A stretch of DNA of 64,000 bases from Acidipropionibacterium jensenii DSM 20535 (GTDB lineage Bacteria > Actinomycetota > Actinomycetes > Propionibacteriales > Propionibacteriaceae): positions 186,001-250,000 of the forward strand of contig NZ_AUDD01000001.1 of assembly GCF_000425285.1 (NCBI RefSeq). The letters are read 5' to 3'. The position numbers and the translations under genes are program-made. A model generated the notes under the pieces. It searched no databases and was not told the DNA's origin. It saw only the letters and a list, made by a program, of their open reading frames with translations. Below, in pieces: positions 1 to 64,000 of this stretch (the first letter of the stretch is position 1; each line of letters begins with the position of its first letter).

Positions 1-2
1 GC

Positions 3-353
3 CTGACCCTCAACGCCGCGGTGATCGCGTTCGCGGCGGTCTTCCCGCAGCACCGCTGGGCGGTGATGGTGGCGCTGGCCTGCCTGGGGATCACCTACAA
101 GGGGATGTGCATCGCACCGGTCAACGGTCTCGGTGTGCTGCTGTCGCCCAGGAGCGCACCCGGTGCGCTGCCCGGGTTGCTGGGTGCGGCCTTCGGGATC
201 GGCAACGGTCTGGGGGTCACCTCGGTGGCCGCGACGGTGGGTGCCGGCACCCTCGCCGGGTACACCGGCGGCCTGTGGATCTCCTTCTTCATCTCCCTGG
301 CAGCCCTGGCCACCGCCTTCTTCGTGCCGCGGGTGCTCGCTCAGGAGGACTGA
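3..353 (+). CDS. MFS transporter, C-terminal part (cut by window start)
   Basis: The reading frame is open to the left edge, so the N-terminal part lies outside the window. The visible ~116 residues hold about three hydrophobic segments: an Ala/Val-rich helix, a Gly-rich helix around GAAFGIGNGLGV, and a last helix ending in FFVPRVLAQED. This matches the end of a 12-helix major facilitator superfamily exporter, where a glycine-rich helix 11 is common. Substrate cannot be told from this fragment. It converges on the DinB gene with a 25-base gap. Confidence 0.6.
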   Translation: MTLNAAVIAFAAVFPQHRWAVMVALACLGITYKGMCIAPVNGLGVLLSPRSAPGALPGLLGAAFGIGNGLGVTSVAATVGAGTLAGYTGGLWISFFISLAALATAFFVPRVLAQED

Positions 354-378
354 GACAGAGCGGGCCCGTCCGCCACGC

Positions 379-951
379 TCAGCTCGGCTGCCAACCCTCC
401 GGAGGGTCCTCCCCGACGAGCCCGTCGATGGCCTCGCGGATGAGGTCGGCATGGCCGGTGTGGCGTCCGTACTCCTCCACCAGATCGCACACGATCCGCC
501 TCAACAGCACGGTCTGTCCCTGCCACTGTCTGGCGGTCGGCATGTCCAGGCCGCCCTCGTCGAGCAGCTCGGTGAGACGGCGTCTGGCAGTGCTCACCGC
601 CCGGTCGTAGCGGGAGTACAGCTCGGCCGGGCTGTCGAGGGCCGCGGTGCGGAACTCCCAGTCGGGGTCGGCGTCCCAGTCGACCGACCGCCAGGGCTCG
701 CCGGGCTCCTGTTCGAATGCCCAGCTGAGTTTGATGTCCTCCACGTAGGTGAGGTGCTTGAGCAGCCCGCCGAGGGTCAGTGCGGAGGTCGTCGTCCGCC
801 GGGCCAGCTGCTCGGCGTCCAGGCCTCCGGCCTTCCACCGGAAGGTGGCTCGCAATCGGTCGAGCATGCCGACCAGGTGCTCCTGCTCGGTGCCGGCCAC
901 CGGCGGTTCCACCGGCCAGATCTCGGTCATCCGACAAGGGTAGTCACTCAT
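379..951 (-). CDS. DinB family protein (DUF664-like)
   Basis: A protein of about 190 residues with the four-helix DinB/YfiT layout: LLKHLTYVED in the first half and HTGHADLIRE near the C-terminus supply the metal-ligand histidines typical of the family. Members bind a divalent metal and include thiol-dependent S-transferases (mycothiol or bacillithiol type); the substrate here is unknown. The start is uncertain: ATG at 951 gives MSDYPCR before a second ATG at 930, and neither has a clear Shine-Dalgarno sequence. The family usually begins close to the TEIWPVEPP stretch, so 930 is equally possible. It is divergent from the permease gene, with about 160 bases between starts. Confidence 0.75.
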   Translation of the reverse strand: MSDYPCRMTEIWPVEPPVAGTEQEHLVGMLDRLRATFRWKAGGLDAEQLARRTTTSALTLGGLLKHLTYVEDIKLSWAFEQEPGEPWRSVDWDADPDWEFRTAALDSPAELYSRYDRAVSTARRRLTELLDEGGLDMPTARQWQGQTVLLRRIVCDLVEEYGRHTGHADLIREAIDGLVGEDPPEGWQPS

Positions 952-1113
952 CGACAATGCACCGGGTGTTACGGCTTGAACCGGTGCGGTAACGACCTCG
1001 TTAATGCGCCGCAGATTGGGGCGGTGGGCTCGTTCTCCGGGGTTATCGTCCTGCAATCGACGCCGACGCCCCGGCGTCGCGCGCCCTGAGTCCACACACT
1101 CCAAGGAGCGCAG

Positions 1114-2610
1114 ATGAGCATCATCACCGACAAACCCGCCAAGGAGGACCCGGTCGCGGTCGCCGGCGTCACCTATCAACGGGCCGAGGACGGCTACTTC
1201 GACAAACGCCAGCTCCAACGGACAGCCGGGATCTGGGGGCTGTGGGGGATCGGTGTCGCCGCCGTCATCTCCGGTGACTTCTCCGGCTGGAACGGCGGCA
1301 TCAGCGCTGCCGGTTTCGGCGGCTTCCTGGTCGCGGCGGCCATCGTCGTGTGCATGTACATCGCGATGATCGCCTCCATCTCCGAGATGTCGGCGGCGAT
1401 GCCGCACACCGGCGGCGCCTACTCCTTCGCCCGGGCCGCGATGGGCCCGTGGGGAGGATTCGTGACGGGCCTGGCCGAGACCATCGAGTACGTCATGACC
1501 ACCGGCGTCGTGATCTACTTCTCGGCCCAGTACGCCGACCAGATCATGAAGACGCTCACCGGGTTCAGCCTGGAGGCCCACAGCCTGATGCCGCTGTGGT
1601 GGGTGGTCCTCTACGCGGTCTTCGTCCTGCTCAACGCGGCCGGCGCCGAGGCCTCCTTCAAGTTCGCGGTGATCGTCGCGTTCATCTCGGTGGGGATCCT
1701 GCTGGCATTCATGCTCATCGCGCTGTTCTCCGGGAAGCTCGACTTCCACTCCCTGTGGGACGTCGCCGCCGGCCCCGGTCACAGCACCTTCCTGCCGTTC
1801 GGCGGATGGTCGATCGTCTACGCGATGCCCTTCGCGATGTGGCTCTTCCTGGGTATCGAGGAGCTCCCGCTGGCCGCCGAGGAGGCCCACAACCCGGAGC
1901 GCGACATCCCCCGGGCCAGCCGTTGGGCCATGCTCACCCTGATGGTCACCGGTGCGATCGTCGTCTTCCTCAACCCGGCCGTGCTGGGATCGACCAAGAC
2001 GGCGGCGTCCTCCCAGCCCCTCCTCGACGGCTTCTCCGCCCTCATCCCGGGCAACCTCGCAGCCATCCTGTCGCTGTTCGCCCTGGTCGGGCTGCTGGCG
2101 TCGGTGCAGGGAATCATGTTCGCCTACGGTCGCAACATGTACTCGCTGTCCAGGGCCGGCTACTACCCGAAGTTCCTGTCCCTGACCGGTGAGCGCAAGA
2201 CTCCCTACCTGGCCCTCATCGTCGGTGCGGTGATCGGCTTCCTGTCCCTGTTCATCGTCCAGTACGGCAGCTCCTCGGCCGGTTCCGTGGTGCTGAACAT
2301 GGCGGTCTGGGGCGCGGTGCTGTCCTACCTGCTGCAGATGACCTCGTTCGTCATCCTGCGACGTCGCTTCCCGAACGCCTCCCGCCCGCACGTCAGCATG
2401 TTCGGCATCGGCGGCGCGGTGTTCGCCGGGATCGTCGCGGTGGTGATCTTCATCGGCGTCCTGCTCAACCCGGACTACATCGCGGCGATCTACACGGTGG
2501 TCGGCCTGTACGTCCTGGCGATCATCTACTTCGCCACCCTGGGCCGCAAGCGTCTGGTGCTCTCCCCCGAGGAGGAGTACGCGATGACCGAGAAGCAGAC
2601 CGACAAGTAG
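1114..2610 (+). CDS. APC-family ethanolamine-type permease
   Basis: A 498-residue integral membrane protein of the amino acid-polyamine-organocation superfamily with about 12 transmembrane helices. The first helix carries WGIGVAAVISGDFSGWNGG, which resembles the signature of the ethanolamine permease subgroup (TIGR00908), and helix 3 contains SEMSAAMPHTGGAYSF, a typical APC motif. It probably imports ethanolamine or a similar amine by H+ symport. A good ribosome site (AAGGAG, about 1103-1108) precedes the ATG. No ethanolamine ammonia-lyase or eut genes are in the window, so the physiological substrate is inferred. A 7-bp hairpin (arms CGACGCC/GGCGTCG, 1064-1079) lies in the leader and could be regulatory. 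Confidence 0.82.
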   Translation: MSIITDKPAKEDPVAVAGVTYQRAEDGYFDKRQLQRTAGIWGLWGIGVAAVISGDFSGWNGGISAAGFGGFLVAAAIVVCMYIAMIASISEMSAAMPHTGGAYSFARAAMGPWGGFVTGLAETIEYVMTTGVVIYFSAQYADQIMKTLTGFSLEAHSLMPLWWVVLYAVFVLLNAAGAEASFKFAVIVAFISVGILLAFMLIALFSGKLDFHSLWDVAAGPGHSTFLPFGGWSIVYAMPFAMWLFLGIEELPLAAEEAHNPERDIPRASRWAMLTLMVTGAIVVFLNPAVLGSTKTAASSQPLLDGFSALIPGNLAAILSLFALVGLLASVQGIMFAYGRNMYSLSRAGYYPKFLSLTGERKTPYLALIVGAVIGFLSLFIVQYGSSSAGSVVLNMAVWGAVLSYLLQMTSFVILRRRFPNASRPHVSMFGIGGAVFAGIVAVVIFIGVLLNPDYIAAIYTVVGLYVLAIIYFATLGRKRLVLSPEEEYAMTEKQTDK

Positions 2611-2635
2611 GCGACCTCGATCGACAGGCAGTTCC

Positions 2636-4171
2636 TCAGCTCGCGGCGATCGGGTGGACCGTGGCGCTCACCAGCCGAGCGGTCCCACTGGTCGCCGCGA
2701 GTCGCAGCCCGGTCGCTCCCGGGCCCGGGAAGATCACCGAGGTGATGGCGACCAGACCGTCGGGGCTGAACACCTCGACACTCGAGGGGTTGACCACCAC
2801 CCGCAGCCATGCCCGGCGCATCACGCCCAGGCAGGACTGCGGCCAGCGGGTGGTGACCGTCGCGGAGGTGGCGCGCAGCAGTCCCTCGGCGGGCACCCCG
2901 GGCTCGGTGCTCGGGGCGGTGAATGACGGGCTGAACTCGGTGGCGCCGCTCTCGCTGCGGTCGAGGGTCAGCGATCCCTCCGCGGGACGCCACACCAGGT
3001 CGGTGTGGACCTGTCCGTCGCAGCGGATCTGAAGGGTGACGGAGCCGGCGGAGTCGTAGGCCGAGGCCTCCAGTTCGATCTCGGCGTCCAGAGCCCGGCC
3101 GCCGAGCTGCGACAGGGGGTTGGACGCCGCCGTGACGGGCCGGTCGGCCACGGTGCGCGAGGTGGCGTCCGGACCGATTGGCGCGGTGACCGGTGCGGAG
3201 ACAAGACGCGGACCGGCCGGGGTGTGGACCAGGCGGAGCTCGCGGGGTGTGGCCAGGGTGGGCGGCCGGTCATCGGGGGTCGCCGTGCTGCCGGGGGTCA
3301 GATCCGCGTAGTCCTCATTGCCCACCGCCGCAATCATGATGCGGCGTCCCGAGGCGTCCTGGACCGAGATCGGGGCGTAGAGGTCGCGACCGAGATCGGT
3401 GCGCAGCACCGGGTCTGACGCCGGGGTGCCGGTCTGTGACGAACCTCTCTGCGGGGTGAAGGCGCGGCCGTCCCAGTCGCCGACCAGGTACCGGGTGGTC
3501 GACCCATTGGTCCGGGGGGAGGCGGCGCTGGTCCACCACAGCACCCAGCGGGTCTGACCCTCCAGATCCAGTGGGAGGAGATCGGGATGGCAGAGGGCCC
3601 CGCCCTCGTGCCAGCGGGCGGCGTCGAGGACGCTGGTGGCGGTCCAGGAGGTCAGGTCGGTGGAGACCAGGAATGTGAACCCGGTGCCGTCGGCGACCAC
3701 CATCACCCACTGGTCGTGGGCCTCATCGCGGATCACCCGGAGGTCCGACGGCTGGGCAACGGGCGACTGGGCGCCGGGCAGGCAGACGTCGACCACCGGT
3801 CCGGGCTCAGGGTGCCAGGTGCGGCCGGAGTCGGTGCTGCGGGCCATCGTGACTGAGGAGGTGGAGCCAGAAGTGTCGGAGGCGCCGTGGTGGAGCAGGA
3901 GAGCCACCAGATCGGCCCCGTCGGCCACGACGCAACCCGAGTCGGCAGGCAGATGGTGGTCGGTGGTGGGGATGTGGCGCCAGTGCAGGAGGTCGGAACT
4001 GACCGCCTGGCTCCAGCGATCCCCGGCCCGGCAGAACAGGTGACAGCCGTCGGGCAGTTGCAGAAGTGAGACCGGAGCGGGGAGTCCGGACCCGCCGATC
4101 GACGGGTTCCTCTCAGCTGTGGCAGCCGTGGTGGCCTCACCGGGGCGCGACCCCTCAAGCGTCTCGATCAT
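2636..4171 (-). CDS. GH32-like protein with lost catalytic motifs
   Basis: A 511-residue protein with the overall pattern of glycoside hydrolase family 32 (fructan hydrolases/invertases): HLFCRAGDRWSQAVSSDLLHW (about residues 44-64) matches the family's 'HLFYQ..WGHA.S.DLvHW' block, DLYAPISVQDASGRRIMIA matches the 'DfYAp..' block, and the C-terminal 150 residues fit the beta-sandwich module. The nucleophile motif (WMNDPNG) is absent, the RDP motif reads PSDL (141-144), and the acid/base motif ECPDL reads CHPDL (194-198). There is no signal peptide. It is therefore probably not an active fructanase; a binding or regulatory role, or decay, is possible. It lies 123 bases downstream of the 13E12 gene on the same strand, with a GGGAG ribosome site. 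Confidence 0.7.
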   Translation of the reverse strand: MIETLEGSRPGEATTAATAERNPSIGGSGLPAPVSLLQLPDGCHLFCRAGDRWSQAVSSDLLHWRHIPTTDHHLPADSGCVVADGADLVALLLHHGASDTSGSTSSVTMARSTDSGRTWHPEPGPVVDVCLPGAQSPVAQPSDLRVIRDEAHDQWVMVVADGTGFTFLVSTDLTSWTATSVLDAARWHEGGALCHPDLLPLDLEGQTRWVLWWTSAASPRTNGSTTRYLVGDWDGRAFTPQRGSSQTGTPASDPVLRTDLGRDLYAPISVQDASGRRIMIAAVGNEDYADLTPGSTATPDDRPPTLATPRELRLVHTPAGPRLVSAPVTAPIGPDATSRTVADRPVTAASNPLSQLGGRALDAEIELEASAYDSAGSVTLQIRCDGQVHTDLVWRPAEGSLTLDRSESGATEFSPSFTAPSTEPGVPAEGLLRATSATVTTRWPQSCLGVMRRAWLRVVVNPSSVEVFSPDGLVAITSVIFPGPGATGLRLAATSGTARLVSATVHPIAAS

Positions 4172-4294
4172 GCTCTCCCACTCTTTCGGTCCAGATCACT
4201 GCGAAGGAGAAGCTTATGCGCAGATGCTGTGAGAAGTGGTCCTGACTGGGCCGAACTCACGATTATGTGCAGTCTGCGCAGCACGGGCGAGTGA

Positions 4295-5668
4295 TCAGCG
4301 CGCCGCGACCACGTCCGGTTCCCCGCGCTCCACCGATCCGACATCGGCGAGCCGATGGGTGTGTCCGTTGACCACCGCGAAGCGCATCCCGGTGGGCGAG
4401 ATCCACAGATACACGCCCTGTGCGGGCTGCTCGAGCCGCCATCTTCCCGCCGTCTTCGCCCGGTGCTCCCGCCGCGAGACGGGCCCGAGATTGGAGATCC
4501 TGGTCTGACCGGGTGGGGCCGGGGAGTCGGGTCGGGAGAATCGGTAGGGGACGGTGTGGTCCAGATCGCAGGACCAGGATCGTCGCGACGAGTAGGGGAA
4601 GATCGAGGTCTGCTCGCGCAACTGGAGCTGCATCCTGGTCCCGGTGGGAATCCGGTAGCCGTCGGTCGCCGGATCGGCACCCTGGTCGATGACCGGGATG
4701 ACGCGGACCCGGTGATGGCCCAGCAGACGGGCCACATCGGCCAGCAGTACCGGGCCGACATCGCCACCGCGGCAGTCCACCTGGGCCACCCCGGTCGACC
4801 ATCGCGCGGGATCCAGATCGGCGGCGTCGAGATGGACGACGACATCGGCCAGCGGAAGCGGCGGCGACGGGTTGGCCGGTTCCGAGGAGGAGGGCAGGTA
4901 GGGGGTGGCCAGCAGTTCCAGGGCCTGGGCCCGCAGGAGGGGCAGCTCCTCGGTGGCGCCCTCGTCGATCATCTGGTCGGTGAGGCGCTGGATGCTGTTC
5001 TGGAGACACAGCGCGGCACCGGTGTCCATCCGTGCGGTGAGCCAGGAGGTGGAGTCGCCGTTGTGACGGATGTGGACGAACCGTTCCTGCCTGGCCCGGC
5101 GCGCCTTGCGGGCGGCCAGAGCGGTGTCGGCGGCCACCACCAGACGCGGCAGTCGCCTGGAGATGGTCGACCAGCCGACGGTCCCCCACAGCCGGGCCAG
5201 GGTGGCGTCGATCCTCCCGGCCGCCTCGGCGGACAGTTCGGTGCAGGCACGGACGACCTTGCGGGCCTGCCACACCTCGAGGGTGAGCTCCTGGACGGCG
5301 GCCCACATCATGGGGTGGCGGCCCCTCAGGTTGACGGCGTCGTGGACCATCATGCTGGCCATCGGATCGTAGATTCCCAGAGTGGCGGCCACCTCCAGGG
5401 CCACGAACTCCCCGACCACCCCGGCTCCCTCGGACCCGGCCGCAACCGTCCGCTCGGAGGCGGGGTCGAGGGTGGGGTGGTCGGAGGAGGAGGCGGCGAT
5501 CTGGGTGGAGGAGGAGTCGCGGTCCACCGGCAGGGGCTCGGGACTCGGCCACAGATCGACGATCTGGAGCACCGCTCTGATCGTCTCCACCTCACCGCGA
5601 CGGCGGGCGGCATCGGCATCGGCCAGTCGCACTCTGGCCTGCCTGATCAACCCTCCGGTGTCCTCCAT
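4295..5668 (-). CDS. 13E12-type DUF222 / HNH endonuclease family protein
   Basis: A 457-residue protein of the DUF222 (13E12 repeat) family common in actinobacteria. The N-terminal two thirds are helical (VALEVAATLGIYDP..., AVQELTLEVWQARKVVRA), and the C-terminus has an HNH nuclease core: CDLDHTVPYRF followed by NLGPVSRREHRAKT, which supplies the expected Asp-His, Asn and His residues. These proteins are predicted nucleases of unknown role and often occur in several scattered copies per genome. The start was put at ATG 5668 (MEDTGGLIRQ) because the in-frame extension to 5770 is low-complexity and without homology-like character. Confidence 0.8.
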   Translation of the reverse strand: MEDTGGLIRQARVRLADADAARRRGEVETIRAVLQIVDLWPSPEPLPVDRDSSSTQIAASSSDHPTLDPASERTVAAGSEGAGVVGEFVALEVAATLGIYDPMASMMVHDAVNLRGRHPMMWAAVQELTLEVWQARKVVRACTELSAEAAGRIDATLARLWGTVGWSTISRRLPRLVVAADTALAARKARRARQERFVHIRHNGDSTSWLTARMDTGAALCLQNSIQRLTDQMIDEGATEELPLLRAQALELLATPYLPSSSEPANPSPPLPLADVVVHLDAADLDPARWSTGVAQVDCRGGDVGPVLLADVARLLGHHRVRVIPVIDQGADPATDGYRIPTGTRMQLQLREQTSIFPYSSRRSWSCDLDHTVPYRFSRPDSPAPPGQTRISNLGPVSRREHRAKTAGRWRLEQPAQGVYLWISPTGMRFAVVNGHTHRLADVGSVERGEPDVVAAR

Positions 5669-5819
5669 GTACCAATTCAAGCAGGGAGGTCTGACAGTTT
5701 TCGCAAGCCCGATCCGGGCGGTGCTGGCCGAGTCTCCAAGCCCTGCCGAACCACCGGTCCTCCCGATCACACGACCCTCCCGACCCGGACCTCCCCCGAA
5801 CCATCAGGACGCCGCCCAC

Positions 5820-8450
5820 TCACCGACCGGGTTCCTCCCGCACCGAGAAGTGCACCTCCGGACGTCCCCTGGTCGCCGCCCTGGTCCCGAGCCGATGGGT
5901 CGAGTGACTGGGAAGGCTGGGCTCGATGATGGTCCCGTCGGCCCTCTCCAGCCCCGCGATGTCGCTCATCGTCGGCGCCTCGGAGAGTCGGGAGTAGGGC
6001 TCCAGATCGATCCTCACCGGACCTGCCGGAGTCACCTCCACCTTCTTCCCGCGCACCTGCAGGACGGCTCCGGACCCTTCCTCGAGGGTGAGCTCGAGGG
6101 CATCGGGCGCCAGCTCCACCAGCACCCGCGAGCCGGCCAGGGTGAGCCGGAACCGCAATCCCTCCCACTCCTCGGGAAGCCGAGGGTCCAGATCGGGAAT
6201 CCCGGCGTCGTCGCGCATCCCCCCGAAGCCGTACACCAGGGCGCTCCACACCCCGCCGGCCGAGGCGATGTGGATTCCGTCCTCGGTGTTGTCGTGCAGA
6301 TCGGCCAGGTCGATGTACAGCAGATTCCGGAAATGGCTCACCGCCTTGGCGACATGCCCGACGTCGGCGGCCACGATCGCCTGGGCCACCGCCGACAGGC
6401 TCGAGTCCCCGGTGGTGAGCGGCTCGTAGTAGTTGAAGTCGCGCAGCCTCTCCTCGGCGGAGAACTCGTCGGAGTGCAGGAACTGCGCCATCACGACGTC
6501 GGTCTGCTTGATCACCTGGTAGCGGTAGATCACCAGCGGATGGAAGTGCAGCAGCAGAGGACGATCGGAGGCCGGGGTGTTCGGAAGGTCCCATACCTCC
6601 TTGGAGAGGAACTGGTCGTCCTGGGGATGGACCCGCAGAGTCTGGTCGTAGGCGATGTACATCCGCTCCGCGGCCTCCTCCCAGGCCTCCACCTCCCCGG
6701 GCCGCAGACCCACCCGGTCGACCATCCGGGAGTAGGCCTCGCGGTGGTCGCGCTGGATCCGGCGCACCGTGCGGGCGGCGTCCCACAGGTTCCCGCGCGC
6801 CATGATGTTGGTGTACAGGTTGTCGTTGACGACGGTGGTGTACTCGTCGGGGCCGGTGACGCCGTGGATGTGGAAGCAGCGCTGCCCCTCCAGCCGGAAG
6901 AACCCCAGATCCAGCCACATCCGGGCGGTCTCCACCAGCAGGTCGATGCCGGTGCGGGTGAGGAAGTCCCAGTCCCCCGAGGTGCGGACGTAGAGCATCA
7001 GGGCGTAGGCGATGTCGGCGTCGATGTGGAACTGGGCGGTGCCCTGGGCGTAGTTCGCCGACGCCTCCAGCCCGCTGATGGTGCGCCAGGGGAACAGCGC
7101 CCCGGCCATGTTGATCTCCCGGGCCCGGTTCCGGGCCGCCGGCAGCATCGTCCAGCGGAACCGCAGCGCCGCCCTCGAGACCTCCGGGGTCGTGTAGGAG
7201 TAGAAGGGCAGGACGTAGACCTCGCCGTCCCAGAAGTAGTGGCCGGAGTAGCCGGTGCCGGTGAGCCCCTTCGCCGGGATGCCGTGGCCCTGGCAGCGGG
7301 CGGCGGCCTGGGCGAGATGGAAGAGGTTGAACCGGATCGCCTGCTGGAGGTCCGGACGCCCCAGCACCTCGACATCGCTGCGACGCCAGAACCCGTCCAT
7401 CCACTCCCGCTGCTCGGAGAACAGGTCCGCGACGTCGCTCGTCCTCCCGCCGCATGTCCTCCCGTCGGCAGCACCCCGGGGGCGGACGCCGACCGCGACG
7501 GCCTCGTCCAGGCTGCGCCGGCACCGCTGGATCAACTCGCCGGGCTCCGAGGAGCGCGAGGAGTGGTAGGCGACGTACTTCACCAGTCGCACCGTCTGTC
7601 CGCTGGCCGCCAGCACCCGGAACTCGCGGGTGACGGCGTCGGCCCCGTGCTCCTCGTGCTCGGTCACCTCGCCGTGCGCATCGATCTGGTGGTCGACGCC
7701 GATCCCGAGGGTCATCCCCGACGCCGCCACCCGGTAACCCAGGTAGTGGCGCGAACCGTCCCGACGGGACTCGGCGCACTGCAGGACGTGGCCGCCGACC
7801 CCGTCGGTCTTGCGCGGGTCGGCGATCACCGCCGCTGAGTCCTCCAGACCAGAGCTCTCCAGCCCGGACCTCTCCAGATCGGGTGCCTCCGGGTCGGCGT
7901 CCAACCGGTTGACCACCGAGCTCACTACGGTCAGCGGAACATCGCCGTCCAGCGGAGTGATCTCCAGTTCCATCACCGCCAGATGGCGGCGGGTGAAGGA
8001 GGCCATCCGGCGGGAGACGACGTGCACCCGCACCCCGGCCGGGGTGCGCCAGACCAGGTCGCGCTCCAGGGTCCCCGAGCGCAGGTCCAGCACCCGCTGG
8101 TAGCTCACCAGATCGGCCACCGGCAGGTGCAGGGGCTCGGCGTCGGCGTAGATCCGCATCACCGTCGGATCCGGTACCGGCAGCATCGTCTGTCCGACCC
8201 GCGCGTACCCGTAGGCCTCCTCGGCGTGATGGATCGGGAAGGTCTCGTGGAAGCCGTTGATGAAGGTACCGGGGGAGACGGCGTCATGGCCCTCCTCCGA
8301 GGTGCCCCGGATGCCGAGATACCCGTTGCCGACCGCGAAAAGGGTCTCGGCGGTCGCCGGTCGGGAGGGCAGCGCCGTCTCGCGCAGCGCCCACGGGTCC
8401 AGGGGGTGGCGGACGCGGTCCATCGGGGGATCGGGAACGGGATGACTCAT
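5820..8450 (-). CDS. Glycoside hydrolase family 65 protein (disaccharide phosphorylase)
   Basis: An 876-residue GH65 protein. The N-terminal beta-sandwich starts at TLFAVGNGYLGIRGT, the (alpha/alpha)6 barrel carries GYSGHYFWDGEVYVLPF (400-416) and VTGPDEYTTVVNDN (531-544), whose E536 is the family's general acid, and a C-terminal beta-domain follows. The family contains maltose, trehalose, kojibiose and nigerose phosphorylases, which split an alpha-glucosidic disaccharide with phosphate into glucose and beta-glucose-1-phosphate; the exact substrate cannot be read here. No beta-phosphoglucomutase gene is adjacent, although a more distant HAD phosphatase lies at 32 kb. Start at ATG 8450 is set by AAGGAG about 8 bases upstream. 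Divergent from the antiporter gene, 53 bases apart. Cytoplasmic, no signal peptide. Confidence 0.88.
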   Translation of the reverse strand: MSHPVPDPPMDRVRHPLDPWALRETALPSRPATAETLFAVGNGYLGIRGTSEEGHDAVSPGTFINGFHETFPIHHAEEAYGYARVGQTMLPVPDPTVMRIYADAEPLHLPVADLVSYQRVLDLRSGTLERDLVWRTPAGVRVHVVSRRMASFTRRHLAVMELEITPLDGDVPLTVVSSVVNRLDADPEAPDLERSGLESSGLEDSAAVIADPRKTDGVGGHVLQCAESRRDGSRHYLGYRVAASGMTLGIGVDHQIDAHGEVTEHEEHGADAVTREFRVLAASGQTVRLVKYVAYHSSRSSEPGELIQRCRRSLDEAVAVGVRPRGAADGRTCGGRTSDVADLFSEQREWMDGFWRRSDVEVLGRPDLQQAIRFNLFHLAQAAARCQGHGIPAKGLTGTGYSGHYFWDGEVYVLPFYSYTTPEVSRAALRFRWTMLPAARNRAREINMAGALFPWRTISGLEASANYAQGTAQFHIDADIAYALMLYVRTSGDWDFLTRTGIDLLVETARMWLDLGFFRLEGQRCFHIHGVTGPDEYTTVVNDNLYTNIMARGNLWDAARTVRRIQRDHREAYSRMVDRVGLRPGEVEAWEEAAERMYIAYDQTLRVHPQDDQFLSKEVWDLPNTPASDRPLLLHFHPLVIYRYQVIKQTDVVMAQFLHSDEFSAEERLRDFNYYEPLTTGDSSLSAVAQAIVAADVGHVAKAVSHFRNLLYIDLADLHDNTEDGIHIASAGGVWSALVYGFGGMRDDAGIPDLDPRLPEEWEGLRFRLTLAGSRVLVELAPDALELTLEEGSGAVLQVRGKKVEVTPAGPVRIDLEPYSRLSEAPTMSDIAGLERADGTIIEPSLPSHSTHRLGTRAATRGRPEVHFSVREEPGR

Positions 8451-8503
8451 CGGCACTCCTTCGTGCTTCGTCGATGGGAGGACGCGTCTGGATAAGATCC
8501 AGT

Positions 8504-9468
8504 ATGGCATCGGTGATCCAGCTCGTGGTCGGTCTGGCCGCGCTGGTCGGCGGTGCGGAGCTGGTGGTGCGCAATGGTGCGGCGCTGGCCGCCCGACTCG
8601 GCGTGCCGCCGATGGTCATCGGTCTGACCATCGTCTCGATCGGCACCAGCGCCCCGGAACTGGCCGTCGGGATCGACGCCATGAGGGCCAATGCCGGGTC
8701 TCTGGCGATCGGCAACATCGCCGGCACCAATGTCGTCAACCTGCTGCTCATCCTGGGCCTGTGCGCCCGGTCCACTTCGACCGGCGCACCCTGCTGTTGG
8801 ATCTGCCCAGCGTGGTGATCGTCGCGGTCCTGGTGCTGGGCCTGACGGCGGGAGGCCAGTTGGCGACCTGGACCGGGATCCCGCTGGTGACGCTGGCCGT
8901 GGTCTACACGGTGGCCCTGGGGCTGTGGTCGAAGCGCAGCCGTGACCCGCGACCCGTCGAGGAGATCGAGGAGCTCATCGACGGGGTCGGGGGCCACGGC
9001 GCGGGGCGGCGGACCTGGCTGTACCTGGTCCTGCTGGTGGTGGGGATCGCCGTCATCGTGGTGGGGGCCGACTGGCTGGTGGGTGCCGCGGAGTCGCTGG
9101 CCCGGGCGATGGGGGTCTCCGACGCCTTCATCGGGCTCACCGTGATCGCCATCGGCACCTCGACCCCCGAGCTGTTCACCGCGATCATCTCCACCTTCCG
9201 CGGGGAGCGCGACATCGCGATCGGCAATCTCATCGGGTCGAGCACCTACAACCTCACCCTGATCCTGGGGGTGCCGGTCCTGGTGTCGGGCGGTTCGGGC
9301 CCGATCGACCCCAGCCTGCTGAGGATCGACCTTCCCCTGATGGTGGCGGTCTGCCTGCTGTGCATCCCGCTGTTCCTCACCGGGCGGCGGCTGTCCAAAC
9401 TTGAGGGAGGGGTGATGGTGGCCTGCTACCTGGCCTACTTCACCGCCCTGGTTCTCACTCAGGGATGA
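8504..9468 (+). pseudogene. Ca2+/Na+ antiporter (CaCA family), frameshifted
   Basis: Two overlapping frames together encode one YrbG-like cation/Ca2+ exchanger. The first part (ATG 8504 to a stop at 8818) has the alpha-1 repeat IGLTIVSIGTSAPELAVG; the second (from about 8761 to 9468) has the alpha-2 repeat IGLTVIAIGTSTPELFTAII and the last helices. The join is near 8760: restoring one G in 'ggcctgtgcgcccgg' would read LGL-V-RPVHFDRRT and fuse both halves. Total length of the repaired protein would be about 320 residues, normal for the family. Either a real one-base deletion or a sequencing error. As given, no full-length exporter can be made without a frameshift. Confidence 0.78.
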
Positions 9469-9524
9469 CCGGCGCTGAGCTGAACCTGTGGTGAACCGGC
9501 CCGACGCCGTGCCACTGTTGAGCA

Positions 9525-11003
9525 ATGGGACGAGACACCAGCTCCGTGACCTACACGCACGCCGAGCGCACCCGCTACCGGATCACCATGCGCGAGAACC
9601 TCGAGACCTTCGCGCGATACCTCCCCAAGGCCGAGTTCGCCCCCGCGGGGTCGATCGGCATGGAGATGGAGATGAACCTCATCGACGCCGACGGGCGTCC
9701 GGTCCGCCGCGCCACCGACACCCTGGCGGCGATCGGCTCGCAGGACTTCACCACCGAGCTCGGCGCCCACAACCTCGAGCTCAACCTGCCGGCCTTCCCG
9801 GTCAAGGGCGACAACCTCGACCGGGTCGAGCAGGCACTGCGCGCCCGGCTTGCCCTGGCCCAGGAGAGGGCCGGGCAGATCGGCGTCCGGCTGCTGCCGA
9901 TCGGGATCCTGCCGACCCTCACCGCCGAGGACCTGCGCCACCCCCACTGGCGCAACCCGGAGAACCGCTACCAGGCCCTCGACCACGCGATCCTGGAGGC
10001 CCGCGGGGAGGACATCACCATTCAGATCCAGGGGGACGACGAGACCGATCTGGTCTTCTCCTCGATCGCCCCGGAGTCGGCCTGCACCTCGGTCCAGCTC
10101 CATCTCCAGGTGACCCCCTCCAACTTCGCCCCCACCTGGAATGCCGCCCAGGCGATCGCCGGACCGCAGGTGGCGCTGTCGGCCAACTCGCCGTTCTTCC
10201 TGGGCAACGCCGGCTGGGCGGAGTCGCGGATCCCGGTCTTCAGTCAGGCCGCCGACACCCGGCCCCCGGAGTTCATCACCCAGGGGGTGCGTCCCCGGGT
10301 GTGGTTCGGGGAGCGCTGGATCAACACCGTCTTCGACCTGTGGGAGGAGAACGTCCGCTACTTCCCGGCGATCCTGCCGGAGTCGCGGCAGGCCGCCGGA
10401 ACCTCCCTGCTCACCGAGGGGGCCGCTCCCCGGCTCCACGAACTCGTCCTGCACAACGGCACGGTGTGGCGCTGGAACCGTCCGATCTACGACGCCGGTG
10501 GCGGCGGCAGGCCGAACCTGCGGGTGGAGAACCGGGTGCTGGCCGCCGGTCCGACGATCGGCGACCAGATGGCCGACGCCGCCTTCTTCTACGGTCTGGT
10601 GAGCAGGCTGGCCCGTCAGGTCCGGCCGATCTGGTCGCGGATGCCCTTCGCCGACGCCGAGGCGAACTTCACCGCCTGCGCCCAGCACGGCTTGGACGCC
10701 GAGGTGAGGTGGCCCGGGCTCGGCCGGGCCCCGGTCGCCGAGCTGCTCGCCGACGTCCTCATCCCGCTGGCCGCCACCGGTCTGGAGATGCTCGAGGTCG
10801 ACCCGGGGCTCATCAGCCACTACATGTCGGTGGTCCGGGAGAGGGCCATCAGCGGCCACAACGGCGCCGCCTGGCAGCGTCATGTGGTCTCCCAGCTGGA
10901 GAGCGGCGGACTGTCGCGGGCCGAGGCGCTGGTCCGGATGACCTGCCTGTACCGGGACAAGCAGCACATCGGAGAGCCGGTCCACACCTGGTCGGTAAGC
11001 TGA
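9525..11003 (+). CDS. Glutamate-cysteine ligase, GCS2 family
   Basis: A 492-residue protein of the glutamate-cysteine ligase family 2 type (carboxylate-amine ligase). GSIGMEMEMNLID near residue 45 is the ATP/Mg-binding acidic motif (E-x-E), and ELGAHNLELNLP, SVQLHLQV and NGTVWRWNRPIYD are further conserved blocks. The family joins glutamate to an amine such as cysteine at the cost of ATP, giving gamma-glutamylcysteine; mycothiol-producing actinobacteria often keep such genes with uncertain substrate. The ATG at 9525 has no strong Shine-Dalgarno sequence. It converges on the radical SAM gene with a 37-base gap. Confidence 0.8.
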   Translation: MGRDTSSVTYTHAERTRYRITMRENLETFARYLPKAEFAPAGSIGMEMEMNLIDADGRPVRRATDTLAAIGSQDFTTELGAHNLELNLPAFPVKGDNLDRVEQALRARLALAQERAGQIGVRLLPIGILPTLTAEDLRHPHWRNPENRYQALDHAILEARGEDITIQIQGDDETDLVFSSIAPESACTSVQLHLQVTPSNFAPTWNAAQAIAGPQVALSANSPFFLGNAGWAESRIPVFSQAADTRPPEFITQGVRPRVWFGERWINTVFDLWEENVRYFPAILPESRQAAGTSLLTEGAAPRLHELVLHNGTVWRWNRPIYDAGGGGRPNLRVENRVLAAGPTIGDQMADAAFFYGLVSRLARQVRPIWSRMPFADAEANFTACAQHGLDAEVRWPGLGRAPVAELLADVLIPLAATGLEMLEVDPGLISHYMSVVRERAISGHNGAAWQRHVVSQLESGGLSRAEALVRMTCLYRDKQHIGEPVHTWSVS

Positions 11004-11040
11004 TCGTCGCCGCCACCTCGATCACTCGGGGGCGCCGAAA

Positions 11041-12291
11041 TCAGGCCAGCAGGTCTGCTCCCTCGCGATGCACTCCCTCGGGCAGCGGGCCGGTGTAGCC
11101 GGCCGGGATGTGGGCGCAGGAGGGGTCGGAGGCCAAGTAGTCGCCGGTCATCGCGTAGGCGGTGGAGCGTGAACCCCCGCAGAAGTGGTTGAACTCGCAG
11201 ACCCCGCACTTGCCGCTGAACCCCGACGGGTTGCGCAGTGCCTTCATCACCGGGGAGTCGCGGTAGATCTCGGCGAACGGGCGCTCCTTGACCGATCCGC
11301 AGTGGACCGGAAGGAAACCGGAGGGGTAGACGTCGCCGACATGGTCGATGAAGACGAACCCGGACCCCGAGTTGATCGCCAGCGGGGTGCGCGGGGGGCG
11401 CGGCCGGTCGATGCGGGCGCCGAGCAGGGAGGTGGTCTCGCGGGTCAGCCAGCGGTACAGCTCGCCGTGCTTGACGGGCTCGGCCTCGCCGCGCTCGACG
11501 GCGGCCCGCTGGAAGGCGATCCGGCGGTACTGCGGTGCCTCGGTGGTCTTGATCGCGATCCGGGTGGAGTTGTCGTGCAGCCAGTACAGGACGTCCTCGC
11601 GCTCGTAGGGGGAGAGCATGTCGAGGTGGGCGCCGCGGCCGGTCGGCACCAGCATGAATGTGTAGAACATGAAGGCGCCCAGGTCGATGGCGTTCTTCAT
11701 CATCTGGGGGGCGTCGTGGATGTTCTTCTTGGTGAAGACGGTGTTGAGCTGGAATCTCATGCCCATCTCGTTGAGCATGTGGCAGGCCTCGATGGTCCGG
11801 TCGAAGGTGCCCGGGATGCCGCGGAAGGCGTCATGGCTGGCAGCCGTGCCGCCGTCCAGGGACATCGACAGCATCGAGACCCCGGCGTCCTGGAGCCCCT
11901 GGATCCGCTCCCGGGTGAACAGCGGGGTCACCGAGGGGGAGACCGAGACGTGCAGCCCCTTGGAGACGCCGTAGGCGGCCAGTTCGTTGAGGTCCTTGCG
12001 CTCGAAGCAGTCGCCTCCGGAGAGCACCAGCATCGGGTAGGGCCGATCGTAACTGGCGAGCTGGTCCATCAGGTCCTTGCCCTGGGCGGTGGTGAGCTGG
12101 CCGGGGGCGGCGTGGTGCTGGGCGTCGGCCCGGCAGTGCTTGCACACCAGGGCGCAGGCCCGGGTCACCTCCCAGATGACGATGAAGGGCTTCTGGCTGA
12201 GATCGTGCTTGATCTCGCGGACCAGCGGGTGACCGCCGGGATGACCGGGGTGGTGAACTCCGGGATGTCCGGGATGCGTCGTGGTGGTCAC
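11041..12291 (-). CDS. Radical SAM/SPASM protein with His-Pro-Gly N-terminus
   Basis: A 416-residue radical SAM enzyme. C46, C50 and C53 (CALVCKHC) form the CX3CX2C cluster that binds the [4Fe-4S] centre used to cleave S-adenosylmethionine, and the cysteine-rich C-terminus (GKCGVCEFNHFCGG...DPSCAH) is a SPASM-type auxiliary cluster domain. The sequence resembles the TIGR04053/AhbD-like heme-biosynthesis-related group, but the substrate is unknown. Before the catalytic domain lies an unusual tail, HPGHPGVHHPGHPGGHP (6-22), with six histidines that could bind metal. The GTG start at 12291 is chosen because GAGGAGG sits just upstream; the longer frame to 12414 lacks support. Divergent from the dehydrogenase operon. 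Confidence 0.82.
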   Translation of the reverse strand: MTTTTHPGHPGVHHPGHPGGHPLVREIKHDLSQKPFIVIWEVTRACALVCKHCRADAQHHAAPGQLTTAQGKDLMDQLASYDRPYPMLVLSGGDCFERKDLNELAAYGVSKGLHVSVSPSVTPLFTRERIQGLQDAGVSMLSMSLDGGTAASHDAFRGIPGTFDRTIEACHMLNEMGMRFQLNTVFTKKNIHDAPQMMKNAIDLGAFMFYTFMLVPTGRGAHLDMLSPYEREDVLYWLHDNSTRIAIKTTEAPQYRRIAFQRAAVERGEAEPVKHGELYRWLTRETTSLLGARIDRPRPPRTPLAINSGSGFVFIDHVGDVYPSGFLPVHCGSVKERPFAEIYRDSPVMKALRNPSGFSGKCGVCEFNHFCGGSRSTAYAMTGDYLASDPSCAHIPAGYTGPLPEGVHREGADLLA

Positions 12292-12432
12292 GTGGTTCCT
12301 CCTCGTCCGGAGGGGCTGGCACCAGGATCGACGGGAGGCCCCTCCCACAATCACCCCACGGTACGAGATGGCTTCCGACCAGCGGCGACCGGGGGTCCGA
12401 TGGTGGGTCTCCACCGCCGGATCGGGCCCCTC

Positions 12433-12463
12433 TTGTCAACTTCCTACCGAACCGTAGGTTCGG
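12433..12463 (+). promoter_or_regulatory. Promoter and palindromic operator of the 2-oxoacid dehydrogenase operon
   Basis: A -35-like TTGTCA (12433-12438) and -10-like TAGGTT (12455-12460) are separated by 16 bases. A perfect inverted repeat CCGAACC-GTA-GGTTCGG (12447-12463) covers the spacer and the -10 box, and a second overlapping one, CCTAC-N6-GTAGG (12443-12458), is nested in it. A TetR- or GntR-type repressor binding here would block the promoter. The repressor is not encoded next to it. Confidence 0.5.
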
Positions 12464-12531
12464 CTTGTGCAGGTCCGTCGGGAGTGCTCAGAATGGTAGA
12501 GCTCACGTACTCATGCCCTCCGGAGGTGTCC

Positions 12532-13737
12532 ATGACTGGGACCCAGGCCGAAATCGACCCCAACCCGGTGGCTCGGCTCGACCATGCGCCCGAGGCGCGA
12601 CCTGATCCATCGATGGTTCAGATCCTCTCCCCGCAGGGAGTCTGGCACGACCACCCCGACTACCCGATCCAGCTGTCGGCCGATCAGCTGCGCCAGGCCC
12701 TCGAGAGACTGGTGATCGCCCGTCGGCTGGACCTGGAGGGGACCAACCTCCAGCGCCACGGCGAACTGTCCCTGTGGCCGCCGCTGCGCGGCCAGGAGGC
12801 CACCCAGGCCGGCGCCATCATGGCGGTCGGCCCGCACGATCAGGTCTTCCCCTCCTACCGCGAACAGGCCCTGGCCCACTGGATGGGGGTCACCCTGCCC
12901 GAGATTCTCGCCACCTGGCGGGGGTCGGCGATCTGCCCCTGGGACACCGTCGCCACCCGGTGCAGCGCCTACCCGGTGATGATCGGCTCCAACCCGCTGC
13001 ACGCCGTCGGCTACGCGATGGGGATCCAGCGCGACGGGATGGTCGGTCGTTCGGTCTCCTGCGACGACCCGGCCACCTGCGATGACCCGGCGTCCTGCGA
13101 GGATGCCGCGGTGATGCTCTTCCACGGCGACGGGGCGATGAGCGAGGGGGACGTCAACGAGTCATATGTCTTCGCCGCCGCCAATCACGCGCCGATCGTG
13201 TTCTGCTGCGTCAACAACCAGTACGCCATCTCCGAGCCCACCACCCTGATCGCCCGCGGACCGCTGTTCCGCCGGGTGGCCGGATTCGGGATCCGCGCGG
13301 TCCAGGTCGACGGCAACGACGTCGTCGCGATGGCCGCCGTGCTGCGCGACGCGATGCGCCGGGCCCGGGCCGGGGAGGGGCCGAGCTTCATCGAGGCCTG
13401 GACCTACCGGATGGGGGCGCACACCACCACCGACGACCCGACCCGCTACCGGAGCCGGGAGGAGGAGGCCCACTGGGCCGCCCTGGACCCGATCTCCCGA
13501 TTGCAGACCCACCTGCTGGACGCCGGTCTCATCGACCAGGACTGGTTGACCGACCTGGACCGTCGGGCCGACGACTTCGGCGCCGAGGTGCGCGGGGCGA
13601 TCGCCAAGATCCCCGAGCCCGATCTGGTCACCGAACTGGGCAGGGTCTACGTCGACCCCACCCCCGAGAATCTGAGACAGCAGAATGAGCTCGCCGACTG
13701 GCTGGCCCTCGGCGAGGAGGAGGTGGCCGACCGATGA
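12532..13737 (+). CDS. 2-oxoacid dehydrogenase E1 component, alpha subunit
   Basis: A 401-residue thiamine-diphosphate enzyme subunit; with E1 beta it decarboxylates a 2-oxoacid (pyruvate or branched-chain) and passes the acyl group to E2. The ThDP-binding motif runs from GDGAMSEGDVN (199-209) to VNN (227-229). YRMGAHTTTDDPTRYR is the typical phosphorylation-loop region. An oddity is a tandem CDDPAT/CDDPAS/CEDAA insert (177-193) just before the ThDP motif. ATG 12532 follows GGAGGTG. It overlaps E1 beta by ATGA, so the two are translationally coupled. Similar heterodimeric E1 genes are annotated as pyruvate or branched-chain enzymes; substrate not decided. Confidence 0.88.
   Translation: MTGTQAEIDPNPVARLDHAPEARPDPSMVQILSPQGVWHDHPDYPIQLSADQLRQALERLVIARRLDLEGTNLQRHGELSLWPPLRGQEATQAGAIMAVGPHDQVFPSYREQALAHWMGVTLPEILATWRGSAICPWDTVATRCSAYPVMIGSNPLHAVGYAMGIQRDGMVGRSVSCDDPATCDDPASCEDAAVMLFHGDGAMSEGDVNESYVFAAANHAPIVFCCVNNQYAISEPTTLIARGPLFRRVAGFGIRAVQVDGNDVVAMAAVLRDAMRRARAGEGPSFIEAWTYRMGAHTTTDDPTRYRSREEEAHWAALDPISRLQTHLLDAGLIDQDWLTDLDRRADDFGAEVRGAIAKIPEPDLVTELGRVYVDPTPENLRQQNELADWLALGEEEVADR
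13060..13107 (+). repeat. In-gene tandem repeat, 18-bp units, in E1 alpha
   Basis: Two 18-bp units (13060-13077 and 13078-13095) and a partial third (13096-13107) encode CDDPAT, CDDPAS and CEDA. The unit length keeps the frame. The first two units differ at only four positions, which points to duplication by slippage. Confidence 0.75.
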
Positions 13738-14705
13738 GCATCCTCACACTGGCCAAGGGACTCAACACCGGTCTTCACGACGCCCTGGAGGCCGACCCGA
13801 AGGTCGTCCTGATGGGGGAGGACATCGGCCGTCTGGGCGGCGTCTTCCGGATCACCGACGGCCTGCAGGCCGAGTTCGGCCCGCAACGGGTGGTCGACTC
13901 CCCGCTCGCCGAGTCGGGCATCGTCGGGACCGCGATCGGACTGGCGATGCGCGGCTACCGGCCCTGCGTCGAGATCCAGTTCGACGGCTTCCACGCCCCG
14001 GCCTTCGACCAGATCGTCTCCCAGCTGGCCCGCTACCACGCCCGGGTGTGCGGCGCCTGGTCCCTCCCGGTGACCATCCGGATCCCGTTCGGCGGCGGGG
14101 TCGGCTCCCCGGAGCACCACTCCGAGTCCCCCGAGGCTTTCTACGCGGGAGTTCCGGGGCTCAAGGTGGTCACCTGCTCCAGCCCCGACGACGCCTACTG
14201 GCTGGTGCGCCAGGCGATCGCCTCCCGCGATCCGGTGATCCTCTTCGAGCCCAAGCGGCGCTACTACGCGCGTGGCCCGGTCTCCGAGGTCGCCACTCTC
14301 GGGATGGGCCAGGCTCGGGTCACCCGGCCCGGCACCGATGTCACCGTGCTGGCCTACGGGCCGATGGTGCAGACCTGTGTGGAGGCCGCCGATGCCGCCG
14401 CCGAGGAGGGCACCTCCCTGGAGGTCATCGACCTGCGCTCCCTGTCGCCGATCGACATGGAGACCATCGAGGAGTCGGTGCGCAGGACCACCCGCTGCAT
14501 CGTGGTCCACGAGGCTCCCCTGACCGGAGGTCTGGGCGGCCCGATCGCCGCCCGGCTCGCCGAGGACCTGTACTACGTGATGGAGGCCCCGGTGCTGCGG
14601 GTGACAGGGTGGGACACCCCCTACCCGCCCAGCCGCGTCGAGTCCGACCACATTCCCGATGTCGATCGCATTCTGGACGCCGTCGACCGCTCACTGGCGT
14701 TCTGA
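13734..14705 (+). CDS. 2-oxoacid dehydrogenase E1 component, beta subunit
   Basis: A 323-residue transketolase-like E1 beta subunit. It contains VVLMGEDIGRLGGVFRIT (near residue 23) with the Glu that activates the ThDP cofactor of the partner subunit, SPLAESGIVGTAIGLAMRG, and FGGGVGSPEHHSESPEAFY in the active-site region. The C-terminal transketolase domain has TVLAYGPMVQTC and ends RVTGWDTPYPPSRVE, characteristic of the family. It starts in the ATGA overlap with E1 alpha and is followed by E2 after 13 bases, so the three genes form one transcript. Confidence 0.9.
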   Translation: MSILTLAKGLNTGLHDALEADPKVVLMGEDIGRLGGVFRITDGLQAEFGPQRVVDSPLAESGIVGTAIGLAMRGYRPCVEIQFDGFHAPAFDQIVSQLARYHARVCGAWSLPVTIRIPFGGGVGSPEHHSESPEAFYAGVPGLKVVTCSSPDDAYWLVRQAIASRDPVILFEPKRRYYARGPVSEVATLGMGQARVTRPGTDVTVLAYGPMVQTCVEAADAAAEEGTSLEVIDLRSLSPIDMETIEESVRRTTRCIVVHEAPLTGGLGGPIAARLAEDLYYVMEAPVLRVTGWDTPYPPSRVESDHIPDVDRILDAVDRSLAF

Positions 14706-14718
14706 CCGAGGAGTAGAT

Positions 14719-16206
14719 GTGAAGAACTACCGCATGCCCGATCCCGGCGAGGGACTCACCGAGGCCGAACTCGTCTCCTGGCGGGTGGCCGAGGGGGACA
14801 CCGTCGCCATCAACGACGTCCTGTGCGAGGTCGAGACCGCCAAGTCGATCGTCGAACTGCCCAGCCCGTTCGCCGGGGTGGTCGCCCGGATGCTGGTCTC
14901 CGAGGGGGACACCGTCGCCGTCGGCGCCCCGCTGGTCTCCATCGACCAGGGGGACGGGCCCGCCGAGGAGCCCGAACTGCTGGTCGGCCACATTCCCGAC
15001 GAGGAGGGGGGACGACGTCGTCGCCGCCGCTCCGCGGAGAGCCGGTCGAACCCGGCCCCCGAGCCCGCTGCAGAACCTGCTGCGGCTCCCGCACCGGCTG
15101 CCCCTGCTCCTGAGCCCGCTGCTGCGCCGGAGTCTGCTGCCGCGCCGGTTGCCGAGCCCGCGGCCGAAGCAGCTCCCGCCCGCAGTTGCGCCACGCCGAG
15201 CTGTGCGGCTCCCGAGCCTCCCCGGGTCGACCGCAGCGAGGGACCGGACCATGTCCTGGCCAAGCCCCCGGCCCGCAGACTCGCCAAGGATCTCGACATC
15301 GACCTGGCCGATGTCACCGGAACCGGACCGGACGGCGTCATCACCCGCACCGACGTCAAGCAGGCCGCCGATGCGCGCAGCACCGGCGGGTCGGCCGGCT
15401 CCGCCCGCACCGACGTCAAGCGCGCCCCGGCCGGCCAGCAGTCGCTGTCCCCGGCCCAGCGCCGACTGCTGGACGGCGACGCCACCAATGCCGAGGGGAC
15501 CGAGCACCGGGTGCGGATCCAGGGGGTGCGCAAGGTCACCGCGGTGGCCATGAAGGACTCCATCGACACCAAGGCGCTGGTCACCAGCTTCATCACCGCC
15601 GACGTCTCGGCCACCATGGACCTGGTCGCCAAGCTGCGCGCCGACCGCGCCTTCAAGGGACTGCGGGTCTCCCCGTTGACCGTCTGGTGCAAGGCGGCCT
15701 GCCTGGCGATGACCCGCACCCCGGTGATCAACGCCCGGTGGGACGACGACTCCGGTGAGATCGTCTACAACCGCGACATCAACCTGGGTATCGCCGCCGC
15801 CACCCCGCGCGGGCTGATGGTCCCGGTGCTGCGGGGGGCCCAGGACATGAACCTCCTGGAGATCGCCTCCGAGCTCACCCGGATCGTCGCGATCGCCAAG
15901 CAGGACCGGTTGCAGCCCTCCGACTACTCCGGCGGCACCTTCTCGATCTCCAATGTCGGGGTCTTCGGTCTGGACGCCGGCACTCCGGTGGTCAACCGCA
16001 CCGAGTCCGCGCTGCTGGTGCTCGGTGCGATCAGCCGTCGTCCGTGGGTGGTCGGCAGCGGCGCACAGGAGCAGATCGTGCCCCGCTGGGTGACCACCAT
16101 GAGCCTGGGCTTCGACCACCGTCTGGTGGACGGCGAGCAGGGCTCGACCTTCCTGCACGACGTCGCGGAGATCCTGTCGGATCCCACCACGTCGCTGATG
16201 TACTGA
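14719..16206 (+). CDS. 2-oxoacid dehydrogenase E2 (dihydrolipoyl acyltransferase)
   Basis: A 495-residue E2 core subunit. Residues 1-75 form one lipoyl domain with the lipoylated lysine K42 in ETAKS. An Ala/Pro/Glu-rich flexible linker follows, then an E1/E3-binding domain starting ARRLAKDLDIDLADVTGTG and ending ITRTDVKQAA. After a second linker that repeats ARTDVKRAP, the catalytic domain ends with DHRLVDG, giving H467 and D471 of the acyltransferase site. The GTG start at 14719 has GAGGAG 6-11 bases upstream; the longer frame from 14659 overlaps E1 beta and is rejected. No dihydrolipoamide dehydrogenase gene follows, so E3 must come from elsewhere. Confidence 0.9.
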   Translation: MKNYRMPDPGEGLTEAELVSWRVAEGDTVAINDVLCEVETAKSIVELPSPFAGVVARMLVSEGDTVAVGAPLVSIDQGDGPAEEPELLVGHIPDEEGGRRRRRRSAESRSNPAPEPAAEPAAAPAPAAPAPEPAAAPESAAAPVAEPAAEAAPARSCATPSCAAPEPPRVDRSEGPDHVLAKPPARRLAKDLDIDLADVTGTGPDGVITRTDVKQAADARSTGGSAGSARTDVKRAPAGQQSLSPAQRRLLDGDATNAEGTEHRVRIQGVRKVTAVAMKDSIDTKALVTSFITADVSATMDLVAKLRADRAFKGLRVSPLTVWCKAACLAMTRTPVINARWDDDSGEIVYNRDINLGIAAATPRGLMVPVLRGAQDMNLLEIASELTRIVAIAKQDRLQPSDYSGGTFSISNVGVFGLDAGTPVVNRTESALLVLGAISRRPWVVGSGAQEQIVPRWVTTMSLGFDHRLVDGEQGSTFLHDVAEILSDPTTSLMY

Positions 16207-16234
16207 CCGGCTGATGTACTGATCGGCCGCTCGC

Positions 16235-17122
16235 TCACTCCTGAGGGGTGTCGTCCCCCTTGGCGAAGCGGTCGCGCAGGTCGCGGGTGTACTCGCTGGT
16301 GCGGATCAGCGCGATGATGTACTCCAGCTGGAGCCGGGACAGGGCGATGGCCAGCAGGGCCGGGATCCATCCCAGCACCAGGGCGGCCACCCCGACCGGG
16401 GTGGAGCCGGTGGAGAACGCGCCGATGATCATCCCCAGGTACCACACCACCGCGGCGGCGATGATGAGGATGTAGACCACCTTGACGATGGTCGGGGTGA
16501 CGAACCGGGTGAAGGTGAGATCGAAGAGATTCGCCAGGAATCCGGGCATCTTCGGCCCCGCGGGCTGGTTCATCGGGGGCTGGTTCATCCCTGCCGGCGA
16601 GTAGCCGCCGGCAGGAGGCTCACCACCCCACCCGCCCTGGGGGTACTGGCCGGCGGGGGGATACTGCCCGGCCGCGGGCTGTCCCTGGTACTGCTGGCCG
16701 CCCGGGTAGGACTGGGAGGGCTGCGCCGGGTACTGCTGGCCCGGGTACTGGGGAGCCGAGGGCTGGCTGGCGCTGGCCGGATATCCCTGCGGCTGGGGGG
16801 CGGAGGGCTGGGTCGAGGGGGACCACTGACCCGGTTGCGGCTGTGGGGCGCCGTAGCCCACACCCAGGGCGGTGGTCTGGTCGGTCTGCCAGGAGGGCTG
16901 CTGGTCCGTGGAGGGACTGCTCTCGGGAGCAGGCTGGTCGCTCTGATGGGACTCGGTGGGCTCCCAGTCGGTCCGCGGGCGGATGGTGGTCTGGTCCACC
17001 GCGTTGTCGTCGTCGCCCTGTGACTGCCCGTCATCGGGGGCCGGACTGGAGTCCTGGCCTCCCGAGGTCGGGTCGTTGTCCCACGGATTGCGCTTCCACT
17101 GGTCGTCGGTCATGACCGCCAT
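16235..17122 (-). CDS. DUF4282 membrane protein with Pro/Gln-rich N-terminus
   Basis: A 295-residue protein. Residues 1-60 are acidic and polar, about 90-195 are a low-complexity Pro/Gln/Tyr/Gly tract with repeated PGQQY, PAQP and YPP units, and the C-terminal 100 residues form a DUF4282 domain with two transmembrane helices (FDLTFTRFVTPTIVKVVYI, then VAALVLGWIPALLAIAL). Function is unknown; such proteins are widespread in actinobacteria and may organise membrane complexes. A second ATG (17113) is possible. It follows alr on the same strand after about 60 bases. Confidence 0.75.
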   Translation of the reverse strand: MAVMTDDQWKRNPWDNDPTSGGQDSSPAPDDGQSQGDDDNAVDQTTIRPRTDWEPTESHQSDQPAPESSPSTDQQPSWQTDQTTALGVGYGAPQPQPGQWSPSTQPSAPQPQGYPASASQPSAPQYPGQQYPAQPSQSYPGGQQYQGQPAAGQYPPAGQYPQGGWGGEPPAGGYSPAGMNQPPMNQPAGPKMPGFLANLFDLTFTRFVTPTIVKVVYILIIAAAVVWYLGMIIGAFSTGSTPVGVAALVLGWIPALLAIALSRLQLEYIIALIRTSEYTRDLRDRFAKGDDTPQE

Positions 17123-17183
17123 CTTGCCGTTCCCGAGGCCAGAGCCAAGACGATTCGCTCATCTCGGCGTGGTGGACCCGGCC

Positions 17184-18326
17184 TCAGGCGGTGCCGCCGA
17201 CCCACACCCGGTCGACCCGCTTGGAGATGTCGCAGGTGATCTCGTAGCTGATCGTCCCGGTGAGCCCGGCCAGCTCGTCGGCGGTGACCACGGCGTCGCC
17301 CTGGCTGCCGATCATCACCACCTCGTCGCCGATCGCGGCGTCGGCATCGGGGCCGAGGTCGACCATGATCTGATCCATGCAGACCCGGCCGGCGACCAGG
17401 TGCCGTCGTCCCCCGATCAGGACCGGTCCGCGGCTGGACAGCAGCCTCGGGTAGCCGTCGGCGTATCCCACCGGGACGGTCGCGATGACGGTGCGCGAGG
17501 GTGCGGTCCAGGTGCGCCCGTAGCCGATTGTGGTGCCGGCCTCCACGGTCTTGAGGAAGAAGATGTGGCTGGTCCAGGACAGCGCCGGACGCAGCCCGAT
17601 CCCCTGGGAGTTCGGGCCGCCCGGATCCGGGTCGTACCCGTAGCCGACGATCCCGGCGCGGACCATGGTGGTGCCGGTGAGGTCGTGGCCGAGGATCGCA
17701 CCGGAGTTGGCCATGTGCACCTGGGGGATCGGCCCGCGATCCTTCTGGACGGTCTCCACGGCGCCCAGGAATCGACCGATCTGGACGATGGTGAAGGCTC
17801 GCCCGGTCGGGACGTCGCTGATCGGCAGGTGGGTGAAGACCCCCTCCAGATCGAGGTGGGCGCTGTGGTCGACCGCTGCGACCACCTCGCCCAGACGCTC
17901 GGGGGGAAGACCGATACGACCCATCCCGCTGTCGACGCCGATGTGGACCCTGGTGTGCAGCCCGCACCGGGCGGAGGCCTCCTCGACCTGGCCGACGGTC
18001 TCGGCGTCCAGGACGGTGAGCCGCAGTCCGGCCCGGACCGCGGCATCCAGATCCCACGGGTCGGCGGGGGACAGCTTGAGGATCGGCAGTCCGATCCCCG
18101 CCTCAACCAGCTCCTGGCCCTCGGCGACGGTGGCGACGGCCAGCCAGTCGGCGGCTCCGGTGGCCTCGACCTCCCGAGCCACCGCCACGGCGCCGTGGCC
18201 GTAGGCGTCGGCCTTGACGGCGAAGAGCACATTGCGGTCACCGGCACGTTGCCGCACCAGTGCCAGATTGGCGACGATGGCGGACAGATCGACGGTTGCG
18301 CGGGAGGGCGATGGACAGCGCGACAT
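17184..18326 (-). CDS. alr: Alanine racemase
   Basis: A 380-residue fold-type III PLP enzyme that converts L-alanine to D-alanine for peptidoglycan. VLFAVKADAYGHG supplies the PLP lysine K38, TTIGYGRTW the catalytic Tyr269, and VGYADGYPR and AGRVCMDQIMVD are family blocks. Length is typical. It lies 44 bases downstream of the EcsC-family gene and upstream of the DUF4282 gene, all on the minus strand. A GGAGGATGC stretch upstream of the ATG is a plausible ribosome site. Confidence 0.95.
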   Translation of the reverse strand: MSRCPSPSRATVDLSAIVANLALVRQRAGDRNVLFAVKADAYGHGAVAVAREVEATGAADWLAVATVAEGQELVEAGIGLPILKLSPADPWDLDAAVRAGLRLTVLDAETVGQVEEASARCGLHTRVHIGVDSGMGRIGLPPERLGEVVAAVDHSAHLDLEGVFTHLPISDVPTGRAFTIVQIGRFLGAVETVQKDRGPIPQVHMANSGAILGHDLTGTTMVRAGIVGYGYDPDPGGPNSQGIGLRPALSWTSHIFFLKTVEAGTTIGYGRTWTAPSRTVIATVPVGYADGYPRLLSSRGPVLIGGRRHLVAGRVCMDQIMVDLGPDADAAIGDEVVMIGSQGDAVVTADELAGLTGTISYEITCDISKRVDRVWVGGTA

Positions 18327-18370
18327 GACGGCATCCTCCCACCGGCGGAGGGGTCAGCCGCACACGGTTC

Positions 18371-19051
18371 TCACCGCGGACGGCGACTCGGGAACTGGGT
18401 CCTGGCGTAGCGGGCGACGTTCCAGGTGGTGACGCTGTCGGTGGTGGCGCCGATCCCTCCGCCGATCACCGGGATGCGACGTCCGATGATCTGGGGGATC
18501 TGCTTGCCGGCGGACTGGCCGACCAGCACCGAGAGGATCCGCACGGCCACCGTCTTCTCCAGGTCGGGATCGACGACCGGGGCGGTGGCGATGCCCATCG
18601 GGGAGCTCGGCAGGTCGCCGTTCTTGACCAGCTGGTCCACCTCGGACCGGGCCAGCAGGCAGGCCATCACGGCACTGCGGACCCGCTGGTCGTCGAGGTC
18701 GTAGCCGCGCAGGTGGGCGATGCTGGCCACCATCCGGGCCTGGACGATGGCCACCCCGGAGATGTTGGCCGGGACGGCGACCGCCATCGTGATGAACCCG
18801 CCGAGATTGGAGACGAACCCCTGGGCCCCGGCCAGCGCGATGTGCTCGCCGACGAGGTACTTGATCGACGCCTCGACGTCGCCCTCCTTGCGGGAGAGGG
18901 TCTTGGAGGCCGCCCGCCGGGCGCCGGGAAGGTTCGGAGCGCCGTCGATGGCGAATCCGAGCACCGAGCGCAGCAGAGATACTGCGAATCCCGGGGCCAT
19001 GCTGGGTACCTGAGTCATGAGGGCCTTACCGATGTCGCTGCCGATCCCCAT
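18371..19051 (-). CDS. EcsC family protein
   Basis: A 226-residue protein matching the EcsC domain: VEASIKYLVGEHIALAGAQGFVSNLGGFITMAVAVPANISGVAIVQARMVASIAHLRGYDLDD is the conserved core, followed by glycine-rich hydrophobic segments (IGRRIPVIGGGIGATTDS). In Bacillus EcsC is coded with an ABC transporter, but here the gene stands alone upstream of alr. Probably membrane-associated; function unknown. The ATG at 19051 is preceded by GAGGATGCC. Confidence 0.8.
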   Translation of the reverse strand: MGIGSDIGKALMTQVPSMAPGFAVSLLRSVLGFAIDGAPNLPGARRAASKTLSRKEGDVEASIKYLVGEHIALAGAQGFVSNLGGFITMAVAVPANISGVAIVQARMVASIAHLRGYDLDDQRVRSAVMACLLARSEVDQLVKNGDLPSSPMGIATAPVVDPDLEKTVAVRILSVLVGQSAGKQIPQIIGRRIPVIGGGIGATTDSVTTWNVARYARTQFPSRRPR

Positions 19052-19167
19052 GGGGCATCCTCCTCACCCGGACCGCCCGGGTCACACTCCCAAGGTTAAG
19101 GGGTCCCGGCAACACCGGGAACGCGGGAGGCGAAGCTCTGGATACCGCCACGGCCGGGTGACAGACT

Positions 19168-19986
19168 GTGCCGGTGACCACACCTGAGCTGTTCGGGGAC
19201 CCGGACCAGTGGCCCGACCAGGATCTGGTGGCCATCTCGGAGGCCTTCGGACCCCACCTGGTGCTGGCGGCCCTGCGCGAGGGCGTCTTCCCGATGCCCA
19301 TCGACGACGACGAGGTGCCGGCGGAGCTGCGCGACGCGATGGGGTGGTGGTCTCCCCTGATGAGGGCGAACCTCCCGCTGGACAGGGTGAGGGTGAGCTC
19401 CAGCCTGCGCAAGTCGGCCAGGCACTACACCACCACCGTCGACCGGGACTTCGAGGCGGTCATCGACAGGTGCGCCGACCCCAGCCGTCCACTGGGCTGG
19501 ATCGACGACCGGATCGCCCGGGCCTACCTCTTCCTGCACGATCGCGGTCACGCCCACTCGGTGGAGACTTGGGACTCCGAGGGCCGCCTGGTCGGCGGGC
19601 TCTACGGGGTCTCGCTGGGCGGGCTGTTCTCCGGGGAGTCGATGTTCCACGACCCCGAGCACGGCCGCGACGCCTCCAAGACCGCACTCATCAGGCTGGC
19701 GGTGGAGCTGGCCTCCACCGATCCGCGGATCCTCGACGTCCAGTGGCTCACCGACCACCTGACGTCGCTGGGAGCCGTCGAGCAGTCGCGGGAGGACTAC
19801 CTGGAGGGTCTCGACGAGGCGCTCGCGGCACCGCCGGTGTCATGGACCCCGCCCAGCGCCCCGCGCTGGGAAGGAAGGCAGGTGCTGGCGGCATTCGACT
19901 CCCGACCCTGCGCGGCGACTCCGGACCAGCCGGCGGGGCAGGGCCCCGAGCCCGGCTCCGGGGCCGTCACCGAGGTGGTGCGGTAG
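19168..19986 (+). CDS. aat: Leucyl/phenylalanyl-tRNA-protein transferase
   Basis: A 272-residue protein of the L/F-transferase family, which adds Leu or Phe from aminoacyl-tRNA to proteins with N-terminal Arg or Lys and marks them for ClpAP/ClpS degradation. FPMPIDDDEVPAELRDAMGWWSP, LGWIDDRIARAYLFLHDRGHAHSVE, GGLYGVSLGGLFSGESMFH and LDVQWLTDHLTSLGA are the family blocks. The last ~55 residues (after SLGAVEQSREDYLEGL) go past the usual end and are encoded opposite the 3' part of the neighbouring gene. GTG 19168 is used; GTG 19174 is an alternative. Confidence 0.88.
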   Translation: MPVTTPELFGDPDQWPDQDLVAISEAFGPHLVLAALREGVFPMPIDDDEVPAELRDAMGWWSPLMRANLPLDRVRVSSSLRKSARHYTTTVDRDFEAVIDRCADPSRPLGWIDDRIARAYLFLHDRGHAHSVETWDSEGRLVGGLYGVSLGGLFSGESMFHDPEHGRDASKTALIRLAVELASTDPRILDVQWLTDHLTSLGAVEQSREDYLEGLDEALAAPPVSWTPPSAPRWEGRQVLAAFDSRPCAATPDQPAGQGPEPGSGAVTEVVR

Positions 19987-20570
19987 CCGGCCACCAACCG
20001 GTTCATCTCCTCCACCAGCAGGGTCATCTGGTGCAGGGCCGCCGTCCAGCCGCTGCGCGCGTTCTGGAAGTGGTCCCACAGGGAGTCCGCCCCCGGCCAC
20101 CAGCAGGCGGCCAGCCGGGGGGTCAGGGCGGTGAGCTCGGCGTCGATCCGGTCGCGGCACAGGGCCAGCTCATCGGCCCCCTGGACCATTGCGGCGGCCC
20201 TCGGGCCGGTTGCCGGGCAGCCGGCCCCCGAGCGGTCCGCCAGGTCGGCGGTCGGCGACTCCGGCAGGGGAGCCGGCCGGCTCCTGCCCGGGGTTGAGCG
20301 GGCCACCGCCACCAGGCACGCGTGGATCTCCTCCAGGCCCTGCTTGACCGAGTCGATCTGGAGGTCGAAGGCGGGATAGCTGCGGCAGAAGGCCTTCACC
20401 ACGGTGTCCGACCAGCTCTGGTGGAGATCGTTGAGGGCATTTCCCAGGGCCAGCTGGCCGTCGCTGATCCGGGTGTGGGCGTCGTCGACGATCTGGGCGC
20501 AGGTCAGCGGTCCCTTCCGGGGCATCGGACCCGTGTCGGAGTCGCTGTCGATCGTGCTGTCGTCAGCCAT
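19797..20570 (-). CDS. Hypothetical helical protein, WXG-like N-terminus, overlapping aat
   Basis: Not recognised. The 257-residue product begins MADDSTIDSDSD (acidic), then helical stretches with regular hydrophobic spacing (CAQIVDDAHTRISDGQLALGNALNDLHQSWSDTVVKAF), somewhat like an ESX/WXG100-type helical hairpin including a central W. A Pro/Arg linker and a second helical block (ALCRDRIDAELTALTPRLAACWWPGADSLWDHFQNARSGW) follow. The start at ATG 20570 has AGGAGG upstream. The last 63 codons lie antisense to the end of aat; this tail is Gly/Ser/Pro-rich and may be non-functional read-on. No secretion signal. Confidence 0.6.
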   Translation of the reverse strand: MADDSTIDSDSDTGPMPRKGPLTCAQIVDDAHTRISDGQLALGNALNDLHQSWSDTVVKAFCRSYPAFDLQIDSVKQGLEEIHACLVAVARSTPGRSRPAPLPESPTADLADRSGAGCPATGPRAAAMVQGADELALCRDRIDAELTALTPRLAACWWPGADSLWDHFQNARSGWTAALHQMTLLVEEMNRLVAGYRTTSVTAPEPGSGPCPAGWSGVAAQGRESNAASTCLPSQRGALGGVHDTGGAASASSRPSR

Positions 20571-20710
20571 CGCAGTGCTCCTCCTGTCGAACACCGAGGC
20601 CCTCGCCCGAGGAGCCCGGAACGCCTGACCGCTGGTACGGACCATGACCCTAGGCAACCGGGGGGTCAATGCGTCGGCGGGGGTCCCGCTGAGCCGGATA
20701 GGCTTGCCCG

Positions 20711-21664
20711 GTGCTCGGATATTTCGGTCCCGCCGGGACGTTCACCCACCAGGCCCTGAAGTCCCTCGGACAGTCGGACGCCCGCCCCTTCAGCTCGGTG
20801 ACGACCGCCATCGCCGCCGCCAAGGACGGCGATGTGGAGGCCTCCCTGGTGCCGATCGAGAACTCGGTGGAGGGCGGCGTCTCGGCCACCCTCGACACCC
20901 TCGCCTCGATGGGAGACCTGCAGATCCTGCGCGAGGTCGTCATTCCGGTGCAGTTCGGTCTCTACGTGCGCCCAGGCACCACCCTCGGCCAGGTGCGCAA
21001 CGTCATCACCCACTCCCACGCCGCCGCGCAGTGCCGCGGCTGGCTGGAGGCCCACCTCCCCAAGGAGGCCGACATCACCGAGAGCGGGTCCACCGCCGGG
21101 GCCGCCAAGGAGGTCTCCGACCCGTTCTCCCGCTACGACGCGGCGATCTGCGCGGCGGTGGCCGCCGACATGTACCGGCTGGTGCCGGCCGCCGAGAGCA
21201 TCGCCGACAACCCCGACGCCCAGACCCGGTTCGTCCTGGTCGGACCGCGCGGCCACCTCCCGCAGCGCACCGGGGACGACCGGACCACGGTGGTCGCCTA
21301 CATGCGCGAGGACCATTCCGGGGCCCTTCTCGACATCCTCCACCAGTTCGCCTTCCGGGGGATCAACCTGTCACGGATCGAGTCCCGGCCCACCAAGGGA
21401 CGGCTCGGCAGCTACTCCTTCTCCATCGACGCCGTCGGCCACGCCGACGACGAGCGGATGGCCGCCGCCCTCAAGGGTCTGCACCGGGTCTGCGAGGAGG
21501 TCGTCTTCCTCGGCTCCTACCCGCACGCCGTCATCGACGGGGAGCAGACGGCCGGCCAGGTGCCGACCCCCGACGCCTCCACCGACCAGGCCTACCGGGA
21601 GGCCGAGATCTGGTTCGCCCGGGTCACCGGCCGCCAACCCGCTGACCAGATCAACGCGGACTGA
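20711..21664 (+). CDS. pheA: Prephenate dehydratase
   Basis: A 317-residue enzyme that converts prephenate to phenylpyruvate in phenylalanine synthesis. YFGPAGTFTHQAL opens the periplasmic-binding-protein-like catalytic domain, VPIENSVEGGVSATLDTL and YDAAICAAVAADMY are catalytic-domain motifs, and the C-terminal ACT domain (YMREDHSGALLDILHQFAFRGINLSRIESRP) is the allosteric phenylalanine site, with the usual ESRP. No chorismate mutase domain, as is usual in actinobacteria. GTG start at 20711. It is followed by serS about 108 bases later on the same strand. Confidence 0.95.
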   Translation: MLGYFGPAGTFTHQALKSLGQSDARPFSSVTTAIAAAKDGDVEASLVPIENSVEGGVSATLDTLASMGDLQILREVVIPVQFGLYVRPGTTLGQVRNVITHSHAAAQCRGWLEAHLPKEADITESGSTAGAAKEVSDPFSRYDAAICAAVAADMYRLVPAAESIADNPDAQTRFVLVGPRGHLPQRTGDDRTTVVAYMREDHSGALLDILHQFAFRGINLSRIESRPTKGRLGSYSFSIDAVGHADDERMAAALKGLHRVCEEVVFLGSYPHAVIDGEQTAGQVPTPDASTDQAYREAEIWFARVTGRQPADQINAD

Positions 21665-21672
21665 GTCATGGC

Positions 21673-21717
21673 TCGATCAGCGCGGCTGCGCCCCGGGTCG
21701 ATCAGCGCGGCTGCGCC
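21673..21717 (+). repeat. 20-bp direct repeat before serS
   Basis: The sequence TCGATCAGCGCGGCTGCGCC occurs at 21673-21692 and again at 21698-21717, a 25-base period, in the pheA-serS gap. It contains short palindromic parts (CGATCAGCG). It may be an operator pair, or a slippage product. Confidence 0.7.
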
Positions 21718-21772
21718 GTGGGCCGAGCGGGCCGCAACACGACGGCGGACACAGATCGGTAGGATCGGGGCC

Positions 21773-23044
21773 ATGATCGATCCCAAACTCCTGCGCACTG
21801 ATCCGGACCGCATCCGACGCTCCCAGATCGCCCGTGGCGACGACCCGTCCGTCGTCGACGAGCTGGTTGCCGCCGACGAGTCCCGTCGCCACGCGATCGC
21901 CGCGCACGAGTCCCTGCGTGCCGAGCAGAAGGGCTTGGGCAAGAAGATCGCCAAGGCCTCCGGCGAGGAGAAGGCCGCCCTGCTGGCCCGCACCAAGGAG
22001 ATCTCCGGTCAGGTCGCCGACCTCAAGAAGGAGGCCGACGCCGCCGAGGAGCGGTTCATCGAGCTCGACAAGACGCTGGGCAATATCGTCATCGACGGCG
22101 TCCCGGCCGGCGGCGAGGACGAGGGCGAGGTGGTCGAGACGATCGGCACCCCGCGCGACTTCGCCGCGGAAGGATTCGAGCCGAAGGACCACCTGGAGAT
22201 CGGCGAGGCCCTCGGCGCGATCGACATGGAGCGCGGCACCAAGATCTCCGGATCGCGGTTCTACGTGCTCACCGGGATCGGCGCCCAGCTGGAGATCGCC
22301 CTGCTCAACCTGGCGATGACCAAGGCCGCCGGCTGGGGATTCACCCCGATGATCCCGCCGGCCCTGGTGAAGCCCTCGGCGATGGAGGGCACCGGGTTCC
22401 TCGGCCAGGCCGCCGACGACGTCTACTACCTGCCCAAGGACGACCAGTACCTGGTCGGCACCTCCGAGGTCGCGCTGGCCGCCTTCCACTCCGAGGAGAT
22501 CCTCGAGGACGCCGAGCTGCCCAAGCGCTACGTCGCCTTCTCGCCGTGCTTCCGCCGCGAGGCCGGCTCCTACGGCAAGGACACCCGCGGCATCTTCCGG
22601 GTGCACTGGTTCGACAAGGTGGAGATGTTCGTCTACTGCCTGCCCGAGGAGGCCGAGGCCTGGCACGCCAAGCTGCTCGGTTTCGAGAAGGAGTTCATCG
22701 AGGCCCTCGAGATCCCCTTCGAGGTGCTCGACGTCGCCTCCGGGGACCTCGGTCTGTCGGCCGCCCGCAAGTACGACTGCTACGGCTGGCTGCCCACCCA
22801 GAACCGCTACCGTGAGATCACCTCGACCTCCAACTGCACCACCTTCCAGGCCCGCCGGCTGTCGATCCGGCACCGCGGCCCTGAGGGCGTCGCCCCCCTG
22901 GCCACCCTCAACGGCACCCTGTGCGCGATGACCCGGATCATCATCATGATCCTGGAGAATCACCAGAACGCCGACGGCTCGGTCACCGTCCCGGTCGCCC
23001 TGAGGCCTTACCTGGGAGGCCGCGAGACCCTCTCCCGGGCCTGA
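21773..23044 (+). CDS. serS: Seryl-tRNA synthetase
   Basis: A 423-residue class II aminoacyl-tRNA synthetase that charges tRNA-Ser. The N-terminal ~110 residues form the long antiparallel coiled coil that grips the serine tRNA variable arm ([52 protein letters not shown], in parts). [38 protein letters not shown] (motif 2) and the final [19 protein letters not shown] (motif 3) are present. ATG 21773 gives [15 protein letters not shown], the standard N-terminus. Three serine tRNA genes lie elsewhere in this window. Confidence 0.96.
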
Positions 23045-23048
23045 TGGG

Positions 23049-24395
23049 GTGGACGATGTGACCCCCTCCGGGAACGAGGACCAGTACTACCGCGAGCTCC
23101 CTGACGGGACGATCAAGCAGACCAACCCCTTCTCGGGGGTCCAGGTGTGGACCGTTCCCGGACGGGGGGCCCGCCCGCTGGGCCGCCCGCTCGCCAATCC
23201 GCGCCCGATCGGGGACGCCGAGCGGGTCTCGGCCTGCTCCTTCTGCGCCGACCGGCTGCTGGAGACCCCGCCCGAGAAGTGCCGGCTGGTCGGGGACCCC
23301 TTCGGGGACGTCCGCGGCGGCTTCCGGACCCTGCGTCACCTGCCGGTGGAGGAGTTGACGGCCAGCACCGCCGAGTTCCGACGGGTTCCCAACCTCTTCG
23401 AGATCCTCACCTGGCAGTACTGGCACGACAACCACGGCATCGACCTGTCCGATGACGCCCGCAGCTGGCAGGAGTCCTACCTGGCCGATCCGCAGGGGAT
23501 GGCCCACGTCTGTCGCGTGCTGGACGCCAAGTTCGCCGCCCAGGGGTTGTCGCTGCGCGCGGACCGGCTGTCGGCGGACGATCTGCGCCGCGAGTCGGCC
23601 CCCTTCTTCGGCGGCGGGCACGACGTCATCATCGCCCGGCGTCACTACGCCGACGACGCCGCCACCACTGCCGGACTGGCCGGCTCCGGTCAGCTCAGCG
23701 TCGTGGAGCACCGCGCCTTCATGGCGATGACCGTCACCGCCACCGCCGATCTGTACCGGGCGAATCCCCAGGCCCGCTATGTCGCCGTCTTCCAGAACTG
23801 GCTGAGGCCGGCCGGGGCCTCCTTCGACCACCTGCACAAGCAGCTGGTGGCCATCGACGAGATCGGCGCCAGTAATGAGTCGGCGCTCGAGGCGGCCGCC
23901 GACGACCCCTCGCTGTTCAACCGGTGGGGTCCCGACTTCGCCATCGACCACCATCTGCTGCTGGCCGCCAACGACCACGCGGTCGCCTTCGTCACCTTCG
24001 GGCACCGCTACCCGGCCGTCGAGGTGTGGTCCACCAGCGGGATCGACCAGCCCTGGCGGATGGACCCCGAGGAGGTGGACGCCGTCTCCGACCTGGTGCA
24101 CGCCGTCCACGTCGCGGTGGGGGTCGATGTGCCGAGCAATGAGGAGTGGCACCACCGGCCGGTCCAGGTGAAGACCCCGATGCCCTGGCACATCGTGCTG
24201 AAGCTGCGGGTCTCCAACCCCGCCGGGTTCGAGGGGGGCACCAAGATCTACATCAACACCATCTCTCCGGCCTCGCTGTGCGCCCGGCTGCTGCCCAGAC
24301 TCATCGACGCCCGCCGGGAGCACCGGATCGCCGAGGGGATCCGGCTCGGCGACGAGTGCGACCTTCCCAGGGGAGTGCTCAGGGCCGCTCACTGA
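23049..24395 (+). CDS. DUF4921 protein, GalT-like (HIT superfamily)
   Basis: A 448-residue protein beginning DGTIKQTNPFSGVQVWTVPGRG, the hallmark of the DUF4921 family of actinobacteria. ACSFCADRLLE looks like the CxxC zinc site of galactose-1-phosphate uridylyltransferases, and SFDHLHKQLVAIDE has the HxHxQ pattern of the GalT/HIT active site. The protein may therefore move a nucleotidyl group between sugar phosphates; its substrate is not established. GTG 23049 or GTG 23058 can serve as start; it follows serS by 4 bases and overlaps the convergent GH1 gene by 17 bases. Confidence 0.8.
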   Translation: MDDVTPSGNEDQYYRELPDGTIKQTNPFSGVQVWTVPGRGARPLGRPLANPRPIGDAERVSACSFCADRLLETPPEKCRLVGDPFGDVRGGFRTLRHLPVEELTASTAEFRRVPNLFEILTWQYWHDNHGIDLSDDARSWQESYLADPQGMAHVCRVLDAKFAAQGLSLRADRLSADDLRRESAPFFGGGHDVIIARRHYADDAATTAGLAGSGQLSVVEHRAFMAMTVTATADLYRANPQARYVAVFQNWLRPAGASFDHLHKQLVAIDEIGASNESALEAAADDPSLFNRWGPDFAIDHHLLLAANDHAVAFVTFGHRYPAVEVWSTSGIDQPWRMDPEEVDAVSDLVHAVHVAVGVDVPSNEEWHHRPVQVKTPMPWHIVLKLRVSNPAGFEGGTKIYINTISPASLCARLLPRLIDARREHRIAEGIRLGDECDLPRGVLRAAH

Positions 24396-25785
24396 GCCGG
24401 CGGGTGGCGATGAGGCCGCGGTACCAGTCGAAGGAGGCCTTGGGGGTGCGGGCCAGGGTCCGGTAGTCGACCCGGACGATGCCGAACCGCTTGGAGTATC
24501 CGTAGGCCCACTCGAAGTTGTCCATCAGGGACCACAGGAAGTACCCCTCCACCCTCGCGCCGGCCTCGCGGGCCCGGCCGACGGCGGCGATGTGATCGTG
24601 CAGGTAGTCGATCCGGTCGGGATCGGCGACATGTCCGTCCTGGTCGGCCCGGTCCTCGAAGGCGGCCCCGTTCTCGGTGACCATCAGCGGCAGATCCGGG
24701 AACCGCCGCGAGGTGGCCACCAGCAGATCCGTCAGCCCCTGGGGCTCGATGTTCCAGCCCATCGCGGTCAACGGTCCGGTCGGGTCCAGGAAGGCGATGT
24801 CATCGCAGGCCGGCCAGGGGGAGTGGCCGGTCTGCCCGTGTCCCCCCGAGGAGTCCGGGTCGTCGGCGCGCCGGGGGCGCACCGTCATCGTCGAGTAGTA
24901 GTTGATCCCCAGCACGTCGAGGGGCTGGTGGATCTCCGCCAGATCCCCGGGGGCCACGAAGGACCAGTCGGTCACCGGGGCGGTGGCGGCGACCAGCTCC
25001 TCGGGCAGCCGGCCCTCGAGCATCGGGGAGAGGAAGACGTCGTTGCCGATCGTCTCGACCGTGCGGGCGGCGGCCCGATCCGCGGGGTCCTCCGGGTCTT
25101 CCGGACGGGCCACCTGGAGATTCAGGGTGACCGAGCACCGGGCGTCGGGCAGCACCTGGCGGATCGCCTGGACGGCCAGTCCGTGGGCCAGGTTGAGGTG
25201 GTGGGCCACCTTCACGGAGAGGGCCGGATCGGTGATCCCCGGCGCGTGGACCCCCGAGCCGTGCCCCAGGTAGGCCGCGCACCACGGCTCGTTGAGGGTG
25301 GTCCAGGTGTCGACCAGGTCGCCCAGTTCGGTGGCCATCACGGCGGCGTAGTGGGCGAAGGCCTCGGCGGTGGACCGTTCGGCCCACCCGCCACGGTCCT
25401 GGAGTGCCTGGGGGAGGTCCCAGTGGTAAAGGGTGATGACCGGTCGGATCCCCGCGGCGCGCAGTCCCTCCAGCAGGGTCCGGTAGAACGCCACCCCCAA
25501 CGGGTTGACGGCACCTGTCCCCCCGGGGAGGATCCGCGGCCACGCGATGGACAGCCGGTAGGCGTCCACCCCGAGGTCCCTCATCAGGGCGATGTCCTCC
25601 TGGTACCGGTGGTAGTGGTCGCAGGCGATGTCTCCGGTGTCCCCGTTGTTCGTGCGTCCGGGGGTGTGGCTGAAGACGTCCCAGATGGAGGGGCCGCGAC
25701 CGTCCTCGGCGACCGCCCCCTCGATCTGGTAGGAGGCGGTGGCGGTGCCGAAGAGGAAGGGCCGGGGGAAGACGTGGGAGGTCAT
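24379..25785 (-). CDS. GH1 beta-glucosidase / 6-phospho-beta-glucosidase-type enzyme
   Basis: A 468-residue glycoside hydrolase family 1 enzyme. FLFGTATASYQIEGAVAEDGRGPSIWD is the N-terminal signature, TLNEPW supplies the acid/base E166, VTENG the nucleophile E371, and FLWSLMDNFEWAYGYSKRFGIVRVDY closes the sugar site. The residues after WSLMDNFEWAYGY favour a non-phosphorylated substrate, in line with the ABC importer next to it. It begins in an ATGA overlap with the upstream GH5-like gene and has a good AGGAG site. Cytoplasmic, no signal peptide: it acts on imported beta-linked oligosaccharides. Confidence 0.92.
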   Translation of the reverse strand: MTSHVFPRPFLFGTATASYQIEGAVAEDGRGPSIWDVFSHTPGRTNNGDTGDIACDHYHRYQEDIALMRDLGVDAYRLSIAWPRILPGGTGAVNPLGVAFYRTLLEGLRAAGIRPVITLYHWDLPQALQDRGGWAERSTAEAFAHYAAVMATELGDLVDTWTTLNEPWCAAYLGHGSGVHAPGITDPALSVKVAHHLNLAHGLAVQAIRQVLPDARCSVTLNLQVARPEDPEDPADRAAARTVETIGNDVFLSPMLEGRLPEELVAATAPVTDWSFVAPGDLAEIHQPLDVLGINYYSTMTVRPRRADDPDSSGGHGQTGHSPWPACDDIAFLDPTGPLTAMGWNIEPQGLTDLLVATSRRFPDLPLMVTENGAAFEDRADQDGHVADPDRIDYLHDHIAAVGRAREAGARVEGYFLWSLMDNFEWAYGYSKRFGIVRVDYRTLARTPKASFDWYRGLIATRRLSERP

Positions 25786-27713
25786 CGGTTCTCCTGAGGT
25801 GACGGTGTGCTGACGAGGACCGCGACCCCGTACGGGTCGAGATGGACCGGTCCGGTGACCGGCTCCCCGTCGAGGGTGCTGAGGGGTTCGCGGCTGTGGA
25901 CCCGGGCCTCGGTGGCCTCGGGGCGCTCGCTCACCAGGATGTGGAAGATCCTGCCGTCGTCGTGCTCCATGGCGTCGATGAGGACGCGGGGATCCTCGAC
26001 CTGCACCGGAGACTCGATCCCGGCGATGAGGCCCAGCGCCCGGTAGAGACGCCAGGTGTCCTCCGGGTTGGCGTCCCGGCGTCGAGCGGCGAAGTGCTCC
26101 AGAGGAAGGGTGGACAGCACCGCCAGCCCGCGACCGTGCTCCTTGACGACGATCATCGGACGGCCGGCGGCGTCCACCGCGACCACCCGCCCGTCGGTCA
26201 CCGTCACCGGCAGGAAGGCCCGCGAGTTCTCGGTCCCGGCGGTGGGGAAGGTCAGCACCGTGCCGGCCCGCAGATCCCCCAGATCGGCCAGCAGACGCAC
26301 CTCGACGAGGTCGTCGACCACCGGGTTGTTGATCCCGTAGGCGAGGTCGTTGCGCACCCCGAACAGCTCCTCGGTGGCACTCCACCAGGGGCCGCGCTGG
26401 GAGGGGGACTCCCCGGCGCAGTAGGAGGCGTAGACGCAGGCTCCCGCCTCGGCCAGATCCACCAGCTGGTGCCAGCTGGGAGCGGTGAGTTCCTTGACCG
26501 AGGGCACCAGGTAGAGGCGGTAGCCCTCCGGCAGACCGCCGTCCTCCTGCTCGCGGACCACCCCGACGGCCAGTCCGGCCTCCTTGGCGGCGATGTAGGC
26601 CTGCTCGGTGTGGCGGACCACCAGCCGTCGCTGGGTCTCGTCGACCGACAGGTAGCCGGCCGCGAGGTAGGAGGAGACGACCAGGGCGGCGTCGACCCAC
26701 GCCCGGTGGCAGTGCGGGAAGTCGATGCGCTCCAGCAACCGGGAGAACTCCGCCAGGGCCTCCAGCGGCGGCTTGGGCCGGCCGTGGCTGTCGGTGATCC
26801 CGAAGTGCAGCTCGAAGGGGTGGTGGCTGTAGGGGCGCTGGCCGGCCAGGTCGTCGAAGTCGGTGTTGTTCCAGGCGATCCAGCCGACCGCACCGGCCAG
26901 CAGGGTGGTGGTGAGCACCTGCCGGTAGTAGCTGCGGGAGTGCTCGGGGGAGGCGAAGTCGCTGGACAGCCCGAACTCCTCCAGAACCACGGGCCGACCG
27001 CCGATCGCGGCCAGCTCGCAGACGAAGGCGGCCTTGAGGTGGGACCGGACGATGTCGGTCTCCATCTGGTAGACGTGCGGGCCGACGTAGTCGGTGAATC
27101 CAGCCAGCCGTCGGGTGGAGAACCCCGAGGCGTGGCCGCTCATGTCGGCGCCCCAGGCGCCGTCTCCGATGGACACCGGCTGGGTTCCGCCGCCGGCCCG
27201 GACCGCCTGGACCATGATCCGGGCCCATGTGGTGACGGTCTGCTCCTCGGCCTCCCCGGCGTAGATCGGGATCTCGTTGGAGATCAGCCATCCGGCGATC
27301 GCCGGATGGTCGGCGAACCGCCTGGTGAGGTTCTCGATGTACCAGGCCTGCTGACCGACCATCCAGACATCGCAGTAGAGGGAGCGGCCGTTGCGCCAGG
27401 CCGGGTCCCAGTTCTCGCCCGACATGTGTCCCACGATGAAGGTCGGGATGGTGGACATCTCCAGTTCCCGGTGGGCGTCCAGGAAGTCGGCGAAGCGGTC
27501 GGCCTTCTCCTCGTCGATGACCTCGGGTTCGGGCTGGAGGTCGGGCCAGTAGAAGAAGGAGCGGGTCATGTTCAGGCCGTGGTCGTGCAGCACGGCCAGT
27601 TCCTCGCGCACGACGTCGGGGGAGTAGTTCCGCCACATCAGCGGGCCGCCGGTGCGCGACCAGAAGTTGGCGCCCAGCCAGGTCTGGGGCAGGCGGGGGT
27701 CCAGGCGATCCAT
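25782..27713 (-). CDS. GH5-type beta-glycosidase with GH42-like C-terminal region
   Basis: A 643-residue cytoplasmic clan GH-A enzyme. A (beta/alpha)8 barrel starts at TWLGANFWSRTGGPLMWRNY; GWLISNEIPIY holds the acid/base E147 and PVVLEEFGLSS the nucleophile (E246 or E245). After about residue 350 comes a flavodoxin-like module (VVREQEDGGLPEGYRLYLVPSVKELTAPSW, ACVYASYCAGES) like the trimerisation domain of GH42, then a small beta-domain. This architecture recalls the GH5_18 beta-mannosidases that use the Man-beta1,4-GlcNAc core of N-glycans, but the subfamily is inference. Sits between an ABC permease gene (19-base gap) and the GH1 gene (ATGA overlap). Confidence 0.75.
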   Translation of the reverse strand: MDRLDPRLPQTWLGANFWSRTGGPLMWRNYSPDVVREELAVLHDHGLNMTRSFFYWPDLQPEPEVIDEEKADRFADFLDAHRELEMSTIPTFIVGHMSGENWDPAWRNGRSLYCDVWMVGQQAWYIENLTRRFADHPAIAGWLISNEIPIYAGEAEEQTVTTWARIMVQAVRAGGGTQPVSIGDGAWGADMSGHASGFSTRRLAGFTDYVGPHVYQMETDIVRSHLKAAFVCELAAIGGRPVVLEEFGLSSDFASPEHSRSYYRQVLTTTLLAGAVGWIAWNNTDFDDLAGQRPYSHHPFELHFGITDSHGRPKPPLEALAEFSRLLERIDFPHCHRAWVDAALVVSSYLAAGYLSVDETQRRLVVRHTEQAYIAAKEAGLAVGVVREQEDGGLPEGYRLYLVPSVKELTAPSWHQLVDLAEAGACVYASYCAGESPSQRGPWWSATEELFGVRNDLAYGINNPVVDDLVEVRLLADLGDLRAGTVLTFPTAGTENSRAFLPVTVTDGRVVAVDAAGRPMIVVKEHGRGLAVLSTLPLEHFAARRRDANPEDTWRLYRALGLIAGIESPVQVEDPRVLIDAMEHDDGRIFHILVSERPEATEARVHSREPLSTLDGEPVTGPVHLDPYGVAVLVSTPSPQENR

Positions 27714-27732
27714 GGGAGTCCTCTCGGGATGG

Positions 27733-28575
27733 CTACTTGACGGCTCCGGCCGTCAGGCCGGCGACGAAGCTGCGTTGCAGAAGGAGGAAGGCGATCACGA
27801 TCGGGGCGCTGACCACCAGGGAGGCCGCCATGATCTCGTTCCAGTAGACGTTGGTCTGGGTGGAGTACAGCCTCAGCCCCACGGCCAGGGTCCGGTTGGC
27901 GTCGGTGGTCATCACCGAGGCGAAGAGGACCTCTCCCCAGGCGGTCATGAAGGAGTAGATGGTCACCGCGATGACTCCGGGCCGGGCCGCCGGCAGCACC
28001 ACCCGCCACAGCGCTCCCCACGGGTTGCAGCCGTCCACCATCGCGGCCTCGTCGAGATCGCGGGGGATCCCGTCGAGGTAGCCGGCCAGCATCCAGATCG
28101 AGAAGGGCAGGGAGAAGGTGAGGTAGGTGATGATGAGGCCGAGCCGGGTGCCGACCAGGGTGATCCCGGTCGAGGTGTCGATGTTGACGAAGATGATGTA
28201 CAGCGGCAGCAGGAAGAGCACCCCCGGGAACATCTGGGTGGACAGCACGGTGGTGGTGAAGATCGTCCTGCCCCGGAACCGCCACCGGGAGACGGCGAAG
28301 GCCGCGAAGATGGCGATGACGACGCTGAACACGGTGGCCACCGAGCACACGATGAGGCTGTTGATGAAGTAGTGCCCCAGTGGGACGGTCTGCCACATCG
28401 TCCGGAAGGCGGAGAAGGTGATGTGGCTGGGCCACCAGGTGAAGGGTCCCTGGACGTCTCCCAGCGGCTTGATCGCCGAGGTGACCATCACGTAGAGGGG
28501 GACCACGATGAAGGTGGTGAGCAGGGTGATGACCACCCAGCGGAAGATCTGCTCGCCCCGGGTGTCACGCATCAT
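27733..28575 (-). CDS. Carbohydrate ABC transporter permease (MalG type)
   Basis: A 280-residue inner-membrane permease with six predicted helices and the EAA loop DEAAMVDGCNPWGALWRVVLP that contacts the ATPase. The N-terminal GEQIFRWVVITLLTTFIVVPLYVMVTSAIKP and C-terminal FVAGLTAGAVKG-like ending are typical of CUT1 sugar importers. Its start overlaps the end of the MalF-type permease by 11 bases. With the partner permease and binding protein it imports an oligosaccharide; no ATPase gene is present in the locus. Confidence 0.92.
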   Translation of the reverse strand: MMRDTRGEQIFRWVVITLLTTFIVVPLYVMVTSAIKPLGDVQGPFTWWPSHITFSAFRTMWQTVPLGHYFINSLIVCSVATVFSVVIAIFAAFAVSRWRFRGRTIFTTTVLSTQMFPGVLFLLPLYIIFVNIDTSTGITLVGTRLGLIITYLTFSLPFSIWMLAGYLDGIPRDLDEAAMVDGCNPWGALWRVVLPAARPGVIAVTIYSFMTAWGEVLFASVMTTDANRTLAVGLRLYSTQTNVYWNEIMAASLVVSAPIVIAFLLLQRSFVAGLTAGAVK

Positions 28576-29521
28576 TCCTCCTCGAACGGTTGAGGGCGGC
28601 CAGGTAGATCAGCGAGACGATGAGCAGGAAGATCAGGAGCATGACGCTCATCGCGGCCCCGGTGCCGAAGTCCCAGGACAGGAAGGAGGAGTTGTAGATG
28701 TGGAAGGACAGCAGGTCCCCGGGCGGCGGTTGGGAGTTGCCGAACAGCACGAAGGGGGTGTTGAAGTCGTTGAACACCCACAGGAAGAGGACCAGGACGA
28801 GGACCACGTTGACCGATCGGAGCATCGGCAGGGTGACCGAGCGCCACTGTCGCCAGGGGGAGGCGCCGTCGATCGCCGAGGCCTCGTAGACGTCGGTCGG
28901 GATCGACTGGAGACCGGCCATCAGCATCAGGAAGGCGAAGGGCCACATCCGCCAGATCGAGACGATGACCAGGGAGCTGAAGGCATTGCTGCCGATCAGC
29001 AGGAAGGGCCGCGAACTCATCAGGTGGAGCTGGTCGACCAGCAGATGGTTGATCATGCCGGTGTCGCGCTGGAACATGAAGTTCCAGGTGATGATCCCGG
29101 CGTACATCGGCAGGGCGTAGGGCACCAGGAAGATGGTCCGCCAGATCCCGCGGCCGCGGAAGGCCTTCTGGAGGGCCACTGCGGCGGCCATTCCCAGGCC
29201 CCAGGAGACGGCCACCACGATCACCGTGTAGGCGCAGGTGATGAGGAATGAGTGGACCAGGGCGGTGCCGACCGAGGTGTTGAGGTCCAGCGCGTAGCGG
29301 TAGTTCCCCAGCCCGATCCAGGGGGCCTCGGTCCAGTTCCGGATGAAGAACTTCGTGAGTTTGACGAAGCTCATCCAGATTCCGGTGAGCATCGGGATGA
29401 CGTGGATGGCGATCTCGAAGATCACGGCGGGGGCGACGATGAGGTAGGGGAACCAGCGGTAGGGCTGGTGGTGGCCGCCACTGCGGGCCCGGGTGCGCGT
29501 CGTTGCGGGGGTGGTGGACAT
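28565..29521 (-). CDS. Carbohydrate ABC transporter permease (MalF type)
   Basis: A 318-residue permease of the CUT1 class: a short cytoplasmic N-terminus, six helices and the EAA motif YEASAIDGASPWRQWRSVTLP. PYLIVAPAVIFEIAIHVIPMLTGIWMSF is the usual first helix region. It is coded 70 bases downstream of the sugar-binding protein gene and overlaps the MalG-type gene by 11 bases, so the three are one transcription unit with the two glycosidases. Confidence 0.92.
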   Translation of the reverse strand: MSTTPATTRTRARSGGHHQPYRWFPYLIVAPAVIFEIAIHVIPMLTGIWMSFVKLTKFFIRNWTEAPWIGLGNYRYALDLNTSVGTALVHSFLITCAYTVIVVAVSWGLGMAAAVALQKAFRGRGIWRTIFLVPYALPMYAGIITWNFMFQRDTGMINHLLVDQLHLMSSRPFLLIGSNAFSSLVIVSIWRMWPFAFLMLMAGLQSIPTDVYEASAIDGASPWRQWRSVTLPMLRSVNVVLVLVLFLWVFNDFNTPFVLFGNSQPPPGDLLSFHIYNSSFLSWDFGTGAAMSVMLLIFLLIVSLIYLAALNRSRRNDA

Positions 29522-29591
29522 GGTGCGACCTCGTGCTGGGGGGCTGGGTTCCGCAGGGTCCGCCCGGATCGGGGCGGACCCTGCGGGGGAG

Positions 29592-30905
29592 TCAGCGGAT
29601 CGACTCCTGGGCGGTCTTGAGCACCGCCGAGACGTCGGTGGCCGCCACCTTGGTGCCGGTGGCCGCCTTCGCGAAGAGGTTGTTCATGGCCTTGCCCACA
29701 CTGGACTCGAACTGGTCCTCATTGGCGACCAGCGGGAGTGGCTTGGAGCGGGTGTTGTAGATCTCGGTGAAGGTCTTCAGCTCATCGGGATTGGTGGTGA
29801 AAGTGGCCTTGCCGCCCTTGAGCACCGGCAGCGAGGAGAAGGGCTTGCCCAGGGTCTCCTGGACGCTCTCGCTGGTCATGTGGTTGACGAACTTGAGCGC
29901 CTGCTCCTTGTGCTTGGTGCTCTTCATGATCGCGATGTTGATGCCGGCGACGTGGCTGGCGACATTGCTCTTGGCGTCCTTGGGGGCGGGGAAGGGGACC
30001 ACCCCGAACTCGTCGGCCTTCATCCCGGAGGCGATGATCGTGGCGTCGGCATTGTTCTGGTTGATGATCATCGCGGCCTTCTTCTTGGCGAAGGAGGTCA
30101 CCGACAGGGTCCCGTTGTCGAACTGGGAGTCGGAGGTGTTGACGATCTTGTCGGTCTGCATGAGGTCGATGTAGCGCAGCACCCCGTCGACGACGCCGGT
30201 CTCGGTGAAGGTCGGCTTGCCGGCGGAGTCGAACAGCTCGGCACCGTTCTGGGCCGCGTTGATGAAGGCGAAGTGGGAGTTCTCGGTGTAGGAGGCGGCC
30301 GCCAGGCTCATCCCGTAGACCCCCTTGGCGGGATCGGTGAGCTTCTTGCCGGCGGCGACCATCTCCTCCCAGGTGGTCGGCGGATTGAGGCCGGCGGCCT
30401 TGAACATCGCCTTGTTGTAGTACAACCCGTAGGCCAGGCCGTAGAGGGGGATCGAGGCCGGCTTGGTGCCGGGGGCTCCGCCGGTCTCCAGGGCGGCCTG
30501 GACGAACCGGTCGGCCCCGCCGATCGCCTTCATCTCGGCGTCGCCGAAGGTGAGCAGTCCGCCGGTGGCCTGCAGGGAGACTCCCCAGGTGTTGCCGATG
30601 TTGAGCACGTCGGGGCCCTGGCCCGAGGTGATCGCGGTCTGGATCCGGGTCTGCAGGTCGTTCCAGCCGATCACCTCCAGGTTGACCTTGATGCCGGTCT
30701 TCTTGGTGAAGTCGGCCAGCACCGGGGTGAGCACCTCCTTGTCGTTGGCCAGGCTGGTGCCCTGGTTCGAGGCCCAGTAGGTGAGGGTGGTGTCCTTGTC
30801 GCCGGTGCTCGATGAGCCGTTGTCGGCCTTCTTCCCACATGCGGTGGCCGCCATGGCCACTGCCGCCAGGGAGGAGAAGGCGAGGAACTCGCGTCGTGTT
30901 GGCAT
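29592..30905 (-). CDS. Sugar-binding lipoprotein of the ABC importer
   Basis: A 437-residue extracellular solute-binding protein family 1 member. The N-terminus MPTRREFLAFSSLAAVAMAATAC combines a twin-arginine-like RR motif with a lipobox (ATAC, C23), so it is exported and anchored outside. After a Ser/Asp-rich spacer, TTLTYWASNQGTSLANDKEVLTPVLADF starts the mature binding domain; SGQGPDVLNIGNTWG and YGLAYGLYYNKAMFKAAGLNPPTTWEE are typical. GAGGAG precedes the ATG, and an operator-promoter lies about 20 bases further upstream. It is the first gene of the importer part of the locus. Confidence 0.93.
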   Translation of the reverse strand: MPTRREFLAFSSLAAVAMAATACGKKADNGSSSTGDKDTTLTYWASNQGTSLANDKEVLTPVLADFTKKTGIKVNLEVIGWNDLQTRIQTAITSGQGPDVLNIGNTWGVSLQATGGLLTFGDAEMKAIGGADRFVQAALETGGAPGTKPASIPLYGLAYGLYYNKAMFKAAGLNPPTTWEEMVAAGKKLTDPAKGVYGMSLAAASYTENSHFAFINAAQNGAELFDSAGKPTFTETGVVDGVLRYIDLMQTDKIVNTSDSQFDNGTLSVTSFAKKKAAMIINQNNADATIIASGMKADEFGVVPFPAPKDAKSNVASHVAGINIAIMKSTKHKEQALKFVNHMTSESVQETLGKPFSSLPVLKGGKATFTTNPDELKTFTEIYNTRSKPLPLVANEDQFESSVGKAMNNLFAKAATGTKVAATDVSAVLKTAQESIR

Positions 30906-30920
30906 GGTGTGCTCCTCGGT

Positions 30921-30948
30921 GAGATATGCCGCGACCTGAATCGATTAA
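30921..30948 (-). promoter_or_regulatory. Promoter with LacI-type operator upstream of the sugar-binding protein
   Basis: On the minus strand TTAATC (30948-30943) and TATCTC (30926-30921) form a -35/-10 pair with a 16-base spacer. The -35 box is part of the near-perfect palindrome TGAATCGATTAA (30937-30948) with the central CG and AATCGATT core common in LacI-family operators. The regulator is very likely the LacI protein coded just upstream (31025-32056). Confidence 0.55.
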
Positions 30949-31024
30949 GAACTCGCCACACTGCGGGCTCCCAGGTCTTCGTCGATCGTTTCCCCTCCGG
31001 GCGACGATGTCAAGGGTCTGGGGC

Positions 31025-32056
31025 TCAGGAGTTGAGAAGAACCCGGTTCCGGTCGGAGCTGTCGCGGACCACCAGCCGGGAGGGAGGCATCCGGACGCTG
31101 TGCCGGGTCGTCCCGGCCAGCCGGGCGAGCAGCAGCTCGGCCGCGGTGGCTCCCATCGCGAGCGGGTTGCGGTTCAGACAGCTGAGGGCGGGGGCGGCCA
31201 GCTGGCAGGGCAGGGAGTCGTCCCAGCTCACCAGCCCGACCTCCTGGGGCACCGCCATGGACTCCTCGCGGGCCGCTGTCAGGGCGCCGGCGGCGAGCAG
31301 ATCGCTGGAGCCGATGACCCCCACCGGAAACCGTGTCGACCTCTCGATGGCGTCCCGGAAGCCGCGGGCGCCGTCGGCCAGGGTGTACTCGCAGGAGTGC
31401 TGGGCCGCCGGCAGCCCGAACTCCTGGCAGGCCCGGGCGACGGCCGTCCGGCGCAGGGTCTCGTGGACCAGATGGGTGGGGCCGGACAGGTGGACGATGC
31501 TGCGGTACCCCTGGTCGGCCAGGTGGTGGACCAGGATCCGGGCGTCCCCGGAGTCATCGACGACGACCCTGGGCAGGGGGCCGACGGTGGCATCGCTGGT
31601 CACCTCCACCGCGGGCAGGTTCAGCTCGGCGAGCAGCTCCACCCGGGGGTCGTCGACCACCATGTCGAAGAGGATGACGCCGTCCACCCGTTGCTGGAGT
31701 GCCCAGCGGCGGTAGACCTCCAGGTCGTCCCCGGGGGCTCCGCCGGGTCTGCTCATGGTGAGGCTGTAGTCGTGGGCGGCCAGGTGCCTCTCGACGCCGG
31801 CCTGGACGTAGGAGTAGAAGGGCTCGTTCGCGACCTCCTCGGCGTCGCGGGCCAGCACCATCCCGACCGACATCGCCCGGTTGCTGCGCAGCGACCGGGC
31901 GATCGAGTGCGGTTGCCAGCCCATCTCGTCGGCGAGGTCGAGAACCCGCTGGCGGGTCGCGCCCGAGACGCCGGGACGATCATTGAGGGCGTAGGACACC
32001 GCGGCCGTCGAGATTCCCAGCTTCTCGGCGATGTCGGAGATGGTGACGCGGCTCAT
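31025..32056 (-). CDS. LacI family transcriptional regulator of the beta-glycoside locus
   Basis: A 343-residue repressor. The N-terminal HTH VTISDIAEKLGISTAAVSYALNDRPGVSGATRQRVLDLADEMGW (3-46) includes the hinge-helix that inserts in the operator minor groove, and the rest is a periplasmic-binding-protein-like effector domain (SVGMVLARDAEEVANEPFYSYVQAGVE, GSSDLLAAGALTAAREESMAVPQEVGLVSWDD). It lies between the HAD phosphatase (ATGA overlap) and the sugar-binding protein, and a LacI-type palindrome is in front of the latter. The start at 32056 is chosen because the N-terminal HTH begins there; upstream codons are shadow. Confidence 0.92.
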   Translation of the reverse strand: MSRVTISDIAEKLGISTAAVSYALNDRPGVSGATRQRVLDLADEMGWQPHSIARSLRSNRAMSVGMVLARDAEEVANEPFYSYVQAGVERHLAAHDYSLTMSRPGGAPGDDLEVYRRWALQQRVDGVILFDMVVDDPRVELLAELNLPAVEVTSDATVGPLPRVVVDDSGDARILVHHLADQGYRSIVHLSGPTHLVHETLRRTAVARACQEFGLPAAQHSCEYTLADGARGFRDAIERSTRFPVGVIGSSDLLAAGALTAAREESMAVPQEVGLVSWDDSLPCQLAAPALSCLNRNPLAMGATAAELLLARLAGTTRHSVRMPPSRLVVRDSSDRNRVLLNS

Positions 32057-32847
32057 CGCGGGCCCGCGAACCAGCGGTCCAGCTCGGCGGAGGTACCACC
32101 CTCGTCGAAGGTGCCGGTCACCGCGTTTGCCACCTGCTGGACGGACTCGGGGGCGTCTCCCATGGCCACTCCGCGGCCGGCCCAGGCGAGCATCTCCATG
32201 TCGTTGTGGCCGTCCCCGATGGCCAGCACCTGCCGGGGGTCGATGTCGCGCCTGTCGCACAGCGCCTGGAGGGCGGAGGCCTTCGACACCCCGCGGGGGG
32301 TGATGTCGAGCCAGGCCGACCAGCCGATCACGTAGGAGACGCCGTGCAGGCCGAGATGTCGGGCCAGCTCGACGAAGTCGGCGGGCGGGGCGTCGGGATC
32401 GCGGATGATGACCCGGGCCGCCGGTCTGGAGGCCAGCTCCTCGGTGGACTCGATGGTGAACTCGCCCTGCAGCTCGCCGGCCGGGAAGAGCCGGTTGAGC
32501 CGGTAGCCGACGCCGACATCCTCGACGGCGATGATGGCCGAGGGATGAAGGTCGAGGACCTGGCGGATCACCGGGCCCGGATCGAAGCGCACCTCGTCGA
32601 GGACGGTGAGCGGGGAGGTGCTCACGGTGACCGCGCCGTTGGAGACGACCAGGTCGCCGGCCGGCAGTCGGAGGATGTCGTGGACCGGCAGGGCGCCGAA
32701 GAGCCCGCGACCGGTGGCCAGGACCACCGGGACGCCGGCGCCGGTGATCCTCTCGACGGAGTGCTCGATCGAGGTGGGCAGCAGTCCTTGACGGTCGACC
32801 AGAGTGCCGTCGATGTCCAGGGCCACGAGGTGCGGGGTGAAGCTCAT
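32053..32847 (-). CDS. HAD superfamily Cof-type hydrolase (sugar phosphatase)
   Basis: A 264-residue haloacid-dehalogenase-like phosphatase of the Cof/IIB class. ALDIDGTLVD contains the two catalytic Asp residues, VLATGRGL is motif II, and AIGDGHNDMEMLAWAGRGVAMGDA is motif IV; the cap domain lies between. Members dephosphorylate sugar phosphates or nucleotides; a role in the neighbouring oligosaccharide pathway is inferred. It overlaps the LacI gene by ATGA, so both are on one transcript. GGAGGG precedes ATG 32847. Confidence 0.88.
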   Translation of the reverse strand: MSFTPHLVALDIDGTLVDRQGLLPTSIEHSVERITGAGVPVVLATGRGLFGALPVHDILRLPAGDLVVSNGAVTVSTSPLTVLDEVRFDPGPVIRQVLDLHPSAIIAVEDVGVGYRLNRLFPAGELQGEFTIESTEELASRPAARVIIRDPDAPPADFVELARHLGLHGVSYVIGWSAWLDITPRGVSKASALQALCDRRDIDPRQVLAIGDGHNDMEMLAWAGRGVAMGDAPESVQQVANAVTGTFDEGGTSAELDRWFAGPR

Positions 32848-32903
32848 GCCCTCCACCCTGCCATCGCGGCGTGAACCGCGGATGACAGGGCTGGTGGGGG
32901 CGG

Positions 32904-33470
32904 TCAGGCGGCGCGGGCCGCCGGCGCCGCGCGACGCATCCTGGTCACCGACTCGAAGGCGGTGATGAGCTGGCCGCGGCTGGGGCCGCGGGGGATCAAC
33001 GGGGTGGGTTCGCAGGCCTGGGCGCGGGCCCTGCGGAGATGGCGCTTGACCGTGGAGAGGGAGCATCCCAGGCTCTGGGCGATGAAGTCCAGGGGCTCAT
33101 CGGGATGGGCGCGACGAAGTCTCACGACGTCGTGGGTGGCGATCTGGCGTCCCGAGGAGAGGATGCCGACCAGGGCGTCCATGTCGTCGGGCTTCACCTC
33201 GACGTGGAGCAGGTTGCGGATCCGGGTGCGCTGGCGGCTCGTGGTGCCGGCGACGAATCCGGCGATGTCGTGGCCGCTGATCGCGGTCTCGAGGCAGTCG
33301 TCGAAGTGGGGGCAGCTCATGCAGACCTCGGTGGCCCGGGTGGTGAGCGTGTGGTGGAGCCGGCGCTGCTCCGCATTGGCCGGGCTGGCGTCCTCCTCCA
33401 GGAAGGGGTGGTGGAACACCTCGGTGAGGAGTGAGCATGGGGGGACGCGGTTGGCAGTCGTGCTGGTCAC
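32904..33470 (-). CDS. WhiB family regulator fused to a C-terminal HTH
   Basis: A 188-residue protein. The first 85 residues are a WhiB domain: C12, C50, C53 and C59 (CMSCPHFDDC) fit the four ligands of its [4Fe-4S] cluster, and GFVAGTTSRQR replaces the usual G[VI]WGG turn followed by basic residues. Unlike most WhiB proteins (80-130 residues) it continues through a helical linker to an HTH resembling sigma-factor region 4 (PLDFIAQSLGCSLSTVKRHLRRARA, 126-150). It may bind DNA by itself, rather than only through sigma factor. The GTG start at 33470 has AAGGG upstream. It is transcribed from the gap towards argG. Confidence 0.8.
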   Translation of the reverse strand: MTSTTANRVPPCSLLTEVFHHPFLEEDASPANAEQRRLHHTLTTRATEVCMSCPHFDDCLETAISGHDIAGFVAGTTSRQRTRIRNLLHVEVKPDDMDALVGILSSGRQIATHDVVRLRRAHPDEPLDFIAQSLGCSLSTVKRHLRRARAQACEPTPLIPRGPSRGQLITAFESVTRMRRAAPAARAA

Positions 33471-33665
33471 TGGAGATCCCTTCTCCGGGGTGCTCGATGT
33501 CTGGTGATCGCGGGTCCTGCTCTGGGCGCCGCGGTCACGGCGATGGGACGACGTGGGCGCATCGATGGTTCCTTCAGGTGCTGGATCTCAGCCTGCCACG
33601 GATCTGGGGCCCGGCTGTGACTCCCCTGTAGGCGCCGCTACCCGAATTACCTGAGTAGACGACGG
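33471..33665. other. Gene-free stretch upstream of the WhiB gene
   Basis: No supported gene. It holds the WhiB leader and promoter region on the minus strand; I could not pick a convincing -10/-35 pair. High GC, ending at the long palindrome at 33666-33697. Confidence 0.5.
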
Positions 33666-33697
33666 AACGCCACTGAGTACAGGTACTCAGTGGCGTT
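33666..33697 (-). terminator. Long perfect hairpin downstream of argG (terminator without U-tract)
   Basis: AACGCCACTGAGTAC and its exact complement GTACTCAGTGGCGTT (15 bp each) flank a 2-base centre. It lies about 73 bases after the argG stop. There is no run of T on either side, so it is an 'I-shaped' actinobacterial terminator candidate; it could alternatively be a protein-binding palindrome for the WhiB gene. Confidence 0.5.
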
Positions 33698-33770
33698 TCG
33701 GGGATCCGGTTCCGGGCTCTCCGAACCGGTGTCGGTCGGGAGTCAATCTACCGGCGGGAGGGGCGCGCGA

Positions 33771-35237
<1,467 letters not shown>

Positions 35238-35280
35238 TGCTGGCACGGGTGGTCGGCGGAACGGGGAGACGAGGGTGCCC

Positions 35281-35346
35281 ATTTCGCTCGCTGGAGGCCC
35301 TGAATCGACAGGAATGTCCCGGATCGGGTCCTCCAGCGAGTGAAAT
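35281..35346. repeat. 66-bp imperfect palindrome with two nested hairpins
   Basis: ATTTCGCTCGCTGGAGG (35281-35297) pairs with CCTCCAGCGAGTGAAAT (35330-35346) with a single mismatch. The 32 bases between contain two further small stems: CCTG-N6-CAGG and CCCG-GAT-CGGG. Starts 9 bases after the quinone reductase stop, so it may terminate that transcript, but no U-run follows. The cruciform shape also fits a small non-autonomous element or a structured RNA. Confidence 0.6.
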
Positions 35347-35355
35347 CTCCGCCCA

Positions 35356-36357
35356 TCAGATCGTGAGCGCGATCTTTCCCAGGACCTCGCCGGATCCCAG
35401 ACGGGAGTGCGCCGCTCCGGCCTCGGAGATCGGGAAGACCTCGACCGGTGCGGGGTTGATGCGCCCGTCGGCGTACATCGGCCAGACGACCTCCTCGACC
35501 CGCCGGCAGATCTCGGCCTTCTCCTCCACCGGACGGCCACGCAGGCTGGTGGCGGTGACAGTGCCGCGCTTGTTGAGCAGTGCGCCGATATTGAGCTCGC
35601 CCTTGGCGCCGCCCTGCATCCCGATGATCACCAGGCGCCCGTTGGGGGCCAGGGCATCGACGTTGAGCCCGAGGTACTTGGCGCCCATCACGTCGAGGAT
35701 GACGTCGGCCCCCCGGCCGTCGGTGGCTCCCTTGACCCCGTTCACCCAGTCGCCGTGGTAGTCGAGGGCGATGTCGGCGCCCAGTTCGGTGCAGAACCGG
35801 CGCTTCTCCTCGGTGCCGCAGGTGGTGATGACCCGGCATCCCAGGGCCTTGGCGTACTGGATGGCGAACTGCCCGATACCGCCGGCCCCGCCGTGCACCA
35901 GCAGCGTCTCCCCGGCCTCCAGACCGACGTGGTCCATATTGGAGACGACGGTGGCGGCCACCTCGATCAGGGTCGAGGCGACGACGTCGTCGACTCCGTG
36001 GGGCATGGGCAGCAGCTGCCCTGCCGGGACGACGGCGTACTCGGCGTACCCGCCGCCGGCGAGCAGGCCGACCACCTGGTCGCCCTCGTGCCGGCCGGTG
36101 ACACCGGGTCCCAGGTCGGCGACGGTGCCGCTGACCTCCAGGCCCATCACATCGGTGATTCTGGGTGGCGGCGGGTAGAGGCCCTGTCGCTGGAGCAGGT
36201 CTCCCCGGTTGACCCCGGCGGCGTGCACCTTGACCAGCACCTCGCCGTCGCCGGGCGTCGGCGTCTCCACCTGGGACCACTCCATGTTCTCCGGGCCGGG
36301 GCGGTGGCGCCCCTTCGCGTCTGTGGCGTCCGTGGGAAGGACAGTGATCGCATGCAT
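35356..36357 (-). CDS. NAD(P)H-quinone oxidoreductase (MDR family)
   Basis: A 333-residue zinc-independent medium-chain dehydrogenase/reductase. NRGDLLQRQGLYPPPP and GLEVSGTV are signature blocks of the quinone-reductase/PIG3-like group; LLVHGGAGGIGQFAIQYAKALGC is the Rossmann NADPH motif; the C-terminus RLGSGEVLGKIALTI is typical. It reduces quinones or enoyl-type substrates with NADPH in the cytosol. The start at ATG 36357 is chosen because homologues begin there; upstream codons run into tRNA-Ser on the other strand. Confidence 0.9.
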   Translation of the reverse strand: MHAITVLPTDATDAKGRHRPGPENMEWSQVETPTPGDGEVLVKVHAAGVNRGDLLQRQGLYPPPPRITDVMGLEVSGTVADLGPGVTGRHEGDQVVGLLAGGGYAEYAVVPAGQLLPMPHGVDDVVASTLIEVAATVVSNMDHVGLEAGETLLVHGGAGGIGQFAIQYAKALGCRVITTCGTEEKRRFCTELGADIALDYHGDWVNGVKGATDGRGADVILDVMGAKYLGLNVDALAPNGRLVIIGMQGGAKGELNIGALLNKRGTVTATSLRGRPVEEKAEICRRVEEVVWPMYADGRINPAPVEVFPISEAGAAHSRLGSGEVLGKIALTI

Positions 36358-36551
36358 GTCCCCCAGCCTGCCATGCCGGCTCCTCCCGATGGTCGTCCCG
36401 GGGCAGGAACGGTGCCGGGATGGCCCTGGGGCAGTCCCGGGCCGCCGCCGTGGCGCGGCGCCTGCGCCCCGGGCCCGGCCGGTCCGGGACCGACCGATGG
36501 GCGGGAACCCGGCGAGATGGTTAGGATTGGGCGTGCCCGGGCGACCGGGAT

Positions 36552-36634
36552 GGCGAGATCGCATAGTGGACGAGTGCAGCCGCCTTGAAAGCGGCCGAGG
36601 GAAACCTCCGTGGGTTCGAATCCCACTCTCGCCG
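36552..36634 (+). tRNA. tRNA-Ser (anticodon UGA)
   Basis: The acceptor stem GGCGAGA/TCTCGCC closes the molecule with discriminator G. The anticodon loop CTTGAAA (36584-36590) gives UGA. The T-arm is GTGGGTTCGAATCCCAC, and a long class II variable arm is present, as in serine tRNAs. CCA is not encoded. Read UCA and other UCN codons. Confidence 0.95.
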
Positions 36635-36691
36635 CGGGGACCGTCGTGGCCCTGTGGGTCAGTGGAGCCTGCGTGGATCAGGGAGGTCGGC

Positions 36692-37207
36692 ATGCCAGAC
36701 TCGGAGGACGTCGCTGAGGAGCCCGGGGCAGAGCTGCCCGAGGGCTCGACCCGGCATGTGCTGAGTCCCCGGCCGCCGTTCCGCGGCTATGTCATCTCCG
36801 GTCTGCTGTCCCTGGCCGGCGCGGTACTCATCGTGGTGGCCTCGTCGCAGGGTTGGGCGAATGCCTGGATCGCGTTGTTCGCGGTGGTCCTGGCCCTGGG
36901 CATCGCGCTGGCGCTCACTGCCACCTGGTCGATGCTGCGGATGCGGCTCTACGTCGATCTGGATGCGAAGGGCTATCACATTCACGGTGCCGGGCAGAAC
37001 CGCTCGGGCACCTGGGACAAGGTCACCCGGGCTGCGCTCACCGAGACCCGTTCCCGGCTGACTCTGTATCACGGCCAGGTGGGGCGCACCCATATCGTGC
37101 GCCCCGGTGCCGGGGATCCCGCCGAGATGGACGAGCTCGCAGCTGACGTCGCCAAGTGTCTTGACGCCGACCGCGGCTATTCCCAGACGGCCGATCCGAA
37201 GGACTGA
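36692..37207 (+). CDS. Hypothetical membrane protein with PH-like domain
   Basis: Not recognised by function. The 171-residue product has an acidic N-terminus, two transmembrane helices (GYVISGLLSLAGAVLIVVASS and AWIALFAVVLALGIALALTATW) and a soluble C-terminus with alternating strands (MRLYVDLDAKGYHIHGAGQNRSGTWDKVTRAALTETRSRLTLYHG), similar to bacterial PH-like membrane proteins. The ATG at 36692 is preceded by GGGAGG. It follows tRNA-Ser and is followed by a strong hairpin. Confidence 0.7.
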   Translation: MPDSEDVAEEPGAELPEGSTRHVLSPRPPFRGYVISGLLSLAGAVLIVVASSQGWANAWIALFAVVLALGIALALTATWSMLRMRLYVDLDAKGYHIHGAGQNRSGTWDKVTRAALTETRSRLTLYHGQVGRTHIVRPGAGDPAEMDELAADVAKCLDADRGYSQTADPKD

Positions 37208-37253
37208 CGAGGGTCCGTCCCCGCAGGCGTATCGGCCGGACACAGGCCCATCG

Positions 37254-37284
37254 CGGCCCCGGCATCACGAGGATGCCGGGGCCG
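37254..37284. terminator. Bidirectional hairpin between convergent genes
   Basis: CGGCCCCGGCATC and GATGCCGGGGCCG form a 13-bp perfect stem with a 5-base loop, placed between the ends of the membrane protein gene (+) and of the symporter operon (-). It lacks a U-run, which is usual for GC-rich actinobacteria. Confidence 0.65.
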
Positions 37285-37336
37285 GAGCATAGGAGGGAAA
37301 CCTTTCCGCAGCGCTATGCGCGCCTGAGGGGTGCGG

Positions 37337-37600
37337 TCACCTGCTGTTGTCGGCGGCGGGTCCACCGGTGATGGACTCGCCCTCGTCGACGACCGTGGGG
37401 TTGAGCGCGTTCCACAGCAGGAGCGCACCGCACACGGCCAGCAGGACGATGCCCGACCAGAGATTGGCCCCGGCATTGGTCATCGCGATCCCCATGATGG
37501 TGAGGATGACGCCGTAGATCCCCATCAGGCTACCGATGATGACGCGGATGTCACCGAGTCCGGCGGTGTGCCGGCTCTTCGTCGTTGTGTTCTTCGCCAT
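37337..37600 (-). CDS. Small two-helix membrane protein linked to the symporter
   Basis: An 87-residue protein with helices at about 18-40 (IRVIIGSLMGIYGVILTIMGIA) and 46-65 (LWSGIVLLAVCGALLLWNAL), and a soluble acidic end. It lies 16 bases downstream of the symporter gene on the same strand, so it is co-transcribed and may be an accessory subunit of the transporter. Not a recognised family from sequence alone. Confidence 0.65.
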   Translation of the reverse strand: MAKNTTTKSRHTAGLGDIRVIIGSLMGIYGVILTIMGIAMTNAGANLWSGIVLLAVCGALLLWNALNPTVVDEGESITGGPAADNSR

Positions 37601-37616
37601 GTTGTGCGCCTCGCTG

Positions 37617-39326
37617 TCAGAAGAGGAAGTTGAGGATGATGACCAGGACCAGGGAGACTCCGGCCAGCGGGACGGTCCGCTTGTACCAGGGCTGGTTCTT
37701 CTCCTCGGGATCCGTCAAGGACTCCTTGGGAGTCTCCGAGTAGACCAGGCCGACCAGCTCGGAGGCAGGCTTCGGCGTAGTGAACAAGGACACCACGATG
37801 CTGACCACGATATCCACCACGAATCCCGCGGCGGCGGCCACGAAGGAGATGCCCTGGCCACTCAGTGAGTACACGCCCAGAGCGCTCGGCAGCCAGACGG
37901 CGACGGCGGCCAGGGTGCCCGATGCCAGGCCGGACCAGCCGGCGGCCGGGGTGGAGCGCTTCCAGAACATGCCGAGGATGAAGGTCGCGAAGAGCGGCGC
38001 GTTGAAGAACCCGAACAGGGTCTGGAGGTAGTCCATGATGTTCGAGTAGTTCGAGGCGATGGCCGCGGTGCCGATGGCGATGATCGACGCCGCCACGGTG
38101 GCGAGGCGTCCGACCTTCACGTAGTAACCGTCGGGCTTGTCCTTCTTGACGTAGTGCTGCCAGATGTCCACGCTGAACACGGTGTTGAAGGCCGAGATGT
38201 TGGCGGCCATGCCTGCCATGAAGGCGGCCAGCAGGCCGGTGATCGCCAGGCCCACCAGGCCGTTGGGCAGCAGGTCCTGGATCAGGTACAGCACGGAGTC
38301 GTTGTAGGTGACGGTGCCTGAGGCGCCGCCGGCCACCGTCTGGCCGGCCTTGGTGGCGGCGATCTCGGGGACGAGCACGGCGGCCAGGACGCCGGGGAGA
38401 ACCGTGACGAAGGGCACCAGCATCTTGGGGAAGGTGCCGATGATCGGGGTGCGGCGGGCGTCCGAGAGGGACTTGGAGGCCATCGCGCGCTGGACCTCGA
38501 CGAAGTTCGTGGTCCAGTAGCCGAAGCCGAGCACGAAGCCCAGCCCGAAGACGATGCCGATGACCGACAGGACCGGGTTGTCGAAGCCCGACAGGGACTG
38601 GCCGGGCCAGGAGTTGAGCTGTTCGCCGGCGGGGACGATGGCGCCGGGGTGGGCAGCGGCGGCCTCGGTGATCCTGGCCTTGAGGCCGTTCCAGCCGCCG
38701 ACTCGGTGCAGGCCGATGAGAACCATCGGGAGCAGGCCGGCGATGATCACGAAGAACTGCAGCACCTCGTTGTAGATAGCCGCGGACAGGCCGCCGAAGG
38801 TGATGTAGGCCAGCACGATGATGGCCGCGACGATGAGGGCCACCCACAGCGGCCAGCCCAGCAGAGCATGGACGATGCTGCCGAGCAGGTACAGGTTGAC
38901 GCCGGCGACGAGGAGCTGGGCGACGGCGAAGGACAGCGAGTTCACCAGGTGGGCGGCGGGCCCGAACCGCTTCAGCATGAACTCGGGCACCGAGCGGACG
39001 CCGGAGCCGTAGTAGAAGGGCATCATGACGACGCCCAGGAAGAGCATCGCGGGAACCGCGCCGACCCAGAAGTAGTGCAGGGTGGGTAGTCCGAGTTCGG
39101 CCCCGTTGGCCGACATGCCCATGATCTCGACAGCGCCGAGGTTGGCCGAGACGAAGGCCAGGCCGGTCACCCAGGCCGGCAGCCGGCGTCCCGACAGGAA
39201 GAAGTCGAGGGAGTCCGAGATCTGGTGCCGGGCCATGTACCCGATGCCCAGAACGAACGCGAAGTAGACGATCAGGATCACGTAGTCGATCGGACTGGCG
39301 TGGATCAGTGTCTGCAGTGCCACCAT
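37617..39326 (-). CDS. Sodium/solute symporter (SSS family, galactose-type)
   Basis: A 569-residue protein with about 14 helices of the SSS family (SglT-like Na+/galactose group). DSLDFFLSGRRLPAWVTGLAFVSANLGAVEIMG (near the N-terminus) and FGGLSAAIYNEVLQFFVIIAG are family motifs, and GFGYWTTNFVEVQRAMASKSLSDARRTPI follows the sodium-site helix. The divergent galK suggests the substrate is galactose. The start at ATG 39326 has GGAGG about 9 bases upstream; the longer frame to 39398 is not conserved-looking. Confidence 0.9.
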   Translation of the reverse strand: MVALQTLIHASPIDYVILIVYFAFVLGIGYMARHQISDSLDFFLSGRRLPAWVTGLAFVSANLGAVEIMGMSANGAELGLPTLHYFWVGAVPAMLFLGVVMMPFYYGSGVRSVPEFMLKRFGPAAHLVNSLSFAVAQLLVAGVNLYLLGSIVHALLGWPLWVALIVAAIIVLAYITFGGLSAAIYNEVLQFFVIIAGLLPMVLIGLHRVGGWNGLKARITEAAAAHPGAIVPAGEQLNSWPGQSLSGFDNPVLSVIGIVFGLGFVLGFGYWTTNFVEVQRAMASKSLSDARRTPIIGTFPKMLVPFVTVLPGVLAAVLVPEIAATKAGQTVAGGASGTVTYNDSVLYLIQDLLPNGLVGLAITGLLAAFMAGMAANISAFNTVFSVDIWQHYVKKDKPDGYYVKVGRLATVAASIIAIGTAAIASNYSNIMDYLQTLFGFFNAPLFATFILGMFWKRSTPAAGWSGLASGTLAAVAVWLPSALGVYSLSGQGISFVAAAAGFVVDIVVSIVVSLFTTPKPASELVGLVYSETPKESLTDPEEKNQPWYKRTVPLAGVSLVLVIILNFLF

Positions 39327-39666
39327 CGTGAATATCCTCCCCGGGTGGCGACGTCGGTTGGCGGCCGGTCGTCGGTCGCTGCGAGGATCGTTCCCCACAG
39401 GTCGTCATCCCGAATGTTTGCGTTACCGCAGCAGGGTGCGGATCCGGTCGTGGAAGCGTGCCTGTGGATATCTATGTTTCGTCAAGATTCGGCGCGTGTC
39501 AAGGCCGCATGTCATACTTGTACTTGTGGTGGCGTAAACATTCACGGCCGCCGATCAGGCTCGGTTCCACCGCACCGTGGCGGGGTCGGGCGGGTGCCGT
39601 GCGATGTTCGTCACCTCACCTATCAACGGGGCCGGCGCAGGCCCCGTCCGCAGGATCGGAGTCATC
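39327..39666. promoter_or_regulatory. Divergent control region of the galactose genes
   Basis: This 340-base gap has no gene and contains two oppositely oriented copies of a LacI-type half-site: GAATGTTTGCG (39412-39422) and CGTAAACATTC (39533-39543), which match at 10 of 11 positions, about 120 bases apart. CGTAAACA is the usual half-site of many LacI-family operators. A repressor dimer pair could loop the DNA and control symporter and galK together. The LacI gene after galK is the probable source. Confidence 0.5.
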
Positions 39667-40896
39667 GTGGACACGCAGCAGGACCTGCAGGAGCAGGACC
39701 CCCAGGAGATTGTTCCCGCCTGGACCGCCCAGGAAGGCGCCGAGGGCGCCGTCGCACTGTTCGAGGACACCTTCGGCCAGAAGGCCGACGGGGTGTGGGC
39801 GTCCCCCGGGCGGGTCAACATCATCGGGGAGCACACCGACTACAACGGCGGCCTGTGCCTGCCGATCGCCCTGCCGCACCGCACCTATGTGGCACTGCGG
39901 CGCCGTGATGACGCCGAGGTGCGCCTCGTCTCGTCCTTCGACGGCGAGGTGCTGCGCTGGGACGGCGCCCTGCCGGACGTCCATCCCGGCGGTGTGAGGG
40001 GCTGGGTCGGCTACACCGCCGGTATCGCCTGGGCCCTGGCCGGGGCAGGGCACCAGATCTCCGGATTCGACGCCGCCCTGGTCAGCTGCGTGCCCACGGC
40101 GGCCGGGCTGTCCTCCTCGGCCGCCGTGGAGTGCGCCGTCGGGCTGGCCCTCGACGACGTCAACGGCCTCGGGCTGGGAGCCACCGACGCGGGCCGCGCC
40201 GCACTCGTCGATCTGGCCGTGCACACCGAGAACGACCTGGTCGGCGCGCCCACCGGCGGCCTGGACCAGGCCGCGTCGCTGCGCACCGCCGAGGGCAGGG
40301 CCCTGCTGCTGGACTGCCAGGACGGCTCGGTCCGCCAGGTCCCCTTCGACCTGGCCGCCGAGGATCTCGAACTCCTGGTGATCGACACCCGCGCCAAGCA
40401 CAGCCACGCCACCGGAGGCTACGGGCAGCGACGGGCCACCTGCGAGGCCGCCGCGAAGACCCTCGGCGTCGGCACGCTGCGAGAGATCACCGATCTCGAC
40501 GGCGCCCTGGCACGCCTGGCCGATGACGAGCCGGTCCGCCGGGTGCGCCACGTCGTCACCGAGATCCAGCGGGTCCGCGACTTCGTCGCACTGGTGGAGG
40601 CCGGCCGGCTGCTCGACGTCGGACCGCTGATGAACGCCTCCCACGACTCGCTGCGCGACGACTACGAGGTGACCTGCCCCGAGCTGGACGTCGCGGTGGA
40701 CGCCGCCCGATCGGCCGGGGCCATCGGCGCCCGGATGACCGGCGGAGGGTTCGGCGGCTGCGCGATCGCCCTGGTGGACGCCGAGAAGCGCGACGACGTG
40801 GCCGCGGCCGCCGTGGCCGCCTTCGCCGAACACGGTTTCGCGGCACCGAGGCTCTACGCGGCGATCCCGTCCGCGGCGGGCAGCCGGGTCAACTGA
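39667..40896 (+). CDS. galK: Galactokinase
   Basis: A 409-residue GHMP kinase that phosphorylates galactose to galactose-1-phosphate (Leloir pathway). SPGRVNIIGEHTDYNGG (46-62) is the galactokinase signature, PTAAGLSSSAAVE the ATP-binding GHMP motif, and GARMTGGGFGGCAIALV motif 3. The GTG start at 39667 has CGGAG upstream. The second LacI gene starts 12 bases after it. galT and galE are not nearby; a GalT-like DUF4921 gene lies 16 kb upstream. Confidence 0.95.
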   Translation: MDTQQDLQEQDPQEIVPAWTAQEGAEGAVALFEDTFGQKADGVWASPGRVNIIGEHTDYNGGLCLPIALPHRTYVALRRRDDAEVRLVSSFDGEVLRWDGALPDVHPGGVRGWVGYTAGIAWALAGAGHQISGFDAALVSCVPTAAGLSSSAAVECAVGLALDDVNGLGLGATDAGRAALVDLAVHTENDLVGAPTGGLDQAASLRTAEGRALLLDCQDGSVRQVPFDLAAEDLELLVIDTRAKHSHATGGYGQRRATCEAAAKTLGVGTLREITDLDGALARLADDEPVRRVRHVVTEIQRVRDFVALVEAGRLLDVGPLMNASHDSLRDDYEVTCPELDVAVDAARSAGAIGARMTGGGFGGCAIALVDAEKRDDVAAAAVAAFAEHGFAAPRLYAAIPSAAGSRVN

Positions 40897-40908
40897 GGAG
40901 ACCCCGAG

Positions 40909-41985
40909 ATGGCCGATGGACGCGGCGGGGTGCCATCGCGGGGAGCGTCCCAGCGAGACGTCGCAGCGGTGGCCGGGGTGTCCCCGCAGACCGTCTCGCG
41001 GGTGCTCAACGGCTCCGAGAGGGTGCTTCCGGCGACCCGTGAGAAGGTGCTGCGGGCGATGGAGGCACTGGGCTATGTGCCCAACGGGGCGGCCCGGGCG
41101 CTGCGCTACGGACGACACGGCTGCCTGGGTCTGATCAGCACCGACTTCTCGCGCACCGGGGAGGCCAGGACCGTCCAGGCGGTGGTGGACGCCGCCGCCG
41201 AGCGGGGCTTCGACACCGTCCTGGGGCAGATCGGCCGTCCGTTGGACGGGATGGGCAGCTCGGAGGCCTTCGAGATCGGGTACCGGTCGTTGCTGGCGCG
41301 CACCGGGCTGATGGTCGACGGATTCGTCGTCCAGGGAATCGAACTCGGCCATCCGGAGTCCCTGCCGACGGTCCCGGTGCCGCTGGTGGTGGCCAGCAGC
41401 CGGCCGGGACCGTTGACGAGTGTGGGCTGCGGACAGGTCGAGGGGGTGCGGCGGGCGGTGGAGCACCTGCTGGAGCTGGGTCACCGGACGGTGCACTGCG
41501 TGGCCGGTCCGGAGAGCTCCCTGCAGGCCGCCGACCGGCTGTGCAGCTGGTACCAGACCCTGGTCGACCACGGTGCCCGGGTGCCCGAGCCGGTGCCCGG
41601 AGACTGGGGGAGCGAGTCGGGCTACCGGGCCGCCGACCGGCTGCTGGCCGATCCGGAGCTGACGGCGGTGTTCTGCGTCAACGACGAGATGGCCGCCGGC
41701 CTGATGTCGGCCCTGCACGAGCGTGGGTTGCGGATCCCCGAGGATGTCTCGGTGGTCGGCTTCGACGACGTGATGGCCGAGCGGCTGTGGCCGAGGCTGA
41801 CCACGGTGCGCCAGGACTTCGCCGAGATCGGACGGCGTCTCATCGATGAGCTGCTGCGGCTGATCCACGGGGCGGACGCGGTCGGGCAGGACGCGAGCGG
41901 CAGCTCGGTGGCCGAGACCACCCACCTGCTGGTGGACAGTCCGCTCATCATCCGGGACAGCAGCGGGCCTCCCCCGCATGACTGA
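40909..41985 (+). CDS. LacI family regulator of the galactose genes
   Basis: A 358-residue repressor with the HTH at ASQRDVAAVAGVSPQTVSRVLNGSERVLPATREKVLRAMEALGY (13-56) and a ligand domain (LVVASSRPGP, VAGPESSLQAADRLCSWYQTLVDHGARVPEP, VFCVNDEMAAGLMSALHERGLRIPEDVSVVGFDD). It is 12 bases downstream of galK and should be co-transcribed, so it likely controls its own operon via the half-sites in the 39.3-39.7 kb gap. GGAGACCCCGAG precedes the ATG. Confidence 0.92.
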   Translation: MADGRGGVPSRGASQRDVAAVAGVSPQTVSRVLNGSERVLPATREKVLRAMEALGYVPNGAARALRYGRHGCLGLISTDFSRTGEARTVQAVVDAAAERGFDTVLGQIGRPLDGMGSSEAFEIGYRSLLARTGLMVDGFVVQGIELGHPESLPTVPVPLVVASSRPGPLTSVGCGQVEGVRRAVEHLLELGHRTVHCVAGPESSLQAADRLCSWYQTLVDHGARVPEPVPGDWGSESGYRAADRLLADPELTAVFCVNDEMAAGLMSALHERGLRIPEDVSVVGFDDVMAERLWPRLTTVRQDFAEIGRRLIDELLRLIHGADAVGQDASGSSVAETTHLLVDSPLIIRDSSGPPPHD

Positions 41986-42006
41986 GTGCGTTCTGGACTG
42001 AGTGCG

Positions 42007-43971
42007 CTACTGGGGCTGCACCGGGTTGTAGGCGCAGACGTCGGTGACCGACTGGCTCACCCTGGTCGGCGTCGGGCTGGAACTGGGGGAGGGAGTCGGG
42101 GACGGCTTCGGGGTGGCCGTGGCGGTGCGGCTGGGGCGCGGCGAGGCCGAGGTGACCGGACGATTCCGGTTGCTGACATTGGATGCGTCGGCGATGGCGT
42201 CCTTCACCTGGTTGCGCATCAGCGAGTAGTTGGGGTCGAAAGCGACGAAGCCGTTCTTGCCCTGGGTGAAGAGCAGCCGGTTGACATTGGCCCCGCGCAT
42301 CCGGATCACCAGGGCGACGAAGGCCGGCAGCATCCCCTGCGGGATGTCGGAGATCACCATGTCGCCGGAGGCCGAGGCGATCGCCTCGAACCGGGTGAGG
42401 ACGGTCTGGGGGCTCACCTGGTCCAGCACCGCCTTGATGAGGCAGGACTGGCGTCCCATCCGGTCGTAGTCGGTGGAGGCCGAGCGGCTGCGGGCGTACC
42501 ACATCGCGCGGTAGCCGTTGAGGTGCTGATCGGGGCCGATCTCGATGTAGCCGGTCGGCTCCTTGCCCTCGGTGTTGCCGGCGATCGGCAGCCTCTCGTT
42601 GACGTTGACGGTCACCCCGCCGACGGCGTCGACGAACTTCTGCAGGCCGTCGATGTCGAGCATCACGAAGTAGTCGATGTTGAGTCCGAGGGCCTCACCG
42701 ATACCCAGCTTGAGGGCGTCCGCCCCCGGGTAGTCGGTGGCTCCCATGGCGTCCTTGTGGTCATTCTGGACGGTGCTCCACACCGCGTTGGCGAAGAAGT
42801 CCGAGTCGTCGCCGTGGCCGTTGCTGAACCCCTTCGGATAGATCTTGTGGAGGGGGGAGTCCTCGGGGAAGGGAAGGGATGCCAGGTTGCGGGGGATCTG
42901 GATGATCGTGGTGTTGCCGGTCTGGGTGTCGATCGAGGCCACCATCATGGTGTCGGTGTTCATCTCGCCGTGGGCTCGGTAGTTGCGCGAGGAGGAGTCG
43001 TCACCACCGACCAGCAGGACGTTGACCCGGGGCTTCTGGCGCCAGATCTCGTCGACGCTCTGGTTGTAGTCGATGGCGGGCCTGGTGCCCGACCGGGACT
43101 CGGAGAAGATCTTGCCCAGGGCGGCCGCCTCGTCGTGGGCGTAGCGTGCCGCGATCGCCATCGGTGCCGCGATTGCCAGGGACAGGGTGCCGACCAGGAT
43201 CGCCGAGATCCACCGTTGGGTCCTGGTGATCCGGCGGGGCCGGATGTCGAGGTGGGTGACGACGAGCAGACCGACCAGCAGGACGGCGAGCAGCGGGACG
43301 CCGATCGAGATGACATTGAGGACCCGGGGCCGCACGGCGACCGAGGCGACCAGGGCCGGGTTCGCGAACCCGGTGAGGACGACTGCGGTGAGGCCGGCCA
43401 GTGCCAGGCCGGTCACGACGAGTCCTGCTCGCCGGCGACTGTGGTGGCGACTGGCCCACAGGCCCAGGCCGGGGACCAGGGCGCCCAGCACCGTCCAGAA
43501 GGCCGATCGGCGGTACTCTCCCCGCTCCTCGTGACGCGCGGCGCGGGTGGCCTTTCGGCTGTCGGCTGCCGCGTAGCGACCCTCCTGGAACGACTGATCG
43601 GAGTCGTCGCGGGTGCGGCGGGCCGAGGAGTCGGCGTCATGGGCCCACCGGTCACTGGCCGAGAGCACGGCCGATCCGTCATCGGTGGCCGCGCGCCGGA
43701 CCCGGTCCCGATCGCGGGCCGCGCTCGACGGATCGGTCGCCTCGTCCTCCAGATCCTCCGGCCGCATCGCGTGGGTGGGCTCGTAGCTGCCGGTGGCGTC
43801 CTCGGACAGACCGCGCCGTGGTCCACCGGCCGCGCGCTCCTGCCGGAGCTCGTTATCGAGTGCGCGCCGACTGAAGACGTGGGTGTCGTCCATCGACTCG
43901 GGGTCGTTCATCCACCAGGGGTCGGCGTGGCGTGGAGAGCGAGGGTCACCGCCGGAGTGGGAGTCGACCAT
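42007..43971 (-). CDS. LytR-CpsA-Psr (LCP) family wall-polymer ligase
   Basis: A 654-residue membrane protein. The first ~150 residues are hydrophilic and charged (cytoplasmic), followed by about four transmembrane helices (SAFWTVLGALVPGLGLW, AGLVVTGLALAGLTAVVLTG, VISIGVPLLAVLLVGLLVV, AILVGTLSLAIAAPMAIAA), then the extracytoplasmic LCP domain: NTDTMMVASIDTQTGNTTIIQIPRNL and DYFVMLDIDGLQKFVDAVGGVTVNV with conserved Asp and Arg residues, and MWYARSRSASTDYDRMGRQ. It attaches wall polymers such as teichoic-type or arabinogalactan chains to peptidoglycan. The C-terminus is a Pro/Ser/Thr-rich tail. The start at ATG 43971 has GAGAGGA upstream; it converges on the LacI gene. Confidence 0.9.
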   Translation of the reverse strand: MVDSHSGGDPRSPRHADPWWMNDPESMDDTHVFSRRALDNELRQERAAGGPRRGLSEDATGSYEPTHAMRPEDLEDEATDPSSAARDRDRVRRAATDDGSAVLSASDRWAHDADSSARRTRDDSDQSFQEGRYAAADSRKATRAARHEERGEYRRSAFWTVLGALVPGLGLWASRHHSRRRAGLVVTGLALAGLTAVVLTGFANPALVASVAVRPRVLNVISIGVPLLAVLLVGLLVVTHLDIRPRRITRTQRWISAILVGTLSLAIAAPMAIAARYAHDEAAALGKIFSESRSGTRPAIDYNQSVDEIWRQKPRVNVLLVGGDDSSSRNYRAHGEMNTDTMMVASIDTQTGNTTIIQIPRNLASLPFPEDSPLHKIYPKGFSNGHGDDSDFFANAVWSTVQNDHKDAMGATDYPGADALKLGIGEALGLNIDYFVMLDIDGLQKFVDAVGGVTVNVNERLPIAGNTEGKEPTGYIEIGPDQHLNGYRAMWYARSRSASTDYDRMGRQSCLIKAVLDQVSPQTVLTRFEAIASASGDMVISDIPQGMLPAFVALVIRMRGANVNRLLFTQGKNGFVAFDPNYSLMRNQVKDAIADASNVSNRNRPVTSASPRPSRTATATPKPSPTPSPSSSPTPTRVSQSVTDVCAYNPVQPQ

Positions 43972-44134
43972 GCTCGTCCTCTCGACGACGGATAGTTGCA
44001 GACAAGTGTTACTCGTGACGGATGTGGCGGCCGAAGCCGGATCCATGGTAGCCGCGGGCTGTCAACCGATCCTCGTCGACGTGGTCGGGTTGACGGGCGG
44101 TGTCGGGCCGCAGGGGTCGGGACGAGGGTCAGAA

Positions 44135-44163
44135 TTGCTGAGCCGCCGGGTTGTCGATAAGGT
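44135..44163 (+). promoter_or_regulatory. Promoter of tRNA-Ser(GCU)
   Basis: TTGCTG (44135-44140) and TAAGGT (44158-44163) with a 17-base spacer, about 15 bases before the mature tRNA. Confidence 0.55.
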
Positions 44164-44177
44164 GGTCCGGCATCCTT

Positions 44178-44268
44178 GGAGGTGTCGCCTAGTCTGGTCT
44201 ATGGCGCCCGCCTGCTAAGCGGGTTTGGGACTTAACTCCCATCGCGGGTTCAAATCCCGCCACCTCCG
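44178..44268 (+). tRNA. tRNA-Ser (anticodon GCU)
   Basis: Acceptor stem GGAGGTG/CACCTCC, discriminator G, and an encoded CCA just after (44269-44271). The anticodon loop CTGCTAA (44212-44218) gives GCU, reading AGC/AGU. The T-arm GCGGGTTCAAATCCCGC and a long variable arm confirm a class II tRNA. Confidence 0.96.
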
Positions 44269-44325
44269 CCAAGGGACGTGACCGTAGATCACGACCCCGT
44301 TCTCCGAGCCTGCGGGACCGGAGAT

Positions 44326-44354
44326 TTGATGACTGGCAGCACCTGTTGTACAGT
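44326..44354 (+). promoter_or_regulatory. Promoter of tRNA-Arg(ACG)
   Basis: TTGATG (44326-44331) and TACAGT (44349-44354) with a 17-base spacer, about 21 bases before the tRNA. Together with the tRNA and terminator it is a self-contained unit. Confidence 0.6.
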
Positions 44355-44375
44355 CTCCTATTGCGCGAAGCGCTA

Positions 44376-44448
44376 GCGCCCGTGGCTTAACGGATAGAGC
44401 ATCTGACTACGGATCAGAAGGTTGGGGGTTCGAATCCCTCCGGGCGCG
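44376..44448 (+). tRNA. tRNA-Arg (anticodon ACG)
   Basis: Acceptor stem GCGCCCG/CGGGCGC, discriminator G. The anticodon stem TCTGA/TCAGA flanks loop CTACGGA, giving ACG (inosine at the wobble position after TadA editing, reading CGU/CGC/CGA). The T-arm is GGGGGTTCGAATCCCTC-like. The tadA gene that would edit it is in this window. Confidence 0.96.
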
Positions 44449-44941
44449 CAGGATGAAGGACCCACCCATTCGGGTGGGTCTTTCTGCGTTCGGCGGGCAT
44501 CAACTGGTTCTCCACGAGCCGGCGGGCCTTCTCCGGGGTCCAGTCGGAGGGGAAGCCGGCCGCTGCCAGGGAGGCGTCGAAGTCCCGGGACAGGGCGGTG
44601 TACTGCTCAGCCCGTTGTCGGGCGGTGGCCTCCATCAGGGCCGACCACTGGGACTGGTCGTCGATCTGGCTGGCCAGACCCTTCTCCCCGACCAGTTTGG
44701 ACAGTTCGCATGCCGCGGCGTCCACTGCAACCCGACTGTTGCGCATCTCCCGCTCGGCGATGAGCAGGCGGGCGTAGGCGGCAACCACGTCAGACGGGAG
44801 GTCGGTCCGCGACCTCTTACCCCGGTGTCCACTCAGGCCCCACCACACCACGGCGTGAACCGCCTTCTTGAATTGATGCTGATGCGCACTCGACCGCGAG
44901 CCCGTTCGGCAGGTGGCGAAGGCATTGTCTGAGAGAATCAT
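44414..44941 (-). CDS. Hypothetical helical ORF, 3' end antisense to tRNA-Arg
   Basis: Not recognised. A frame from ATG 44941 (or GTG 44965) encodes about 175 residues. Its middle looks protein-like: LPSDVVAAYARLLIAEREMRNSRVAVDAAACELSKLVG is predicted helical and charged, and TPEKARRLVENQL likewise. The last ~20 residues are only the antisense of the terminator and tRNA-Arg, ending in RPEGFEPPTF, a common artefact of reading tRNA genes backwards. The gene may be a remnant of DNA inserted at the tRNA, or not expressed at all. Confidence 0.35.
   Translation of the reverse strand: MILSDNAFATCRTGSRSSAHQHQFKKAVHAVVWWGLSGHRGKRSRTDLPSDVVAAYARLLIAEREMRNSRVAVDAAACELSKLVGEKGLASQIDDQSQWSALMEATARQRAEQYTALSRDFDASLAAAGFPSDWTPEKARRLVENQLMPAERRKTHPNGWVLHPARPEGFEPPTF
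44459..44485 (+). terminator. Rho-independent terminator after tRNA-Arg
   Basis: A 9-bp perfect stem GACCCACCC/GGGTGGGTC with loop ATTC followed by TTTCT. Confidence 0.9.
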
Positions 44942-45033
44942 AGGGGAAATCTCACAGATCGACACCAGGGGGGGCTGTGGGATGCTGGAGCCGAGCCGAC
45001 CCCCGGGAGGCCGGACATCGGTGAGAGGGACAT

Positions 45034-45756
45034 ATGCCAGCCATCTTCGCCCACCGCGGGGCCCACAAGAATCTGCCGGAGAACACCATGCCGGCCTTTC
45101 AGGAAGCCATCGACGAGGACGCCGACGGCATCGAGCTGGACGTCCAGATGACCAGTGACGGCCACCTGGTGGTCTGCCACGACGAGACCATCGACCGGAC
45201 CAGTGACGGCACCGGACAGATCGTCGACCACAGCCTCCAGGAGCTGCGGGCGCTGAACTTCGCGGCCGGCAGTGCAGACTGGGAGCCGGCCACCATCCCG
45301 CTGCTCGACGAGGTGCTGGATCTGCTGGCTCCCACTGAGGTCGGCCTCAACATCGAGCTGAAGAACAGCGTGGTGCGCTACCGGGGACTCGAGGAGCAGA
45401 CCGTCGCCGCTGTCAGGGCCCACCGGATGGCCGACCAGGTGGTGCTGTCCAGCTTCAACCACCGCAGCCTGGTCGCCCTCGCCGAGATCGCCCCAAAGAT
45501 CCGCCGCGGCCTGCTGTACTCCGACGATCTGGCCGACCCCTGGGACTACGCCCACCGGATCGGCGTCCAGGCGGTCCACCCCGGAGGATGGCTGCTGAGG
45601 GGCCGCGACGACGTCCCGCGGTTCCATGCCGCCGGGCTCGGGGTGCGGGTGTGGACCCTCGACGACCCCGACCAGATCAGGGAGGCGGCCGCACTGGGGG
45701 TCGACGCCGTCATCACCAACGACCCGACCGGAGCCCGGGCCGCCCTGGCGCACTGA
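45034..45756 (+). CDS. Glycerophosphodiester phosphodiesterase
   Basis: A 240-residue GDPD-family TIM-barrel enzyme that hydrolyses glycerophosphodiesters to glycerol-3-phosphate and an alcohol. AHRGAHKNLPENTMPAF holds the catalytic His7-Arg8 pair and metal ligand Glu; GIELDVQMTSDGHLVVCHDETIDRTSDG gives Glu, Asp and the second catalytic His; GVRVWTLDDPDQIREAAALGVDAVITNDP closes the barrel. No signal peptide, so the cytosolic (UgpQ-like) type. GAGAGGG precedes ATG 45034. It converges on the peptidase gene. Confidence 0.94.
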   Translation: MPAIFAHRGAHKNLPENTMPAFQEAIDEDADGIELDVQMTSDGHLVVCHDETIDRTSDGTGQIVDHSLQELRALNFAAGSADWEPATIPLLDEVLDLLAPTEVGLNIELKNSVVRYRGLEEQTVAAVRAHRMADQVVLSSFNHRSLVALAEIAPKIRRGLLYSDDLADPWDYAHRIGVQAVHPGGWLLRGRDDVPRFHAAGLGVRVWTLDDPDQIREAAALGVDAVITNDPTGARAALAH

Positions 45757-45793
45757 GCGCCCGGTCGGGGCCGCCGCTGGCCGGTCAGGCAGG

Positions 45794-47830
45794 TCAGGCC
45801 AGGTGTCGCGACCAGAAGTCCAGGATCGTCTCCAGTCGCTGACGGCGGTGCCAGGGAGTCCCCGAGCGTGACAGCTCGTGGTTCTCGCCGGGGAAGATCA
45901 GTAGTTCGGTGTCGACCCCGGCGCGGGTCAACCGGGCGTGGTACTCCAGCCCCTGGGTCATCGGTGCGCGCAGATCCTGCTCGGCGTGGATCACCAGGGT
46001 AGGAGTGGTGACCTGCTCGGCCCAGCGCATCGCCGACTGGGCCTCCAACTGCTCACGGGTCGTGCCGTTGTAGCAGTCCGGGTAGTACCAGCCGATGTCC
46101 GAGGAGCCGATGAACGAGGCCGGATCCAGGTATCCCCGCTCCACGATGGCACCCCGCCAGCGGTGGTCGTGGCCGATGATCCAGGCCGTGAGGTAGCCGC
46201 CGTAGGAGCCGCCCATGATCCCCATCCGATCGCGGTCGAGATCGGGGTGGGCGGCCAGGGCGGCCTCCAGGAAGGCCATCACATCGGCGGCGTCGACGTC
46301 GCCGAAGCGGCCGATCAGGGCCCTGCCGTGGTCGCGGCCGTAGCCGGCCGAGCCGCGCGGGTTGCAGGCCACCACCGCGTAGCCGGCCCCAGTCATAGCC
46401 TGGAACTCGTCGAAGAAGCTGCCGGTGTACTGGGAGTGCGGTCCGCCGTGGATCATCAGGATCACCGGGTGCGGGCCGGGTCCCTCGGGGGTCAGGACCC
46501 AGCCGTGCACCGGGTATCCGTCGGGGGAGGTGGCGGTGAGCTCCCGCGGCAGGGTCACCGGGGAGGCCTCGCGCAGGTCCCGGCCGAAGTCAGTGAGGAT
46601 CGTGACCCCCTCGGGGCCGACCAGGGCCACCTCGCCGGGGGACTGAGGGGTGACCAGGGTGACGACGGTGTCGTGGGACCCGGGGATCTGGGCGGCTCCC
46701 CGGGCGACGGCGTCGACGTCCAGCAGGAGGGTGTCGCGCGGGGCGCTGCCGTCACCATTCGGGCTCACCAGGTGGAGCCGGCCGCAGCCCCGGAAGGACT
46801 CGGTGACGAGCACCCCGGCCGGGCCGGGCGCCATCGTCGAGGACAGCCCCAGATCGGTACCGGTGAGGACGGTGATCCCGTCGGCGCCGACCAGCCCGAT
46901 CTGGGTGTTCGCCGAGACCGGGTCGTTGCCGTCGGGGCCGAGATCGGCGAAGGCGACCAGCAGGTCCGGATCTTCGGGGTCGCCGGCCAGGGTCACCGTG
47001 TTCATCGAGGTGCGATGGATCCCCTCGGGGGTCTCGATGGTCTCGGAGCCGGGCACCGCGTCGATCTGGCCGTCGGGGGAGATCCGCACCAGGGAGGTGA
47101 TCATCGCCGAGTCGGCGGTCTCACGGCAGGCGACCACCGAGCCGTCCGGGCAGATCACCGGACTCGTCCAGTCCGCATGGTCCTCGGTGAGGCTGCGCAT
47201 CGACGCCATCGCCGCCAGAGAGTCCTCGGGGATGCTGATCGCGCCGCGACCGGCCGGCGGCACCGCGGGCTCGGCCTCGGGATCGGGGACCTCCAGGAGG
47301 AAGAGCTGGAGCGGCCGGTCGGTGTACCAGCCGGCTCCCAGACTGTTGTGCCGAAGCTTCAGGCCGGTGAGATGACGCGGGTCTTCATGGCCGGCGTTGA
47401 TCCCGTTGACGGTGCCGTAGCGACCCGGGTCGGGCACTCGCGCCGAGACCACGATCCGGCGGGAGTCGGGGGACCAGGAGAACTCGTTGACCCCCTGGGT
47501 GAAGGAGGTGATGATCCACGGTTCGCCGCCGTCGGCCTCCATCAGAGCCAGCTGGGGGCGGTGGCCCTGGTTGCGGCGCAGGAAAGCGATGAGCAGGCCG
47601 TCCGGGGAGACCTTCGGGCTGGTGTCGGCGAAGCCGCGGGTGATCCGCCGGGATCCGGTCCCCGGGGCGGTCGGCCCCGGGCCGGCTCCCAGGGCGATCC
47701 GCCACAGCTGGCCGACCCGGTCGTCGGCCTCGAAGTTGGGGTGGGTCATCGAGACGACAGCCCAGGTTCCGTCCGGATGGACCGAGGGGGCGCTCAGGTG
47801 GGGAAGAAGACAGATCTGCTCGGGCCTCAT
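45794..47830 (-). CDS. S9 family peptidase (acylaminoacyl/prolyl oligopeptidase type)
   Basis: A 678-residue two-domain protein: a beta-propeller with repeated 'SPDGxxxAF'-like blades (KVSPDGLLIAFLRRN, SWSPDSRRIVVSA) and a C-terminal alpha/beta-hydrolase. IMGGSYGGYLTAWIIGH carries nucleophile S542, the Asp is in HAEQDLRAPM, and GENHELSRSG carries H651. VILMIHGGPHSQY is the oxyanion-loop region. It cleaves short peptides in the cytosol. ATG 47830 was chosen because the propeller starts soon after. The GH13 gene lies just upstream on the same strand. Confidence 0.92.
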   Translation of the reverse strand: MRPEQICLLPHLSAPSVHPDGTWAVVSMTHPNFEADDRVGQLWRIALGAGPGPTAPGTGSRRITRGFADTSPKVSPDGLLIAFLRRNQGHRPQLALMEADGGEPWIITSFTQGVNEFSWSPDSRRIVVSARVPDPGRYGTVNGINAGHEDPRHLTGLKLRHNSLGAGWYTDRPLQLFLLEVPDPEAEPAVPPAGRGAISIPEDSLAAMASMRSLTEDHADWTSPVICPDGSVVACRETADSAMITSLVRISPDGQIDAVPGSETIETPEGIHRTSMNTVTLAGDPEDPDLLVAFADLGPDGNDPVSANTQIGLVGADGITVLTGTDLGLSSTMAPGPAGVLVTESFRGCGRLHLVSPNGDGSAPRDTLLLDVDAVARGAAQIPGSHDTVVTLVTPQSPGEVALVGPEGVTILTDFGRDLREASPVTLPRELTATSPDGYPVHGWVLTPEGPGPHPVILMIHGGPHSQYTGSFFDEFQAMTGAGYAVVACNPRGSAGYGRDHGRALIGRFGDVDAADVMAFLEAALAAHPDLDRDRMGIMGGSYGGYLTAWIIGHDHRWRGAIVERGYLDPASFIGSSDIGWYYPDCYNGTTREQLEAQSAMRWAEQVTTPTLVIHAEQDLRAPMTQGLEYHARLTRAGVDTELLIFPGENHELSRSGTPWHRRQRLETILDFWSRHLA

Positions 47831-47859
47831 GGTGCCGACCCTAGCTTCCCCGCAGCCGC

Positions 47860-49743
47860 TCAGTCCCGCGACAGGATGGCAACCGAGTAGGGCGGCAGGA
47901 CCAGGGTGGCGCGGGCCGGCTGGCCGTCGTAGCTCTGGGCCAGGGCCTCGACCTCCTCGGGGACCTCCTCGCCGATGAAATCGGGGGAGTACTGGGTGGC
48001 GTCGGAGTCCAGCCGGGTGGTCCAGCGGCCCGGCCAGGGCATCCCGATGGTGTACTCGCCCCAGCTGATGTTGGACAGGTTGACCGCCACCACGACGTCG
48101 TCGCCCGGGCCCCCGTCGTACCAGCGGTGGAAGGCGTAGACCTTCGTGTCGTTGTTGTTGTGGAGAGTGGCCACGTGCTGACCACAGAGGCCCTTGGTGA
48201 ACCCGGCCCGGTTCAGACGCAGGTCGATGAGGTCGGCGTAGAGCCGCACGATCCCGCGGAACTTCTGATCGCGGTGCCAGTCGAGGGGAACGGTGTCGCG
48301 GAACCAGCCGTCGGTGAGGAACTCCTGGCCCTGGAAGATCATCGGAACCCCGGGGGCGGTGAAGACCAGGGCCGCTCCCAGGGTGGAGCGCTTCTGGGCG
48401 TAGTAGCCGTCGGGGTCGTCGGCGTCGATCTCCTCGGGGACCCGCGCCGATCCGTTGGCCACCTCGTCGTGGGACTCGGTGTAGATCACCCGGGAGAAGG
48501 CGTCCCCGTAACTGAACTCGACGGCGTCGCGGATCGCCCCCATGTCGCGGGCCCGGTCGTCGGCGGCGATCACCGCCGCGCGCACCGGATGGACGAAGTG
48601 GTTGTCCCACTGGGCGTGGAAGGCGGCCCCGTCCTCGCCGGTGGAGACCACCGGGGGGTAGCCGTGCAGATCCTCGGCGATGACATAACGGGTGGGCTCC
48701 AGCTGCCGGATGTCAGTGTTGATCCAGCGCGACAGGCTCCAGCCGTCGGGGATGTTCATCACGGTGGCGTCGACGCTGCGCATGTAGGGGGTCATGTCCA
48801 GCCGCAGGCCGTCGGCGTGGTACTCCCGCAGCCACATCATGGCGTTGTCGTGGATGAACTGGCGCACCTCGCCGCGGCCGTAGTCGGGGCGGGTGTCGCC
48901 CCACGGGGTGGAGGACCGCCAGTCGTTGTAGAAGTAGATCCCGCCCTTGTCGTTGTCGCTCCAGCCGTCGAACTGCCACAGGTCCAGGTCGGAGGGGCCG
49001 AAATGGTTGTAGACGACGTCGATGATGACGGCGATGCCGTGGCTGTGGGCGATCCGCACCAGATCGCGCAGCTTCTCCGGGCCGCCGTAGGCGCTCTCGA
49101 CGGCGAAGATGTTGGCCGGGTTGTATCCCCAGGAGAAGTCCCCGGCGAACTCGGCCAGGGGCATCAGCTCGATGGCGTTGACCCCCAGGTGGACCAGGTG
49201 GCCCATCTTGTCCTCGACATCGTCGAGGGTGGCCGGGTGGTCGTCGCCGGGATCCTCGTCGAAGAAGGTGCCGACATGCATCTCGTAGATGACGAGCTCG
49301 TTGAGGGAGGCGATGGTGAAGTCGTCGCCGCGCCAGTCGTAGGCGTCGGGATCGACGATGATGCCGTTGCCGACCGAGCTGGTCACGTGCCGAGCGTAGG
49401 GGTCGATGCGGCTGATCAGGCGCCCGTCCTCGGCGTGGATGACGAACCGGTACTCCTGGCCGACGCGGGCTCCAAGGACCTCCCCGTACCAGTAGCCGTT
49501 GTGCTCGCTGGTCAGGGTGTGGTCTGCGGTCGGAGGCGCCGCCTTCTCGGCAGTTCGCCTGTCTGTGGGGTTCGCGGGAGTGGTCGGGGGCAGGGCCGAC
49601 CAGTCGTCGAAGGAGCCGGTGACGTCGACGGCGGTGGCGTGTGGAGCCCACACCCGGAAGGCGGTCCCGCCCTCGAGGATGATCGCGCCCATGCCGCTGG
49701 CGTGGCTGTCGTCGGTGGTGGGCCGGGTGTTGTCGGCGCTCAT
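47860..49743 (-). CDS. GH13 alpha-glucan enzyme with CBM48 (branching-enzyme-like)
   Basis: A 627-residue cytoplasmic protein. The N-terminal E-set module (GTAFRVWAPHATAVDVTGSFDDW) is CBM48-like. The barrel has region I DVVYNHFGP, region II GLRLDMTPYM with nucleophile D316, region III VIAEDLHGY with acid/base E357, and region IV TESHDEV with the stabilising Asp, so it should be active. The residues around the nucleophile and ESHD match an uncharacterised branching-enzyme-like group rather than classical GlgB; maltooligosyltrehalose hydrolase has a similar region I. It probably acts on glycogen or maltooligosaccharides. GGAGGAG precedes ATG 49743. Confidence 0.82.
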   Translation of the reverse strand: MSADNTRPTTDDSHASGMGAIILEGGTAFRVWAPHATAVDVTGSFDDWSALPPTTPANPTDRRTAEKAAPPTADHTLTSEHNGYWYGEVLGARVGQEYRFVIHAEDGRLISRIDPYARHVTSSVGNGIIVDPDAYDWRGDDFTIASLNELVIYEMHVGTFFDEDPGDDHPATLDDVEDKMGHLVHLGVNAIELMPLAEFAGDFSWGYNPANIFAVESAYGGPEKLRDLVRIAHSHGIAVIIDVVYNHFGPSDLDLWQFDGWSDNDKGGIYFYNDWRSSTPWGDTRPDYGRGEVRQFIHDNAMMWLREYHADGLRLDMTPYMRSVDATVMNIPDGWSLSRWINTDIRQLEPTRYVIAEDLHGYPPVVSTGEDGAAFHAQWDNHFVHPVRAAVIAADDRARDMGAIRDAVEFSYGDAFSRVIYTESHDEVANGSARVPEEIDADDPDGYYAQKRSTLGAALVFTAPGVPMIFQGQEFLTDGWFRDTVPLDWHRDQKFRGIVRLYADLIDLRLNRAGFTKGLCGQHVATLHNNNDTKVYAFHRWYDGGPGDDVVVAVNLSNISWGEYTIGMPWPGRWTTRLDSDATQYSPDFIGEEVPEEVEALAQSYDGQPARATLVLPPYSVAILSRD

Positions 49744-49790
49744 CTGCTCTCCTCCTGGCCACGATCGCGGGATCGGCGCCCGGGTGGAGT

Positions 49791-50336
49791 CTAGACGGAA
49801 CGCGATGATCGGTCCTGGGGCGGCATCGAGGGTCCTGACGGACCGCCGCGCCGCTGCATGCCCGAGCTCTGGCCCGGGTACGAGTGACGTATCGGTACCA
49901 GCCGTCGTCGGTTGAGCACGTGCACGGTCGACACAATTCGCGACGGAGTGCCGATCAGCCATGCCAGTGCTGCTGCTGCAAGCCCCGTGAGAATCCCCGC
50001 TGGAATCGACCATGGGCCGATCAGTGGCGCCAGCCCGCTCACGCTCAGTGCGAAGACGAAATAGCAGGGCAGACATTTCACCATGCCGGTCAGGACAGCT
50101 CCTCCGGCACGATTGCCACTCTCGGCGATCACTGCGACAGCCAGGGCCACGCACATCGTGGGGAATGCCCCGACGGCCCCGCCCGCTGTGGGGCCAAGGG
50201 CACGGCTCACGCTCATGGTGCCCAGCACGATTGCTGCCGCGGCGCAACAGACAATGATGGTCGTGGTCCGGCGAGGTGGTGCGCTGGTACTCCTACTCAC
50301 CGGGAGTGGAATCACCACACCTGCCAGCAGAAGCAC
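49791..50336 (-). CDS. Membrane protein 2 of a tandem homologous pair
   Basis: A 181-residue protein with about four helices: TTTIIVCCAAAAIVLGTMS, LGPTAGGAVGAFPTMCVALAVAVIA, VLTGMVKCLPCYFVFALSV and IPAGILTGLAAAALAWLIG. A soluble basic tail of ~45 residues follows. The block LGPTAGG-x3-A-x-PT is shared with the 110-residue protein just upstream (15 bases away), so they are paralogues and possibly form a heteromer. It starts with GTG at 50336. Function unknown; divergent LysR suggests inducible export or transport. Confidence 0.6.
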   Translation of the reverse strand: MLLLAGVVIPLPVSRSTSAPPRRTTTIIVCCAAAAIVLGTMSVSRALGPTAGGAVGAFPTMCVALAVAVIAESGNRAGGAVLTGMVKCLPCYFVFALSVSGLAPLIGPWSIPAGILTGLAAAALAWLIGTPSRIVSTVHVLNRRRLVPIRHSYPGQSSGMQRRGGPSGPSMPPQDRSSRSV

Positions 50337-50351
50337 GATGGCTGTGGCTAT

Positions 50352-50684
50352 TCACAGACCACGAGGGACCATCACAACGACAGCTGACAAGGACACATAG
50401 GTTGCCACACCGGCTACCGCTCCGATCCACGGTCCGAGCTTGATCACTGCTAGGCCCGTGACGATGCCGAACGCAACTTGTGCCGTCACGTGAATGGCGG
50501 AACTCTCGGCGAGCGCTGCGGTCGTCTTCCACCCTGACTCGACGCCGGTTGCGGCCAGTGTCACAGCGAATGCGGTGGGCAGCGCGGTGATCCACCCCCC
50601 GGCCGTGGGCCCCAGGCGCCGCTCGGCAGCGGTTGCGGCAAGCATCATGAGAGCCGCAATGGACGCAGCAATCCACATCATCAC
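50352..50684 (-). CDS. Membrane protein 1 of a tandem homologous pair
   Basis: A 110-residue protein with about four helices, starting (GTG 50684) MMMWIAASIAALMMLAATAAERRLGPTAGGWITALPTAFAV, then TTAALAESSAIHVTAQVAFGIV and LGPWIGAVAGVATYVSLSAVVVMV. LGPTAGGWITALPT is the motif in common with the downstream neighbour. It is the first gene of the pair, divergent from the LysR gene with 78 bases between starts. No recognised family. Confidence 0.6.
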   Translation of the reverse strand: MMMWIAASIAALMMLAATAAERRLGPTAGGWITALPTAFAVTLAATGVESGWKTTAALAESSAIHVTAQVAFGIVTGLAVIKLGPWIGAVAGVATYVSLSAVVVMVPRGL

Positions 50685-50722
50685 GGTGCCCCAGTATCCT
50701 CGCGACCGATTGCTCAGAACAA

Positions 50723-50745
50723 GCGTTGATGGCTGACCTCAAAGC
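50723..50745. promoter_or_regulatory. LysR-type binding palindrome in the divergent gap
   Basis: GC-g-TTGA-N9-TCAA-a-GC is an imperfect dyad typical of LysR boxes, lying 18 bases before the LysR start codon and between the two divergent units. Confidence 0.5.
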
Positions 50746-50762
50746 GTCGTAATATCCGACGC

Positions 50763-51713
50763 ATGGAACTGCGCCGACTGATCATGCTGTATCAGCTGTC
50801 TCGCAGTGGAACGATCGCTGCGACGGCCGAGGCCCTCTCCTACAGCCATTCGTCGGTGTCCGCGCAGCTGGCTGAACTTGAACGTGAGGTGGGTGCTCCG
50901 CTCTTGGAGCGGGCCGGGCGATCCGTGTCGCTCACGCCTGCGGGAGTCATCCTGGCGGCTCATGCGGAGAAGGCCATGGCAGCTGACGAGGCAGCCCTGG
51001 CCCAGGTGGCAGCGGTTGGCAACACAACCGGAGGTGACGTTCGCATCACCTTCGTGCAGACGCCGGCGATAGCACTTCTGGCGGGGACGCTGAACCGTTT
51101 GGCGCAGGATTCTCCCGAGGTTCACGTCAGTGTCGTACAGGCAGAGACTGCGCCGGCGATGGATGATCTGCGAGCTCATCTCGTCGACCTGGTCGTGGGT
51201 ATCGAGTACGAACCACTGCCAGTCGGACGTCAGGCCCAGGACGATCGTCACGACCTGCTCAGGGAGAGGATGGTCGTCGGAGTGGCTCCTGGCTGGTGGG
51301 CGTCCACAATGCCCAGCTCGGTGGACCTTGTGAGCCTTCGAGACCATGCCTGGGCGACCGGACATCTGGGAACAGGACTGGAGAGTTACCTGCGCAACGT
51401 GTGCAACAGAATCGGCGGTTTCGATCCGCGGATCGACCATCGTTCCGATGATGCGCTCATCCTCAGTGCTCTGGTGAGCTCGGGTCGGGCGATTGCACTC
51501 CTGCCAGCTCTCTTCGCAGCGCAGGAGCCGGCCATCGTCGGCCTTCCGGTGCGTGGAGTGGATCTCCGGCGGACGATCTTCATTGCGACGAGGAGGTCGG
51601 CCCGACAGTCGTCGGCAGTCCGTGCGGTGCGAAAGGCGCTGAGCGAGACGGCTGAGGAGCTCACCCGCAGCCGTGACGATGTGACGATGGTCAGAGCTTC
51701 GAGCCGAGGCTGA
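50763..51713 (+). CDS. LysR family transcriptional regulator
   Basis: A 316-residue LTTR. The HTH is at MELRRLIMLYQLSRSGTIAATAEALSYSHSSVSAQLAELEREVGAPLLERAGRSVSLTPAG (in parts, 1-60), followed by the linker helix and an effector domain with DVRITFVQTPAIALLAGTLNRL and SGRAIALLPALFA. It is divergent from the paired membrane-protein genes, the usual arrangement for an LTTR and its target, and a dyad lies in the gap. Third codon positions are less GC-biased than in neighbouring housekeeping genes. Confidence 0.9.
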   Translation: MELRRLIMLYQLSRSGTIAATAEALSYSHSSVSAQLAELEREVGAPLLERAGRSVSLTPAGVILAAHAEKAMAADEAALAQVAAVGNTTGGDVRITFVQTPAIALLAGTLNRLAQDSPEVHVSVVQAETAPAMDDLRAHLVDLVVGIEYEPLPVGRQAQDDRHDLLRERMVVGVAPGWWASTMPSSVDLVSLRDHAWATGHLGTGLESYLRNVCNRIGGFDPRIDHRSDDALILSALVSSGRAIALLPALFAAQEPAIVGLPVRGVDLRRTIFIATRRSARQSSAVRAVRKALSETAEELTRSRDDVTMVRASSRG

Positions 51714-51785
51714 GCGCATCGCGATGCGGGGCATGCGGTGCCCGGCAGCAGCACTCGGAGGAGGAGCACGGCATATGCTCGGGAC

Positions 51786-52307
51786 ATGTTCGACTCCCTT
51801 CCCCAGTTCCCCGCCGTCGACCATCCCGAGCTTCTCGGGGAGCCGGTTCGGCGACTCATCGATCTGGTCCCCCAGGCGCGGGTCTTCTCGATCGATCCTG
51901 GGTTGTCCGACACCGAGTCCTTGTGCACGGCTTTCGGTGAGCCGGAGTCGACCAGTGGTAACTGCGTCATCGTGCGGGGCCACCGGGGGGCGATCACCCG
52001 AACCGTCGCATGCTTGGCGCTGGCCACCACCCGTGTCGATGTGAACAAGCTTGTCCGGAAGCGTCTGGATGTCCGTAAGGCGTCATTCGCGCCGATGGAC
52101 GAGGCAACCACCGAGTCGGGAATGGAGTACGGAGCCATCACCCCCGTCGGACTGCCTGATGACTGGCCGATCTGGATTGATCCGGCCGTCGCCAGCGCGA
52201 CAGAGGTGTGCATCGGGGCGGGAACTCGTTCCGCCAAGCTCGTGCTGCCCGGCGAGGCTCTGCTGGCCCTGCCGCACGCCGAGGTGATCGAGGGTCTTGC
52301 CCGCTGA
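51786..52307 (+). CDS. YbaK/EbsC family aminoacyl-tRNA deacylase
   Basis: A 173-residue single-domain YbaK-like protein, which hydrolyses mis-charged aminoacyl-tRNA (such as Cys-tRNA-Pro). VNKLVRKRLDVRKASFAPMDEATTESGMEYGAITPVGLP contains the conserved lysine and the GxxxPxG loop. ATG 51786 is used as the first Met of the domain; the ribosome site is weak. Placed 72 bases after the LysR gene on the same strand. Confidence 0.82.
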   Translation: MFDSLPQFPAVDHPELLGEPVRRLIDLVPQARVFSIDPGLSDTESLCTAFGEPESTSGNCVIVRGHRGAITRTVACLALATTRVDVNKLVRKRLDVRKASFAPMDEATTESGMEYGAITPVGLPDDWPIWIDPAVASATEVCIGAGTRSAKLVLPGEALLALPHAEVIEGLAR

Positions 52308-52322
52308 GAGCCTTGTCCAGTA

Positions 52323-53159
52323 TCAGATCAAGGTTGCGATGGCGGTCACTGTTCCGTCTGAGCGCCGGACCTCCATACCACCGTCTCGGGTCTGATCGAC
52401 GGTCATGACGGAGGGTGCGGTGGCTGGGGCGGTGAGCCTGTATGAGAATGTCCGGCCCACGCCATCAACATCCCGGCGGGTGAACTCGTCGGCCAGCCAC
52501 AGGGCCTGAAGCGGACCGTGAATGACTAGTCCCGGGTGCCCTTCGCGGGTGCAGAAGTCCCTGTCCCAGTGAAGCCGATAGGGATTCGCGGTCAGGCCTG
52601 AAAAAGCGACCAGCATGGGTTCGGAGACGTATATCTGGCCCGGACGAAGCTGACCGCCCGGCTCGGTCGGCTGAGTGGTCAACGGGGTATCAGTGACTGA
52701 CGGTCGAGATGGGGATGGAGCAGTGGTGAACACGTAGTCCTGCTCATCGACGAGTGCTTTCTGGTCCTCCTGGACCCAGGTGGAGGTCAGTGTGACGAGC
52801 TGGAACTCGCCGTGGCGGCCCTTCTTGGAGATCACGCTGGAGAACCGGGTTGTTCGGGTGGTTTCGACATCGAGTCGCAACGGCCGCAGCGTGTGAACAC
52901 GGCCACCAGCGAACATTCTGGTCATCCCGCGGTCGGGGGTCGCCATCCCACCGATCAGAAATCCGTCGCCGTCGAGCAGCCGAGGGTCAACAGGGTCCAG
53001 TAGTTGGCACCAGTGCCAACAGAGAGGCACGATTCCGGGCCGGGGAACTCGGTCAAGGAATGCGGCAAGCGGTTCCAGATCCGAGGAGCGGATCACGCCG
53101 CCACGTGTGGTCGGCATCCGTCCCGGCGGAAGGTTCTCCGGTGTGTCCTCTCCAGCCAT
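52323..53159 (-). CDS. HTD2/FAS1-like dehydratase (mesaconyl- or itaconyl-CoA hydratase type)
   Basis: A 278-residue double hot-dog protein. The N-terminal half resembles the MaoC-like FAS1 dehydratase domain (PLCWHWCQLLDPVDPRLLDGDGFLIGG, RMFAGGRVHTLRPLRLD), and the C-terminal half has FSGLTANPYRLHWDRDFCTREGHPGLVIHGPLQALWL, the hydratase motif with the catalytic Asn/Asp-His region. Family members hydrate C4-type enoyl-CoA such as mesaconyl-C4-CoA; the exact substrate here is unknown. ATG 53159 lies 7 bases after the upp stop and is preferred over the ATG at 53201 that overlaps upp. Confidence 0.78.
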   Translation of the reverse strand: MAGEDTPENLPPGRMPTTRGGVIRSSDLEPLAAFLDRVPRPGIVPLCWHWCQLLDPVDPRLLDGDGFLIGGMATPDRGMTRMFAGGRVHTLRPLRLDVETTRTTRFSSVISKKGRHGEFQLVTLTSTWVQEDQKALVDEQDYVFTTAPSPSRPSVTDTPLTTQPTEPGGQLRPGQIYVSEPMLVAFSGLTANPYRLHWDRDFCTREGHPGLVIHGPLQALWLADEFTRRDVDGVGRTFSYRLTAPATAPSVMTVDQTRDGGMEVRRSDGTVTAIATLI

Positions 53160-53166
53160 GACAGGC

Positions 53167-53808
53167 TCACTCGGCCAGACCGTAGAGTCGGTCTCCGGCA
53201 TCTCCCAGACCCGGGACGATGTAGCCGCGCTCGTTGAGGTGATCGTCGACGGCGGCGACCACCAGGTTGGTGGGCACCCCGAGCTCGTGCACCAGCTCGC
53301 GGAAGTGCTCGATGCCCTCGGGGGCGGCGAGGATGCACAGACAGGTGATGTGGTTGGCGCCGCGTCGGACCAGGAACTCGACCGCGCCGCCCAGGGATCC
53401 GCCGGTGGCCAGCATCGGGTCGAGGACGAAGCACTGACGGCCGGTGAGGTCGTGCGGCAGTCGCTCGGCGTAGGTCATCGGCTGGAGGGTCTCCTCGTCG
53501 CGGGTCATCCCGACGAAGCCGACCTCGGCGCTGGGCATCAGGCGCATCATGCCCTCGAGCATTCCCAGACCGGCACGCATGATCGGCACCACCAGGGGCT
53601 TGGGATGGGACAGTGCGACCCCGTGGGCCTCGGCGATCGGGGTCTGCACCGTGGTCGGCTCGACCCGCACATGGCGGGTTGCCTCGTAGGCCAGCAGGGT
53701 GACCAGTTCCTCGACGAGATGACGGAACTCCGGGCTGGAGGTGTTGACCGACCTCAGCAGAGTGATCTTGTGTGAGACGAGCGGATGGTCCATGACGTGC
53801 AGTTCCAC
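53167..53808 (-). CDS. upp: Uracil phosphoribosyltransferase
   Basis: A 213-residue enzyme that converts uracil and PRPP to UMP (pyrimidine salvage). [13 protein letters not shown] opens the protein, [14 protein letters not shown] is the family block, [13 protein letters not shown] the PRPP-binding loop, and the C-terminus [18 protein letters not shown] binds uracil. GTG 53808 is used; ATG 53793 is an alternative nearer to the usual N-terminus. Followed by the HTD2-like gene. Confidence 0.95.
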
Positions 53809-53973
53809 GGGCCCCACCTTCCCACACCGGGAGCCATCGCATGACCACCGGGCCGTGGTTGGGCCGGCAGAACGCCCGGGGCGGGCGATTTCCCGAGCTT
53901 TTCGCCCCGCCGGGGTGTGATCGGCCGGCATTGTCTGACACCATGGGTAGGCGATCGGCCAGAGGAGGACGTT

Positions 53974-54708
53974 GTGTGCCCGTTCAATGACGAGGATGTG
54001 GATTCGTTCGACAAGGATCACGCCGAGGCATCGGCGGTCTCCGAGCATGCCGACGATCACGTCAACGACCTCGAGGGCGCCGATCTGCCCGATGAGGACT
54101 ACGACGATCTGGACGACGACACCGACGACTACGACGACGCCGATGATGACGATGACGAGGATGACTCCGAGGACGACGACGCCGATGACGACGATGATGA
54201 CGAGGACTACGACGACCTCGACGACCTGGAGGACGCCAGCGACGACGAGATCGACCTGGTGGTGGCCCTCTACAACGACGACGGCGAGCGGATCGCCGTC
54301 TCCCTGGACAAGCAGCTCGCCAACGATCTCGATGAACTGATCACCCAGCTGCGCCGACTGCCCGGTGACGCCGGGGTGGTCGGGATGGTCTCCATCGATC
54401 ATCAGTTCTTCATCATCGTGCGCGCCCGAGGCCGCAATGTCGGGGTCTTCCTGTCTGACGCCGTCCAGGCCAACGACTGGCCGATCGCCCGCGACGTCGC
54501 CGACTACCTCGGCGAGGACATCCCCGATCCCGACGAGGACTCCGAGGCGATGGGGGATCTCGGGCTGATGTCCGACGTCGGGATCAGCGAGTTCGACCTG
54601 GAGGCCTACGCCGAACTCGACGAGGACTCCGACGAGGTGCTCGCCCGGATCGCCCGGCGGATCAACTACGGTCGCGAGTTCGAGCACGCCTCTCCCTCGA
54701 TCCGCTGA
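53974..54708 (+). CDS. tRNA adenosine deaminase-associated protein, Asp-rich
   Basis: A 244-residue acidic protein of the TIGR03941-like family coded just before tadA in actinobacteria. The first ~85 residues are extremely Asp/Glu-rich (for example [18 protein letters not shown]), then a conserved domain follows: [41 protein letters not shown] and [19 protein letters not shown]. The function is unknown; linkage to TadA suggests a role in tRNA wobble editing or TadA stability. GTG 53974 has AGAGGAGG upstream. Confidence 0.88.
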
Positions 54709-54769
54709 GGTGACTCGACCCGCTGAGGGGCAGGGGGCATCGGGGGGCGCGGCCGAGCGAGAGGCCCCG

Positions 54770-55237
54770 ATGAGGGGCTGGCGGTCGGCGATGCGTCTGG
54801 CCCTGGATCTGGGCGCCCGCGCGCCGAGCTGGGGGGACGTCCCGATCGGTGCGGTGCTGCTGGGCCCCGACGGGTCGGTGGTCTCCAGCGCGGCCAATGA
54901 GCGGGAGCGGACCGGGGATCCCACCGCCCATGCCGAGGTGCTCGCCATCCGGCGCGGGGCCGAGCGGATGCGCACTCTCACCGATGAGGGGTGGCGACTG
55001 TCGGGATGCACCCTGGTGGTGACCCTGGAGCCCTGCACGATGTGCGCCGGGGCGATCGTCGCGGCGCGAGTCCCCCGTCTGGTGTTCGGCGCCTTCGACC
55101 CGAAGGCGGGAGCGGTCGCCTCCCTGTGGGATGTGGTCCGCGACCCGCGGCTCAATCACCGCGTGGAGGTGGTCAGCGGGGTGATGGCCACCGAGTCGGC
55201 GGCCCTGCTGAGCGGATTCTTCGGCGAGCGGCGCTGA
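54770..55237 (+). CDS. tadA: tRNA-specific adenosine deaminase
   Basis: A 155-residue zinc deaminase that converts A34 to inosine in tRNA-Arg(ACG). H54 and E56 (HAE) with C89 and C92 (PCTMC) are the zinc/catalytic residues. The N-terminus [31 protein letters not shown] resembles that of E. coli TadA, so ATG 54770 is preferred; GTG 54710 would add 20 residues. The target tRNA-Arg(ACG) is in this window. Confidence 0.92.
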
Positions 55238-55280
55238 GCCGCACCGGGAGGGTCCGGGCCCGTCCTATACCGTTGGGCGG

Positions 55281-56741
55281 GTGAGCAGATCGGGAGAGCA
55301 GAGCGCCTCGCAGGCCGGCGAGAGCCGGGAGGAGGCCGCGTCGTCGACTCCCGCGGACAGCCCGAAGCACTTCGTGAGGACCAGAGGATTCCTCGTCCGG
55401 CACGAGTTCCTCGCCTCGGTGATGAAGGTGATGACGGGCACCGGGGTGGCCCAGCTGATCGCCATGGTGGCCACCCTGTACGTCACCCACCGGGTGGCGC
55501 CGGCCGAGTGGGGGATCTACGCGGCGATCATGGCGGTGGCCCAGTTCGTCATCCCGGTGGCGGCGCTGCGCTACGACATGGCCATTGTGCTTCCCCGCGA
55601 CGACGGCGAGGCCAAGAGGATCTTCCGGCTGGCGACCCTCATCAACGCCGTGATGTCGGTGCTCGCGATGATCGTGATGATCCCGGTGGGAGGCCTGCTG
55701 GCCAATGCCCTGGGGGCCCCTCAGGCGCGCTGGTGGATGCTGGCCGTCGGGCCGATCATCTTCACCTTCGCCGAGCTGGCGATCGTCAACTACTGGGCGA
55801 ACCGGCGCAAACGGTTCGGCGTCATCGGCACCAATGCCGTGTGGAACCAGTCGGTCACCGCCGGCGGCCGCATCGTGGCGGCCTTCGCCGGACTGGGAGG
55901 GTTCGGCCAGCTGGCCGCGACCCTGCTCGGCGAGGTGGCCGCTCTCGGCAACTTCCGCCATCGGCTCGGCAAGGACCTCAAGTCCATCCCGGAGTCCCAG
56001 GTTCCGCTGCGGACGCTGCTCCGGCGCTATCTCAAGATGCCGCTGCTCACCGCCCCCAACGCCATCGTCGACGCGCTGCGGCTGCAGGGCATCAACCTGT
56101 CCATCGGGCTGTACTTCTCCAGGGCCACCCTGGGTACCTTCAACATGGCCTGGTCGCTCATGCAGGTCCCGGCCTCGGTGATCAACTCGGCGATGTCCCA
56201 GGTCTTCTTCCAGCGCCTGTCGGTCACCGACGCCGGTCGGATGTTCAAGAGCGTCCGGTCCTCGGTGGTCCGCTCGGCGATCATCGGGATCGTGCCCTTC
56301 GCGGCGCTGTACTTCCTCATCCCGCCGGTGCTGCCGTGGCTGATGGGCGACGCCTACGCGATGTCGGCCAGGATCGCGGTGGCCCTGGTGCCCTGGCTCT
56401 ACGTGAACTTCATCACCTCGCCGATCTCGAACATGTTCATCGTCACCCGCAACAACGGGGTGGCGCTGGCCTTCGCCAGCGTCTACGCGGCGGTGCCGCT
56501 GGCCTATCTGGCGATGACGCACCACGACATCGTGAAGACGATGTACGTGATGTCGCTCATCATGGCCGGGCTGCTGGTGTGTTACATCGGGCTGGCGCTG
56601 GTCGTCGCCAGGCGGTTCGACACCAGGCCCCGGCCGGCCGGTGCGGACGGCACCGGTGATGCCGAGGGGACGACCGAGGAGTCGGCGGGGGAACCCAGTT
56701 GGGAGTCGGCAGGGGAGTCGGCCAGGAACCTGCGGGACTGA
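55281..56741 (+). CDS. Wzx-like polysaccharide flippase (MATE/MOP superfamily)
   Basis: A 486-residue membrane protein with about 12-14 helices and a polar N-terminus. FLASVMKVMTGTGVAQLIAMVATLYVTHRVAPAEWGIYAAIMAVAQFVIP is the typical first block of oligosaccharide flippases, with GINLSIGLYFSRATLGTFNMAWSLMQVPASVINSAMSQVFFQRLS in the second half. It should move lipid-linked wall sugar units across the membrane. No sugar-transferase genes are next to it. GTG start at 55281. Confidence 0.88.
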   Translation: MSRSGEQSASQAGESREEAASSTPADSPKHFVRTRGFLVRHEFLASVMKVMTGTGVAQLIAMVATLYVTHRVAPAEWGIYAAIMAVAQFVIPVAALRYDMAIVLPRDDGEAKRIFRLATLINAVMSVLAMIVMIPVGGLLANALGAPQARWWMLAVGPIIFTFAELAIVNYWANRRKRFGVIGTNAVWNQSVTAGGRIVAAFAGLGGFGQLAATLLGEVAALGNFRHRLGKDLKSIPESQVPLRTLLRRYLKMPLLTAPNAIVDALRLQGINLSIGLYFSRATLGTFNMAWSLMQVPASVINSAMSQVFFQRLSVTDAGRMFKSVRSSVVRSAIIGIVPFAALYFLIPPVLPWLMGDAYAMSARIAVALVPWLYVNFITSPISNMFIVTRNNGVALAFASVYAAVPLAYLAMTHHDIVKTMYVMSLIMAGLLVCYIGLALVVARRFDTRPRPAGADGTGDAEGTTEESAGEPSWESAGESARNLRD

Positions 56742-56781
56742 CTGTCGGGCCGGCACGGGCGCCGGATCCCGCGCCGCGAAA

Positions 56782-56811
56782 TTGTGTCGGGACGCGGGGG
56801 TCCGATATGTT
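56782..56811 (+). promoter_or_regulatory. Promoter of tRNA-Ser(CGA)
   Basis: TTGTGT (56782-56787) and TATGTT (56806-56811) with an 18-base spacer; the tRNA begins about 7 bases after the -10. Confidence 0.5.
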
Positions 56812-56818
56812 GAGTAAC

Positions 56819-56903
56819 GGTGACGTGTCTGAGCGGCCGAAAGTACCCGCCTCGAAAGCGGGTGTAGCGAGAGCTACCGAGGGTTCAAATCCCTCCGTCA
56901 CCG
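56819..56903 (+). tRNA. tRNA-Ser (anticodon CGA)
   Basis: Acceptor stem GGTGACG/CGTCACC, discriminator G, with encoded CCA (56904-56906). The loop CTCGAAA (56851-56857) gives CGA (reads UCG). A long variable arm and the T-arm GAGGGTTCAAATCCCTC are present. Confidence 0.96.
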
Positions 56904-56915
56904 CCATGCGGTACC

Positions 56916-56953
56916 AGCCCCTGACCAGGTGAACTCTTGGTCAGGGGCTTTTT
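56916..56953 (+). terminator. Rho-independent terminator after tRNA-Ser(CGA)
   Basis: A 12-bp perfect stem AGCCCCTGACCA/TGGTCAGGGGCT with a 10-base loop and a run of five T. Confidence 0.93.
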
Positions 56954-57005
56954 CGTTGCCTCTGGCGCGGTTGCTGGGGTAGGGCCATATAGGCTGATAT
57001 CGGGT

Positions 57006-57027
57006 CGTATCTCCCACGTATCTCCCA
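57006..57027 (+). repeat. 11-bp tandem repeat downstream of tRNA-Ser(CGA)
   Basis: CGTATCTCCCA occurs twice without a gap. The surrounding 100 bases have no gene; the position downstream of a tRNA hints at a former integration site. Confidence 0.65.
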
Positions 57028-57085
57028 CGGCGGCAGGGGTCATCCTGGTGACCAGGTGCTGTCTTCCTCGGAGAGAGGACAACCG

Positions 57086-57328
57086 ATGAGCACTGTCTCT
57101 GTCACCGCCACCCGGTGGGAGCTGGGATGGGAGCTGTGGATGAATGATGATCACGTCACGCAGTCCCGCACCCTTGCCGACGCCGCGCAGCAGGTCCGCG
57201 ACTACCTCGACACCGAGCATGGCGAAATCGACCACAGTGACTGGACGATCAACGTCGTCGCCGTCGATCAGCCCTCCTGGGTGGGGAGGCCGGGACGGAG
57301 CAACCGTTGCCCCTGTCCAGGTGTCTGA
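57086..57328 (+). CDS. Small HicB-like protein
   Basis: An 80-residue protein starting at ATG 57086 with GAGAGAGG upstream. VSVTATRWELGWELWMNDDHVTQSRTLADAAQQVRDYLDTE has the beta-strand plus amphipathic helix of HicB-type antitoxins (GY-like turn, TQxxTL-A motif). No HicA-like toxin gene is adjacent. It ends 14 bases before the MarR-GNAT start, so the two may be co-transcribed. Role unknown. Confidence 0.6.
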   Translation: MSTVSVTATRWELGWELWMNDDHVTQSRTLADAAQQVRDYLDTEHGEIDHSDWTINVVAVDQPSWVGRPGRSNRCPCPGV

Positions 57329-57338
57329 CTATTGTCAG
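57325..57338. promoter_or_regulatory. Palindrome just upstream of the MarR-GNAT start
   Basis: CTGAC-TATT-GTCAG is a perfect dyad ending five bases before the GTG start, suited to repression of the gene by its own MarR domain. Confidence 0.5.
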
Positions 57339-57342
57339 GTAA

Positions 57343-58254
57343 GTGGACGATCTGGCGGTGCTCCGGCACTTCAACCGCATCTACACCCAACGCGTGGGCG
57401 TTCTGGAGGACTCCTTCCTCGGGATGGGACGGCCGCTGTCGGTCTCCCGGCTGCTCTATGAGATCGGGGCTGTCGACTCCATCGCGGTGGCCGTCCTGAG
57501 AGAGATGCTCGGGATGGACTCTGGGCAGTTGGCCCGGACCCTGCGTCGCCTCGAGCGCGAGGGGCTGGTCACCACCACTCCCGATCCAGCGGACCGGAGA
57601 CGCCGCATCGTCCGCCTCACCGGCGCTGGACGAGAGGTCTGGCAGGAGATGGAGGCTCGCTCGGATCTCAAGGCGAGCGAACTCCTGACACCCCTCACCC
57701 CGCATCAGCGACGTCGGCTTCACGACGCTCTGGAGACCGCAGATCTGCTGGTGCGCGCCGCGACGGTCGAGTTCTGCGAGGTGCCCGTCGACGATCCCCG
57801 GGCGCGAACCGCCCAGCACGCGTACTTCGCCGAACTGCACGATCGGATGGGATACCAGGATCCCGGACCCGAACCCGTCACCCCCGGTGCCGTCCACCTC
57901 GTCGCCTGTTCCGACGGACAGCCCGTCGCCCACGGGGAACTGCGCCCGGAGCCGACCATCCCCGATGCCGGCGAGCTCAAGAGGCTGTGGGTTCATCGCG
58001 ACTGGCGCGGTGCCGGCCTGGGATCGCGCACCCTGCGCCGCCTTGAGACCCTCGCCCGCGACAGCGGCTACGCACGTCTCTACCTGGACACCAACAGCGC
58101 CCTCGCCGAGGCCGTCTCCCTCTACGACCACCTCGGCTACCGGCGCGTCGATCGCTACAACGACAATCCTGACGCCGAGCTGTTCTTCTGCAAGGACCTC
58201 ATCGGCTCCCGGGACTCCGGGCCGGGGGCCGACACCACTGCGGCGCTCACCTGA
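57343..58254 (+). CDS. MarR-GNAT fusion regulator/acetyltransferase
   Basis: A 303-residue protein. Residues 1-140 are a winged-helix MarR domain (SVSRLLYEIGAVDSIAVAVLREMLGMDSGQLARTLRRLEREGLVTTTPDPADRRRRIVRLTGAG), and about 155-290 are a GNAT N-acetyltransferase with the acetyl-CoA loop RGAGLG and LYLDTNSALAEAVSLYDHLGYRRVDRYND. The two activities in one chain suggest a regulator that senses or modifies a small metabolite. GTG start 57343. Convergent with the Ig-like protein by 8 bases overlap. Confidence 0.9.
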   Translation: MDDLAVLRHFNRIYTQRVGVLEDSFLGMGRPLSVSRLLYEIGAVDSIAVAVLREMLGMDSGQLARTLRRLEREGLVTTTPDPADRRRRIVRLTGAGREVWQEMEARSDLKASELLTPLTPHQRRRLHDALETADLLVRAATVEFCEVPVDDPRARTAQHAYFAELHDRMGYQDPGPEPVTPGAVHLVACSDGQPVAHGELRPEPTIPDAGELKRLWVHRDWRGAGLGSRTLRRLETLARDSGYARLYLDTNSALAEAVSLYDHLGYRRVDRYNDNPDAELFFCKDLIGSRDSGPGADTTAALT

Positions 58255-59221
58255 TCCAGCGCTTGGTGACCGTCAGCCACCGTCTGACACTCTTGTTGGG
58301 GCCGAGGTTGTTGAAGGTGTAGAAGTCACCGTTCCGAGCGTCGTCGACCCGGAGCTGAATCCTGTTGTCGGATGACAGTCCGTACGCTCCGTACCGATGC
58401 CTCTTCAGGACCCGCCACGTGTCCTTGTGACCGTCCAGCCCCATCGAGGTCAGCGTGTTCCCGCACATGGCCACCGTCCAGACGCCCCGGTCGTCGAGCC
58501 CCTGAACCGCCCATACGGCCGTCGCCGTGCACGGGGTCCAGGACGGTGCAAGAGCCGCGACCCTCCCCCGCACCACGGCCGAGGCCCTGCTCGGGGCGCC
58601 GTTCCATCTGCCGGCGACGATCCGGTACGAGTACGACCCCACAGCGGCTGGAGCCGTCGTCCTGAAGGTTCCCCGGCCGTTGGCCGCGAGCTTCCCCGAG
58701 GCGATCGTGACCCAGGCGCCGGACCGCAGTGCCTGCAGGGAGACGGCCCTACCGGCCCGTGCCGGGGAGGTCACTGCGGTCGCCGTCAGTGTCCGTCGTG
58801 GCCCCACCGGGGTTGTCACCGACAGGCTGACCTTCTGGTCGACCGGTCTGACGGTGACCGGTGCGGTGGCCACCGCGGGATGGACCCTGCCCCGGTAGCT
58901 GATCGCACCGGCGTAGGAACGCAGGGTGTCCACGGATCCGGTGTGGACGGTGAAGCGGAATCTGCCGGAGGCTGCGGTCCTCCCGGAGAAGATGGTCCGC
59001 CAGGAGTTGCCGACCTTCTTCTGGAGGACGACGGGGCGGACGAATGCGGTCGGAACGGAGGAGTAGTAGTTGAACCGCTCCGACCTCATCGGGTTGGCCG
59101 GAGAGAGGGACGTGCGCCGAGGGGGTGAGATAGCGGGTGATGTCTGGCTGTTTGTCCCGGTCACCGGAATAGGGGACGTGTCAAGCCTTGTTTCCATTCC
59201 TGGTTCGGCAAGACTGGCCAT
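58247..59221 (-). CDS. Ig-like repeat protein lacking a signal peptide
   Basis: A 324-residue protein with two copies of an Ig-like beta-sandwich: PVVLQKKVGNSWRTIFSGRTAASGRFRFTV and AVSLQALRSGAWVTIASGKLAANGRGTFRTT, each followed by a Y-x-Y/G-x-A strand. This repeat normally occurs in secreted wall proteins, but the N-terminus (MASLAEPGMETRLDTSPIPVTG) shows no signal peptide or anchor. A GGAG lies 6 bases upstream of ATG 59221. It may be the 3' remainder of a larger secreted protein. The C-terminal 100 residues (ATAVWAVQGLDDRGVWTVAMCGN...) may be a separate module. Confidence 0.55.
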   Translation of the reverse strand: MASLAEPGMETRLDTSPIPVTGTNSQTSPAISPPRRTSLSPANPMRSERFNYYSSVPTAFVRPVVLQKKVGNSWRTIFSGRTAASGRFRFTVHTGSVDTLRSYAGAISYRGRVHPAVATAPVTVRPVDQKVSLSVTTPVGPRRTLTATAVTSPARAGRAVSLQALRSGAWVTIASGKLAANGRGTFRTTAPAAVGSYSYRIVAGRWNGAPSRASAVVRGRVAALAPSWTPCTATAVWAVQGLDDRGVWTVAMCGNTLTSMGLDGHKDTWRVLKRHRYGAYGLSSDNRIQLRVDDARNGDFYTFNNLGPNKSVRRWLTVTKRWIR

Positions 59222-59315
59222 TCACAGCTCCATCCGAAGTCATGGTGCGGTGGTGACCTCACGGGTCGTTCACCCGACATCAGTCTTCAGTCCGCTGGAC
59301 CCAGAGGAGAACGTG

Positions 59316-59567
59316 ATGGACACGACGCACCAGGACGGCTGCGACCCGCTCGGGGTCGGCCATGGCAGACGTCTGCCGAAGCCTGGTCCGCTGTCGCGAG
59401 TCATCGACGCCTCCCTCGACCTGGCCTGGATGGAGGCGGCCGGTCGCACCCTGGAGACCGATGAGGCGCGAGTCCTGGATCTGTGCGACGAACTCTGGAG
59501 TGTCCGTGCCGACATCGCACGGTCGATGCGCGAGGCCCGCGACGAGGATGGTCCGCGGGGCCACTGA
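59316..59567 (+). CDS. Small hypothetical protein
   Basis: An 83-residue charged protein with one clear amphipathic helix (LSRVIDASLDLAWMEAAGRTLETDEARVLDLCDELWSVRADIARSMREARDEDG). ATG 59316 has AGAGGAG upstream. Not recognised; it stands between the Ig-like protein (divergent) and the serine hydrolase (convergent). Confidence 0.5.
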   Translation: MDTTHQDGCDPLGVGHGRRLPKPGPLSRVIDASLDLAWMEAAGRTLETDEARVLDLCDELWSVRADIARSMREARDEDGPRGH

Positions 59568-59594
59568 CGAGCCGAGTCAGCCTTCCCGATCGAT

Positions 59595-61115
59595 TCAGCC
59601 CAGCAGAGGCCGGTGGTGACGCACCACCAGATCCCGGCCCTCGGGAAGACCCGCCAACTCCGCCCCCAGCGGCTCGACGATGATCCGCTGCACCGGGCGC
59701 CGGTCGATGTCCGACAACTCGATCTGGACCTGCAGATCACCGTCCTGACCCGGCAGCCGCCACACCAGATGGGCGGCCGAGGCGCACCACAGCATCCGTG
59801 AGGCCAGCGGGGCCGGACTGGCGGTGAGCCCGCCGACCCGACGGACGGCGTCCCTGAACTGCCGGCGTCGCACATCGGCGGGAATGTCGTAGAAGACGTT
59901 GGCGGTCAACTGGTCGGCGACCTTGGTGAAGTCTCCGCTGGCGTGCAGCATCGCGTCGACACGGCGGGCCGCCTGGAAGGTCTGCGACCACAGTTTGATC
60001 CGGCGCGCCGGCAGATCGAGGCGGTGCAGCACGGTGTCCAGAAGGTCGGCGGCACGGGTCGCGACCGGCTGGCCGTCGGCGGTGGCGTAGGCGACCACCC
60101 CGATACCGGAGTCCAGATGCCATCGCATGTTGGCGGCGTATCCGGGCAGCCCCCCGGAGTGCTGGGCGATCGTCCCGAACCGGGCATCCCGTTCCACCAT
60201 CAGCCCGAGTCCGTACCCGATGGCGTCGTTGCGCGGCGACGTCCAGCGCGGGCCGATGGAGGCGACCGCGGTGTGGATCCGCTGCATCCTGGCCCGGGAG
60301 AAGCTCGACAGCACGCTCACCCGCGGTTCGCCGTTCTGACCGCCGCCGAAACCGGACTTCTCGAAGGGTTCGCTCAGCCATCCGGACCATCGCGCGATGT
60401 CGTCGACGGTGCTGAACAGGGCGCCGATCGGAGCGGTCGCACCGGAGTCGGCCATCTCCCTCTCCACCCAACTGGCACCCTGGTCAAAGGTCGTGAACCC
60501 CTTCGCCAGGGTGTCGCGGTCGCCGTAGTCCTGGGCCCGGTAACGGGTGTCGTCCAGACCCAGCGGGTTGAGCAGTTCGCGTTTCAGGAAGCTCTCGTAG
60601 CGTTCGCTGGTGATCACCTCCAGAATGAGCGAGGCGACCGTGAAAGCGATGTTGGAGTACTGGTAGGTCTGTCCCGGCGGCTCGGTGTAATGAAGTCCGC
60701 GCTGCAGAAGGGCCACGAACTCCCGGCGCGGAATGTCGAGATTGTGGTCGGACCAGGCATTGTCCTCGGGAAGTCCCGAGCAGTTCGAGATGATCATCTT
60801 GACCGTCACGACCTCGCCGATCGGGGTGGCGAAGGCCGGCACGTAACGGCTCACCGGATCGTCGAGATCGAGCTCGCCGCGCTCCACCAGGAGCAGCAGG
60901 CAGGCCACCAGGAAGCTCTTGGACATCGACGCGATCCGGAAGACGTCGCCTCGTCCCGGCGCGCTGAAGCCCTCCCGGGCGGCCGACGAGAAGGCGATGA
61001 CGCCGCTGCGGTCGAAGACCGCAGCGGCCCAGGTCGGTGCGCAGAGGGACCACTGCGGTACCGACTCCTCGACGATCCCCCTGACGATCTCGGAGTCTGC
61101 TCCCTCGCTCGACAT
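59595..61115 (-). CDS. Serine hydrolase, class C beta-lactamase-like
   Basis: A 506-residue protein of the beta-lactamase/PBP-like family. SMSK (63-66, SxxK) gives nucleophile S63 and the general-base lysine, YSN (about 156-158) is the YxN motif, and QHSGGLPGY the HxG motif. An extra C-terminal region of ~150 residues follows. There is no signal peptide, so it acts in the cytosol; esterase or D-aminopeptidase activity is more likely than beta-lactam hydrolysis. ATG 61115 has GGAGAGGG upstream. Confidence 0.85.
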   Translation of the reverse strand: MSSEGADSEIVRGIVEESVPQWSLCAPTWAAAVFDRSGVIAFSSAAREGFSAPGRGDVFRIASMSKSFLVACLLLLVERGELDLDDPVSRYVPAFATPIGEVVTVKMIISNCSGLPEDNAWSDHNLDIPRREFVALLQRGLHYTEPPGQTYQYSNIAFTVASLILEVITSERYESFLKRELLNPLGLDDTRYRAQDYGDRDTLAKGFTTFDQGASWVEREMADSGATAPIGALFSTVDDIARWSGWLSEPFEKSGFGGGQNGEPRVSVLSSFSRARMQRIHTAVASIGPRWTSPRNDAIGYGLGLMVERDARFGTIAQHSGGLPGYAANMRWHLDSGIGVVAYATADGQPVATRAADLLDTVLHRLDLPARRIKLWSQTFQAARRVDAMLHASGDFTKVADQLTANVFYDIPADVRRRQFRDAVRRVGGLTASPAPLASRMLWCASAAHLVWRLPGQDGDLQVQIELSDIDRRPVQRIIVEPLGAELAGLPEGRDLVVRHHRPLLG

Positions 61116-61333
61116 GTGCGCCCTCTCCAGTGTGTGCCTGCAGCTGCCCGGTGGCTCAGCCACAGGGCCGAACCTAGCCTGACGAAATGCTCCAGACGGC
61201 CGGAAGAGGCTCCGGAAACAGAGCGGTTACGCGATTGTCCAGACGGTGTTTCGTGGCACTCGGATGATCGTCACACTCGGCCCCGGAATTGGCCGGACGG
61301 TCACCAGACGGTCACCCGGTGGTCGCCCCGGCG

Positions 61334-62266
61334 TCATCCCAACTTGTTCTGGGCCAGCCACTGCTGGGCGACGGCGGAGGAGTCCTGCTTGTCGATGACG
61401 ACCTTCTTGACCAGCCCGGCCAGCACCGGGGTGGTGAGCTTGGCCGAGACGGCGTCCAGGCTCCTGGTGAGTGCCGGGGTGGCCTTCGACCGGGTCATCA
61501 CCGGGACGACGTTCTGGGCGCCGAACAGGTTCTTGGGATCCTGGAGCACCACGAAGTCGTTGACGGCGATGTTGGGATCGGTGGTGTAGAGGTTCGCCAC
61601 CTGCACCTGGCCGCCCTTGAGGGCCTGAAGGGTGAGGGGACCCCCGACGTCCAGCGGCCGGAACTGCTTGAAGGACAGACCGTAGACGCGCTTGAGCCCC
61701 TGGACCCCGTCGACCCGGGTGGCGAACTCCGGGGGAGCGCCCAGCACCAGCTGGGAGGCCTTGCCGGACAGGTCGGCGATCGAGCTGAGACCCAGACTCT
61801 GGGCGGTCTTTCTGGTGACCACCATCGAGTCCTTGTTCTGCGCCGAGGCCGGGGTCAGCGAGACGAGCTGGTCCGGCAGGGCCTTCTTCAATGAGGCGTC
61901 GGCGGTCCGGGAGTCGGTGATCGCGGCGGTCTTGTCGAGATAGCGGGCCAGATTGCCGGTGTACTCCGGGATGAGGTTGATCTCGCCCTTCTCCAGAGCC
62001 GGAAGGTATGTCTCCCGGGAGGCGATGTTGAGTCTGGTGGTCACCTTCGCCCCGGTGTGGCGCAGCGCTCCGGCGTAGATGTCGGCGAGCAGCTCGTTCT
62101 CGGGGAAGTTCGCCGAGCCGACGACGATGGTGTCTGAGGCGGCCGAACCCCCCGATCCGGCCGAGCCGGACGAGCCGGAGGCCAGCGGATCCGAGGACGC
62201 CCCGCAGCCGGTCAGCACGAGGGCGGTGATGAGGGCGACGGCAGTCGCCAAGATTCTGCGGGACAC
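61334..62266 (-). CDS. Osmoprotectant-binding lipoprotein (glycine betaine/choline ABC type)
   Basis: A 310-residue solute-binding protein of the OpuAC/OsmX type. The signal MSRRILATAVALITALVLTGC has a lipobox with C21. SDTIVVGSANFPENELLADIYAGAL and INLIPEYTGNLARYLDK are characteristic, and FVVLQDPKNLFGAQNVVPV fits the second lobe. It binds betaine/choline-like solutes at the cell surface and is the last gene of the ABC operon. The GTG start at 62266 has AGGAGG upstream, which rules out the longer frame. Confidence 0.93.
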   Translation of the reverse strand: MSRRILATAVALITALVLTGCGASSDPLASGSSGSAGSGGSAASDTIVVGSANFPENELLADIYAGALRHTGAKVTTRLNIASRETYLPALEKGEINLIPEYTGNLARYLDKTAAITDSRTADASLKKALPDQLVSLTPASAQNKDSMVVTRKTAQSLGLSSIADLSGKASQLVLGAPPEFATRVDGVQGLKRVYGLSFKQFRPLDVGGPLTLQALKGGQVQVANLYTTDPNIAVNDFVVLQDPKNLFGAQNVVPVMTRSKATPALTRSLDAVSAKLTTPVLAGLVKKVVIDKQDSSAVAQQWLAQNKLG

Positions 62267-62330
62267 GGGAGACCTCCTGAGCCGATGAGCTGCCCATTGT
62301 GGCACCCGGGCCCGACAGGTCACGAGCAGT

Positions 62331-63026
62331 TCAGCGGTCAGATGAGTCGGACTCCGGGGACAGGCCCGGTGAGACGACGAGTTTCTGGACGCCGGCCAGC
62401 ACCAGATCGACCACCAGTGCCAGACAGGCCACCAGGACCGATCCGCCGGCCATCATCGGGTAGTCCCGGGCGCCCTGGCCGAGCTGGAGGAAGTAGCCCA
62501 GCCCGCCCAGCCCCACATAGGCGGCCAGGGTGGCGGTGGCGATCACCTGCAGCGCGGCCGAGCGCAGCCCCGACAGGATCAGCGGCAGGGCGCAGGGCAC
62601 CTCCACCCGCCACAGCCGCTGCCAGCCGGTCATCCCCATCCCGGTCGCGGCGTCGTGGGCATCGGGCGGCACGGCATCGATCCCCGAGTAGGTGCCGGCC
62701 AGCACCGGCGGGACCGCCAGGATCACCAGGACGCCGATCGCCGGGACCTGGAAGGCCGCACTGCCGGACAGCCGCGGCCCGATGACCAGCACCGCGGCGT
62801 AGAGCAGTCCCAGGGTGGGCAGCGCCCGCATCCCGTTGACCAGGTTCACCACCGCGGAGCCGCCGCGGCCCGAGTGGCCCACCCACAGTCCCAGCGGGAT
62901 GCCGATGAGCGCCGCCAGCCCCATCACGACCCCGGAGTAGCCCAGATGCTGGCCGATGAGGGCCCACGCGCCCTCGGACCCCGACCAGGTGGCCGGGGAG
63001 GTGAGCCAGTGCCACAGCCCGATCAT
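62331..63026 (-). CDS. Osmoprotectant ABC transporter permease 2
   Basis: A 231-residue membrane permease of the OpuCB/OpuCD type with five or six helices. DAVPPDAHDAATGMGMTGWQRLWRVEVPCALPLILSGLRSAALQVIATATLAAYVGLGGLGYF is the conserved EAA-type loop and following helix. It begins in an ATGA overlap with permease 1 and is followed after 64 bases by the binding protein. Confidence 0.92.
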   Translation of the reverse strand: MIGLWHWLTSPATWSGSEGAWALIGQHLGYSGVVMGLAALIGIPLGLWVGHSGRGGSAVVNLVNGMRALPTLGLLYAAVLVIGPRLSGSAAFQVPAIGVLVILAVPPVLAGTYSGIDAVPPDAHDAATGMGMTGWQRLWRVEVPCALPLILSGLRSAALQVIATATLAAYVGLGGLGYFLQLGQGARDYPMMAGGSVLVACLALVVDLVLAGVQKLVVSPGLSPESDSSDR

Positions 63027-63673
63027 GAGGCGCACCCCGGGCGGGTCCGCTGCCACGGGGTGACCAGGCGGGTGAGGACGACGATGACGGCGTCCAGCAG
63101 CACCGCCAGCAGGACGCAGGCCAGGATGCCGACCACGATCTCGGTGACGAAGGACCGGTTGAACCCGTCGGTGAACAGCGAACCCAGCTGGGGCACCCCG
63201 ATCAGAGCGGCCACCGAGACGATCGAGACATTGCTCACCGCCGCCACCCGCACCCCGGCCGAGATGGCCGGGGTGGCCAGCGGAAGATCCACGGTGAGGA
63301 ACCGCCGCAGCCGGCCGATCCCCATCGCCCGCGCCGCGCTGGTGACGTCGGCGGGGACGGTGGCCAGGGCATCGGCGACGGTGCGCACCAGCAGGGCGAC
63401 GGTGTAGACGCTCAGCGCCGCCACGACATTGGCCGGGTCGAGGATCCCGGTGCCCAGCACCAGCGGCATGAGGATGAACAGGGCCAGGCTCGGGATGGTG
63501 TAGAGCAGTCCCGCCGTCACCACGACCGGGGAGTACAGGGACCGGCGGGCCCGTGCCAGGCCGCCCAGCGGCAGGGCGATCAGCAGTCCGATGAGCAGCG
63601 GCAGGACGGCCAGCACGGCGTGCTGTCCGGTGAGCTGCCAGATCTGGTCGGTGTGGTCGAGGAACCACCTCAT
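63023..63673 (-). CDS. Osmoprotectant ABC transporter permease 1
   Basis: A 216-residue membrane permease paralogous to the next gene, with TSAARAMGIGRLRRFLTVDLPLATPAISAGVRVAAVSNVSIVSVAALIG as the EAA loop. GLLIALPLGGLARARRSLYSPVVVTAGLLYTIPSLALFILMPLVLGTG is typical of the betaine/choline permeases. It overlaps the ATPase gene end (63670-63673) and the second permease start. Confidence 0.92.
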   Translation of the reverse strand: MRWFLDHTDQIWQLTGQHAVLAVLPLLIGLLIALPLGGLARARRSLYSPVVVTAGLLYTIPSLALFILMPLVLGTGILDPANVVAALSVYTVALLVRTVADALATVPADVTSAARAMGIGRLRRFLTVDLPLATPAISAGVRVAAVSNVSIVSVAALIGVPQLGSLFTDGFNRSFVTEIVVGILACVLLAVLLDAVIVVLTRLVTPWQRTRPGCAS

Positions 63674-64000
63674 GGCCGCTGCCCGCCCGTCTCGATCGCG
63701 GCGAGCACATCGGCGGCGCGCACCGTGCCGAGGAGCCGGTGGTCCCGGTCGACGACCACTCCGCGCCGGCTGGGGGAGGACAGCGCGGCGTCCAGCATGG
63801 CGCGCAGCGATCCCGACCCCGGTGCCGGTCCGCCCAGCTCGGCCAGCGTGCCGCCCAGGTGGAGGTCGTTCCTCCCGACCCGGGCGCCGGTCTCCGAGGG
63901 CCGGATCCAGCCCAGCGGGGAGGCGGCGTCGTCGACCACCAGCAGCCAGGGGTCCCCGCCGGCCGCCGTCACGGCGCCGTCGTGGGGCGCTCCCAGCGTC
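63670..64000 (-). CDS. Osmoprotectant ABC transporter ATPase, C-terminal CBS part (cut by window end)
   Basis: The frame is open to the right edge. The visible ~110 residues are a CBS domain pair: PWLLVVDDAASPLGWIRPSE and GSLRAMLDAALSSPSRRGVVVDRDHRLLGTVRAADVLAAIETGG, typical of the C-terminus of OpuCA/ProV-type ATPases that sense ionic strength. The nucleotide-binding domain is outside the window. First gene of the operon with the two permeases and the binding protein. Confidence 0.85.
   Translation of the reverse strand, partial: TLGAPHDGAVTAAGGDPWLLVVDDAASPLGWIRPSETGARVGRNDLHLGGTLAELGGPAPGSGSLRAMLDAALSSPSRRGVVVDRDHRLLGTVRAADVLAAIETGGQRP

Follow-up and report, generated by a model that had tools for sequence, protein, structure and literature searches.

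The window considered here is the whole stretch of 64,000 nucleotides from Acidipropionibacterium jensenii DSM 20535 that was analysed. On its minus strand, positions 32904..33470 hold a gene for a protein of 188 amino acids, with a GTG start at 33470-33468 and a stop at 32904-32906. The product combines a WhiB domain with a helix-turn-helix (HTH) and is referred to below as WhiB-HTH. To judge from its conservation, the open reading frame is real and not a chance one, because it is kept as protein in relatives, with 27-78% identity across 55 of them. The WhiB domain covers residues 12-87 (33210..33437, minus strand) and is delimited by Pfam, an AlphaFold2 model and the invariant cysteines C12, C50, C53 and C59. 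It is followed by a tri-helical HTH at residues 112-153 (33012..33137, minus strand), identified by Pfam, AlphaFold2 and invariant residues, whose recognition helix lies in GCSLSTVKRHLRRAR. A further helix at residues 165-176 (32943..32978, minus strand), seen in the alignments and the model, carries a recurring VLxAFxxV-like motif, and the protein ends in Ala-Ala (32907..32912, minus strand).

Family membership is supported by both profile and residue evidence. PF02467 (WhiB) matches residues 41-83 with 29.7 bits against a cut-off of 23.6, and this score above the curated cut-off and the predicted WhiB fold are both shared with the Wbl family. The four cysteines are invariant in 30/30 and 56/56 aligned WhiB-HTH sequences, and in all 56 they show the C-Xn-C-X2-C-X5-C arrangement of Wbl proteins. 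Alignment A1 (n=30) omits L007-L009, which duplicate the window, L006 and L005; alignment A2 omits L075 and L080 from 28 listed sequences. At E<=0.01, the WhiB model is found in 30 of the A1 sequences, Sigma70_r4 in 29 and Sigma70_r4_2 in 28. NCBIfam returns nothing above its cut-offs for WhiB-HTH, and neither Pfam nor NCBIfam has a model that spans the whole WhiB and HTH architecture.

An AlphaFold2 model built from a 56-row alignment has a mean pLDDT of 82.8 and a pTM of 0.60, with two confident domains (block means of 89-96 for residues 11-90 and 90-94 for residues 111-150) separated by a linker in which the blocks of residues 91-110 average 66 and 52. Solved structures of WhiB3, WhiB1 and WhiB top the fold comparison, aligning with the model from residue 1 or 7 to residue 87 (Z 5.8-6.6 over two comparisons, in one of which Z is 6.0-6.6 over 70-74 residues). 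Foldseek alone finds no PDB match at E<=0.001 and places seven WhiB chains first, at E 0.1-0.4. An earlier note on this DNA had described the reading frame at these positions, a WhiB half with four cysteines and an HTH at residues 127-149, and had made its proposal depend on the C-terminal helices forming an HTH fold. The first two are present as described, and in the model the C-terminal helices do form that fold, with HTH helices at residues 127-134 and 138-153 (the second ending at 152-153) that agree with the proposed position. Residues ~101-162 match Tn3 resolvase, DesR, DosR and several sigma region 4 domains (Z 4.8-5.8), and Myb-like and transposase HTHs match equally well (Z 4.8-5.8). 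The structure matches are modest overall (Z 5-6.6), and rows for unrelated HTHs score as high.

The HTH had also been called sigma-region-4-like, which is a fair description of its sequence. Pfam scores Sigma70_r4_2 at 25.0 bits against a cut-off of 25.7 and Sigma70_r4 at 23.9 against 24.1, the two matches spanning residues 130-150 and 114-150; the region-4 cut-off for a sigma-70 factor is therefore not reached. The predicted fold is just as near to HTHs of the NarL type, of resolvases and of other kinds. At E<=1, neither Pfam nor NCBIfam yields a match to sigma region 2, which a WblP-type fusion should have. As modelled, the C-terminal domain is a generic three-helix HTH and not a sigma domain as such. 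One could still suppose that the HTH, left over from a fusion of a Wbl domain with an ECF sigma factor, no longer reads DNA and is either a relic or a module for contacts between proteins. Such a fusion is described for WblP in a review (PMC6282962), and sigma region 4 is indeed the nearest Pfam sequence model to the HTH. The missing region 2 speaks against this origin, and the pattern of conservation is unlike that of a relic: the recognition helix is the densest stretch of invariant residues in the protein, with G135, C136, S137, S139, T140, K142, R143, H144 and R146 all unchanged in 56/56 sequences. A relic is thus very unlikely. Among these residues, C136 is a fifth invariant cysteine (56/56), located in the turn of the HTH (33063-33065, minus strand). 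It might be redox-active, or simply part of the GCS sequence that is common in region-4 HTHs.

WhiB-HTH is widespread within one bacterial order. In the Propionibacteriaceae, 117 of 197 sampled genomes have a match at E<=0.001, of which 114 reach E<=2e-20 and the remaining three are at the level of ordinary Wbl proteins. The gene is present in all five Acidipropionibacterium genomes, and two named relatives in the genus match at 77%. Full-length profile matches extend to two more families of the order, here f2 and f3: in f2 they are found in the listed genomes of genus g30, and in f3 in most genomes of g31 and in 2/2 of g37. Genus g33 and family f4 have ordinary Wbl-level profile matches and nothing more. 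Outside the order, no full-length match is found among the matches listed for 394 genomes of the class and 296 of the phylum, in searches where the profile was applied to no more than 8 candidates per genome for the class and 11 for the phylum. Most genomes have a single copy. Two strong copies occur in G134 (C1:105803-106345 and C2:544568-545026), and two tandem copies are found in G259 of family f3 (L139, G259:C12:695562-696897). The gene can also be lost, because it is absent from some complete genomes, for instance G110. Among viral contigs, 33 stretches fitted a search pattern and none was confirmed. Collections of plasmids and of phages yielded 13 and 28 records, respectively, and in no case was 80% of the query covered. 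Of four such records that were inspected, P0002 alone was kept; P0003 and P0004 were rejected, having a WhiB domain and no HTH match. A match in phage Oscar was likewise rejected, since it spans two genes.

The surroundings of the gene recur between loci, which makes the WhiB-HTH locus look old and chromosomal as far as gene order can tell. They were compared in 40 fetched loci plus the window (n=41), with open reading frames picked by homology between loci and no gene caller; the WhiB-HTH gene falls into its own cluster at 39/41 loci and is lost to overlapping frames at L116 and L119. The neighbours include genes which, judged by eye, we take to be seryl-tRNA-synthetase-like (34/41 loci, opposite strand), HAD-like (30/41, either strand), quinone-oxidoreductase-like (26/41) and prephenate-dehydratase-like (19/41). 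The gene bpa, encoding a proteasome activator, is more firmly named: the one member scanned scores 261 bits with PF10759. It lies upstream of the WhiB-HTH gene at 23/41 loci, on the same strand in 23/23, and its products end in GMYL or GLYL in all 23, for example Bpa/PafE at L131:10057-10662 (minus strand). Bpa was considered as a requirement of the locus and rejected, because the window has argG at that position, a statement that concerns the locus only.

The end of the protein is more conserved than the tail just before it, which is variable. Ala-Ala terminates 28/30 orthologues and a final Ala 30/30, compared with 7/445 and 52/445 of neighbouring open reading frames, a background from which frames cut by locus ends are excluded. 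In the wider set of 56 orthologues, 34 end in AA and 52 in A; the 22 that end otherwise than in AA have VA, LA, TA, SA, SV or VG. tmRNA tags end in ALAA in 8/8 genomes of the order. There is also a precedent among Wbl proteins, as the last five residues of mycobacterial WhiB1 are enough to destabilise GFP in a ClpP2-dependent manner (PMC3946367). Because the Ala-Ala tail is conserved, resembles the tmRNA tags and has this precedent, we infer that it is a candidate Clp degron.

The region upstream of the gene contains a candidate operator. The palindrome TGAGTACnnGTACTCA at 33674..33689 precedes the start codon by 204-219 bp, a distance that leaves room for a leader. A further half-site, TACTCA, is located at 33652..33657 (minus strand), at a distance of 22 bp from the palindrome's proximal half. 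Since 22 bp correspond to two helical turns, it would be on the same face of the DNA, and this suggests cooperative binding. Next to it, at 33638..33644 (minus strand), is the element CGGGTAG, which adjoins the half-site in upstream alignments of several genera. In the five Acidipropionibacterium upstream regions, TGAGTA-N4-TACTCA is invariant within diverged flanks and accompanied by the extra half-site, and CGGGTAG is found in four of the five. The leader has a conserved stretch of its own, TGGCAGGCT at 33590-33598 (minus strand), kept in 5/5 aligned Acidipropionibacterium sequences and readable in four of the five as a tiny open reading frame, ATG/GTG GCA GGC TGA. Rfam gives no match at E<=0.1 for 32800-33900.

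Across a set of 49 upstream regions, in which regions sharing the last 200 bases were counted once, all 12 palindrome bases are matched in 10, at least 11 in 13 and at least 10 in 18, leaving 31/49 with fewer than 10. Shuffled sets have a mean of 0.2 regions with at least 10 bases (maximum 2) and none with 12. Pairs of half-sites are placed 10 bp from each other in inverted orientation in 13/49 regions and 22 bp from each other in direct orientation in 7/49, where 0.01 is expected for each, and no half-site spacing rises above 2 in 200 shuffled sets. The palindrome in the window and in two relatives is contained in a long hairpin (33666-33697 in the window) with arms of 15-19 bp, which could double as an argG terminator. 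That the hairpin is merely this terminator was rejected as the whole story, since L110 and L111, which have a divergent gene upstream, keep the palindrome core with arms of 8 bp.

Whole-genome scans, made with exact or 2-mismatch patterns, indicate that the exact site is close to unique where it occurs. In 23 genomes that carry the gene, exact TGAGTA-N4-TACTCA occurs 12 times in 11 genomes and is missing from the other 12. Ten of the 12 sites fall some 200 bp ahead of the WhiB-HTH gene and two elsewhere in the genome; the counts are not independent, as five of the ten genomes with a promoter site belong to one genus. A reversed-pattern control has four sites in the same 23 genomes, every one of them in Acidipropionibacterium. 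Another 19 genomes, comprising eight of genus g13 with the gene and 11 of the family that have no full-length match, yield a single site, as does the control; this site is in g13, away from the gene. The palindrome is accordingly missing from the promoter in 8/8 of the g13 genomes scanned that have the gene, and 11/11 of the family genomes scanned that have no full-length match contain no copy of it. Upstream of the g13 genes (L013-L019, L113-L115), conserved repeats around TAGACGAAAGTCGAA and CTGTCCAAAAGTACAG occupy the place that the TGAGTA palindrome has in other genera.

A second palindrome is associated with the gene in family f2. There, TTGGNTGCANCCAA occurs exactly once in 6/8 gene-bearing genomes of 7.5-8.5 Mb, each time 230-260 bp ahead of the point where the WhiB-HTH match begins, and its exact form is absent in the other two. 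It is found in 0/6 genomes of g33, the genus that has no full-length match, and the reversed-pattern control has two sites in the 14 genomes. By our reading, the TGAGTAC and TGGGTGC half-sites are alike (5/7), with the f2 halves closer together. The association between palindrome and gene is therefore strong in certain clades, and elsewhere it is missing or takes another form. Scanning ten genomes with two mismatches gave 1-6 sites each against 0-7 for the control, and no regulon is claimed because these counts are no better than the control.

Such a site might belong to another regulator of the gene, with WhiB-HTH acting on other targets. The palindrome varies between clades, yet the recognition helix is nearly constant, which counts against binding of the palindrome by WhiB-HTH itself, and no further set of sites stands above the control level. 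It would be an odd arrangement for an unrelated regulator, however, to have about one site per genome, placed beside a gene that encodes an HTH and differing in sequence in two families; moreover, the TGAGTA and f2 palindromes are missing from the family and g33 genomes that lack a full-length match (11/11 and 6/6). One candidate of this kind is HspR, whose HAIR motif is CTTGAGT-N7-ACTCAAG. It was rejected as the owner of the site, because the spacing here is N6, the T before TGAGT is found in 1/10 perfect sites and the outer bases are variable. Another regulator is thus an unlikely explanation, and a near-single-copy palindrome at an HTH-encoding gene appears, from these sequence comparisons, best explained by autoregulation.

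The WhiB half differs from its relatives in the beta-turn. At residues 71-75 (33246..33260, minus strand) WhiB-HTH has GFVAG where Wbl proteins have G[I/V]W[G/A]G, a Trp-bearing turn described as a motif of all Wbl proteins in a 2023 study (PMC10245118). The change from GVWGG to GFVAG had been pointed out before and is confirmed, and the loss of the Trp is shared by all aligned orthologues: the Trp position is occupied by V in 43 sequences, A in 9, L in 2 and C in 2, and never by W (n=56). In the same genome, three more Wbl proteins were found, and these have GVWGG, GIWGG and GVWGG. WhiB-HTH is placed beside the canonical Wbl classes because this motif is lacking, and on sequence grounds it is best regarded as a WhiB-domain protein outside them. 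The turn also bears on whether the protein needs a sigma factor. WhiB-HTH could be an ordinary Wbl protein that sits on region 4 of sigma-A and requires RNA polymerase, with the HTH contributing no more than an extra contact to DNA, in the manner of the WhiB7 AT-hook. The WhiB fold is predicted to be intact, and two papers report a similar sigma-A4 interface for WhiB1, WhiB3 and WhiB7 (PMC10245118) and a DNA-binding motif with an autoregulatory loop for WhiB7 (PMC6282962). Set against these parallels are the loss of the turn Trp in 56/56 sequences and a promoter palindrome with an extra half-site, which resembles the site of a dimeric HTH protein. A sigma-dependent mode of action is accordingly not the expected one, and we consider it about as improbable as a foreign regulator at the palindrome.

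We favour a model in which WhiB-HTH is an Fe-S-sensing, autoregulated and protease-unstable transcription factor that binds specific DNA sites by itself, and assign it a probability of roughly 65%. In this model the N-terminal WhiB domain would hold a [4Fe-4S] cluster on C12, C50, C53 and C59. The state of the cluster, set by a signal such as O2, NO or Fe-S supply, would alter how the protein packs or dimerises, and an HTH dimer would bind the inverted repeat TGAGTAC/GTACTCA before its own gene. Autoregulation would most likely be negative, although this sign is a guess. The C-terminal Ala-Ala would mark the protein for Clp, allowing its level to reset quickly. Negative autoregulation combined with fast turnover may then produce short pulses of WhiB-HTH when the cluster is lost or repaired. 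The earlier suggestion of autonomous DNA binding is partly supported, in that the protein has a confidently predicted HTH of its own and that, in part of the clades only, its promoter bears a nearly unique palindrome, which would fit. A more speculative and rather improbable idea is that the HTH imitates sigma region 4 within the protein itself: the holo WhiB domain would clamp it off the DNA through the face that otherwise contacts sigma-A4, and cluster loss or nitrosylation would free it for the palindrome. Were this the case, WhiB-HTH would show the partnership between Wbl proteins and sigma factors folded into one polypeptide and independent of RNA polymerase.

How Wbl proteins choose their promoters has been an open question, and WhiB-HTH offers an HTH of its own with a short, near-unique candidate site. 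A 2018 review names WhiB7 as the only Wbl protein with a recognised DNA-binding motif and describes site-specific action as partner-dependent (PMC6282962). In the 2023 study, WhiB3 has an Arg-rich DNA-binding motif of low sequence specificity and sigma-A4 is still its partner; the same text mentions an earlier prediction of a helix-turn-helix for the basic C-termini found in many Wbl proteins (PMC10245118). The idea of a Wbl protein with an HTH is hence not new, because this fold had already been predicted for many Wbl C-termini. In the favoured model the cluster state would gate DNA binding without a sigma factor. A single protein and a single DNA of 40-70 bp would be enough to test this directly, and the gene's own promoter is a natural reporter. 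If the Ala-Ala tail is a degron, WhiB-HTH would join WhiB1 as a WhiB-domain protein controlled by turnover.

The architecture had been called rarely described, with the reservation that it might be a common annotated subfamily. It is common in the genomes of one order, but it corresponds to no Pfam or NCBIfam model, and the open-access literature searched contains no description of it, which is not the same as absence in print. A domain search does find other proteins with a WhiB domain and an HTH, their HTH matches lying below the Pfam cut-offs, and the architecture is under-described rather than unique, because these other types exist. One is encoded by the Streptomyces anulatus plasmid NZ_CP109401.1 (L170:1339-1887, plus strand; WP_331759124.1), which has a WhiB domain, an HTH-like end and a similar C-terminal helix motif. 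It differs from WhiB-HTH in its GIVAG turn and in a diverged HTH that scores below the Pfam cut-off, and its eleven best matches in 296 genomes of the class are WhiB-HTH family members. Another type, outside the order in a different family of the class (L186-L188), joins WhiB to HTH_23-like ends with GVAGG or GIAGG turns, the HTHs again being below the Pfam cut-offs. Each of these genes (L186:695-1174, minus strand; L187:563-1054, plus strand; L188:476-964, minus strand) adjoins a small open reading frame ending in SHAA, NHAA or IDAA. The Streptomyces-like proteins L081-L083 have the same N-terminal WhiB variant with long, different C-termini, and by eye the ends of L081 and L083 resemble a winged HTH.

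WhiB-HTH can be compared with several known systems. With Wbl classes I-V it shares the WhiB fold, four cysteines with CxxCx5C and PF02467, and it is distinguished by the missing turn Trp (0/56), an HTH of its own, a length of ~180-200 amino acids and first and second cysteines that are 38 positions apart. Wbl proteins are further marked by binding a [4Fe-4S] cluster and, for the members that have been characterised, region 4 of sigma-A. WhiB7/WblC likewise pairs a Wbl domain with its own DNA-binding element and is described as having an autoregulatory loop (PMC6282962). Its element is an AT-hook that contacts the minor groove and works with sigma-A, whereas WhiB-HTH has an HTH and a palindromic candidate site; the RGRP AT-hook of WhiB7/WblC is absent from its sequence by eye. 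WblP is similar in layout, since according to the same review a Wbl domain is joined to an ECF sigma factor (PMC6282962), a protein that should hold a region-4 HTH. Going by that description, WhiB-HTH is set apart from WblP in having no region 2 and in being chromosomal and widespread in one order. In the regulators FNR, SoxR, IscR and NsrR, an Fe-S sensor is combined with an HTH. WhiB-HTH would operate in the same way, with an Fe-S sensor, an HTH and a palindromic site, but on the scaffold of a WhiB domain.
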